DNA of 35,965 nucleotides from an archaeon (lineage in GTDB: Archaea > EX4484-52 > GLR71). Each line of letters begins with the position of its first letter. Position 1 is the first letter of the stretch. The position numbers were made by a program, and so were the translations under genes. The notes beneath the pieces were generated by a model that saw only the letters and a program-made list of their open reading frames with translations, was not told where the DNA came from and searched no databases. The stretch is from positions 1 to 35,965 of the forward strand of contig WTCA01000064.1 in the NCBI GenBank assembly GCA_013138805.1. Direction: 5' to 3'. Shown here in pieces: positions 1 to 35,965 of this stretch.

Positions 1-26
1 ATCATCAACGCCGGAATCAGTTCCAT
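1..26 (-). CDS. Start of a leftward gene (partial, unidentified)
   Basis: On the minus strand an ATG at 26-24 opens a frame reading MELIPALM before the window ends. A TATA-like element (TATTTAAAC on the minus strand, about 48-56) is centred about 26 bases upstream, the spacing seen before many genes here, so this is probably a leaderless start. Eight residues are too few to assign a product. Confidence 0.4.
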
Positions 27-47
27 ACCTGATTATTCTGCCTCTAT

Positions 48-56
48 GTTTAAATA
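48..56 (-). promoter_or_regulatory. TATA box for the partial leftward gene
   Basis: The minus-strand sequence TATTTAAAC is centred about 26 bases upstream of the ATG at 26. This is standard archaeal promoter spacing for a leaderless transcript. Confidence 0.4.
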
Positions 57-102
57 GGTTTTCTTTGTCCTAAAAAAAGGCTGTCCTCAGTTTTCATAGA
101 CA

Positions 103-142
103 AGAACCGTTAATATATCACCTCACAGAACCGTTAATATAT
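103..142 (+). repeat. Twin direct repeat with TATA-like core
   Basis: The 16-mer agaaccgttaatatat occurs at 103-118 and again at 127-142, 24 bases apart. Each copy has a purine-rich BRE-like stretch followed by a TTAATATAT TATA-like core, so this is probably a doubled promoter for the gene at 193. The second copy would start transcription near 165, leaving a short leader in which AGGGA at about 182-186 could act as a ribosome binding site. Confidence 0.5.
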
Positions 143-192
143 ATATACGACAGATTTCAATATTACAGTAAGGATATCAATCAGGGATTGCT

Positions 193-714
193 ATGGTTTT
201 TGCAAGGACAAAACTTACGATATACGACGATGTCTTCGACAAGTCAAAATACAGGAAAGACATAACAATAAACTACTCAGGCCCCAATCCGCAAAAGTTT
301 TACAACAAGACTCGAGAGCTTATGGTGACAGTTTTCAAGGTCCCTGAAGAGCATATACAGGAAGTCACATACACCTGGGAAAAATCAGGCGACAAGCAGA
401 AATTCAAATTCACCTGGATAGTATCAAGAGTGTATGACATATACACTTTCGCAAAGATTGAGGTTGCTCTTGAAGGTTTTGTAGAAGGAGGCAAAGGTAC
501 TGCAAAGATAAAATTTGAGCCCCAGCTGTGGAGCGAGTTCCCGCAGGATACATTATTCCAGCAAAGCATATTCTACCAGTTATGGTGGCGCCTTTGGATG
601 ACACTTTTCTACCAGAAGAAAAGAGACAGGTATCATGAGTTCACAAAGAAGATAACAAACGACTTTGCTGAAGGGCTGAAACAGTATGCAGAGGAGTTGA
701 GGCAAGGTGGCTGA
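193..714 (+). CDS. Conserved-looking orphan protein, paralog of the next gene
   Basis: The product is 173 residues, soluble, with no signal peptide or membrane segment, and I do not recognise the family. It has a predicted alpha/beta layout: an N-terminal strand region with ITINYSGPNP, an amphipathic middle rich in aromatic residues, and a helical C-terminus with a Trp/Tyr-rich stretch (QSIFYQLWWRLWMTLFYQ) followed by charged helices. It aligns along its length with the next protein: IxYxGxxP near the start, K/E-rich strands, a TxFP- or SEFP-like turn, then QxSxxxxxWW/Y. It overlaps that gene by 8 bases, so the pair is translationally coupled. The ATG follows an AGGGA element. The two products may form a heterodimer (inference). 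Confidence 0.75.
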   Translation: MVFARTKLTIYDDVFDKSKYRKDITINYSGPNPQKFYNKTRELMVTVFKVPEEHIQEVTYTWEKSGDKQKFKFTWIVSRVYDIYTFAKIEVALEGFVEGGKGTAKIKFEPQLWSEFPQDTLFQQSIFYQLWWRLWMTLFYQKKRDRYHEFTKKITNDFAEGLKQYAEELRQGG

Positions 715-1204
715 TCCCGAAGAAATAGAGATAAAGGATTATGTCCTCTCGCCTGTAGAGAAGATATGGATTACATACAAAGGTCAAAAACCACTGTCAA
801 TCGTAAAGCAGGCAGAAAACATAATGAAAATAGGTGTTGATGTCTCCGCAAGTTCTCTTTTCAACTCAATATTTAAGTATGACGCTACAGACGGCTCATT
901 CTACAACAAACTGTATGCAAAAAGGGGTTTTGACAAGTTCACAGATGCTTATTTCTATATAGAATTTGACGGCGGCCAGAATCTTGAGACCGGTGACGGA
1001 AATATTAGGATTACATTATACGCGACTCTTGTGACAAAATTCCCATACGCAAACTCACTGCAAAGATCACTGTGGTGGTCATATTACCATGCATTCTACA
1101 AAATATACAGAAGCAGATGCAGGATAGCGGCAGAAAAGTATGTCTATAAGCTGAGAGACACTTTCACGCAGATAAGCGGTATAACAGCACAGGAAATGCA
1201 GTAA
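707..1204 (+). CDS. Orphan protein, tandem paralog of the preceding gene
   Basis: The product is 165 residues of unknown family. It starts at GTG 707, inside the last codons of the preceding gene; no closer start fits the conserved N-terminal segment IEIKDYVLSPVEKIWITYKG. It shares the upstream protein's plan: IxYKGQKP strand, a long helix, a beta-rich middle (FTDAYFYIEFDGG), the motif LVTKFPYANSLQRSLWWSYY, and a basic C-terminal helix. The 8-base overlap and shared fold suggest an ancient tandem duplication whose products are still made together. The following gene is 31 bases away on the same strand, so the three may be one functional unit. Confidence 0.75.
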   Translation: MADPEEIEIKDYVLSPVEKIWITYKGQKPLSIVKQAENIMKIGVDVSASSLFNSIFKYDATDGSFYNKLYAKRGFDKFTDAYFYIEFDGGQNLETGDGNIRITLYATLVTKFPYANSLQRSLWWSYYHAFYKIYRSRCRIAAEKYVYKLRDTFTQISGITAQEMQ

Positions 1205-1235
1205 GTCAAAAATTTATTGATTGCAGTGGTCCATA

Positions 1236-3758
1236 ATGGCAGAAGATGGCAAAGAGAAATTATACAAAGGAAAGAGGATGGTCTACCATACCCCTCTTGA
1301 TGAGAAGACAAACAGGCCTGCCGGATATATAGTCGCAGGCACTCCCGGTGAGCCATCAATTGTAGGGGGGGCTATGCTAAATTATCAGGGCCTTGCAGGA
1401 AAGATAGTCAAAGGCGCCAAGGAAGGATACGATTTTATTGAGCTTGATCTTTGGAACGATGCAGAAATACTTGAACCCCATCTTGCAGAAAGGATAAAGC
1501 ACTTAAGAGCAACACACAAGATAGATGTCGGCATTCATCTAAGAATAAATCTTGACCTGACAAGCGCATTAGGACCTATCTGGGATGTAAATCACAAGTC
1601 ACTGGTCACAGGTGTTTTAGGCGCGACAGAAGTTGTCAAGGCAAATTTCATATTGATGCACAGTGCAGCGACACCAATACTTGAATTCGGCGAGGCTGCT
1701 GCAAGGACAGCCCCGAGCACACTGGTAACGCCCTGGAAAGACAATCTTGCTGCATTTATTGAATCTCCCTTATGCTATGATCACCAGACAAGAAAAAGAA
1801 TACTTGAAAACGGTCTTGTGCCAAGGCTCAAATGGAATGTCTATTCTGCAAACAAGAAAAATATAGTGGACAAGGAAAAGGTAGAAAAATATGATGTTTT
1901 GCTGAAACCGCGATGCAAAGAAAAGGAAAAAGAGCCTACACTGAAAGACTGGGCCATATCAAAGTTTGTAAAAGACATCTGGTTCCCGGGAACCATCCCA
2001 CAGGCAGAGGTCATGGTCGCGATAAAAGATGTAAAGACGATGAGAGAAGTTTTTGACTGTGACACAGAAGCATATCTCCTTTTTGAAAAATGGTTTGACA
2101 AAGATGAAGGTAAATGGAGAAAAATAATAGAAAAGATACTTAAAAATTTAGAAGAAGATGCAAAAGATTCAAAAAACAAAATAGAAAATCTGCAACGTGA
2201 ATTACAAAGTCCAGGTAAAAGTGAAGAAGAAATAAAAAAGATAAATGATAGTCTTTCTGCATTAATTAAGGAATTTGAATCAAAAAGAAAAAAACATGAA
2301 GCTTTCTTTATAGAATATAAGCTTTACTTTGAGACTATAGTCTCTCACGAAAAACAGGGATATAAACCTAAAGATATATTTTATAATCATTTTGAAGATA
2401 TGATTGATCTTTTCAATAAAAGTATAGGAGAACGGGTAGACGATGATAAAGGCAAACCTGCAGACTCAAAATTCCCTTTCATGACAAAAGAAAAAAACAG
2501 AGAGACCTGTGATAATTTAAAAGCAGATTTAGTAATTCTTGAAGATATAAAAAAGAAAAATTATGTTAAGATAAAGTTATTTTATGACAGGTACAGCGTT
2601 GCAGATAACTTTTCATACTGGGTTCAGAAAGGTTCTGAAGGCGAAGAGCAGATAGCCTACAGGACTATTGCCAAATGGATGTATGTCATAAAAGACCCTC
2701 TATACGAAAAGATTGTGATAGGAGACAAGGAAGTAAATAAATGGTGGGATGAGAACAAAGAAGAAGTAAAAAAGCATAAAAGCGAGCTTTTCGGAGAGTT
2801 TAAGGGCAGTGACGAGCAGAACAGGATTGATTTTCTTGACCCTGACAACATAATATCATATACAAGCCTTAAAGGTGGTGTGATTGACATACCATTAAGA
2901 AAGATGGTCGCCGCAATCTCTGCTAAATATATACAGGGACACCTTGACAGGCCGATGGGGACAGATAAGAATCTTTACCTTGAAAACTCAAAGCCTGAAG
3001 AGGCTTATTTTAAGGCCAGCATGGACCGGCAATTAAAAAACATGCGTATTAATCCCGATGGCGGTAACAATCCGGAAAACATGAAATGCATTTACCAGTA
3101 CATGTATGATGAAGGTGTCCATTTCTATATAGAGACACAGGATGTCCTTCAGGAAGAATGGAGAGGAAAAGTACGGATTATGAGCCTGACAGACCATATA
3201 GAGATAATAAAAGCCTTCAGTGACCATTACGGTTTCGACAATGTCTCATACACTATGGATTTCGAGCACCTGACATCAAATCTCCTGAACCCGCGCCAGC
3301 AGATAGAACAGCTTGATAAAGGAGACGCGAAATACTTATCAATGGTGCACATCAACCCGCCGTCATCAGTGCAGGGACTTCATAAGATTCTAAAGAAAAT
3401 GTCATTTGATGCCGAATACATATACGGCTGGCTTTACAAGCTGAAAAGCCTTGGCATGTCAGGCGCATACTTCGTCTGGGAGATGGGAAAAGATACAGGC
3501 GGAGGCACCTATGAAGCTCCTCTTGCTTTAAGAGCCCTTGCAGGAGAACTAAAGAAAGGCACAAAGCCTGAAGACCTGCCTGAAGAGTTCTTCGGCATAG
3601 ACGCAAATTTCAGAGCAATGCAGGAGCAGGCCATAAAAGCTCATGGCCTTGACCCCCTGCGCGACATGTTCTTCTTTAAGCCGGCAGACCACACCTTTAT
3701 CGGCCAGATGGCAAGGGCAGCAAATGCAGAGATTGCGGACAAGGAAAGACTGAGATAA
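1236..3758 (+). CDS. TIM-barrel (AP-endonuclease-2/xylose-isomerase-like) protein with coiled-coil insert
   Basis: The product is 840 residues from ATG 1236; an in-frame TTG 15 bases earlier is less likely. Segments look like the strands of a xylose-isomerase-like TIM barrel with candidate metal ligands: FIELDLW (68-73), GIHLRINLDL (99-108), FILMHSAATP (138-147), FYIETQD (630-636), SYTMDFEHLTS (671-681), SMVHINPP (702-709) and FVWEMGK (746-752). The barrel halves are separated by a region whose residues about 288-455 are Lys/Glu-rich, coiled-coil-like and visibly AT-richer in DNA than the rest. The substrate is unknown; the fold family includes sugar isomerases and endonuclease IV. It lies 31 bases after two paralogous orphan genes. 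The barrel assignment comes from motif reading, not a search. Confidence 0.6.
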   Translation: MAEDGKEKLYKGKRMVYHTPLDEKTNRPAGYIVAGTPGEPSIVGGAMLNYQGLAGKIVKGAKEGYDFIELDLWNDAEILEPHLAERIKHLRATHKIDVGIHLRINLDLTSALGPIWDVNHKSLVTGVLGATEVVKANFILMHSAATPILEFGEAAARTAPSTLVTPWKDNLAAFIESPLCYDHQTRKRILENGLVPRLKWNVYSANKKNIVDKEKVEKYDVLLKPRCKEKEKEPTLKDWAISKFVKDIWFPGTIPQAEVMVAIKDVKTMREVFDCDTEAYLLFEKWFDKDEGKWRKIIEKILKNLEEDAKDSKNKIENLQRELQSPGKSEEEIKKINDSLSALIKEFESKRKKHEAFFIEYKLYFETIVSHEKQGYKPKDIFYNHFEDMIDLFNKSIGERVDDDKGKPADSKFPFMTKEKNRETCDNLKADLVILEDIKKKNYVKIKLFYDRYSVADNFSYWVQKGSEGEEQIAYRTIAKWMYVIKDPLYEKIVIGDKEVNKWWDENKEEVKKHKSELFGEFKGSDEQNRIDFLDPDNIISYTSLKGGVIDIPLRKMVAAISAKYIQGHLDRPMGTDKNLYLENSKPEEAYFKASMDRQLKNMRINPDGGNNPENMKCIYQYMYDEGVHFYIETQDVLQEEWRGKVRIMSLTDHIEIIKAFSDHYGFDNVSYTMDFEHLTSNLLNPRQQIEQLDKGDAKYLSMVHINPPSSVQGLHKILKKMSFDAEYIYGWLYKLKSLGMSGAYFVWEMGKDTGGGTYEAPLALRALAGELKKGTKPEDLPEEFFGIDANFRAMQEQAIKAHGLDPLRDMFFFKPADHTFIGQMARAANAEIADKERLR

Positions 3759-3761
3759 ATC

Positions 3762-4364
3762 TTATTTCCTCACAGCCTCAATGACGACCAGTTCCTCAAA
3801 ATGCAGTTTAAGCCTATTGATAATCCTGACATTAAATCCTTCTGATTCAAGATATTTGACTGACTTTCCATAATCCGATAAAGATGACTCAAGAAATATT
3901 ACTTTGCCTGAAGAAGATAGATGTAAAGAAACGCCTGACAAGAACCTCTCAATAACTTTCCTGCCATCAGCACCGCCGTCCCAGGCATGGTTTATTTCAC
4001 CGGAAACAGTCTCACCAGAATCCTGAGGAAGATAAGGCGTGTTGAAGACAATAAGATCAAACCTGCCCGAAACACCAGAGAAAAGGTCAGACCCGACAAC
4101 TTCCACATTCTTTACTTTATTTCTTGCAGCATTCCTCTTGCAGACATCCACAGCATGAAGATTAATATCACAGGCAACAACAGACGCAGCCCGGCCGGAA
4201 AGTGCAATAGCTATGATACCCGTCCCGCACCCGACCTCAAGAACTCTGGAACCGGCTCTAAAATCAACTGTTTCAAGACTATCTAAAAGTAGATATGTGT
4301 CATCGGACGGCTCATACACATTCTCATCAGTTTCTATTGAAAATCCTTTGTACTTAAATATCAT
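3762..4364 (-). CDS. HemK-like class I SAM methyltransferase (archaeal Mtq2/N6AMT1 type)
   Basis: The product is 200 residues, the full length of the archaeal HemK-related group. The N-terminus has VYEPSDDTYLLLDSL, typical of this group. Motif I is LEVGCGTG (42-49), followed by CDIN (65-68) for SAM binding. The catalytic tetrapeptide reads NTPY (108-111) where relatives usually have NPPY, then YLPQ and WDGGADGRKVIERFL as in archaeal members. Known relatives methylate the Gln of the GGQ loop in release factor aRF1/eRF1, with Trm112 as partner. The gene converges on the TIM-barrel gene with 3 bases between stops. Its start codon lies inside the first copy of a duplicated 71-bp sequence. Confidence 0.85.
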   Translation of the reverse strand: MIFKYKGFSIETDENVYEPSDDTYLLLDSLETVDFRAGSRVLEVGCGTGIIAIALSGRAASVVACDINLHAVDVCKRNAARNKVKNVEVVGSDLFSGVSGRFDLIVFNTPYLPQDSGETVSGEINHAWDGGADGRKVIERFLSGVSLHLSSSGKVIFLESSLSDYGKSVKYLESEGFNVRIINRLKLHFEELVVIEAVRK

Positions 4365-4427
4365 AAATAAATATCATGGAATAAAGTTAAATCTGTATCT
4401 CTGTATTTTGATAAAAAACCTTGAAAA
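4357..4427 (+). repeat. 71-bp repeat, copy A (leader of micro-protein 1)
   Basis: Positions 4357-4427 are identical to 4639-4709, an offset of 282 bases. This copy overlaps the first 8 bases of the leftward methyltransferase gene, including its start codon, and leads into a TATA box for the rightward micro-protein. Confidence 0.85.
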
Positions 4428-4429
4428 AA

Positions 4430-4438
4430 CTTAAATAT
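4430..4438 (+). promoter_or_regulatory. TATA box for micro-protein 1
   Basis: CTTAAATAT is preceded by an A-rich BRE-like stretch just after the 71-bp repeat. Its centre is about 36 bases before ATG 4470, so a short leader is possible. The same arrangement precedes micro-protein 2. Confidence 0.6.
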
Positions 4439-4469
4439 ATATCTAATCAATATATTAAAGTCGGATTAT

Positions 4470-4607
4470 ATGATGTATAATGAAAATGTAATAGAATTTT
4501 CTGATTATTTAGGTGTAGGTCTAATAATTCCATTATTAGCCGCCGCATATGTATGTTATAATAAAGAAGATATAGTGAATGTGATAATCAATAAAATAAA
4601 ATTATAG
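4470..4607 (+). CDS. 45-residue single-span membrane micro-protein 1
   Basis: ATG 4470 opens a 45-residue frame. It has a short acidic N-terminus (MMYNENVIEFSDY), one hydrophobic segment (LGVGLIIPLLAAAYVCY, residues 14-30) and a charged tail ending NKIKL. It resembles the next small protein in length, hydrophobic segment (AAAYV / TAAYIV) and tail (IVNVIINKIK / ITDIINKIK), so the two are diverged tandem copies. The family is unknown. The duplicated promoter region supports real expression. Topology, probably one helix with a cytoplasmic basic tail, is inference. Confidence 0.6.
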   Translation: MMYNENVIEFSDYLGVGLIIPLLAAAYVCYNKEDIVNVIINKIKL

Positions 4608-4638
4608 ATTCTCTAAAACAACCCACGACATGTATCTG

Positions 4639-4709
4639 AATATCATAAATAAATATCATGGAATAAAGTTAAATCTGTATCTCTGTATTTTGATAAAAAA
4701 CCTTGAAAA
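4639..4709 (+). repeat. 71-bp repeat, copy B (leader of micro-protein 2)
   Basis: This is the perfect copy of 4357-4427. Sequence after the two small genes is also similar (atagattct, then C/T, then taaaaca), so the duplicated unit covers leader, gene and 3' flank, about 280 bases. Confidence 0.85.
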
Positions 4710-4710
4710 C

Positions 4711-4719
4711 CTTAAATAT
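4711..4719 (+). promoter_or_regulatory. TATA box for micro-protein 2
   Basis: CTTAAATAT is centred 27 bases before ATG 4742, so the transcript should start at or next to the start codon (leaderless). Confidence 0.65.
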
Positions 4720-4741
4720 CTATGTTATTAATATATTAAAT

Positions 4742-4888
4742 ATGGTTTATACGAATCCCGTCGGAGAATATATAGTAGAATATCCTGGCTTTGGTGCTAT
4801 AGGAGGTCTTGCAGCAATGACTGCCGCATATATAGTGATCAGGCATAAACAAGATATAACTGATATCATAAATAAAATAAAATCATAG
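4742..4888 (+). CDS. 48-residue single-span membrane micro-protein 2
   Basis: ATG 4742 gives 48 residues: MVYTNPVGEYIVEYPG, then a Gly/Ala-rich hydrophobic stretch (FGAIGGLAAMTAAYIVI, about 17-33), then a charged tail RHKQDITDIINKIKS. A longer frame from TTG 4703 is rejected because it would run through the TATA box. The protein is a diverged copy of the preceding micro-protein, while their leaders are still identical. It ends 5 bases before the convergent site-2 protease stop. The function is unknown; a small regulatory or accessory membrane peptide is one possibility. Confidence 0.65.
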   Translation: MVYTNPVGEYIVEYPGFGAIGGLAAMTAAYIVIRHKQDITDIINKIKS

Positions 4889-4893
4889 ATTCT

Positions 4894-6165
4894 TTAAAAC
4901 AGCCAGCCGCCGAATATATTAAAAAGCAGCAAAACAAGCGTAAACATTGACACAAACTTCACAATATTCTTCCAGCTCCTTATCCCTGCAGTCTTGGCAA
5001 TCTCCTCAAACATAAGACCCCCATCCAAAGGCTTTATCGGCAGCAGATTAGCAAGACCTATACCGAGATTGAGCATAATTATGAAATTGAAAAGAGTCGC
5101 AATATAAAGCAGGACAGGGGTAATAATATAGCCTGCAACACCAGGAATACTGCTTTTTTTACCGATATCAGATATACCTATAAATGCCTTGCTCTCATTG
5201 TCAGGATTCTCAGCAAGGATAAGATCATAAGTCTTGTTATCGACAATGATAGATATATTATCACCAGGCTTGAGACTCTCCATCACAAACTCCAGCATAT
5301 ACATCTCATATGTCTCATTTCCATTGATATTGGTTATTATTCCGTTTTCCGGTAGTATACCGTCTGCAGGCATACCTTCTATAGTGCTTTCATATAAAAC
5401 ACCATCGATAACTGAATTTGAATATGCAAATAACACACCGAAAAAAAGAGGTATAGACAGAAGGGCCACAATAAAATTAGCAAAAGATCCTGCGCCGTAT
5501 ATCCTTGTCTTCACAAGCGACTTTGACTTCTTGATCTGCTCCTGGTCCGGCTCTGCAAAGCCCAAAGGAAGTATGGCAAGAAACCCGTAGCCTAAAGACT
5601 TAACATTTATCCCCTGCGCCTTTGCCACAAGAGCATGCGAAAACTCATGTGCAACAAGTATCACAAATATGCTTATCAGCCAGAAATCGATAGGCACAAA
5701 AAACACAGGAGCATTAGGAATATTTATAGGAAGTACAAGCTGGACTGCAGGCAGTGCCGCAGCTACAAAAATCATATCATAGGCAGCTTCAAGAAGATAC
5801 GCAACAATAAAGCCGGAAGCTCCGAAAAGAGACAGCACTTCAGGAAACACAGATTTCAGCACAACACCGAAAACAATATAGAACAACGCAAAGGAAAGCA
5901 CAGTCTTTACAATAACACCTTTAGACTTCTTAGTCTTGAACAGGTACCATGCTCCAAGCGTGCCAAAACTGAATATTATACCAAGATCTGAAAACCTCTC
6001 AAAGAATTTCTTATGCCTGGATGAAAACCTCTCAATGAAAGCAAGCCCTCTCTTAGTTCTGCGAAGATAAAGTAGCGATGCCTCTTTCTTAAAATTCTTC
6101 CTGTCAAATATATAGACAATAATCATAAGGGCAAGAAGAACTGCAAGAGAAAAGTAATTTGACAT
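4894..6165 (-). CDS. Site-2 protease family membrane metalloprotease (M50) with PDZ domain
   Basis: The product is 423 residues with several membrane segments. The zinc site HEFSH is at 173-177 within a hydrophobic helix (VILVAHEFSHALVAKAQG). The second conserved element, NLLPIKPLDGG (373-383), supplies the third zinc ligand Asp381. Between them lies a PDZ-like region (about 255-335, with INGNETYEMYMLEFV). Members cut transmembrane helices of membrane-anchored regulators after a first cleavage. It reads divergently from a sugar-transferase operon; a minus-strand TATA (about 6185-6195) centred 25 bases before its ATG implies a leaderless mRNA. The substrate is unknown; the neighbouring single-span micro-proteins are worth considering. 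Confidence 0.9.
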   Translation of the reverse strand: MSNYFSLAVLLALMIIVYIFDRKNFKKEASLLYLRRTKRGLAFIERFSSRHKKFFERFSDLGIIFSFGTLGAWYLFKTKKSKGVIVKTVLSFALFYIVFGVVLKSVFPEVLSLFGASGFIVAYLLEAAYDMIFVAAALPAVQLVLPINIPNAPVFFVPIDFWLISIFVILVAHEFSHALVAKAQGINVKSLGYGFLAILPLGFAEPDQEQIKKSKSLVKTRIYGAGSFANFIVALLSIPLFFGVLFAYSNSVIDGVLYESTIEGMPADGILPENGIITNINGNETYEMYMLEFVMESLKPGDNISIIVDNKTYDLILAENPDNESKAFIGISDIGKKSSIPGVAGYIITPVLLYIATLFNFIIMLNLGIGLANLLPIKPLDGGLMFEEIAKTAGIRSWKNIVKFVSMFTLVLLLFNIFGGWLF

Positions 6166-6184
6166 AGGATAAATAGGCAGGATT

Positions 6185-6225
6185 CATTTATATAGGTTCT
6201 CTGCACCCGCCAATAGTTATATATT
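6185..6225. promoter_or_regulatory. Divergent leaderless promoter pair
   Basis: Two TATA-like elements lie back to back. On the minus strand CCTATATAAATG (6184-6195) is centred about 25 bases before the protease ATG at 6165. On the plus strand AGTTATATATTAC (6214-6226) is centred about 26 bases before the glycosyltransferase ATG at 6246. Confidence 0.6.
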
Positions 6226-6245
6226 ACTCTGCATAAATATCCCGC

Positions 6246-6974
6246 ATGGCAAAAAAGTTCAATGAAATCTCAGTCATAATACCTATATACAAGGATGAGA
6301 AAAGGCTGAAAAACAACCTTCCGAAAATCAGAAAATACCTTGAAAACAATTTCAAAAAGTTTGAGATAATAATCGCACTTGACCCGCCGGCAGGCAATAC
6401 TGAAAAGACTGCAAAAAACATATTTAAAAATGTAAAGATAGTAAAGAACAAAAGGCGAATGGGCAAAGGGTATTCTATAAAAGAAGGAATGCTGAAAGCA
6501 GTATATAGCCCTGTCCTTTTCATAGACATTGACCTTTCAACGCCAGTTGAGGAAATAGATATACTGCTGCCATACCTCAAAAAGAACCATGTTATAATAG
6601 GCTCAAGAAACATGCAGGAATCAAAGATAAAAGAAAGACAGCCGTTTTTAAGAAGCGCTCTTGGAAACATATACCCATATCTTGTCAGGTTGCTGGTCAT
6701 AAAAGACATAAGAGACACCCAATGCGGCTTCAAGCTGTTCAGGAAAGATATATTAAAGCCTGTGTTCTCATTACAGAGAATAGGCGGATTCGCCTTTGAC
6801 TCAGAGATACTGCTTATCGCAAAAAAGAGAGGATATAAGATAAAAGAAGTTCCTGTGGAATGGAGCAATTCAAAAGACAGCAGGCTCAATATCGTTAAGG
6901 ATTCATTGAGGATGGCAGTAGATGTTATAAAAATATTTACAAACACCAAGAGAGGTTTTTACGATGGAAACTAA
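6246..6974 (+). CDS. Family 2 glycosyltransferase, polyprenyl/dolichyl-phosphate sugar synthase type
   Basis: The product is 242 residues with a GT-A fold. ISVIIPIYKDEKRL (8-21) begins the nucleotide-binding half, DIDLSTP (94-100) holds the metal-binding DxD, then GSR and DTQCGFKLF follow, and late VPVEW. This set is typical of Alg5/DPM1-like enzymes that move a sugar from a nucleotide onto dolichyl phosphate at the cytoplasmic membrane face. No C-terminal membrane segments are present. It is the first gene of a three-gene unit, overlapping the SMR-type gene by 11 bases. Together the three could make, flip and use a lipid-linked sugar. The sugar itself cannot be told from sequence. Confidence 0.88.
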   Translation: MAKKFNEISVIIPIYKDEKRLKNNLPKIRKYLENNFKKFEIIIALDPPAGNTEKTAKNIFKNVKIVKNKRRMGKGYSIKEGMLKAVYSPVLFIDIDLSTPVEEIDILLPYLKKNHVIIGSRNMQESKIKERQPFLRSALGNIYPYLVRLLVIKDIRDTQCGFKLFRKDILKPVFSLQRIGGFAFDSEILLIAKKRGYKIKEVPVEWSNSKDSRLNIVKDSLRMAVDVIKIFTNTKRGFYDGN

Positions 6975-7308
6975 ATTGATCATTTTCGCGCTCGTCGCAT
7001 TCTGCGCCCTTTTAGGAGCAGCAGGCCAGATATTTTTCAAGCAGGCATCAGCAGACATAAGCATGGATATCAAATCATGGGTATACAATTACAAACTGAT
7101 AATAGGACTATCCTTATATGCAGTCGCTACAATACTTTTCGTTGTCGCCCTAAAATACGGCAACCTTTCAATCCTTTACCCGATAATCGCCACAAGCTAC
7201 ATTTGGGTCGCTGTCTTCTCAAAATCCTTTTTGGGAGAAGCGTTTCCCCCGTTCAAATGGATGGGAATACTCCTGATAATCGCAGGAGTAGGTATTGTCA
7301 CAAGATGA
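6964..7308 (+). CDS. Four-span SMR/EamA-like membrane carrier, possible lipid-sugar flippase subunit
   Basis: The product is 114 residues with four predicted membrane helices: IIFALVAFCALLGAAGQIFF, LIIGLSLYAVATILFVVAL, LSILYPIIATSYIWVAVF and WMGILLIIAGVGIV. Length and layout match the small multidrug resistance/EamA-half family, including ArnE/ArnF-like flippase subunits. The early AAGQIFFKQAS and the middle YPIIATSYIW are typical of the group. It overlaps the GT2 gene by 11 bases, and the membrane glycosyltransferase begins 25 bases beyond its stop. The flippase role rests on context; a drug or metabolite exporter is the alternative. Confidence 0.8.
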   Translation: METKLIIFALVAFCALLGAAGQIFFKQASADISMDIKSWVYNYKLIIGLSLYAVATILFVVALKYGNLSILYPIIATSYIWVAVFSKSFLGEAFPPFKWMGILLIIAGVGIVTR

Positions 7309-7333
7309 TTATCGTAAAAATAATGGTGTATAT

Positions 7334-8908
7334 ATGTCAAAGACAGGCGCAGAGCCAAAAACATCAGTACTCTATGACAAGAAAATGCTTATTCTTTTTA
7401 TCCTCGTAACCGCATATTTCATATTCCAGCACCAAGCTAGCCTATCATGGGATTTCAGCTCTTATGTGGAAAACGCCAGATACTGGTTTTCAGGAGGAAC
7501 ATATTTTGAGCCGTTAAGACCTCCTCTGATGCCTTTCATTCTAGGTATATTAAGCATATTCGGTTTCAGTATGGCAGAATATCTGTATATCATCCTCATC
7601 TCTGCCCTTTTTATGCACTCAAGCGCAAAGCTTGCTGAAGCGTTAAGATTTGACAAAGTCGCCTTCTACGCAGTAAGCCTGAACGCATACATCCTTATGT
7701 CAGGCCTTTATAACGGCACAGAGCTCCTCTCAGTCGCATTGCTTGAGCTTTCAATTGCCGCAATCATTAAAAAAGAAGTAATATCCGGCTTTTACCTGGG
7801 ATTGAGCGCACTTGCAAGATACACAGGCCTCGGGCTGTTCCCTGTTCTGCTGCTTTTAGGAAACCCGAAAAAGATAGTTAAAAGCATGATTCTTTTCTCA
7901 ATACCGATAAGCATATGGTTCCTTTACAATTACATCAGGTTCGGCAATCTTTTCACAAGCATAGCGGACCAGTACGCCAACAACATACTCTACAGGGACT
8001 ATCTTATCCAGCCGGCCAACCCACTGCATTTTCTCGCTGTCCTGAACATATTTGTCCCGTTTTTTATTATAGGCCTTGCCTTAGGGATCCACAGCCTTGC
8101 ACAATATATATACAAAAGAAGAAAAGATATCAAATCATGCCTAAAATCCACATTTAACAACAAGAAAGGAGAAATAATAATGCTTGCAATATTGATATTT
8201 TCCGTAATGTCTTACATGAACATCCCCATGAAAGACCCACGGTATCTTTTCACCTTGACTGTTCCTGCGATATACTATTCATATCTCGGTGTCAGGTATG
8301 CAGCAAAAAAGATAGGCAAAAAGACAGCAGCACTTGCAATTGTAATGTTTCTCATGACTTTCTCGCTTGTCCTTGTAGCAGAAATTACAAGGATGGACGG
8401 AAAGCCCCTGATAAAAGAGCTGTATTATGACACACCATACATATATCTTGATGCGATAGACACATTGAAAGATGCAGGGATTGAAGACTGCTCTCTAATG
8501 TCAAACGCATGGGTCTTGATGAATTATCTCGGGCAGCCGTCAGAACCTTCCACAAGACACGAGTTCGTTGAAGAAGACCTTGAAAACGGCAAGATCATGC
8601 TATTTTTCTTTACTATAGGAGAACCTGATTATGTCAGGGATAAGCAGTTCATTGAGTCGCTTCCAATCATCTATCAGAATAGCAAATATATCATCGTCGG
8701 AAATAAGGACATATGCCTTCAGCAAGAGGTTATAAATACTTCATATCTTAAAGATTTGAAAAGGATAGTATACAGAAGAGACAACATGACTATAAACACA
8801 AACCCCTGCATCATCCTTTTAGGCAATACACCTCTGCTTGAGAAATCATGCAACCTTGTCAACCTGAACGGCTTCAGGCAGGACGAGAACAGGTGGACTG
8901 GTGCATAA
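7334..8908 (+). CDS. Multi-span GT-C glycosyltransferase (PMT/ArnT-like)
   Basis: The product is 524 residues from ATG 7334; an in-frame TTG at 7295 would overlap the preceding gene. Ten or more hydrophobic segments fill residues about 15-360. After the first helix comes LSWDFSSYVENARYWFSGG with an acidic catalytic-type Asp in the first external loop, then PLRPPLMPF, as in lipid-linked GT-C enzymes. A helix-end DPRYLF motif precedes a soluble C-terminal domain of about 160 residues. Such enzymes take a sugar from a polyprenyl-phosphate donor outside the membrane and add it to protein or lipid. The gene follows a donor synthase and a possible flippase. Its acceptor is unknown. Confidence 0.8.
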   Translation: MSKTGAEPKTSVLYDKKMLILFILVTAYFIFQHQASLSWDFSSYVENARYWFSGGTYFEPLRPPLMPFILGILSIFGFSMAEYLYIILISALFMHSSAKLAEALRFDKVAFYAVSLNAYILMSGLYNGTELLSVALLELSIAAIIKKEVISGFYLGLSALARYTGLGLFPVLLLLGNPKKIVKSMILFSIPISIWFLYNYIRFGNLFTSIADQYANNILYRDYLIQPANPLHFLAVLNIFVPFFIIGLALGIHSLAQYIYKRRKDIKSCLKSTFNNKKGEIIMLAILIFSVMSYMNIPMKDPRYLFTLTVPAIYYSYLGVRYAAKKIGKKTAALAIVMFLMTFSLVLVAEITRMDGKPLIKELYYDTPYIYLDAIDTLKDAGIEDCSLMSNAWVLMNYLGQPSEPSTRHEFVEEDLENGKIMLFFFTIGEPDYVRDKQFIESLPIIYQNSKYIIVGNKDICLQQEVINTSYLKDLKRIVYRRDNMTINTNPCIILLGNTPLLEKSCNLVNLNGFRQDENRWTGA

Positions 8909-8909
8909 A

Positions 8910-9551
8910 TCACCGCATATACTTCTCTTCCCACCTGTCAAGCTCTTCATCATCAATCTCGTGGGATATCTCTTCTCTGATCTTTTTCTCCTCAACGAAA
9001 TCTTTCTTCCACAAAAATCCAAGCACAGCACCTCCAGTAAAACCTGCCACATGCGCCGCATAAGCTATATTGTCAGGATTCACGCCGGTAAATATGCCGA
9101 CAATATCAAAAAACACATAAACAACCGCATAAAACAGCATAGGCAAAGGAACACCGAAATATATCATCATCCGCGGCCGAAGTACGGCAAGCATGCCAAT
9201 CACCCCGTATATGGCACCGCTCGCACCCAGTGAATGGCTGAGAGGATACATAAATATTGTAGCGACACCGGCAACGATACCGCTTGCGATATACCCAATT
9301 AGAAACCTATCAGACCCGATTATCCTCTCAAGCACTATGCCGAAAAGCCCGAGCGCAAACATATTATATAAAAGGTGCTCAAAACCGGAATGAAGAAACA
9401 TCGATGTCACAATAGTCCATGGCGCAATAAATATCTCCGGCGGATAGAGAGCATACATCTCCACAATGACAGGAAACAGGGCCTCAAGCACAAGCAGAAC
9501 AGTGTTTACAGCAATAAGCATGATAGCATAGTTCTTGATTTCGCGACCCAT
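8910..9551 (-). CDS. Rhomboid-family intramembrane serine protease
   Basis: The product is 213 residues with six predicted membrane helices. The catalytic serine is in GASGAIYG (Ser111) and the catalytic histidine in AAHVAGFTGG (His167). HSGFEHLLYNMFALGLFG (54-71) carries the conserved His and Asn of the oxyanion region. The C-terminal 30 residues form a charged cytoplasmic tail. Rhomboids cleave membrane-anchored proteins within the bilayer. A minus-strand TATA (about 9573-9583) is centred about 28 bases before the ATG, so the transcript is probably leaderless. The stop is 1 base from the convergent GT-C gene. With the M50 enzyme, this makes two intramembrane proteases within 5 kb. Confidence 0.92.
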   Translation of the reverse strand: MGREIKNYAIMLIAVNTVLLVLEALFPVIVEMYALYPPEIFIAPWTIVTSMFLHSGFEHLLYNMFALGLFGIVLERIIGSDRFLIGYIASGIVAGVATIFMYPLSHSLGASGAIYGVIGMLAVLRPRMMIYFGVPLPMLFYAVVYVFFDIVGIFTGVNPDNIAYAAHVAGFTGGAVLGFLWKKDFVEEKKIREEISHEIDDEELDRWEEKYMR

Positions 9552-9601
9552 GACATGAATTTATGCAGAGATAGATATATAAAAAGGAACAAAAAACGAA
9601 A

Positions 9602-9611
9602 GCTTTATAAA
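9602..9611 (+). promoter_or_regulatory. TATA box for the small orphan pair
   Basis: GCTTTATAAA-like sequence is centred near 9607. The start of transcription would fall near 9632, placing the 17-base inverted repeat at 9636 at the very 5' end of the mRNA. A GAGGTG ribosome binding site follows at 9661, so this unit is not leaderless, unlike many neighbours. Confidence 0.55.
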
Positions 9612-9635
9612 TGATTAACTACTATATAATTACAA

Positions 9636-9652
9636 CTACTTCTAAGAAGTAG
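9636..9652 (+). promoter_or_regulatory. Perfect inverted repeat at the predicted transcription start
   Basis: CTACTTC-TAA-GAAGTAG is a perfect 7-base dyad with a 3-base centre. It lies just downstream of the predicted start of transcription, between the TATA box and the GAGGTG site. It could be an operator for a dimeric repressor or a 5' hairpin in the mRNA. Confidence 0.5.
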
Positions 9653-9674
9653 ATACTTTTGAGGTGAAATGAAT

Positions 9675-9986
9675 ATGAGTTATGGAAATGGTTTTAATAC
9701 AGAAGGTGCTAGGCAACTATATAATGGAATTAGGGCTGCTTTGGAAATGGAACATGGTTTCGATCCGAACACAGTAAAGAGAGATGAAAATGGTAACTGG
9801 AGTCCAGTTTATGGACAGACTGATGAACCTGTTGACATTATTCCTAAAACGCTCTGGTATAGTTGCATGTTTGGTCAGAATGTATCTCCTGGTACTGAAA
9901 TGCTAGAAAACGAAGTGCCTGTTAAAAAAACAGCAGATGGTTACACAATAATCGACGACCACACATCAACAAAGTGTGCGAAATGA
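9675..9986 (+). CDS. Orphan protein of 103 residues
   Basis: I do not recognise this protein. ATG 9675 is chosen because GAGGTG at 9661-9666 sits 8 bases before it; ATG 9669 would leave only 2 bases. The product (MSYGNGFNTEGARQLY...) is soluble and polar, with a short helix and then a loop-rich C-terminal half containing WSPVYGQTDEP and two Cys (one in YSCMFG, one in STKCAK). It overlaps the next small gene by ATGA (9983-9986), so the two are translationally coupled. The strong Shine-Dalgarno site and the dyad in its leader set it apart from the leaderless genes around it. Confidence 0.6.
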   Translation: MSYGNGFNTEGARQLYNGIRAALEMEHGFDPNTVKRDENGNWSPVYGQTDEPVDIIPKTLWYSCMFGQNVSPGTEMLENEVPVKKTADGYTIIDDHTSTKCAK

Positions 9987-10267
9987 ATCAAACACAGATT
10001 CAGGAACTTGTCCTCGATTACATAAAGACATATCCTGCTCCAATAAGCGGATGGCTCGGCATAACAGAAAACACCGGCCACCCTCATTTTGATTTTTATT
10101 CTATTAAACCGACAGTAGAATGGCTAAGTTCAGATCTTTCAGAGTCAGTACAGTTCATCAATTATGATTATCTTGTAAACCTTAAGTATTCAGATAATGT
10201 GCCGATAATAGACATAATCGGGCTTAATTCAAAAGATAGGCTGATAAGAAACGCAAAACATAATTGA
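9983..10267 (+). CDS. Orphan protein of 94 residues
   Basis: ATG 9983 overlaps the preceding stop as ATGA; a GTG three codons earlier is less likely. The product (MNQTQIQELVLDYIKTYPAP...) begins with an amphipathic helix, followed by aromatic-rich beta-like segments (HPHFDFYSIKPTVEWL, QFINYDYLVNLKYS, VPIIDIIGL). It has no signal or membrane helix. The family is unknown. Coupling to the preceding small gene suggests paired action, for example a two-component small module, but no toxin or antitoxin motif is recognisable. Confidence 0.6.
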   Translation: MNQTQIQELVLDYIKTYPAPISGWLGITENTGHPHFDFYSIKPTVEWLSSDLSESVQFINYDYLVNLKYSDNVPIIDIIGLNSKDRLIRNAKHN

Positions 10268-10333
10268 TACATTCTTTTTAATCCCCACAAAAAACAGAAA
10301 CGCATTTATACTATCCGGCAATATCTTAAGATT

Positions 10334-12040
10334 ATGGAGCGTTTTACAAAAGGCACAACAAGAAAAGACAAGAGATGCATCGCCTACTTCAGCATGGAGA
10401 TTGGCCTGGAATCAGGCATACCTACATACAGCGGAGGCCTTGGCGTTCTTGCAGGCGATACGATAAAAAGTGCAGCAGACCTGAATGTTCCCATAGTCGC
10501 AGTCACACTTCTTTACAGGAAAGGATATTTTGACCAGAAGCTGGACAGCGACGGAAACCAGACAGAAAATGATGTCGCATGGAACCCGAAAGACCATCTC
10601 TCAAAACTTAAGGAAAAAATAACAGTTAAAATAGAAGGCAGAAATGTTGCAGTCACAGCATGGCAGTATGATACCGAAGGCATAGGAGGGTACAGGGTAC
10701 CTGTCCTGTTTCTTGACACAGACCTTAAAGAGAACTCAGAACATGACAGGCACATAACAGACAGGCTTTATGGCGGTGACCAGAAATACAGGTTCTGCCA
10801 GGAAATAGTGCTCGGCATAGGCGGTATAAGAATCCTTGAAAAGCTCGGCTATACAGGGATACGAAAATATCACATGAACGAAGGCCATTCAGCTCTTCTT
10901 ACTCTTGAGCTTTTGAAAAAAGATATTGCTGCATCAAAAGAAAAAGTCTATCTGAAACACAATGACAACATAAGATCAAAATGTGTCTTCACCACCCATA
11001 CACCGGTTCCCGCAGGCCATGACCAGTTTCCTCTTGATCTTGTTAAATCAGTTCTCGGAAATCTTGTCCCGTCAGACGAGATAGAGTCCATATCTCATGA
11101 AGGAAAGCTTAACATGACATATCTTGCGCTTGAGTGCAGCCAGTACATAAACGGTGTAGCAAAAAAGCACGGCGAGATATCAAGACAGATGTTTCCCGGA
11201 TACCTCATAGACTCCATAACAAACGGCGTGCACTCTGCCACATGGACATCAAGGCATTTCAAAGACCTTTACGACAGGTACATCCCTGGATGGAAAAATG
11301 ACTCATTCTCATTGAGATATGCACTTAACATCCCGAACAATGATATTTGGGACGCTCACCTGAAGGCAAAGGAAGAGCTTTTCGCCTACATAAAGGAAAA
11401 GACAGGCACAGAGATGAGTCCTGATACCTTCACCATAGGCTTTGCAAGAAGGAGCACAGCATACAAAAGAGGAGACCTTCTGCTATCAAGCGTAGAGAAG
11501 CTTGCAAAGATTGCAGAGACAGTAGGACCAATACAGATTGTCTATTCCGGAAAAGCGCACCCGAAAGACGGTGCAGGAAAAGATCTCATACAAAACATAT
11601 TCTCAAAAATCAATGAGATGAAAGGAAAGATAAAGATAGTATACCTTGAGAACTACGGCATGGATATGGCAGGGCTTCTCGTCTCAGGGGTTGACCTTTG
11701 GCTCAACACGCCTTTGCGCCCGCTTGAAGCTTCAGGAACGTCAGGCATGAAAGCGTGCCATAATGCAGTGCCTAACCTGAGCGTCCTTGACGGCTGGTGG
11801 ATAGAAGGCCATCTGGAAGATGTGACCGGCTGGTCCATCGGAAGCAGGAATCCTGACAATTCCAGATGCGACGATGCCAAAGACATATACGACAAGCTTG
11901 AGATGAAGATAATGCCGAAGTATTACAATCACAGAGATGGCTGGATTGATACAATGAAGCACGCAATCGCTTATAATGCATCTTTCTTCAACACTCACAG
12001 GATGATGCACCAGTATGTCCTAAATGCTTATTTTAAATAG
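10334..12040 (+). CDS. glgP: Alpha-glucan (glycogen/maltodextrin) phosphorylase
   Basis: The product is 568 residues, the short GT35 type found in archaea and many bacteria, shorter than the 800-residue animal/E. coli form. The N-terminus has AYFSMEIGLESGIPTYSGGLGVLAGD, then HMNEGHSAL and FTTHTPVPAGHDQFP. The PLP site is EASGTSGMKA with Lys473, followed by LSVLDGWWIEG. It releases glucose-1-phosphate from alpha-1,4-glucans using inorganic phosphate. TTTATA at 10305-10310 is centred about 26 bases before the ATG (leaderless). It implies stored or scavenged polyglucose as a carbon source. It is followed by hypC under a separate TATA. Confidence 0.93.
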   Translation: MERFTKGTTRKDKRCIAYFSMEIGLESGIPTYSGGLGVLAGDTIKSAADLNVPIVAVTLLYRKGYFDQKLDSDGNQTENDVAWNPKDHLSKLKEKITVKIEGRNVAVTAWQYDTEGIGGYRVPVLFLDTDLKENSEHDRHITDRLYGGDQKYRFCQEIVLGIGGIRILEKLGYTGIRKYHMNEGHSALLTLELLKKDIAASKEKVYLKHNDNIRSKCVFTTHTPVPAGHDQFPLDLVKSVLGNLVPSDEIESISHEGKLNMTYLALECSQYINGVAKKHGEISRQMFPGYLIDSITNGVHSATWTSRHFKDLYDRYIPGWKNDSFSLRYALNIPNNDIWDAHLKAKEELFAYIKEKTGTEMSPDTFTIGFARRSTAYKRGDLLLSSVEKLAKIAETVGPIQIVYSGKAHPKDGAGKDLIQNIFSKINEMKGKIKIVYLENYGMDMAGLLVSGVDLWLNTPLRPLEASGTSGMKACHNAVPNLSVLDGWWIEGHLEDVTGWSIGSRNPDNSRCDDAKDIYDKLEMKIMPKYYNHRDGWIDTMKHAIAYNASFFNTHRMMHQYVLNAYFK

Positions 12041-12058
12041 TGTTTTTCTGGAACCAAC

Positions 12059-12068
12059 ATTTAATAAC
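12059..12068 (+). promoter_or_regulatory. TATA box for hypC
   Basis: ATTTAATAAC is centred 25 bases before the hypC ATG at 12089. This implies a leaderless transcript. Confidence 0.55.
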
Positions 12069-12088
12069 CTGCACACAAAATAACACTC

Positions 12089-12274
12089 ATGTGCCTTGCG
12101 ATTCCCGGAAAAGTCATAAAGATAGAAGGCGACACAGCAGTCATTGATTACGGCGGGATAAAAAAACAGGCAAAAATAGCGATTGTCAAACCAAAAGTGG
12201 GAGACACAGTTCTTGTTCACGCTGGCTTTGCGATTGAGATCCTGAAAGATGATAAGAAAAAAGAAAAATTATAG
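12089..12274 (+). CDS. hypC: HypC/HupF-family hydrogenase maturation chaperone
   Basis: The product is 61 residues starting MCLAIPGKV, the family signature, with the essential Cys2 exposed after Met removal. The rest is a small beta-barrel (AVIDYGG, KVGDTVLVHAGFAIEIL) with a short Lys-rich tail. HypC carries the Fe(CN)2CO precursor with HypD and delivers it to the NiFe-hydrogenase large subunit. It is about 15 residues shorter at the C-terminus than many bacterial HypC. Its 3' end overlaps an antisense Cys-rich reading frame by about 89 bases; hypD lies 400 bases downstream on the same strand. Confidence 0.93.
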   Translation: MCLAIPGKVIKIEGDTAVIDYGGIKKQAKIAIVKPKVGDTVLVHAGFAIEILKDDKKKEKL

Positions 12275-12530
12275 CATCTGCAATTATTTCACCATCTTTT
12301 TCAGCCTCAGATAAACAATCATAGCACAGACTTTTGAATGCCATAACACTTCCATTCTCAAGTGAACAGTCATATTTTTCGCAATACCAGGCGCATAATG
12401 TTTTTTCCAGATGCTCACATCCATAGCATTTAATATCACCAGATCCATAAATAGGAGGAGTCTGGCTAAGTTCAAATCTTGTTTTCATCAGGTCAGCATA
12501 TATTTCTGTATGATTCTTAGAAGTTTCCAT
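12186..12530 (-). CDS. Small Cys-rich protein (possible metal-binding), antisense to the end of hypC
   Basis: Starting at ATG 12530 gives 114 residues. Seven cysteines in the core fall as KCYGCEH, then LCAWYCEKYDC, then LCYDC, which suggests one or two zinc or iron-sulfur sites. A minus-strand TATA-like TTTTTAAAACTTT (about 12564-12576) lies 35-45 bases upstream of the ATG. The last 30 residues (HLSGSQSQSQRE...) run antisense into hypC and look like low-quality read-through, so the functional part probably ends near the DAIIFLF segment. Its C-x2-C-E ... Y-C-x4-C layout recurs in the protein at 18020, beyond hypF. The family is not recognised. Confidence 0.5.
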   Translation of the reverse strand: METSKNHTEIYADLMKTRFELSQTPPIYGSGDIKCYGCEHLEKTLCAWYCEKYDCSLENGSVMAFKSLCYDCLSEAEKDGEIIADAIIFLFSYHLSGSQSQSQREQELCLPLLV

Positions 12531-12672
12531 ACTTAATAACACAACCATCACTAACTAATGCTTAAAGTTTTAAAAAGTGATTTGTCTGGATTTTTTACAT
12601 ATAAACGAACTTTTGATATATGTCTAAAAACTTATTCGTCAGATTAATAAATTTGTCAGGACTATTTTGTTT

Positions 12673-13719
12673 ATGAAAGTTAAGGCAGAAACAGGCAAAA
12701 CCATAAAAGAAATCGCATCAATCTCAAAAAGCCTCAAAAGACCTGTAAAGATTATGGAAGTCTGCGGCACACACACCCAGACAATAGCAAAGTACAGCAT
12801 AAGATCAGTCCTGCCCGAAAATATCACTCTTGTCAGCGGTCCGGGATGCCCTGTCTGTGTCACGCCGCAAAAGACAATAGATGAAGCTGTAAAGCTCGCA
12901 CAGGAAGGCATACCTATAGCAACATACGGTGACATGCTGAAAGTCCCGGGCACAGTTATGTCCCTTGAAAAGGCAAGAGCAAATGGCGCTGACATATTCA
13001 TAGTAGAATCCACAACAGATGCATTAAAGCTTAAAGAACAGCACAAAGACCTTGTCTTCCTTGCAATAGGCTTTGAGACCACAACACCTATGACAGCCTA
13101 TGCAGTAAAAGAAGGCCTTGACATAATCTGCGCCCACAAGACAATACCTGAAGCCATGCAGGCAATAATATCAGATAAAAATAGCCAGATAGACGGCTTC
13201 ATAAACCCCGGTCATGTCTCAATCATAATAGGGACCAAAGCATATCTAAAAATAGATAGTCATCAGGTCATAGCAGGTTTTGAACCTGAAGATGTCCTGG
13301 CAGCAATACTAATGCTCCTGCGCCAGATAAGAGACAACAGGAAAAAAGTTGAGAACGGATACACACAGGCAGTAAGACCTGAAGGCAATATAAAAGCAAG
13401 ACAGCTTACAGAAAGTGTCTTTGACAAGTGCGATGCACAATGGCGCGGTATAGGCACAATACCGAAAAGTGGCCTTAGACTAAAAGAAAAATATAAAGGA
13501 CAGGATGCAATAGAAAAATACGCAGACATTCTGAAAGATCTGCCGGAACCTAAAGAAAACAAGAAATGCAGATGCGCAGATGTGATGTTAGGAAAGATCA
13601 GTCCAGAGCAATGCTATATGTTCGCGAAAGGATGTGACATAGAAAGCCCGCTTGGACCTTGCATGGTCGGCTCTGAAGGCGCATGCAGGATAGCATACAG
13701 GTATAGGGATAAGATATGA
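12673..13719 (+). CDS. hypD: HypD, Fe(CN)2CO assembly scaffold
   Basis: The product is 348 residues from ATG 12673; a TTG two codons earlier is unlikely. Key motifs are present: EVCGTHT (Cys31) and SGPGCPVC (Cys59, Cys62), which form the thiol/iron site. GFETTTPMTA follows. A C-terminal cysteine cluster ligates the 4Fe-4S centre (CRCADVMLGKISPEQC, then GCDIESPLGPCMVGSEGAC). HypD works with HypC to assemble and carry the iron with its CN and CO ligands. It overlaps hypE by ATGA, so the two are coupled. Length is normal for the family. Confidence 0.96.
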   Translation: MKVKAETGKTIKEIASISKSLKRPVKIMEVCGTHTQTIAKYSIRSVLPENITLVSGPGCPVCVTPQKTIDEAVKLAQEGIPIATYGDMLKVPGTVMSLEKARANGADIFIVESTTDALKLKEQHKDLVFLAIGFETTTPMTAYAVKEGLDIICAHKTIPEAMQAIISDKNSQIDGFINPGHVSIIIGTKAYLKIDSHQVIAGFEPEDVLAAILMLLRQIRDNRKKVENGYTQAVRPEGNIKARQLTESVFDKCDAQWRGIGTIPKSGLRLKEKYKGQDAIEKYADILKDLPEPKENKKCRCADVMLGKISPEQCYMFAKGCDIESPLGPCMVGSEGACRIAYRYRDKI

Positions 13720-14693
13720 AAGACAAGAAAATCACATTGAATCATGGTTCCGGAGGAGCAATGATGGGCGAACTGGTATCAGGAATAAGAAAATCCCTTG
13801 AACTGAAAGGCGAGTGGGAAGGCACTCTTGACGACAGCGCATATCTCAAGGCAGGAGACAGCTATCTCGTATTCACAACAGATTCTTACACCCAAAGCCC
13901 TTACTTCTTCCCAGGAGGTGATATAGGAAAGCTTGCAGTGGCAGGCACGCTAAACGACCTTGCAGTCATGGGCGCAAGACCGATAGCACTATCCTTCTCA
14001 ATTATAGTAGAAGAAGGATTCCCTATGAAAGACCTTGAAAAGATCATATCATCCGCAAACGAAATCTCAAAAAAGCTCAATGTCCCTATAGTCACAGGCG
14101 ACACGAAAGTCATGCCTAAAGGACAGCTTGACAGCATAATAATAAACACGGCAGGAATAGGAAAAGCAGTAAATATAATAAGAAACGAGAACATATCACA
14201 GGGAGACAGTATAATAGTCACAGGGCCTGTAGGCGACCATGGAGCAGCAGTTCTTGCCAAAAGGTTCGGCTATAAGACCAATTTAATCTCTGACTGCGCC
14301 CCGGTAATCGATATCATAGACATGCTCAAAGATAAGATAAAATCAGCAAAAGACCCGACAAGAGGAGGTCTTGCTGCCTGCTTAAACGAGCTTGCAGACA
14401 AAGCAGGTGTAAGGATTGTGATAGACGAAGAAAAAATACCGATAAGAAAAGAGACAAAAGCTATATCTGATATCCTTGGGATTGACCCGATGACGCTTGC
14501 CTGCGAAGGCCGTATCGTCTTTGCAGTCTCAAAAGAAGACGAAAAAGAGACCTTAGATATCTTAAAGAAAAGATACCCGGATACAAAAACCATAGGCACA
14601 GCAATAGAAGGCAAAGGCGTCATATTAAAGACAAGAGTAGGAGAAAGATACCTTGACAACCCAAGGGGAGAAGGAGTGCCAAGAATCTGCTGA
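13716..14693 (+). CDS. hypE: HypE, carbamoyl dehydratase
   Basis: The product is 325 residues of the PurM/AIR-synthase fold. HGSGGAMM begins the ATP-binding half; DDSAYL, TTDSYTQSPYFFPGGDIGKLAV and GTLNDLAVMGA are diagnostic; KDPTRGGLA lies in the second half. The C-terminus is PRIC, whose final Cys accepts the carbamoyl group from HypF and is dehydrated to a thiocyanate using ATP. The start codon overlaps hypD's stop. A CrtC/AttH-like gene begins 9 bases after its stop, an unusual partner. Confidence 0.96.
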   Translation: MKDKKITLNHGSGGAMMGELVSGIRKSLELKGEWEGTLDDSAYLKAGDSYLVFTTDSYTQSPYFFPGGDIGKLAVAGTLNDLAVMGARPIALSFSIIVEEGFPMKDLEKIISSANEISKKLNVPIVTGDTKVMPKGQLDSIIINTAGIGKAVNIIRNENISQGDSIIVTGPVGDHGAAVLAKRFGYKTNLISDCAPVIDIIDMLKDKIKSAKDPTRGGLAACLNELADKAGVRIVIDEEKIPIRKETKAISDILGIDPMTLACEGRIVFAVSKEDEKETLDILKKRYPDTKTIGTAIEGKGVILKTRVGERYLDNPRGEGVPRIC

Positions 14694-14702
14694 GTGAACA
14701 AT

Positions 14703-15725
14703 ATGAAAATGATAAAATTTCCGCAGGATGAATCAGTGCATGATTCAATTACAGAATGGTGGTATTTTAATGGTCACCTTAAAGACGCAAAAGGACACAA
14801 GTATTTTTTTATGGACTCTTTCTTTAAGGCAGATATAAAAAAAGCAGACATAGCTATCTTAAAACACACACCGCTTAAAATAATTTATTTTTCACACTCT
14901 TTACTTTCAGATATCAAGGCAAAAAAGATATATCCAATAATGGATTATGTCTCAAAAATATCAAAAGATACTTTTTCAAGACCGCTGCTTTTTATCAATT
15001 ATAAAAATAACTTTATCCTCAAAGGAAAGACAGAAAGAGTGATTGAAAAGATAAGCGAATCCAGATATCATATAAAAACAGACAATTTAGACCTGACCAT
15101 GACATCTATAAAAAAACCGTTATTGGAAGATAAAACAGGTTATGTAAAACTTAAAGAAAAAGGGACATACTATTATTCTCTGACAAACCTCAAGACAGAA
15201 GGCACTATAAAAATAAATGGCAAAAATATTAAGGTAAAAGGAAAATCCTGGATGGATCATCAATGGGCAGATGTCATCTATGACCCAAAGACCAAATGGA
15301 CCTGGTTCTCAATACAGCTGGACAGCAACATAGAATTGGTCTGTTTTGAATATCTTGATGGAACTCATAAAAAATACCTGGCTACAATATCTTATAAAGA
15401 CGGCAGGCAGGCATCTGCAGATGATATAGTCTTGATGCCGACAGGCATTGCATGGCAAAGCCCTGTCACAAAAACCAGATATCCACTGTCATGGAAGATT
15501 GACATACCGTCAAAAAATATCATCCTTGAAGTAAAGCCTCTGCTTAAAGACCAGGAAATGCTGTTCGGTCATATCAATTATTGGGAAGGAGCATTGACTG
15601 TCAAAGGCACCATAGATGATAAGAAAGTGAAAGGTGTCGGGTTTCTTGAACTGGCAGGCTATCAAAAAGGGATCTCAGACTTGAATCTTTGGAAATATAT
15701 AATTAAAAAAGCTATTGCAAAATAG
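14703..15725 (+). CDS. CrtC/AttH-like lipocalin-type hydratase family protein
   Basis: The product is 340 residues from ATG 14703, with GAGTGA 6 bases upstream. Signature segments are DESVHDSITEWWYFNGHL (13-30), GKSWMDHQWAD in the middle, TWFSIQLDSNIELVCFEY, and near the end YWEGALTVKGT with GVGFLELAGYQ. This family (COG5621, carotenoid 1,2-hydratase/AttH) folds as a tandem lipocalin-like barrel; members bind or hydrate isoprenoid chains, and many have no known substrate. There is no signal peptide, whereas many relatives are exported. The DNA is AT-richer than hypE. Tight coupling to hypE suggests shared transcription, but I see no chemical link to hydrogenase maturation. Confidence 0.82.
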   Translation: MKMIKFPQDESVHDSITEWWYFNGHLKDAKGHKYFFMDSFFKADIKKADIAILKHTPLKIIYFSHSLLSDIKAKKIYPIMDYVSKISKDTFSRPLLFINYKNNFILKGKTERVIEKISESRYHIKTDNLDLTMTSIKKPLLEDKTGYVKLKEKGTYYYSLTNLKTEGTIKINGKNIKVKGKSWMDHQWADVIYDPKTKWTWFSIQLDSNIELVCFEYLDGTHKKYLATISYKDGRQASADDIVLMPTGIAWQSPVTKTRYPLSWKIDIPSKNIILEVKPLLKDQEMLFGHINYWEGALTVKGTIDDKKVKGVGFLELAGYQKGISDLNLWKYIIKKAIAK

Positions 15726-15760
15726 ATAAGGTTCTCATGATAATTTTATGGTTCTATATA

Positions 15761-17950
15761 TCAATAAGACCTTAACACATACCCGACCTGCCCAAAACTG
15801 ATACCTCCATCCCCCGCAGGCACTTTAGAATTGACAATAACTCCTTTCTTAAGCATATATCCGGTAATATACCTATTATAAGCAACCCCACCTGAAAAGA
15901 CAATAGGCAGCCCGCGCGATGCGGAATCGGCAATAGAGAAAAGCCCGCGGGCAAGATAGTCATGAACAGTAGCAGCAAGTCTTTTTTTATCCTTATCCCG
16001 CATATCCCACAGAAACTCAAAAAGCGGAGTTGTCTTAAGTATCTTAACCTGACCTTTGCCGATCACAGGCTCAAGATCATAAGGCTTTGCACCAGAAACA
16101 GCGCTCTCAAGAGCTATAGCAGGCTCGCCCGTATATGTCCTCTTTTCGCAAAAGCCCAGAAAAAAAGATGCAGCATCAAGAACCCGCCCGGAACTTGTGG
16201 TTTTCTGAACATTGAAACCGTCATCAATCTGTCTTTTCCATATATCTGAATTGTCTCCAAATTGATTGTTCAACTCTTTATCATCAAGAAACTTTGACAA
16301 TATACCGAAAAGCATCTTCTTAGGCTCATTCACGGCAGATTCGCCCCCGACAAGAACCTGCTCCTCCAGATGCCCGACTCTTGAACTATCAGCATCTTTT
16401 CCATCTTTAAAAAGGAAAACCTCACCGCCCCAGACATTCCCGTCCTGACCATACCCTGACCCGTCACAGGATATCGCGGCAAAAGAAGAAAGCCCGCTCT
16501 CAAGACCGACAGAGTACGCATGCGCAACATGATGCTGTACAGGTACAAGTTCAGCACCAATCTTCAGGGCAAATTCTTTCGCACATGCAGCCGTATAGTA
16601 ATCAGGATGCATATCACAGGCAATAGTCGCAGGCTTCGCACCAGTTACTTTTATGAAGAAATTGGCCGTCTTTTTCAAAGCTTCCATCACATTAACATGA
16701 GATGTATCTCCTATATGCTGCGAGACAAACACTTTCCCGCCTTTATATATAGAAATTGTATTGGATTCCTGCGACCCTAAAGAGATAATATCAGGCGCAT
16801 CCTTAATATCAACACCAATAGGCATAGGAGCAAAACCTCTTGATCTTCGTAAAAAAAACTGCTTCCCGCCGATGAATTTCAGCACAGAGTCATCAACCGG
16901 ATTAGATATCTCTCTCTGGTTTGAAAGCTCAAAACCCGCAAGAGACTGTGAATTCATATCTATCGGCTCGCCGGGCAGGTTGCAGGATGTCATTACAAGA
17001 GGTCTTTTTAAGATATCTAAAATAAGATAATGTAAAGCAGTATACGGAAGCATAATACCAATGCTGTCAAGCGGAGATATATCTGAAAACACATCCTTAT
17101 CTTTTTTTTCAAGAACGACTATAGGCCTTTCTTTTGATATAAGTGCAGACTTTTCCTCCTTGCCAACAATTGCTATTTTACCTGCATCCTCAACACCATT
17201 CACCATTACTGCAAGTGGCTTGCTGGGTCTTCTGATGATACTTCTCAATCTAGCGACAGCATCATTATTTTCAGCATCGCAGCAGAGATGATACCCGCCT
17301 ATGCCTTTTACAGCAACCACATATCCCTTTTTTATCTCCTGACAGGCCTTCCTTACAGCCTCATCAGATCTTGCAGATATTTTGCCACCGTAAGACAGAT
17401 TCAGTTCCGGCCCGCATTTCGGGCATGCAATTGTCTGGGCATGGAACCTCCTGTCAGACGGGTCTGAATACTCTTTTTCGCATTTCTCGCACATATTAAA
17501 CTTTGACATTGTCGTCGTTCTTCTGTCATAGGGTGTGCTCAAAACCATAGAAAATCGCGGACCGCAGTTTGTGCATGTGGTAAAATAATACCCCTTACGC
17601 CTATTCTTTGAATCAGAAATCTCAGAGATGCAATCTTCGCAGATTGATACATCAGGAAGTATAAAAGTAGAGCCCACACCGGATTTAGATGGTATTATCT
17701 GAAAATCCGGAAAAAACGAGCTGTCAGTATAAAACTGGCCGATATCAACAGTATCTATATGTACGAGCGGTGGCAACATCTTCTTGTCCTGTAACACAGA
17801 AACAAAAGACTTGTCATCAACAATTATCTCAGCACCGGAACTTGTATTTCTCACATACCCTTTAAGCCCGCGCTTTTTCGCCTCACGAAAGACAAAAGGC
17901 CGAAAGCCCACACTCTGGACAGTTCCTGTAACAGTAATCTTATAGAACAT
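15761..17950 (-). CDS. hypF: HypF, carbamoyltransferase of hydrogenase maturation
   Basis: The product is 729 residues, normal for HypF. The domains in order are: acylphosphatase-like (1-90, with GTVQSVGFRPFVFREA), paired zinc fingers (about 105-185; CEDC, CTNCGPRFS, CEKC, CPKCGP), YrdC-like (about 190-375; GYVVAVKGIGGYHL, RPSKPLAVMV) and Kae1-like C-terminal (HHVAHAYSVGLE and CDGSGYGQDGNVWGGE). It uses carbamoyl phosphate and ATP to carbamoylate the last Cys of HypE. It faces the hypE-side genes convergently, with 35 bases between the two stops. A minus-strand TTTTAAACTTTTC (about 17980-17992) is probably its promoter region or part of the divergent one. Confidence 0.96.
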   Translation of the reverse strand: MFYKITVTGTVQSVGFRPFVFREAKKRGLKGYVRNTSSGAEIIVDDKSFVSVLQDKKMLPPLVHIDTVDIGQFYTDSSFFPDFQIIPSKSGVGSTFILPDVSICEDCISEISDSKNRRKGYYFTTCTNCGPRFSMVLSTPYDRRTTTMSKFNMCEKCEKEYSDPSDRRFHAQTIACPKCGPELNLSYGGKISARSDEAVRKACQEIKKGYVVAVKGIGGYHLCCDAENNDAVARLRSIIRRPSKPLAVMVNGVEDAGKIAIVGKEEKSALISKERPIVVLEKKDKDVFSDISPLDSIGIMLPYTALHYLILDILKRPLVMTSCNLPGEPIDMNSQSLAGFELSNQREISNPVDDSVLKFIGGKQFFLRRSRGFAPMPIGVDIKDAPDIISLGSQESNTISIYKGGKVFVSQHIGDTSHVNVMEALKKTANFFIKVTGAKPATIACDMHPDYYTAACAKEFALKIGAELVPVQHHVAHAYSVGLESGLSSFAAISCDGSGYGQDGNVWGGEVFLFKDGKDADSSRVGHLEEQVLVGGESAVNEPKKMLFGILSKFLDDKELNNQFGDNSDIWKRQIDDGFNVQKTTSSGRVLDAASFFLGFCEKRTYTGEPAIALESAVSGAKPYDLEPVIGKGQVKILKTTPLFEFLWDMRDKDKKRLAATVHDYLARGLFSIADSASRGLPIVFSGGVAYNRYITGYMLKKGVIVNSKVPAGDGGISFGQVGYVLRSY

Positions 17951-18019
17951 TTTTAGATACCAATAAATAGATGGTCAGAAAAGTTTAAAAGGATTTTAAT
18001 GCAATCATAACATGATTAT

Positions 18020-18400
18020 ATGCCGGATAGTACCCAGAAAGATATACCTTATTTCATTGAAATAAGAGGCTGTATAAACTGTGAAGCATCAGAGTGCCAT
18101 AAAAAAGAAACAGGTTACGATTACGGTTTTAATCCTATGTCAAAGTTTTACTGTATCGCATTTAACTGCAGAAATTATACTTTCAGAGACAGACCAATCA
18201 GCCTGGAAAACCCTTTCTACGACCCTAAAGAAATTGTCAGATTTGCAAAGAAAAACGGCAAAATAAAAGTGATTGAAAATACAATAAAACATTGTCAAAG
18301 CATCAATGAAACCTTTGGCGAGTTCTATAAATTAATGGATGTCTCAATAGATACATTGATTGAAGAATTGCATGAATTACTCATTGTCCAACAGGTATAA
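18020..18400 (+). CDS. Small Cys-rich orphan protein next to hypF
   Basis: The product is 126 residues from ATG 18020. Cysteines cluster in the first half: GCINCEASEC (18-26), then FYCIAFNC about 20 residues later, and one more in KHCQS. The second half is helical and acidic. The order C-x2-C-E ... C ... Y-C-x4-C matches the Cys-rich protein antisense to hypC, so the two are probably paralogs bracketing the hyp genes. A metal or iron-sulfur role is inference. AGTTTAAAAGG at about 17983-17993 is a fitting TATA, about 30 bases upstream. It is divergent from hypF. Confidence 0.6.
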   Translation: MPDSTQKDIPYFIEIRGCINCEASECHKKETGYDYGFNPMSKFYCIAFNCRNYTFRDRPISLENPFYDPKEIVRFAKKNGKIKVIENTIKHCQSINETFGEFYKLMDVSIDTLIEELHELLIVQQV

Positions 18401-18425
18401 CTATTTTTGAACATTATCAAAATAC

Positions 18426-19430
18426 CTACAGCATACCTCTTGCACGAATCCATTCTTTGCTTTCCTCAGACAGATATTCAGGATTTATTTTCCCGTCAAT
18501 TATGATTCGCTTACCATCAACCGTGACTGTCGCCGGCCCGAAGACCAGATCCAGATGCCTGCCTTTTCTTATCCCGCCAAAAGATATATTGCTTCCAAGC
18601 CCCACATGAGCAGTCCCAAGTATCTTCTCTTCCTGTATAGAATCAGGATAGTCAAACACCTTATCATAAGGGCAAAGCCCGAATGCCAGTTCTCCCACAT
18701 GATATAATTCCTCATCATTTTCAATCAGCGAAAAGAACTTTTCAGCAGGCCTGTCATCAACAGGAAAGAGTTTCCCCTGCCTGACTTCAAATATAGCATC
18801 GTTCCCTGAAGCAGATAACCCCAGATGTTTCACTTTTATATTAGAATGTACAGAGCCGTTGACTGTATCTTCTATCAGATTGAAAGAATATGCTTCCCCT
18901 GAAGGAAAGTTGCCGCCGTCGCCTGGCTTCGCATACAGGCCGCTTTCAAAACCTATGCTGGAGCAACTTCCTGAAATATCTGTCCCTTCCGGCCCTTCCA
19001 GTCTGATAGCTGTTCCTTTACCAATATGCTTTTTCAAATCTTCAATCAATATTTCAATATTTCCTGGATCTGCCAGGGCAGGACCTTCTTTCAGCATTTC
19101 CAAAGTCCCCGAATAAGCAGCCATCCTTTTCTTTTTAACATATTTGGCATCGCGCCTTTCTTTTTGGTGCCAGATGGATTTACCGAAGAAAAGAAGAACA
19201 ACATTATGCTCATCATCCAGCAGTTTCTCTGAAAGTTCAGCAGGAATCTTTTTGCCATCATAATCTACACTTATGACAGAATAACTGACACTTCTTTGAT
19301 CAAGATGCATTGATACTTCATCTACCAGCTCACCCCTTTCAAGATCGCTCGCGATAAGGACCTTATCTGTTTTCTGTATACATAATACATTATCCAGAAG
19401 ATTATCAATCCCTTTGACTGTTCTGTTCAT
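18426..19430 (-). CDS. M29-like (AmpS/AmpT) metalloaminopeptidase
   Basis: The product is 334 residues, shorter than the usual 400-410. The ligand set of M29 dinuclear aminopeptidases can be read in order: Glu179 (NFPSGEAYSF), Glu247 (GELAFGL), His275 (EKILGTAHVGLGSN), His292 and Asp294 (GRHLDLVFG). The N-terminal 130 residues are shorter and less conserved than in bacterial enzymes, with DxERGELVDEV resembling the family's N-terminal domain. The enzyme would release N-terminal residues from peptides in the cytoplasm. A TATA-like ATATAAATT lies only about 14-20 bases upstream, so the true start could be a little further in. The gene ends 25 bases from the convergent Cys-rich gene. Confidence 0.8.
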   Translation of the reverse strand: MNRTVKGIDNLLDNVLCIQKTDKVLIASDLERGELVDEVSMHLDQRSVSYSVISVDYDGKKIPAELSEKLLDDEHNVVLLFFGKSIWHQKERRDAKYVKKKRMAAYSGTLEMLKEGPALADPGNIEILIEDLKKHIGKGTAIRLEGPEGTDISGSCSSIGFESGLYAKPGDGGNFPSGEAYSFNLIEDTVNGSVHSNIKVKHLGLSASGNDAIFEVRQGKLFPVDDRPAEKFFSLIENDEELYHVGELAFGLCPYDKVFDYPDSIQEEKILGTAHVGLGSNISFGGIRKGRHLDLVFGPATVTVDGKRIIIDGKINPEYLSEESKEWIRARGML

Positions 19431-19487
19431 GATAATAAAAAGAATTTATATACATATTAATGTTTTCTATATCTCAAAAACCAAACC

Positions 19488-19808
19488 TCAACAAACCCTT
19501 GCCCCATTCCCAATATCTTTATCCACACCCAAAAGAACAACCTTTTTCCCTTTCTCGGCAGCGAGAAGCATCCCCTGCGACTCCACACCGCGGATTACAG
19601 CAGGTTCAAGGTTCACGATGACCGCAATCTGCTTCCCTTTTATCTCATCAGGAGTATAATATTTTCTCACACCGGCAACAATCTGCCGTGTCTCAGTACC
19701 TATATCCACCGTAAGAACATAAAGCTTGTCAGCATCAGGATGATCCTTGACATCAATCACTGTACCGACCCTTATCTCAAGCTTGCTGAAATCCTCATAA
19801 CTTGCCAT
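19488..19808 (-). CDS. tRNA-binding OB-fold subunit of methionyl-tRNA synthetase
   Basis: The product is 106 residues from ATG 19808, chosen because GGTGAT lies a few bases upstream; a longer frame would run into metG. It is a single OB-fold of the Trbp111/EMAP-II type: FSKLEIRVGTVIDVKDHPDADKLYVLTVDIG, RQIVAGVRKYY, GKQIAVIVNLEP and GVESQGMLLAA. It binds the tRNA outer corner nonspecifically and raises MetRS efficiency. It begins 10 bases after the metG stop in the same operon, the common archaeal arrangement in which this domain is a separate subunit instead of a MetG C-terminal extension. Confidence 0.92.
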   Translation of the reverse strand: MASYEDFSKLEIRVGTVIDVKDHPDADKLYVLTVDIGTETRQIVAGVRKYYTPDEIKGKQIAVIVNLEPAVIRGVESQGMLLAAEKGKKVVLLGVDKDIGNGARVC

Positions 19809-19818
19809 AATATCACCA

Positions 19819-21480
19819 TCATCTTTTCCCTGAAAACTCAATCTTGAATTTCTCAGCATCATCTTTCTCTATCTTAGTAAAAAGTATCTTCGGCTCGCCA
19901 AGCTTCTGCCCTGATTTTAGCGCAAAGTCAAGACCGCCTTTTGATATATCATCAGTAAAACCAAGCTGCTTCCACAATCGTTCTGATGATGAAGGCAGGA
20001 AAGGATAAAGAAGCTTCCCAAGAAGAGATGAAAGCCCAAGACACACATTGATGACAGCCCCGCATCTTTCCTTATCAGTCTTCACAAGCACCCAAGGCTC
20101 ATTCTTCTGAAAGTACTGATTCGCCAGGTTTGATATCTCAAGAACATTCTTCAGCGCTTCTTTGAGATTGAAATTTTCCATATTATCAATATATCTGCCC
20201 TTCAGCTTCTCAACACTCTCAAGCGATTTCTTATCATCAGCACTAAGCTTTTCGGAAGGCACCTCACCAAAATTCTTCTTGGAAAAAGAAAGTGTCCTGA
20301 ACAGGAAATTGCCTATGTTAGCCACAAGCTCATTGTTTGTCTTATCCATCAAATCCTGCCAGTCAAAGTCATAGTCCTTATGCTCAGGCAGTGTCGCAGA
20401 CATATAGAATCTCCATATGGATGGCTCAATCCCCGTCTTTTCAAGATCTGATGTAAAGATACCCACATTCCTGCTTTTTGAGAACTGCTCTCCCTCATAA
20501 TTAAGATACTCATTTGATGATATATAGTCAGGCAGGTTCCACTTGCTGTTAGACATAAGCTCAGCAGGCCAGATTATCGTATGGAACGGTACATTGTCTT
20601 TTCCAAGAAAATGAACAATTCTTGTATCTTTTGACTGCCACCATTTTTCCCAGTCTTTCTGCAACAGCTCTTCTGTAAACGCGATATATCCTATAGGCGC
20701 ATCAAACCATACATAAAAAACCTTATCTTCATATCCTTTCTTTGGTATCTTAGTACCCCATTTAAGATTGCGGCTTATGCATCTTGGCTCAAGCCCTTCC
20801 TTTATCCAGGCAAGCGGAAGATTTCGTGATATCCCTTTCCACTCTTTCTTGGACTCTATCCATTTCTTAAGATATGGAGCAGCCTTGGTCAGATCCAGAA
20901 AAAGATGCATATCTTTCCGGACCTCGGGTGTCTTTCCGCAAAGCTTGCATCTCGGGTTTTTAAGCTCCGCAGGCTCAAGGAATTTTGAGCAGTTGTCGCA
21001 CTGGTCGCCTTTTGCTCCTTCAAATCCACAGAACGGGCATGTACCTTCAACATAAGAATCAGGAAGATACCTGTCATCATGCGCGCAGTAAAGAAGAGTT
21101 ATCTCTTTTTCGATAATCCATCCTTTCTTCTCAAGGTCTGAAAATATTTCCTGTGTAAGCCTTTTGTTGGTCTCAGAACTTGTCCTGCCAAAATTGTCAA
21201 ACTCTATCTCAAGCCAGTTAAACTTTTTAAGTATAGTATCATGCATGACCTTGCAATATTTATCCGGTGTCAGCTTCCTTTTCTGCGCCTCTATTTCCGT
21301 CCTTGTGCCTGACTCGTCAGTGCCGCAGATAAATAACGTCTCTTTTCCCTGAAGCTTAAGATATCTGGAATATATATCAGAGCGCAGAGTGCATACTATA
21401 TTGCCCAGATGCGGCACATTGTTGACATAAGGAAGCGCTGAGGTCACAAGAGTTCGCTTGAATTCTGCTATTGCTATCAC
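19819..21480 (-). CDS. metG: Methionyl-tRNA synthetase catalytic subunit
   Basis: The product is 553 residues and class I. The N-terminus has RTLVTSALPYVNNVPHLGNI with the HIGH signature as HLGN, and KMSKS appears as FSKSRN. Between them is the connective domain with two zinc knuckles (CPFC, CDNC, CKLCG). The anticodon-binding helices follow, with NLANQYFQKNEPW. It charges tRNA-Met. The start is GTG 21480; a minus-strand TATA centred near 21509 is about 29 bases upstream, so the mRNA is probably leaderless with a GTG start. The tRNA-binding domain is encoded by the next gene. Confidence 0.96.
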   Translation of the reverse strand: MIAIAEFKRTLVTSALPYVNNVPHLGNIVCTLRSDIYSRYLKLQGKETLFICGTDESGTRTEIEAQKRKLTPDKYCKVMHDTILKKFNWLEIEFDNFGRTSSETNKRLTQEIFSDLEKKGWIIEKEITLLYCAHDDRYLPDSYVEGTCPFCGFEGAKGDQCDNCSKFLEPAELKNPRCKLCGKTPEVRKDMHLFLDLTKAAPYLKKWIESKKEWKGISRNLPLAWIKEGLEPRCISRNLKWGTKIPKKGYEDKVFYVWFDAPIGYIAFTEELLQKDWEKWWQSKDTRIVHFLGKDNVPFHTIIWPAELMSNSKWNLPDYISSNEYLNYEGEQFSKSRNVGIFTSDLEKTGIEPSIWRFYMSATLPEHKDYDFDWQDLMDKTNNELVANIGNFLFRTLSFSKKNFGEVPSEKLSADDKKSLESVEKLKGRYIDNMENFNLKEALKNVLEISNLANQYFQKNEPWVLVKTDKERCGAVINVCLGLSSLLGKLLYPFLPSSSERLWKQLGFTDDISKGGLDFALKSGQKLGEPKILFTKIEKDDAEKFKIEFSGKR

Positions 21481-21504
21481 CTGAACTCATTTTCGGCTTG
21501 AAAG

Positions 21505-21516
21505 TATATAAAATAT
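21505..21516 (-). promoter_or_regulatory. TATA box for metG
   Basis: The minus-strand sequence TTTTATATAC is centred about 29 bases before the GTG start at 21480. There is no separate room for a ribosome binding site, consistent with a leaderless message. Confidence 0.5.
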
Positions 21517-21614
21517 TGTGTATAGAATCATTTATTCTAAACTTTAAAATATTGACCACTCCATAAAAGCAAAAACATCCTAATTAATAAATTTATCTTC
21601 ATAAGAATAAGGTT

Positions 21615-22745
21615 ATGAACAAAAACAAGTTTCTAAGAGATATTTATATCGGAGAGCTGGATCTAAAGGCTTGTGATATTGAAGCTTTAGATTATATAAT
21701 TGATTATACTAAAATAAATTATAGTGATGTCTCCTGCATAATATCTTTCAAAAAGGAAGATGATTGTTGTGAATTTGTATTTGATTTTGAAAGGGATGAA
21801 GAAGGATATATTGGTAGTATAATACAAAAGCATCTAAACAATGGAGATGAGATTCCAAGAAGAATATCAGAATATGAGGACTCAATTGAATATTTTTACA
21901 GGTTTCTTGAAAAAGATATTGAAAAAGAGATACAGAATCTTACTGAAACGTTAAAAGAAATTTTTGAGAGGGATTATATTGAACAGTCACATTATCAACT
22001 CAAAAATACACTGATTAAAGACGAAAATCTTATGAAACAAATCATAGAAAAAAGAATATCCGATAAAGATAACAGATATGTATTTGATTTTAAATCTGTT
22101 GAACATTACTTGATCTCTGTTGATGAGGACAGGCTGATTGTCAAGATACCGGAAGATAAAGAAGACATCCTGATAGATGCTGCATTGACTGATTTTGCGA
22201 AAGATAATGAGTATACACTTGAAATAAAAGAAGAAAATACCCACTTTAATAGAATGTATGCAGAGATAAAAGGAAACAAAATTTTTGAAGCGGATGATGT
22301 TATCAGTCTTCTCAAAAAAATGACATATTATAAGGAAGAGCCGTGGAATGTAATCCCATTGGAACAGGTTGATGAAGTGATAAGTATAAAATCAATCCCT
22401 CCTAAAGAGGAAACTGTATTTACTTCCAGATATGACGATAATGCAAAGACTATTGCAAAGATGATGAACAGACTTCCGACACCAAGAGTTCAAAATGTAT
22501 TTGGTAAACCATCTGTTAATAAGCTGTCAAAGCAGGCAGAATATATACTGAATGTTTCTTTTAATGATTACAGTAATACATATAACCAGAAAGTTGAAAT
22601 TATCAGAAATCGCAATGGTACAGAATTCAGGATCAACACTGATGATGAAAAGATTGCATACAGGACACTTATAGCACTCAGCCAGATCCTTATGCCAGAA
22701 ATTAAAATATACAATAATACCAGAAGAAACAGATACTGGGAATAA
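21615..22745 (+). CDS. Orphan acidic protein of 376 residues
   Basis: I do not recognise this family. The protein is soluble, very rich in Glu, Asp, Lys and Ile, with no membrane segment. It has an N-terminal alpha/beta part with a CC pair (KEDDCCEFVFDFERDE), a long helical stretch (about 95-150), a second alpha/beta part with repeated strand-helix units (HYLISVDEDRLIVKIPED and MYAEIKGNKIFEADDV), a proline-rich linker (about 265-300), and a final beta-rich domain (YILNVSFNDYSNTYNQKVEI). The DNA is AT-richer than metG, suggesting faster evolution or a different origin. A TATA-like AATAAATTTAT (about 21585-21595) lies 20-30 bases before the ATG. It is divergent from metG. Confidence 0.7.
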   Translation: MNKNKFLRDIYIGELDLKACDIEALDYIIDYTKINYSDVSCIISFKKEDDCCEFVFDFERDEEGYIGSIIQKHLNNGDEIPRRISEYEDSIEYFYRFLEKDIEKEIQNLTETLKEIFERDYIEQSHYQLKNTLIKDENLMKQIIEKRISDKDNRYVFDFKSVEHYLISVDEDRLIVKIPEDKEDILIDAALTDFAKDNEYTLEIKEENTHFNRMYAEIKGNKIFEADDVISLLKKMTYYKEEPWNVIPLEQVDEVISIKSIPPKEETVFTSRYDDNAKTIAKMMNRLPTPRVQNVFGKPSVNKLSKQAEYILNVSFNDYSNTYNQKVEIIRNRNGTEFRINTDDEKIAYRTLIALSQILMPEIKIYNNTRRNRYWE

Positions 22746-22753
22746 TCTAAAAA

Positions 22754-23536
22754 TCACAGATTCTTAATAATATTCCTCAGATCCCTTATCACAACTGTCG
22801 GTTTCTCTTCAGCAGAAAGGCCGGCAAGATCATCCTCGGAAGACTCTCCTGTAAGCACAAGCCCTGTCCTGAAACCGCACGAATTGCCGAACTTTATGTT
22901 TGTAGATATGCTGTCCCCGATAAGAAGAGTATCTTCAGGGAAAAGAAAGATGTCTTCCAGAAGCCTTGCTTTCATCTCAGAGGAAGGCATGCCTAAAAGC
23001 ATGATATCCTTATCTGTAAATTTCTTGACAGAATCTATGATTGGCATCTCAGCAGGATATACCTCATCATCTATATACCAGTTGCGGTTCATGCCTGTTG
23101 TATACAGCTTTGCGCCTTTCTCTGCAAGGTCTCCGATCTTCTTGAGTTTCATATAATTAAAGTTCCTGTCAATTGAAATAATGACATGGTCTGCATCTTC
23201 AGATACCCTTATTCCTTTCTCACCAAGCTCAGACACAAGGCCGCGTTCTCCTGCGACATAGACCTTTTCAATACCTTTAGACTCAAAATAATTGGCAGCA
23301 GCATATCCTGAGGAAATTATATCTTTTTCCTGTGTCTTCAATCCGAGCTTTGTCAGCTTCTCAGCCATCTGTGCCCTTGTCAGCACACAGTTATCAGTGA
23401 CATAGTAGACCTTCTTATTCCTTTTTTTGAGTGTAGAGATAAGCTTTTCCATATACGGATTAAGCCTGTTCCACTGCATAACAGTACCGTTTATATCAAA
23501 TATGAATGTCCTTATGGAACTAAAATTTACAAGCAT
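22754..23536 (-). CDS. HAD-superfamily class IIA (NagD-like) protein with altered catalytic acids
   Basis: The product is 260 residues from ATG 23536; a TTG two codons earlier would precede the expected transcription start. The layout is NagD-like: motif I FIFDINGTV (Asp14, Asn16), motif II YYVTDN, a C2-type cap, then GMPSSEM and motif IV LLIGDSISTNIKFG. In NagD relatives the second acid of motif I is Asp (DxD) and motif IV reads GDxxxTD; here both positions are Asn. The nucleophile Asp14 and the first motif IV Asp remain. The protein may be a weak phosphatase, have another chemistry, or be a binding protein. A minus-strand TATA at 23559-23568 is centred 27 bases upstream (leaderless). Confidence 0.85.
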   Translation of the reverse strand: MLVNFSSIRTFIFDINGTVMQWNRLNPYMEKLISTLKKRNKKVYYVTDNCVLTRAQMAEKLTKLGLKTQEKDIISSGYAAANYFESKGIEKVYVAGERGLVSELGEKGIRVSEDADHVIISIDRNFNYMKLKKIGDLAEKGAKLYTTGMNRNWYIDDEVYPAEMPIIDSVKKFTDKDIMLLGMPSSEMKARLLEDIFLFPEDTLLIGDSISTNIKFGNSCGFRTGLVLTGESSEDDLAGLSAEEKPTVVIRDLRNIIKNL

Positions 23537-23677
23537 AAGCAAATATTGTCAGAAATAGATTTATATATTTGCTTTTTTGAAGGAATCATTCCAAATCCTA
23601 TAGATTTATAAAATTTAGAAATATAGTCTTATTATAAGTATTTGAAAGTTGTAAACTTTTTCGTGTGATGTGATAAT

Positions 23678-24340
23678 ATGCCAGAACCTACATTGATTGA
23701 TGAGAGAAATATAAAGACTGAAGTTGAAACTTTTTTCAAGCATATATTAATTAATCTTCCTCTCAGTCCGCAGTATGCTGAGTTCAGGGTTGTGCCTCAA
23801 GACATACCTGATTGTAATATGGGGAAAAAAGCGATAAATAAATATCTTTTGCAGTGCAAAGAAAAAAATATTATACCATTCTCAAAGACAGAAGTAGAAT
23901 ATGATAATGATCTTAAAATATTTATTCCGGGTTCAATAGATATTGAAAATAATGTATCTCGTTTAAAATATGATGATGAAAAGTCATATCTAAAAATTAT
24001 AAAGAATATACTTAATGCACAATTATCCAGAGGTAAACCCCACACAATGCATATTGAAATAGGAATACCAGCTGAAGAAGGTTTTAAATCGTTTGGAGAA
24101 ATTCTTTATGATGAACTCTTAAATAAAGGATATGTTATAGAATACGGCGATATCTGGCTCACCTCAAGACATTCAAATCAGCATTATGAAAAGGGTTATG
24201 TACCTGTCAGCACAATGACATTAAGCATGAAAGATTCAAAATATTCATTGGATCTTAATCTGAGAAAAAATGATACTGAAATATATGATACCGATATTAA
24301 CGGTTGGTTCGCTAATTTAACAGAGATCTACAAAAAATGA
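23678..24340 (+). CDS. Orphan protein of 220 residues
   Basis: The family is not recognised. It is a soluble alpha/beta protein with an N-terminal helix (NIKTEVETFFKHILINLP), a middle region with a basic helix and strands, the segment HIEIGIPAEEGFKSFGEIL, a strand turn with YGDIWLTSRHSNQHYEKG (two His), and a beta-rich C-terminus. GTGATGTGAT just before the ATG can act as a ribosome binding site, and a TATA-like TTTATAAAATT (about 23605-23615) lies about 65 bases upstream, so this transcript has a real leader. The DNA is AT-rich. It is divergent from the HAD gene and convergent with the DUF1003 gene. The function is unknown. Confidence 0.65.
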   Translation: MPEPTLIDERNIKTEVETFFKHILINLPLSPQYAEFRVVPQDIPDCNMGKKAINKYLLQCKEKNIIPFSKTEVEYDNDLKIFIPGSIDIENNVSRLKYDDEKSYLKIIKNILNAQLSRGKPHTMHIEIGIPAEEGFKSFGEILYDELLNKGYVIEYGDIWLTSRHSNQHYEKGYVPVSTMTLSMKDSKYSLDLNLRKNDTEIYDTDINGWFANLTEIYKK

Positions 24341-24366
24341 TTTAATCAAGTTTTAATTATACTGAA

Positions 24367-24843
24367 TCAAGAAGCCCCGACATGCACCTTGCCAAGCAGA
24401 TGATTATTCTTTACAAGCTTCTTTATCTCATCAAGATCCTGCTGTATGTTTTCAATCTCGCGCTCAGCTTTCCTGTTCACTGCATAATCTCTTTCCGCCT
24501 TATTATGGTCACGTTCAGAAGTCCTGTTCTGGCTCATAAGTATTACAGGTGCCTGTACAGCTGCAAGACAGGAAAGACACAGGTTCAATAAGATGAATGG
24601 GTATGGATCCCACTTATTGATATATGCGGTGACATTAATACCCATCCATATAAACAGGATAAAAAACAGAAAAAATATGAACCCCCAGCTCCCGCCAATC
24701 TTTGTCAGTTTATCTGCAGCTCTCTGTCCTATGGTGAGTTTTGGCTTTGGCAATCCCTGCTGCTGTACCGGCGACCTGTGTAATGCACCATTTACAGCAG
24801 ATGATATCTTCGAGATATTATTATTATTATTGTCACTCTGCAT
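24367..24843 (-). CDS. DUF1003 family membrane protein
   Basis: The product is 158 residues. The core is diagnostic: TIGQRAADKLTKIGGSWGF, a first membrane helix (FIFFLFFILFIWMGINV), WDPYPFILLNLCLSCLAAVQAPVILMSQNR as the second helix with the family signature, then a long charged coiled coil (DHNKAERDYAVNRKAEREIENIQQDL). The N-terminus has a poly-Asn run encoded by an ATT repeat (about 24820-24833 on the plus strand), which may vary in length. The family function is unknown; members are small integral membrane proteins with cytoplasmic coiled coils. Confidence 0.9.
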   Translation of the reverse strand: MQSDNNNNNISKISSAVNGALHRSPVQQQGLPKPKLTIGQRAADKLTKIGGSWGFIFFLFFILFIWMGINVTAYINKWDPYPFILLNLCLSCLAAVQAPVILMSQNRTSERDHNKAERDYAVNRKAEREIENIQQDLDEIKKLVKNNHLLGKVHVGAS

Positions 24844-24940
24844 AAGAGATATTGGATATGGGTGATATATATCTTTTGCTGTCTGATTTCAGGCTTATGA
24901 CTCCAAAAACAATATAAGCATAAAAACTGTAATAAGATAC

Positions 24941-25768
24941 ATGGTAAGAGAACCGGTTGCCGAAGGATTCTATCCCGGAAACGCAAAGATTCTAGACCTT
25001 ATGCTTGACAAGCTTTTCACAGGACAAAAAAAGACTGTCAAAAGAGATGTGATAGGCCTTGTCGTGCCTCACGCAGGATACCTTTATTCAGGAAAGACTG
25101 CAGCAAAGACCTATGCCCAGATATCAAAAAAGTATGATTCAGTAATAATTCTCGGTCCGGACCATACAGGCATGGCTGAGGCAGTATCTATAAGCACAGA
25201 AAACTGGAAGACTCCTCTTGGCGAAATGAAGGTGGACAAGGAGCTTGCAGAGAAGATAATATCAGAATCAGACATAATCACAGAAGACGAAGACGCCCAC
25301 ATGTACGAGCATTCAATAGAGGTGCAGCTGCCATTTCTCCAGCACATCCTCAAGAATTTCAAATTTGTTCCGATAATCATACCACATAAAGACATCAATC
25401 TTAATAAGCTGAAAAAGGTCGCAGATACGATAAGCAATGCAATTGAAGGAAAAAAAGTCCTTGTCATCGCAAGCTCCGACCTGACCCATTTCGGCAAAGG
25501 CTACAGTTTTGTGCCGGTTGAAAAAGACGAGCTTGAATGGATGAAAAAGACAGATACAGCAATAATGGAAAAGATAACCGAACTGGACGAGGTACAGACA
25601 CTCAACAAAGCAAAGGAGACAACAGCGTGCGGATCATACCCTATAGCAGTCCTTATCATGGTAATGAAAAAGAAGATGAGCTCCGGAGAAATGATAGACT
25701 ACTCTACAAGCTATGAAGTCTCAAAAAGCAAAGATATAATTGTCGGATATGGCGGTATTGTGTTCTGA
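24941..25768 (+). CDS. amrB: AmmeMemoRadiSam system protein B (MEMO-like)
   Basis: The product is 275 residues, full length for the MEMO family. It has VREPVAEGFYPGN at the N-terminus, VVPHAGYLYSGKTAAKTY (His44), LGPDHTG, EHSIEVQLPFLQH and SSDLTHFG, all family signatures; the fold resembles class III extradiol dioxygenases. Human MEMO1 binds metal and affects cell motility. The archaeal protein usually goes with a radical SAM protein and an AMMECR1 homolog, neither of which is in this window. AATATAAG at 24911-24918 is centred 26 bases before the ATG (leaderless). The metallophosphoesterase follows 45 bases later with its own TATA box. Confidence 0.92.
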   Translation: MVREPVAEGFYPGNAKILDLMLDKLFTGQKKTVKRDVIGLVVPHAGYLYSGKTAAKTYAQISKKYDSVIILGPDHTGMAEAVSISTENWKTPLGEMKVDKELAEKIISESDIITEDEDAHMYEHSIEVQLPFLQHILKNFKFVPIIIPHKDINLNKLKKVADTISNAIEGKKVLVIASSDLTHFGKGYSFVPVEKDELEWMKKTDTAIMEKITELDEVQTLNKAKETTACGSYPIAVLIMVMKKKMSSGEMIDYSTSYEVSKSKDIIVGYGGIVF

Positions 25769-25813
25769 TTCTTTCCCTGCAACATATAAAAACATGGCAT
25801 CCAAATTATCTTT

Positions 25814-26659
25814 ATGAAAATCCTCTGCATCTCAGACCTGCACGGCAGGTTCCCCAGCAGACTATATTCTTTTGCCAAAGAAGAAAAGCCGGATCTCATC
25901 CTTGTCGCAGGCGACATAACAGAATCAGACACATTCAGAAAACTTCAGTTTGAGAACTGGGATATCCTTCACAAGAAAAAAAACACAATAGAAGACCTGG
26001 TCGGGGGAAAAAAATACAAAACAATCCTGAAAAGCTCAGCCGAAAGTGCAGAGAAGATGCTGTCAAAGCTTAACAATCTCAAAGCACCCGTCATTCTTAT
26101 AGAAGGCAATGCAGAGCACTGCGCCGAAAGTCTTGCGCCGTATGGTCTCCAGAAACTAGGCTTTGAAAACATAGCAATCAGGTTTGAAAACATCCTCATT
26201 CTTGACAGGTCCTTCATCGAAGTGGACGGCATAGCCATAATAACCCACGGCGGCTACAGGGGCGTAAAATCAAAAGCCAAAAAAGACAGCAAGACATCAC
26301 TCAAATACACTGCGCACAAGAAGCAGTACATCAAAGAGCTTGAAAGCCTTTTCAAAAACATGAAAGACAGAAAGATGACAATATTTATGACCCATGATGT
26401 CCCGTTCAACACGAAGATGGACCTTGTAGATATGGAATCCTCACCTATGCACAAAAAGCATGTAGGCGATGACATATACCGCGCATTTATCGAGAAATAT
26501 CAGCCGGCAGTAAACATCTGCGGCCACATGCACGAGAACCAGGGACAGGAAATGCTCAAAAATACAATAGTCGCAAACTGCGGCTACGGCCATGACAGCG
26601 AGTGCTGTATACTAAAAATAAAAGACAAAAAGACAACAGTCAGGTTCTATAAGTTATGA
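25814..26659 (+). CDS. Calcineurin-like metallophosphoesterase
   Basis: The product is 281 residues. The metal-site motifs come in order: ISDLHGR (6-12), VAGDIT (residues about 36-41), EGNAEHC in place of the usual GNHD/E, ITHGGYRG, MTHDVP, and CGHMHE. The insertion between the second and third motifs is about 50 residues. The fold covers phosphodiesterases and protein phosphatases; no substrate can be assigned. ATATAAAA at 25784-25791 is centred 27 bases before the ATG (leaderless). It is convergent with the U32 gene, 8 bases from stop to stop. Confidence 0.88.
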   Translation: MKILCISDLHGRFPSRLYSFAKEEKPDLILVAGDITESDTFRKLQFENWDILHKKKNTIEDLVGGKKYKTILKSSAESAEKMLSKLNNLKAPVILIEGNAEHCAESLAPYGLQKLGFENIAIRFENILILDRSFIEVDGIAIITHGGYRGVKSKAKKDSKTSLKYTAHKKQYIKELESLFKNMKDRKMTIFMTHDVPFNTKMDLVDMESSPMHKKHVGDDIYRAFIEKYQPAVNICGHMHENQGQEMLKNTIVANCGYGHDSECCILKIKDKKTTVRFYKL

Positions 26660-26667
26660 AGAACAAT

Positions 26668-27879
26668 TCAAACCCCGACAACCCTATAGACAACATCATT
26701 CTCACGGACTCTTTCATCAACTTTTAAGCCAATCAATACCCCTTTCTTAGCCTTGCTGACCTTTACCTCATCAACAAAGATAGACTCAGCATCCTGCTTA
26801 AAATAAGTAGTTTTCCCTGCAATCATCAGTTTATCTCCGACCTTAAGCCCCGAATTCTGAAGAGCGACAACAGCAACCCCTAATTTAGCATAATAATTCT
26901 TCACCACACCGACAGCCCGCCTCTTCTCTTTGGCAACATTATCGCTGTCATCATAGTTGAACCCCTCTTTCGTAGGCTTCGCAAAATAAAACCCTGTAGA
27001 AAACCCGCGATTATACACCTTGGATAACTCATCTTTCCATCCAGCAACCTTATCCTTAGTATATGTCCCGTCAAAGTAAGAATCAATAGCTTCCCTGTAA
27101 CACCTGGAAACAATCTCAACATACCTCTCATCCCGGAGACGGCCTTCAATCTTGAAAGAGTCAATCCCTGCCTTGACAAGCTCAGGTATATGCTCAATCA
27201 TGCAAAGGTCTTTAGCGCTCATCAAAAACTTGCCGTCGCAGATAATCTTATTCTTCTCAACATCGACAAGCATCCATTCCTTCCTGCACGGCTGTGCGCA
27301 GGCTCCGCAGTTGGCAGACATGCCATATAGATATGAAGAAAGATAACACCGCCCGGAGACGGACACGCACATGGCACCGTGCACAAAAGTCTCAACCTTG
27401 ATATCAACCATCTTCTTGATCTCAGCAATATGTTTCAGATTCATCTCACGCGCAAGAATCAGCCTTTCAGCACCCATATCACGATAAAACTCAGCAGTCT
27501 TCCAGTTGGATATGTTCGCCTGCGTGGAAACATGGAATCTCACCCCTTCCTCCTTACACAGAGCAATCACAGCAGGATCCCAGGTTATGACAGCATCAAC
27601 TTCAGAAGCTTTCGCCTTTCTGACAATAGTCTCAGCAACAGAAATATCATTATTATAAATAATAGAATTAACAGTCAAATACGCCTTAAGCCCTTTCTCA
27701 TGGACTTTTCTTACAACACTTTCAATATTCCTCAGATCTATGCCATTATTCCTTGCCCTCATATTCAGCTTACCGCATGAGAAATAGACAGCATCAGCAT
27801 AATCTCTGCAGGCCTTGAATCCCGCAAGATTCTTGATTGGAACGAGAAGTTCAGGTTTTTTGAAATGTTTAACAGTCAT
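26668..27879 (-). CDS. Peptidase U32-family protein (RlhA/TrhP type)
   Basis: The product is 403 residues from ATG 27879. KPELLVPIKNLAGFKAC starts the TIM-barrel-like part, then VSTQANISN, the signature ETFVHGAMCVSVSGRCYLSS, and the Cys cluster CGACAQPCRKEW, followed by KDLCMIEHIPELVKAGIDSFKIEGRLR. A small beta-barrel closes the C-terminus. Bacterial relatives are RNA hydroxylases (RlhA on 23S rRNA, TrhP on tRNA), with an iron-sulfur cluster on the four conserved Cys; the older label is collagenase. A start six codons upstream is possible, but TATA-like elements at about 27900-27913 favour 27879 as leaderless. It is divergent from trm1. Confidence 0.9.
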   Translation of the reverse strand: MTVKHFKKPELLVPIKNLAGFKACRDYADAVYFSCGKLNMRARNNGIDLRNIESVVRKVHEKGLKAYLTVNSIIYNNDISVAETIVRKAKASEVDAVITWDPAVIALCKEEGVRFHVSTQANISNWKTAEFYRDMGAERLILAREMNLKHIAEIKKMVDIKVETFVHGAMCVSVSGRCYLSSYLYGMSANCGACAQPCRKEWMLVDVEKNKIICDGKFLMSAKDLCMIEHIPELVKAGIDSFKIEGRLRDERYVEIVSRCYREAIDSYFDGTYTKDKVAGWKDELSKVYNRGFSTGFYFAKPTKEGFNYDDSDNVAKEKRRAVGVVKNYYAKLGVAVVALQNSGLKVGDKLMIAGKTTYFKQDAESIFVDEVKVSKAKKGVLIGLKVDERVRENDVVYRVVGV

Positions 27880-27933
27880 ATCCCATATTTCACGCATAAC
27901 TTTAAGAAATTAAACACCTTTAAGACACATCAT

Positions 27934-29049
27934 ATGGAAAAGATCACAGAAGGCAAGATAGATATAGAAATCCCGAAAGGCAACATCAGAAAGAAAGACA
28001 CAGTCTTCTACAACCCAAAGATGCAGCTCAACCGCGACATCTCAATACTGGCGATAAAAGTCTTCGAAAAGATAGCAAAAAGAAAAATAAGAGCAGCCGA
28101 CGCCCTGTCATCCTCAGGCATAAGAGCATTAAGAATGGCAAAAGAATGCAAAAAAATAGAAAAAGTATGTATAAACGACCTGAACCCGCGAGCCATAAAG
28201 ACAGCAGAAAAGACAGCAAAAGACAACAACATAAAAAATGCCGAATTCTCAACAGAAGACGCAAATGTCTTCCTCTCAAAAAACAAATGCCTTTTCGACT
28301 ACATAGACATAGACCCTTTCGGCTCGCCGATATATTATCTTGACTCCTGTGCAAGGGCAGCTTCAGGAAAATCACTGATAGGCATAACAGCGACAGACAC
28401 AGCACCGTTATCCGGCACATACCCAAAAACATGCGTAAGACGATACGGAGCAATACCATTAAGGGAAGACATAAAGCACGAGATAGGACTTAGAATACTT
28501 ATAGCATCGATAGTGCGCGCATTCTCAAGGCATGACAAGTCATTTGTCCCGATAATATCATACTCCAAGATCCATTACTTCAGGATAATGGGCATATCTA
28601 CATCAAGCACAGGCTTGGCAGGAAAGTCAGCAGAGACTATAGGATACGCCCTCTACTGCAAAAAGTGCGGCAACAGGACATTAACAAAAAAACCAAAAGA
28701 CGAAAAGTGCGGCATCTGCAACACCGATTTCACAATAGCAGGACCCCTATGGACAGGTCCTATAAACTCGCATCTTTTCATCGGAAAGATGATAGAAAAA
28801 GACAGCAAAGAAATCAAAGAGACCTCAGACTTCCTTGAGGCCCTGCAGAAAGAATCAGCAGTCCTTGAACCTTTCTATGATCTCCATCAAATCTGCAAAA
28901 AAAACCATCTTGAGATACCCAAGAGAGATAATCTGTTCAAAGAACTCATAAAAAGAGGCTACAAGGCAGAAAAGACCCATCATGAGCTTACAGGGTTCAA
29001 GAGCGATATAAATTATAAAGAACTTCTAAAAATCATAAAAGAGATCTAA
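27934..29049 (+). CDS. trm1: tRNA (guanine26-N2)-dimethyltransferase Trm1
   Basis: The product is 371 residues from ATG 27934, where EKITEGKIDIEIPKG begins as in archaeal Trm1; the longer frame to 27865 would overlap the U32 gene. Motifs: FYNPKMQLNRDIS, a SAM-binding region with ALSSSGIRALRMAKE, CINDLNPRAI, the catalytic DIDPFGSP, TATDTAPLSG, and a C-terminal zinc knuckle (YCKKCG...KCGIC). It makes m2,2G26 in tRNAs. Its final 84 bases (28966-29049) recur in diverged form at 30459-30545, beyond the neighbouring ATPase gene, so the 3' end lies at a rearrangement junction. Confidence 0.95.
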   Translation: MEKITEGKIDIEIPKGNIRKKDTVFYNPKMQLNRDISILAIKVFEKIAKRKIRAADALSSSGIRALRMAKECKKIEKVCINDLNPRAIKTAEKTAKDNNIKNAEFSTEDANVFLSKNKCLFDYIDIDPFGSPIYYLDSCARAASGKSLIGITATDTAPLSGTYPKTCVRRYGAIPLREDIKHEIGLRILIASIVRAFSRHDKSFVPIISYSKIHYFRIMGISTSSTGLAGKSAETIGYALYCKKCGNRTLTKKPKDEKCGICNTDFTIAGPLWTGPINSHLFIGKMIEKDSKEIKETSDFLEALQKESAVLEPFYDLHQICKKNHLEIPKRDNLFKELIKRGYKAEKTHHELTGFKSDINYKELLKIIKEI

Positions 29050-30377
29050 TGCTCAAGCATCCATTTCCATATTGGAGTATACCTTATCTTCATATCGTCT
29101 ATTATCTCTTCAGCCTCATGATCTTCAGTTAGTACTATCCCTTCTTTCAGCTTGAACTCATCCATTGCAGACAATAAAGCTTTTGTCTCTCTTTTCTTAG
29201 TCTTTTCATCATCTATATTCCAGCAGACCTGAATAAGCTGGCTAACTTCAAGATTTTCTTTTATCAGGAAATCAACTTCTTCTTGCTTAAGATTACGCCA
29301 GTAGAAAATATTATCTTTCCCATAGTTTCTTATCAGATAGACAGCTACAATGTTTTCTGCAAGCTTACCAAAATTTTCAGAATATTTAAGTGCAGCAACA
29401 TTTATTAACCCAGTATCTGCACAATATACTTTCTTTGGATACTGCCTTATTTCCTTTATTTTTTTTGAAAATAGAGGAACAAAATGCATAAGATATGTAT
29501 CTTCAAAACTTTTCATTATATCGACTACAAGGTTTGGCGAAAGCTTTCTTTTAATGATAAGGACCAGATTGTTTCGCAGCTTATTTGCACTTGTCAATGA
29601 AGAAAAATTATTTATGAGCAATTCCGCTGTAACCCGAACAAGATGTGAATCCTGAAACTGATATCTATTGACAATATCTTTATTGATGATACCATAGAAT
29701 ATCTCTCTTAATATCTCAGTCTTTAAAAATTCTTTTTCCAGTACAATCTGTGGAAAACCGCCAAAAACCATATACTCATTTAACTGCTTCTTTATAATAC
29801 TTGCTTTTACCGTAATATCACTGTCTCTGATTTCAAGACCTTTAAAAAACAGGAATTCCCTAAAAGTCAAAGGGCTCAGCTCTATAGTAAGAGATCTGCC
29901 GGTAAGCACAGTTGAAAGCTCAGAATATATAAGCTTTGAACTGGAACCTGTTATGATTATCTTTACTTTCTCTTTCTTTTCAAGCATTAACCGTACCCAT
30001 TTTTCCCATCCTGGCAGATTTTGCACCTCGTCCAGAACAATTATACAGAAATCATCCTTATTTACATATGTCCTGTATGCATCATATATCTTATCAAGAA
30101 AATCTGTATCAAGATACGGACCAAACTTTGGATCCTCAAAGTTAATATATAATGTCTGTGTATCTTTAAGATTTTTCCCGATATTTTCCTTCATATATTG
30201 TTTCGTCAATGTTGTTTTTCCGCATCTTCTTATCCCGATGACAGAGATTGCAATATCTTTTGCTTCAGAAAACTGCATAATCCTATCTAAATAGTAGTCT
30301 CTTCGTACGCCAGTTTCCTGTTTTGACCCCCAGAAGTTCAGAGGAGATAATACTTCAATTATATCTTTAGACTGCAT
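29046..30377 (-). CDS. AAA_14/DUF4143 family ATPase
   Basis: The product is 443 residues. The Walker A is GIRRCGKTTLT (about 48-58) and the Walker B IIVLDEVQNLPGWEKWV, followed by TGSSSKLIYSELSTVLTGRSLTIELSPLTFREFL, the standard order of this family. The C-terminal DUF4143 part has the restriction-nuclease-like segment FYWRNLKQEEVDFLI. These ATPases are abundant and patchily distributed in archaeal genomes, with unknown function. The DNA is AT-richer than trm1. Its stop overlaps trm1's stop by 4 bases, and its promoter region carries strong dyads. A trm1-end remnant lies just upstream, so this looks like an inserted cassette. Confidence 0.92.
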   Translation of the reverse strand: MQSKDIIEVLSPLNFWGSKQETGVRRDYYLDRIMQFSEAKDIAISVIGIRRCGKTTLTKQYMKENIGKNLKDTQTLYINFEDPKFGPYLDTDFLDKIYDAYRTYVNKDDFCIIVLDEVQNLPGWEKWVRLMLEKKEKVKIIITGSSSKLIYSELSTVLTGRSLTIELSPLTFREFLFFKGLEIRDSDITVKASIIKKQLNEYMVFGGFPQIVLEKEFLKTEILREIFYGIINKDIVNRYQFQDSHLVRVTAELLINNFSSLTSANKLRNNLVLIIKRKLSPNLVVDIMKSFEDTYLMHFVPLFSKKIKEIRQYPKKVYCADTGLINVAALKYSENFGKLAENIVAVYLIRNYGKDNIFYWRNLKQEEVDFLIKENLEVSQLIQVCWNIDDEKTKKRETKALLSAMDEFKLKEGIVLTEDHEAEEIIDDMKIRYTPIWKWMLEH

Positions 30378-30432
30378 ATCATATTATGAGTAATATAACT
30401 TTATATAAATATCATATTATCTATAATATGAT
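30378..30432 (-). promoter_or_regulatory. Promoter and repeated operator-like sites of the ATPase gene
   Basis: ATCATATTAT occurs at 30378-30387 and 30411-30420 and, inverted, at 30423-30432; the last two form a perfect 10-base dyad around CT. Between the copies lies a minus-strand TATA (TTTATATAAAG, about 30399-30410) centred about 28 bases before the ATG at 30377. Sites flanking both sides of the TATA box are typical of autorepression. The regulator is not identified. Confidence 0.6.
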
Positions 30433-30458
30433 TTAAGAGTTTATACTATAAACACAGT

Positions 30459-30545
30459 GCAGAAAAGACACATCATGAGCTGACGGGATTCAGGAGCGAT
30501 ATAAGCTATAAAGAATTGCTTGAAATAATCAAAGCTCTATCATAA
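30459..30545 (+). pseudogene. Diverged second copy of the trm1 3' end
   Basis: Reading from 30459 gives AEKTHHELTGFRSDISYKEL followed by LEIIKALS and a stop. Trm1 ends AEKTHHELTGFKSDINYKEL then LKIIKEI. I count 22 of 27 residues identical, with many third-position differences, so this is a related but not recent copy. There is no start codon and no upstream Trm1 sequence. The fragment lies 82 bases beyond the ATPase start, so the ATPase gene is bracketed by two trm1 3' ends in the same orientation. It overlaps the 3' end of the next leftward gene by 40 bases. Confidence 0.85.
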
Positions 30546-31210
30546 TTAAACATATCATTATCACCTGAAAGCCCTGACAGCACATTTTTCTCATATTCAC
30601 CCAAAGGCTTTATTCCCAATATATTTCTCAAACCAAGACCATTTGGCGCATATACGCTTATCTCGGACTCACACTCATAACCTATAGGCAAATCCAGAAA
30701 CTTAGGTGACATATAGACAAGAATCCCCTTTGTCTTATCCCATGCATCATCAAAAAACTCCCAAAGATCAGTTTCAGTCATACCATATTCTTCTGCCTCA
30801 ATCAATAGGGGCGGCTTCTCGCCTTCTTCTGAAGGATAATACCATCCGCTTGAGTCAAGATAGAATGCCGGGTCATCAACAGGTTCAAAACCAATATTAC
30901 TGGCAATATAATGGCGGGAAGCAATAAGATGTGCATAAAGTACAGCATCGTCATGTATTTCATCAAAATCAAAAAGTTTTTTATAAAAAAGAAATCTCTT
31001 AAATTTAGCTTTATCCGGCACCAGATAAAGGCAGCCGTCTTTATAATCCTCAAGATGTTCAGGATGGCGGTCTCTCCACCTCTTCTCAGACGACGGCAAT
31101 ACTCCTGTCTCTAACAATAACTTAACAGCTTCAACACTTGTCCCATGCACAGCCACAGCATCATCAGGATTAAAATCCAGCAGCTTCTGTATATCAGTTT
31201 TTTCAGGCAT
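30506..31210 (-). CDS. Orphan protein with ADP-ribosyltransferase-like H-Y-E layout
   Basis: The product is 234 residues, the last gene of a three-gene leftward unit. The N-terminal segment AVHGTSVEAVKLLLETGVLPSS (20-41) resembles the HGT plus helix plus G start of many ADP-ribosyltransferase-like folds. GCLYLVPDKAKFKRFLFY (59-76) supplies a Tyr in the expected second position, and ECESEISVYAP (179-189) a Glu in the third, giving a candidate His22-Tyr62-Glu181/183 triad. This is pattern reading, not a confirmed family. The 3' end overlaps the trm1 remnant. No signal or membrane segment is seen. Alternatives are an RNA phosphotransferase-like or non-catalytic relative. Confidence 0.6.
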   Translation of the reverse strand: MPEKTDIQKLLDFNPDDAVAVHGTSVEAVKLLLETGVLPSSEKRWRDRHPEHLEDYKDGCLYLVPDKAKFKRFLFYKKLFDFDEIHDDAVLYAHLIASRHYIASNIGFEPVDDPAFYLDSSGWYYPSEEGEKPPLLIEAEEYGMTETDLWEFFDDAWDKTKGILVYMSPKFLDLPIGYECESEISVYAPNGLGLRNILGIKPLGEYEKNVLSGLSGDNDMFNYDRALIISSNSL

Positions 31211-31234
31211 AAAAATCAGAAGATAAATAATCTC

Positions 31235-31795
31235 TCAGGCATTTGCAGCTGGTATATTCAATTCCGCATAAACATTTCTTTTTATATATTCTATAATCCT
31301 TTCTGATGTTTTTTCATCTTTTACAGTATGACAACCTCCTGGCAATAAATTAACTTCCCTTCCTATATTCAGCTCAAGGTTTTCAACACGATACAAAGAG
31401 CCATACTGAGGCACTCCTACTGCAAAGCTTAGTGATGTCTCGTTTTTTAGATTTCTTAGATGAAAATCACAGCTGATTCTCCCATGATAATCAGTTGTAA
31501 AAACTTCAGCAAGCTTAAAGTTATCCTTTTTGTAAGTATTGGAAAAACCCAAAAAGGGTCCTGTAGTGTCTTGATGCTGGAGTTTTTCCGGAGTGATTTC
31601 ATCACCGAAAATATCAGACTTAATCTTAATAAATGTCCTCAGGATTTCAGAATAGATTTCATTTTCAGACTCATAAAAATAAACGCGGCTGTCCGGATCT
31701 CTTAATACTTCACAATCATATTCAAAAACAATATCAAGAACATTATTTTCTTTTTCTTCAAAGCTGACATCCAGAATTCTGTCCATAGTACCCAT
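31235..31795 (-). CDS. Orphan protein of 186 residues, middle gene of the island operon
   Basis: The family is unknown. ATG 31795 is chosen over an upstream TTG because the preceding stop ends 5 bases before it and GGTTGA can serve as ribosome binding site. The protein is soluble with acidic N-terminal beta-like segments (NNVLDIVFEYDCEVL), a helix (IYSEILRTFIKIKSDIFG), several strands (VFTTDYHGRISCDFHLRNL, SLSFAVGVPQYGSLYRVENLEL) and a short C-terminal helix. Cys and His residues (CDFH, GGCHT) are present without a clear metal motif. Coupling to the genes on both sides suggests joint function. Confidence 0.65.
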   Translation of the reverse strand: MGTMDRILDVSFEEKENNVLDIVFEYDCEVLRDPDSRVYFYESENEIYSEILRTFIKIKSDIFGDEITPEKLQHQDTTGPFLGFSNTYKKDNFKLAEVFTTDYHGRISCDFHLRNLKNETSLSFAVGVPQYGSLYRVENLELNIGREVNLLPGGCHTVKDEKTSERIIEYIKRNVYAELNIPAANA

Positions 31796-31800
31796 AAAAA

Positions 31801-32424
31801 TCAACCCTTAAAAATCTTAGCCAGCGCAGGCAGAACCTCATCCCTCTTTGTAGTATAATCAGAACCTGAACTAATTACAGACTGCAAATATGTCTTTGGA
31901 TTAAAGATATCATCCGACGCATGATATATGCCCCGAATAACAATATCACCAATCTCAATAGCCTTATCTTTCTCACTGCCTTCAAGATTCTTAATAATAT
32001 TAAAAGCATTAAGCAAAAAAAGTGTACCACGATATGGAACATGCACATCTGATGCCAGCTTTTCATTGGCTATGACACTGTAGATATCATCAAAATCCTC
32101 ATATTTACCGTTCCTAAAATTGAAAAACGAATATGCAGTCATCTCAAGCCCATCCTGAACAATAGAAAAAATATTCCGTTCATGGGGCGGCAAAGATCCA
32201 CCACATTCAAGAAGCAAAGCTTCACCATATCTATATACATCCTTGACTAACATGCACATCCCTATTGAAAGGGCATCCAGCATAGGACCTAACCTCTGTG
32301 CATCCCCATTCCTTAAAAGATCATCCTTAACATCCCTTACCATCTGCGCATGTTCCTCAAACGCACCGACATCATATGGTATTCTCAAAACATGTTCTGT
32401 ATCTACAATTGCATCCATATTCAT
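31801..32424 (-). CDS. Orphan helical protein of 207 residues, first gene of the island operon
   Basis: The family is unknown. The start is ATG 32424; GTG 32427 and ATG 32418 are alternatives. It is a mostly helical, acidic, soluble protein with two Cys in the first half (IGMCMLVKDVYRYGEALLLEC), an aromatic-rich helix (GLEMTAYSFFNFRNGKYEDF) and a C-terminal helix ending ALAKIFKG. Its minus-strand promoter region (TTTTAATAATTAATTAAAT, about 32432-32450) abuts the first 33-bp direct repeat. Two further orphan genes follow with gaps of 5 and 24 bases. Confidence 0.65.
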   Translation of the reverse strand: MNMDAIVDTEHVLRIPYDVGAFEEHAQMVRDVKDDLLRNGDAQRLGPMLDALSIGMCMLVKDVYRYGEALLLECGGSLPPHERNIFSIVQDGLEMTAYSFFNFRNGKYEDFDDIYSVIANEKLASDVHVPYRGTLFLLNAFNIIKNLEGSEKDKAIEIGDIVIRGIYHASDDIFNPKTYLQSVISSGSDYTTKRDEVLPALAKIFKG

Positions 32425-32447
32425 CACTCTAATTTAATTAATTATTA

Positions 32448-32480
32448 AAACGCACATTTTAAATATCTTTACCTACATTT
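32448..32480 (+). repeat. 33-bp direct repeat, copy 1, with TATA box
   Basis: Positions 32448-32480 are identical to 32855-32887, 407 bases apart in the same orientation. The repeat contains TTTTAAATAT, a good TATA box on the plus strand. This copy precedes the truncated DUF3800 frame. Confidence 0.85.
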
Positions 32481-32516
32481 CATAGTTAAATCAATACATT
32501 CTAAGCAACTAGACCG

Positions 32517-32684
32517 ATGTGTATCAATATGGAATTTGCGTTTCTGGATGAAAGTGGTGATTTAGGAAAAAATAGTAAATATTTGGTATTAACTTTAGTA
32601 TGCACAAGAAAAACCAAAGAAATAACAAAAATTGTTAGAAAAACCAAGCAAAAATTATTGCAGAAAAATAATCATAATAAATAA
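32517..32684 (+). pseudogene. Truncated DUF3800 gene (N-terminal fragment)
   Basis: A 55-residue frame from ATG 32517 (or ATG 32529) reads MEFAFLDESGDLGKNSKYLV, then LTLVCTRKTKEITKIVRKTK, and stops. FLDESGD followed by a hydrophobic strand and a basic helix is the N-terminus of DUF3800, a predicted RNase H-like family with an acidic active site often found near mobile elements. Full members have about 200-250 residues, so most of the domain is missing. The upstream repeat supplies a TATA box. It could be a decaying remnant or, less likely, a small functional peptide. Confidence 0.7.
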
Positions 32685-32686
32685 AT

Positions 32687-32800
32687 ATGTTACAAAACCT
32701 CATTGACTCGTCAGACTCCACCACTTATGCAATGAAGTATCCCAAAAGGATTTCTTTTAATGAGGATTTTATATGTAACAATAGTCTATTGATCATTTAA
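32687..32800 (+). other. Intergenic stretch with a doubtful 37-residue frame
   Basis: After the DUF3800 stop an ATG frame (MLQNLIDSSDSTTYAMKYPK...) runs 37 residues. No homology or ribosome binding site is recognised. It may be debris of the same truncated gene or chance. CCTCATT and AATGAGG near its ends form a weak 7-base inverted repeat. TATA-like ACTATATAAAC at about 32800-32810 follows. Confidence 0.2.
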
Positions 32801-32854
32801 CTATATAAACTTAACGATAATTACTACTGATTCATTAAATTAAAATATTCTTGC

Positions 32855-32887
32855 AAACGCACATTTTAAATATCTTTACCTACATTT
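32855..32887 (+). repeat. 33-bp direct repeat, copy 2, in the purL promoter
   Basis: This is a perfect copy of 32448-32480. Its TTTTAAATAT at about 32864-32873 would start purL transcription near 32897, giving a leader of about 20 bases. It is therefore probably the working purL promoter. Confidence 0.85.
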
Positions 32888-32918
32888 TTTACTTATAGGC
32901 AATAATTAAAGATAATTG

Positions 32919-35906
32919 GTGGCCAAATTGGACGAAGAAAAAAAGATTCAGAGAATTGAAATCACAAGCAAAAACGAGGACACCCGCGCAAAAGTCCTGC
33001 TGAAAAAAATCAGATCCATGAACTACAACATTGAAGACCTCATCCTCACAGACGTCTACACCCTGTACGGAAACTTCTCAGATGAAGAAATAACAGACAT
33101 AGCAAAACTGCTGTCAAACCCGGTAATCCAGACATACAGTATAGACACGCCGACAAGACCGGACTTCAACTGGGCGATTGAGATAGGCTTTCTGCCCGGA
33201 GTCACAGACAATACAGGAAACACGGCAAGGGAATGCATAGAAGATCTCCTGAAAAGAAATATCGGCAAAGACTCGGTATTCACATCACAGATACTTTTCC
33301 TCAAGACTGAAGAGACAGACGCAAAGACCATAGGAAAATTCCTGGCAAACGAGCTTATACAAAGGATTGATGTCAAATCCTTTGAAAACTACCAAAAAGA
33401 CAACGGTATGGACTACAAAGTACCGCTTGTAAAGCTTAAGCCAAAGATACAGATAGATACTGTAAACCTCAACACAGACGACGAAAACCTATCAAGATTA
33501 GGAAAACAAGGCATACCCAACAGCGACGGCACAAGACGCGGGCCTCTTGCCCTAGACCTTGAATCTATGAAGACAATTAAAGAATATTTCAAAAAAGAAG
33601 GCAGAGACCCGACAGACATAGAGCTTGAATCCATAGCGCAGACATGGTCTGAACACTGCAAGCACACAATATTCGCATCCGAGCTTGACGAGATAAAAGA
33701 CGGCATCTACAAGACATACATAAAGTCAGCTACAGAGAAGATAAGAGAAAAGTTAGGAAAAGACGACTTCTGCGTATCAGTCTTCAAAGACAATTCAGGA
33801 GCCATAATCTTTGACGACAATCATCTTGTCACGACAAAAGTTGAGACGCACAATTCCCCTTCAGCCCTTGACCCTTTCGGTGGGGCGATAACAGGCATTG
33901 TAGGTGTCAACAGAGATACAATGGGCTTCGGCATGGGAGCCCTTCCCGCGATAAACTTCTACGGCTACTGTTTCGCCAACCCGTTCAAGAAAAGAAAATT
34001 ATACAGGCAGAAAGACAGAAGATCAAAAGCATTATCGCCCAGAAGAATAATGGACGGTGTAATAGAAGGAGTAAGAGTCGGGGGCAACTGCTCAGGCATA
34101 CCGACACCTCAGGGCTTTGTATACTTTGATGATGATTTCAGCGGAAAGCCGCTTGTCTTTGTAGGCACTTTCGGCCTGATACCCAAGACTGTCAACGAAA
34201 AAAGAAGCGACCAGAAAAAAGCCCAGCCAGGCGACTTTATCGTCATGATGGGCGGAAAAGTAGGATGCGACGGAATACACGGAGCAACATTCTCATCTGA
34301 AGCTATGGACTCGGGAAGCCCGGCAACAGCAGTCCAGATAGGCGACCCGATAACGCAGAAGAAGATGAGCGACGCCCTCATAAAGGAAGCAAGAGACTTA
34401 AACCTCTACACAAGCATAACAGACAACGGTGCAGGCGGCATCTCATGCTCAGTCGCCGAGATGGCAGAAGAATGCGGAGGATTCATAGTAAATATTGAAA
34501 AAGTCCCGACCAAATATGCAGGCATCCAGCCCTGGGAAATATGGATAAGCGAGTCGCAGGAAAGGATGACATTGTCAGTGCCGAAAGAGAAGATAGAAGA
34601 TCTCAAAAACCTGATGGATTCAAGAGGTGTCGAGATGACAGTCATCGGCGAGTTCAACGACAGCTCAAGAGCCATAGTAAAATATCAGGAAAAGATCATA
34701 ATGGATATGAACATGGATTTTCTTCACGAAGGCCTGCCTGAAAAGACGCTTAAGACCGAAAAGACAGAAAACATCAACACAGAACCTGAATTCAGCACCC
34801 CTGAAAACCTGTCCCAGACCCTCAAAAACATGATTGCAAGAATAAACCTGTGCAGTTTCTCATTCATATCAGACCAGTACGATTACGAGGTCCAGGGAGG
34901 GTCAGTCTTAAAACCTCTCCAGGGCGAAGGCAAGGTAAATGCTTCAACAAGCGTCACAAAGCTGATAAACAAGAGCGACAAAGGCATTGTCCTGTCACAG
35001 GGGATTACAGCCAAATACAGCAGGATAGACACATATCACATGGCAGCATGCGCAATAGACACAGCTATAAGAAACGCAGTGTCAGCCGGCGGAAACATAG
35101 ACAGGATGGCATTGATGGACAATTTCTGCTGGTGCTCATCCAATGACCCTAAACGCCTGTACCAGCTAAAAATGGCGGCAAAAGCATGCTATGATTACGC
35201 CACAGCCTACATGACACCGTTCATATCAGGAAAAGACAGTATGTTCAACGATTTCAAAGGATATGATGAAAACAATAACCCGATACTCATATCAGTGCCC
35301 CCCACACTGCTTATCACAGCCACAGGCGTGGTAGATGATGTCAATAAGACAATCTCCATTGATGTAAAAGCGCCGGAAGACCTGATATATGTCATAGGTA
35401 CGACAAGAGACGAACTGGGCGGCTCAGAATACTATGAATACCAGGGTGAAATCCTACAAGGAAAACCATTCACAGGAGCTTCAGTACCAAAGGTTGACGC
35501 AGGAAAAGCAATAGATTCATACCGGAAATACTTCAAAACAGTAAATGAAAGCCTTATAGCCTCATCAATCAGCGTATCATCAGGAGGTATAGGCATAGCG
35601 CTGGCAAAGATGTGCATCGCAGGAAACCTTGGCTGCATGATTGACTTGTCAAGGCTGAAAAGAGAAGGTACAGAAAGAGATGATTTCACCCTGTTCAGCG
35701 AATCACAGAGCAGGATTGTCGTGACAATAGACCCGAAAAACAGAGACAGGTTTGAGAGCATGATGGTCGGCACAGACATAAGCCTGATAGGCGCAGTCAC
35801 AGATGAAAACAAATTAAAAATCAAAGGCATCAAAGGAAACATAATAATTGAATGTTCTGTTGACGAGCTTAAAGATGCATACAATAATACATTCAAACAA
35901 TTTTGA
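32919..35906 (+). CDS. purL: Phosphoribosylformylglycinamidine synthase, PurS-PurL fusion
   Basis: The product is about 995 residues from GTG 32919, with TTG 32916 equally possible. The first 155 residues form two PurS-like units in tandem (each a strand, helix, strand, helix set, with TDVYTLYG and TSQILFLK strands). The PurL part begins with the active-site TWSEHCKHT (about 243-251), then KVETHNSPSALDPFGGAITGIVGVNRD, GVRVGGNCSGIPTPQG and ITDNGAGGISCSVAEMAEECGG. A second AIR-synthase-like half follows. The glutaminase domain is not fused; purQ begins 8 bases after the stop. The enzyme makes FGAM in purine synthesis. Classical archaeal PurL is about 720 residues with a separate PurS. Confidence 0.94.
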   Translation: MAKLDEEKKIQRIEITSKNEDTRAKVLLKKIRSMNYNIEDLILTDVYTLYGNFSDEEITDIAKLLSNPVIQTYSIDTPTRPDFNWAIEIGFLPGVTDNTGNTARECIEDLLKRNIGKDSVFTSQILFLKTEETDAKTIGKFLANELIQRIDVKSFENYQKDNGMDYKVPLVKLKPKIQIDTVNLNTDDENLSRLGKQGIPNSDGTRRGPLALDLESMKTIKEYFKKEGRDPTDIELESIAQTWSEHCKHTIFASELDEIKDGIYKTYIKSATEKIREKLGKDDFCVSVFKDNSGAIIFDDNHLVTTKVETHNSPSALDPFGGAITGIVGVNRDTMGFGMGALPAINFYGYCFANPFKKRKLYRQKDRRSKALSPRRIMDGVIEGVRVGGNCSGIPTPQGFVYFDDDFSGKPLVFVGTFGLIPKTVNEKRSDQKKAQPGDFIVMMGGKVGCDGIHGATFSSEAMDSGSPATAVQIGDPITQKKMSDALIKEARDLNLYTSITDNGAGGISCSVAEMAEECGGFIVNIEKVPTKYAGIQPWEIWISESQERMTLSVPKEKIEDLKNLMDSRGVEMTVIGEFNDSSRAIVKYQEKIIMDMNMDFLHEGLPEKTLKTEKTENINTEPEFSTPENLSQTLKNMIARINLCSFSFISDQYDYEVQGGSVLKPLQGEGKVNASTSVTKLINKSDKGIVLSQGITAKYSRIDTYHMAACAIDTAIRNAVSAGGNIDRMALMDNFCWCSSNDPKRLYQLKMAAKACYDYATAYMTPFISGKDSMFNDFKGYDENNNPILISVPPTLLITATGVVDDVNKTISIDVKAPEDLIYVIGTTRDELGGSEYYEYQGEILQGKPFTGASVPKVDAGKAIDSYRKYFKTVNESLIASSISVSSGGIGIALAKMCIAGNLGCMIDLSRLKREGTERDDFTLFSESQSRIVVTIDPKNRDRFESMMVGTDISLIGAVTDENKLKIKGIKGNIIIECSVDELKDAYNNTFKQF

Positions 35907-35913
35907 TATAAAA

Positions 35914-35965
35914 ATGATGATATTTATGGAAGAACAGCCGAAAGTATTGATCCTGTCAGGATACG
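35914..35965 (+). CDS. purQ: Start of PurQ, glutamine amidotransferase subunit (partial)
   Basis: The frame starting ATG 35914 (or 35917, 35926) reads into MEEQPKVLILSGY before the window ends. This fits the N-terminus of class I amidotransferase PurQ (KVLIL-x-GYG-x-NC). It begins 8 bases after the purL stop. It would supply ammonia from glutamine to PurL. Only about 17 codons are present, so the call leans on context. Confidence 0.75.
   Translation, partial: MMIFMEEQPKVLILSGY

What the first reader, a model, noticed from the sequence alone, without database searches (positions are those of the whole stretch)
28966..30545. ATPase gene bracketed by two copies of the trm1 3' end
The last 84 bases of trm1 are repeated in the same orientation just beyond the AAA_14/DUF4143 gene: 22 of 27 encoded residues are identical, with many silent differences. 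A gene flanked by the intact and a displaced 3' end of a housekeeping gene is the footprint of an element that integrates at that 3' end and restores the reading frame with its own copy. The silent divergence suggests one copy came from a related organism and was not duplicated locally. If true, a lone AAA_14 ATPase gene, or the larger island to 32.9 kb, moves by gene-end targeting without a recognisable integrase.
Basis: partly seen in the sequence, partly recalled or inferred. Interest (0 to 1): 0.85.

Follow-up and report, generated by a model that had tools for sequence, protein, structure and literature searches.

The report
Single-gene element replaces trm1 gene end
In an archaeon, one mobile gene has inserted into the tail of a tRNA-modification gene and supplied a working replacement tail; relatives of this gene, now listed among the commonest predicted antiviral defence genes, have done the same to several other genes, so they may really be selfish mobile genes.

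Summary
Confirmed and extended. The trm1 3' end (28966-29049) recurs at 30459-30545, bracketing a lone AAA_14-DUF4143 gene. A same-genus genome (G002) has the empty site: trm1 runs straight into the convergent gene that follows the remnant here. The displaced tail resembles G002's native tail; the tail now fused to trm1 came with the insertion. The island to 32.9 kb is native.

The pattern recurs. In the same order 16 of 52 family genes are bracketed by direct repeats against 7 of 254 other ORFs; in other archaea 11 of 86 against 6 of 466. Clear targets are ends of trm1, a HUMPS-family gene, leuS, a reverse-transcriptase gene, a Fic gene, tRNA-Arg and tRNA-Thr. Close ATPase pairs at unrelated loci share only the ORF plus about 45-140 bp of promoter: the mobile unit is one gene. 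For tRNA-Arg, acceptor-stem pairing suggests the displaced end is native.

Best reading: a homing-like selfish gene (AAA+/winged-helix ATPase with PD-(D/E)XK-like C-terminus), analogous to fungal mitochondrial mobile endonuclease ORFs that replace gene C-termini. Mobility and tail replacement are well supported; cleavage by the protein is inferred. PADLOC lists the family as defence candidate PDC-S01.

The parts
27865..28965 (+). Native body of trm1 (tRNA N2,N2-dimethylguanosine methyltransferase), up to the junction
   Evidence: Pfam TRM E 5e-104; 93% DNA identity to G002 over the 242 codons before the junction
28966..29049 (+). Element-borne replacement tail of trm1 (last 27 codons plus stop), now the functional 3' end
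   Evidence: Direct repeat with 30459-30545; excess silent divergence from G002 starts here; C-terminus KEI* differs from G002 KGLS*
29046..30377 (-). Lone AAA_14-DUF4143 ATPase (443 aa): Walker A/B, Orc/STAND-like AAA+ and winged helix, PD-(D/E)XK-like C-terminus (E341, D369, Q383-V-C385); PADLOC PDC-S01
   Evidence: Pfam AAA_14 4e-35, DUF4143 5e-16; PDC-S01 1.8e-107; AF2 model pLDDT 87.7; Foldseek to SSO1545 2fna and Orc1/Cdc6; motif conservation
30378..30458 (-). Promoter/operator segment of the ATPase: inverted ATCATATTAT / ATAATATGAT copies around TTTATATAAAT, and a palindrome GTTTATA-c-TATAAAC at 30439-30453; right end of the insertion
   Evidence: Sequence; inverted repeat I14; in close ATPase pairs DNA homology extends about 45-140 bp upstream of the start and then stops
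30459..30545 (+). Displaced native trm1 tail (remnant), AEKTHHELTGFRSDISYKELLEIIKALS*
   Evidence: aligns as one continuous block with the G002 empty site (window 30459-32424 with G002 C60)
30506..31210 (-). orfA, native convergent neighbour of trm1; its 3' end overlaps the remnant
   Evidence: G002, G005 and G006 have orfA directly after trm1 with no ATPase

Best explanation
The 1,493-bp stretch 28966-30458 is an insertion of a single-gene selfish element: a PDC-S01-type AAA_14-DUF4143 ATPase-nuclease gene with its own promoter, joined to a replacement copy of the trm1 3' end taken from a related organism. SHOWN: the insertion is absent in a close relative; trm1 reads through into an imported tail; the native tail is displaced to the far side; the same gene family has done this repeatedly at other gene ends; recently moved copies share only gene plus promoter. 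INFERRED: the protein binds and cuts the 3' end of an uninserted target gene. The gene-side end of the break is repaired by copying from a donor whose trm1 is followed by the ATPase gene, which brings in donor tail plus ATPase. The other broken end is joined directly, so the native tail survives as a remnant starting at the cut. The target gene stays functional and would no longer match the cut site.
For: Empty site in G002. Second case: a HUMPS-family (hexulose-phosphate-synthase-like) gene in G027 with gene / ATPase / tail remnant, while in G018 the gene runs on without the insert into the sequence that follows the remnant in G027 (L083 4011-4885 and 6353-7743 match G018 832-1706 and 1645-3203). 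All 5 changed codons between its two tails are silent, including the stop. Third case: leuS in G029, and the same leuS-tail-plus-ATPase arrangement in G023, absent in G018 and G033; the remnant shares a CCC codon with the empty relatives while the fused tails of G029 and G023 share CCA. tRNA-Arg in L299: the fused 3' end pairs with the 5' half with one G-T wobble, the displaced 3' end pairs perfectly, so the displaced end looks native. Also RT gene (L187), Fic gene (L290) and tRNA-Thr (L188). Bracket rate 16/52 against 7/254 in the order, p = 6e-9 (13/49 without one tandem array, p = 4e-7); 11/86 against 6/466 in other archaea, p = 4e-6. Close pairs at non-orthologous loci, three of them shared with another archaeal group (83-86% aa), have DNA homology confined to ORF plus promoter. 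Tail side varies with ATPase orientation, as one-sided break repair predicts. C-terminal E-D-(E/Q)xK-type motif and alpha-beta-beta-beta-alpha-beta order, weak match to UPF0102, and PD-(D/E)XK assignment in PMC12988326.
Against: No cleavage has been shown for any member here. The window protein has Q-V-C where the canonical motif has (D/E)-x-K; only 50 of 128 aligned members have the full E-D-ExK set. Most family members (about 70-85%) show no detectable bracket. Some counted brackets are the genes' own operator palindromes (L160, L190, L194, L196), tails of other ATPases (L079, L204) or gene 5' ends (L120/L121, L305), so the counts overstate gene-end events. In Patescibacteria the excess is not significant (7/34 against 12/131, p = 0.065), and other genes there, for example a Schlafen/AlbA_2 gene, are bracketed too. 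The donor of the trm1 tail was not found.
Confidence: 0.6

Rival explanations
1. Site-specific integration by a recombinase acting in trans: the ATPase gene is passive cargo in a circular cassette whose att site is a gene 3' end; a chromosomal or viral tyrosine recombinase inserts it, restoring the gene end as e14 does at icd.
For: Gene-end and tRNA-end targets and restored ends are typical of integrase elements. Tyrosine recombinases are encoded elsewhere in G000 (2 hits), G131 and G224.
Against: No integrase lies in any of these units. No PF00589 hit was found in G027, the genome of the HUMPS-family case (81% complete). Targets are many and unrelated. The tail sits on either side of the ATPase, so there is no fixed att position. 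Shared DNA between recently moved units excludes the tail.
Confidence: 0.15
2. Passive horizontal transfer: DNA from a related cell carrying trm1 plus ATPase recombined homologously on the trm1 side and was joined illegitimately on the other side; the ATPase plays no part.
For: Gives the same anatomy; the imported tail comes from a homologous gene.
Against: Bracketing is about ten times commoner around this family than around neighbouring genes in archaea. The replaced tails are short next to the genes (84 nt of trm1, about 60 nt of the HUMPS-family gene, about 35 nt of leuS). The same family recurs at tRNA ends.
Confidence: 0.15
3. The gene is a single-gene antiviral defence system (PDC-S01) that spreads because it protects its host; mobility is incidental.
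For: PADLOC PDC-S01 match E 1.8e-107; the family is called the fourth most common defence across prokaryotes (PMC12988326).
Against: [quoted passage not shown] Defence does not explain tail replacement. It is compatible with mobility by any mechanism, so it is not fully exclusive of the best explanation.
Confidence: 0.2
4. Local duplication of the gene end (a long target-site duplication) or a metagenome assembly artefact.
For: The close cases in the order are all from multi-contig draft assemblies; the copies lie in direct orientation.
Against: Copies differ mostly at silent sites, so both evolved as coding tails. The fused tail is more diverged from G002 than the gene body. The displaced tRNA-Arg end pairs better with the 5' half. 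A single-contig genome shows it too (G131), and two species share the leuS event.
Confidence: 0.04

Closest known systems
Fungal mitochondrial mobile ORFs (mORFs): Allomyces macrogynus atp6; Glomus sp. atp6, cox2, nad3, atp9
   Same: An inserted lone ORF brings a foreign C-terminal coding segment that fuses in frame to the host gene and displaces the native 3' end; differences are largely silent; empty relatives exist (PMC3630166).
   Different: Those ORFs encode LAGLIDADG or GIY-YIG endonucleases in mitochondria; here an AAA+ ATPase with a PD-(D/E)XK-like domain in archaea, also using tRNA ends, with the ATPase in either orientation. Endonuclease-driven mobility is reported for them, not shown here.
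Prophage e14 at icd and other gene-end-targeting integrative elements (from knowledge)
   Same: The element supplies a functional, silently diverged 3' end of a housekeeping gene.
   Different: e14 is a prophage with its own integrase; this unit is one gene with none, and the tail is not at a fixed end.
PADLOC PDC-S01 (phage defence candidate, single gene)
   Same: The protein matches the models strongly; ATPase fused to a PD-(D/E)XK domain (PMC12988326).
   Different: PDC-S01 is defined by protein family as a defence candidate; neither the PADLOC entry nor the passages read describes insertion at gene ends or tail replacement.
STAND / Orc-Cdc6-like archaeal AAA+ ATPases (SSO1545 2fna, PABY2304 2qen)
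   Same: Predicted fold of the ATPase and winged-helix part.
   Different: The DUF4143 C-terminal domain has no sequence match among solved structures; no mobility has been reported to my knowledge.

Membership tests
Fungal-type mORF / homing-endonuclease element with C-terminal replacement | Foreign 3' end fused in frame to the target gene, native end displaced beyond the ORF | tested here: met
Fungal-type mORF / homing-endonuclease element with C-terminal replacement | Uninserted alleles in close relatives | tested here: met
   trm1 in G002, G005, G006; HUMPS-family gene in G018; leuS in G018, G033
Fungal-type mORF / homing-endonuclease element with C-terminal replacement | ORF encodes a nuclease | tested here: inconclusive
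   PD-(D/E)XK-like motif and topology; catalytic K not in the usual place in the window protein
Fungal-type mORF / homing-endonuclease element with C-terminal replacement | ORF is of the LAGLIDADG or GIY-YIG type | tested here: not met
   Pfam gives AAA_14, DUF4143 and weak P-loop matches only
Fungal-type mORF / homing-endonuclease element with C-terminal replacement | Site-specific double-strand cleavage of the empty allele | not testable with these tools
   Needs biochemistry
Integrase-based gene-end element (e14-like) | Element encodes its own integrase | tested here: not met
   The unit holds one gene, the ATPase
Integrase-based gene-end element (e14-like) | Restored gene end with second copy at the far side | tested here: met
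Transposon / insertion sequence | Terminal inverted repeats and identical short target-site duplication | tested here: not met
   No inverted repeats bracket 28966-30458 among those listed; the duplicated segment is 83% identical, not identical
PDC-S01 | Match to PADLOC PDC-S01 models | tested here: met
   E 1.8e-107
PDC-S01 | Protects against viruses | not testable with these tools
   Needs infection assays

The most novel reading that the evidence does not exclude
AAA_14-DUF4143 (PDC-S01) genes, tens of thousands of which are counted as defence systems, form a new class of prokaryotic single-gene selfish element. An AAA+/winged-helix ATPase-nuclease homes into gene and tRNA 3' ends and hands each target a replacement end. 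It would be the prokaryotic counterpart of fungal mitochondrial mORFs, built on an unrelated protein.
Probability: 0.45. Interest if true: 0.92.

Novelty: new variant of a known kind. Interest (0 to 1): 0.83.

Why it matters
The family is reported as the fourth most common predicted defence in prokaryotes (9,986 archaeal and 29,494 bacterial loci; PMC12988326), and I found no demonstrated function for it. If its members are homing-like selfish genes, or defence genes that spread as such, their abundance and patchy distribution have a direct explanation, and counts of the archaeal defence repertoire change. It also shows gene-tail replacement outside mitochondria with a different protein, predicts cut sites (the start of each remnant), and so makes the function of a large unknown family testable.

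Tried and rejected
Whole island to 32.9 kb as the mobile unit: rejected, native in G002. Local duplication: rejected on silent-site pattern and empty-site comparison. Other trm1 loci with different cargo between two ends: none found among the other loci fetched. Scan of genome contigs with the ATPase found only two relatives, one at 69% in another locus. Structure from the single sequence failed (pLDDT 38.6); with 31 sequences it worked. No sequence relative of DUF4143 among solved structures. NCBIfam gave nothing useful. Literature: only one paper in the library holds DUF4143, on another subject by its title and abstract; COG1373, AAA_14 and STAND searches gave nothing on mobility in the titles and abstracts listed. 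Patescibacterial survey: excess not significant.

Full report
OBSERVATION. trm1 (27865-29049, Pfam TRM E 5e-104) is followed on the other strand by a 443-aa AAA_14-DUF4143 gene (29046-30377) whose stop overlaps the trm1 stop. Its last 27 codons recur at 30459-30545. Against the whole genome the second copy is the only other clearly significant hit (E 4.8e-16). The copies agree in 22 of the first 25 codons at the protein level; 9 of 13 base differences are at third positions.

EMPTY SITE AND POLARITY. The same-genus genome G002 (trm1 about 93% identical in protein) has trm1 followed directly by orfA, orfB and orfC, with no ATPase; G005 and G006 also have trm1 followed by orfA with no ATPase, and G003 and G001 have no ATPase there. 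Window sequence from 30459 onward (remnant plus orfA and beyond) aligns with G002 as one block, and window sequence up to about 29022 aligns with the G002 trm1 as another; both blocks cover the tail, which G002 has once. The remnant ends KALS* like G002's KGLS*, the fused tail ends KEI*. Silent changes against G002 are 32 of 242 codons in the trm1 body but 9 of 25 in the fused tail (p = 0.006). So the insertion is 28966-30458 (1,493 bp); the fused tail is imported and the native tail is displaced. The remnant's last 40 nt also encode the C-terminus of orfA on the other strand, which may have helped preserve it and may shape its substitutions. Genes up to 32.9 kb are native.

RECURRENCE. I tested every ORF of at least 150 aa in 500 kb around family members in the same order for a direct repeat (blastn E <= 1e-4) bracketing it within 600 bp: 16 of 52 family genes against 7 of 254 others (Fisher p = 6e-9; 13 of 49 without the tandem array L116, p = 4e-7). 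In other archaea it was 11 of 86 against 6 of 466 (p = 4e-6). Not every bracket is a gene end: L160, L190, L194 and L196 look like the genes' own operator palindromes, L079 and L204 are tails of other ATPases, and L120/L121 and L305 are gene 5' ends. In Patescibacteria the excess is not significant (7/34 against 12/131, p = 0.065).

CLEAREST OTHER CASES. (a) A HUMPS-family gene (Pfam OMPdecase/HUMPS; probably hexulose-6-phosphate synthase) in G027: intact gene, convergent ATPase, tail remnant, downstream sequence; in G018 the gene runs straight on into that same downstream sequence. All five changed codons between the tails are silent, including the stop. Both tails are closer to each other than to other species, so the donor was a close relative. 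(b) leuS in G029 (Pfam editing domain), with the leuS-tail-plus-ATPase arrangement shared by G023 (its contig ends before any remnant) and absent in G018 and G033; here the ATPase runs in the same direction as leuS. The remnant shares a codon with the empty relatives, the fused tails share a different one. (c) tRNA-Arg in a patescibacterial genome (L299): intact tRNA 4889-4961, ATPase, then 56 nt of tRNA 3' half starting 7 nt after the ATPase stop; the displaced end restores perfect acceptor pairing where the fused end has one G-T pair. (d) tRNA-Thr (L188) and a reverse-transcriptase gene (L187) in one single-contig genome, G131; the tRNA-Thr repeat is short, 19 of 24 nt, and was found by eye. 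(e) a Fic gene (L290).

THE MOBILE UNIT. Close family pairs at unrelated loci exist within one genome (L187/L188, 87% aa), within the order (L083/L106, 76%) and between this genus and another archaeal group outside the phylum searched (L099/L174 83%, L090/L173 86%, L095/L169 83%). In each of these the main DNA similarity starts 44-137 bp before the start codon and ends within about 27 nt of the stop. The mobile unit is therefore one gene with its promoter, which in several subfamilies carries tandem palindromes. The tail copy is not a fixed part of the unit: it lies on the ATPase 3' side in trm1 and the HUMPS-family gene, and on the 5' side in leuS, tRNA-Arg, RT and Fic.

THE PROTEIN. An AF2 model from 31 sequences (pLDDT 87.7) matches SSO1545, PABY2304, Orc1/Cdc6 and STAND ATPases. 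The C-terminal domain has the helix-strand-strand-strand-helix-strand order expected of PD-(D/E)XK folds, with E341, E367 and D369 nearly invariant; position 383/385 is ExK in 51 and QxC or QxT in 52 of 128 members. The leuS-associated member's C-terminus weakly matches UPF0102 (E 0.007, below the curated cut-off), a family I recall as PD-(D/E)XK-like. PMC12988326 assigns PDC-S01 an ATPase fused to a PD-(D/E)XK member. No match to the DUF4143 domain exists among solved structures by sequence.

MECHANISM. The anatomy is that of fungal mitochondrial mORFs, where an inserted endonuclease ORF carries a foreign C-terminus and displaces the native one, with largely silent divergence (PMC3630166). 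The simplest account is a break in the gene's 3' end, repair of the gene side from a donor carrying gene tail plus ATPase, and direct joining of the other side. It explains imported tails, remnants starting at the presumed cut, short tails and both orientations. That the ATPase itself makes the break is inference. A trans-acting integrase cannot be excluded: G000 has two tyrosine recombinases elsewhere, but none was found in the 81%-complete G027 assembly. Passive transfer is disfavoured by the enrichment.

VERDICT. I found no earlier report of such insertions in the library searched, which does not hold most subscription papers.

Noticed in passing
window 32431-32488 and 32838-32895: A 58-nt direct repeat (83%) of the purL upstream region, 407 bp apart, brackets a short DUF3800 ORF (32517-32684): possibly a second, separate insertion with a duplicated target.
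   Followed up: no
L099, L174, L095, L169, L196, L122 upstream of ATPase genes: Family members carry tandem palindromes over the promoter (for example TTTGGT..ACCAAA, TTCTTTT..AAACGAAAGG, TTTCTTTCC..GGAAAGAAAT), specific to subfamilies: possibly self-regulation through the winged helix.
   Followed up: partly
L294:2625-4046, L297, L301, L303 (Patescibacteria): Other lone genes are bracketed by direct repeats in the same way, among them a Schlafen/AlbA_2 gene (103 nt, 92%, hugging the gene); other single-gene families may move similarly.
   Followed up: partly
L080:8071, L084:11296, L097:631, L211:6650: Short genes that look like winged-helix or nucleotidyltransferase genes by eye have a repeat about 90-600 bp past the stop, possibly bracketed two-gene cassettes.
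   Followed up: no
G112 loci L169, L173, L174 against G006, G001, G000: Three different family genes are shared at 83-86% aa between this genus and another archaeal group, suggesting frequent recent exchange between the two lineages.
   Followed up: partly
L116 (G010:C9): Tandem array of at least four related ATPase genes, possibly repeated insertions of the family next to its own members.
   Followed up: no
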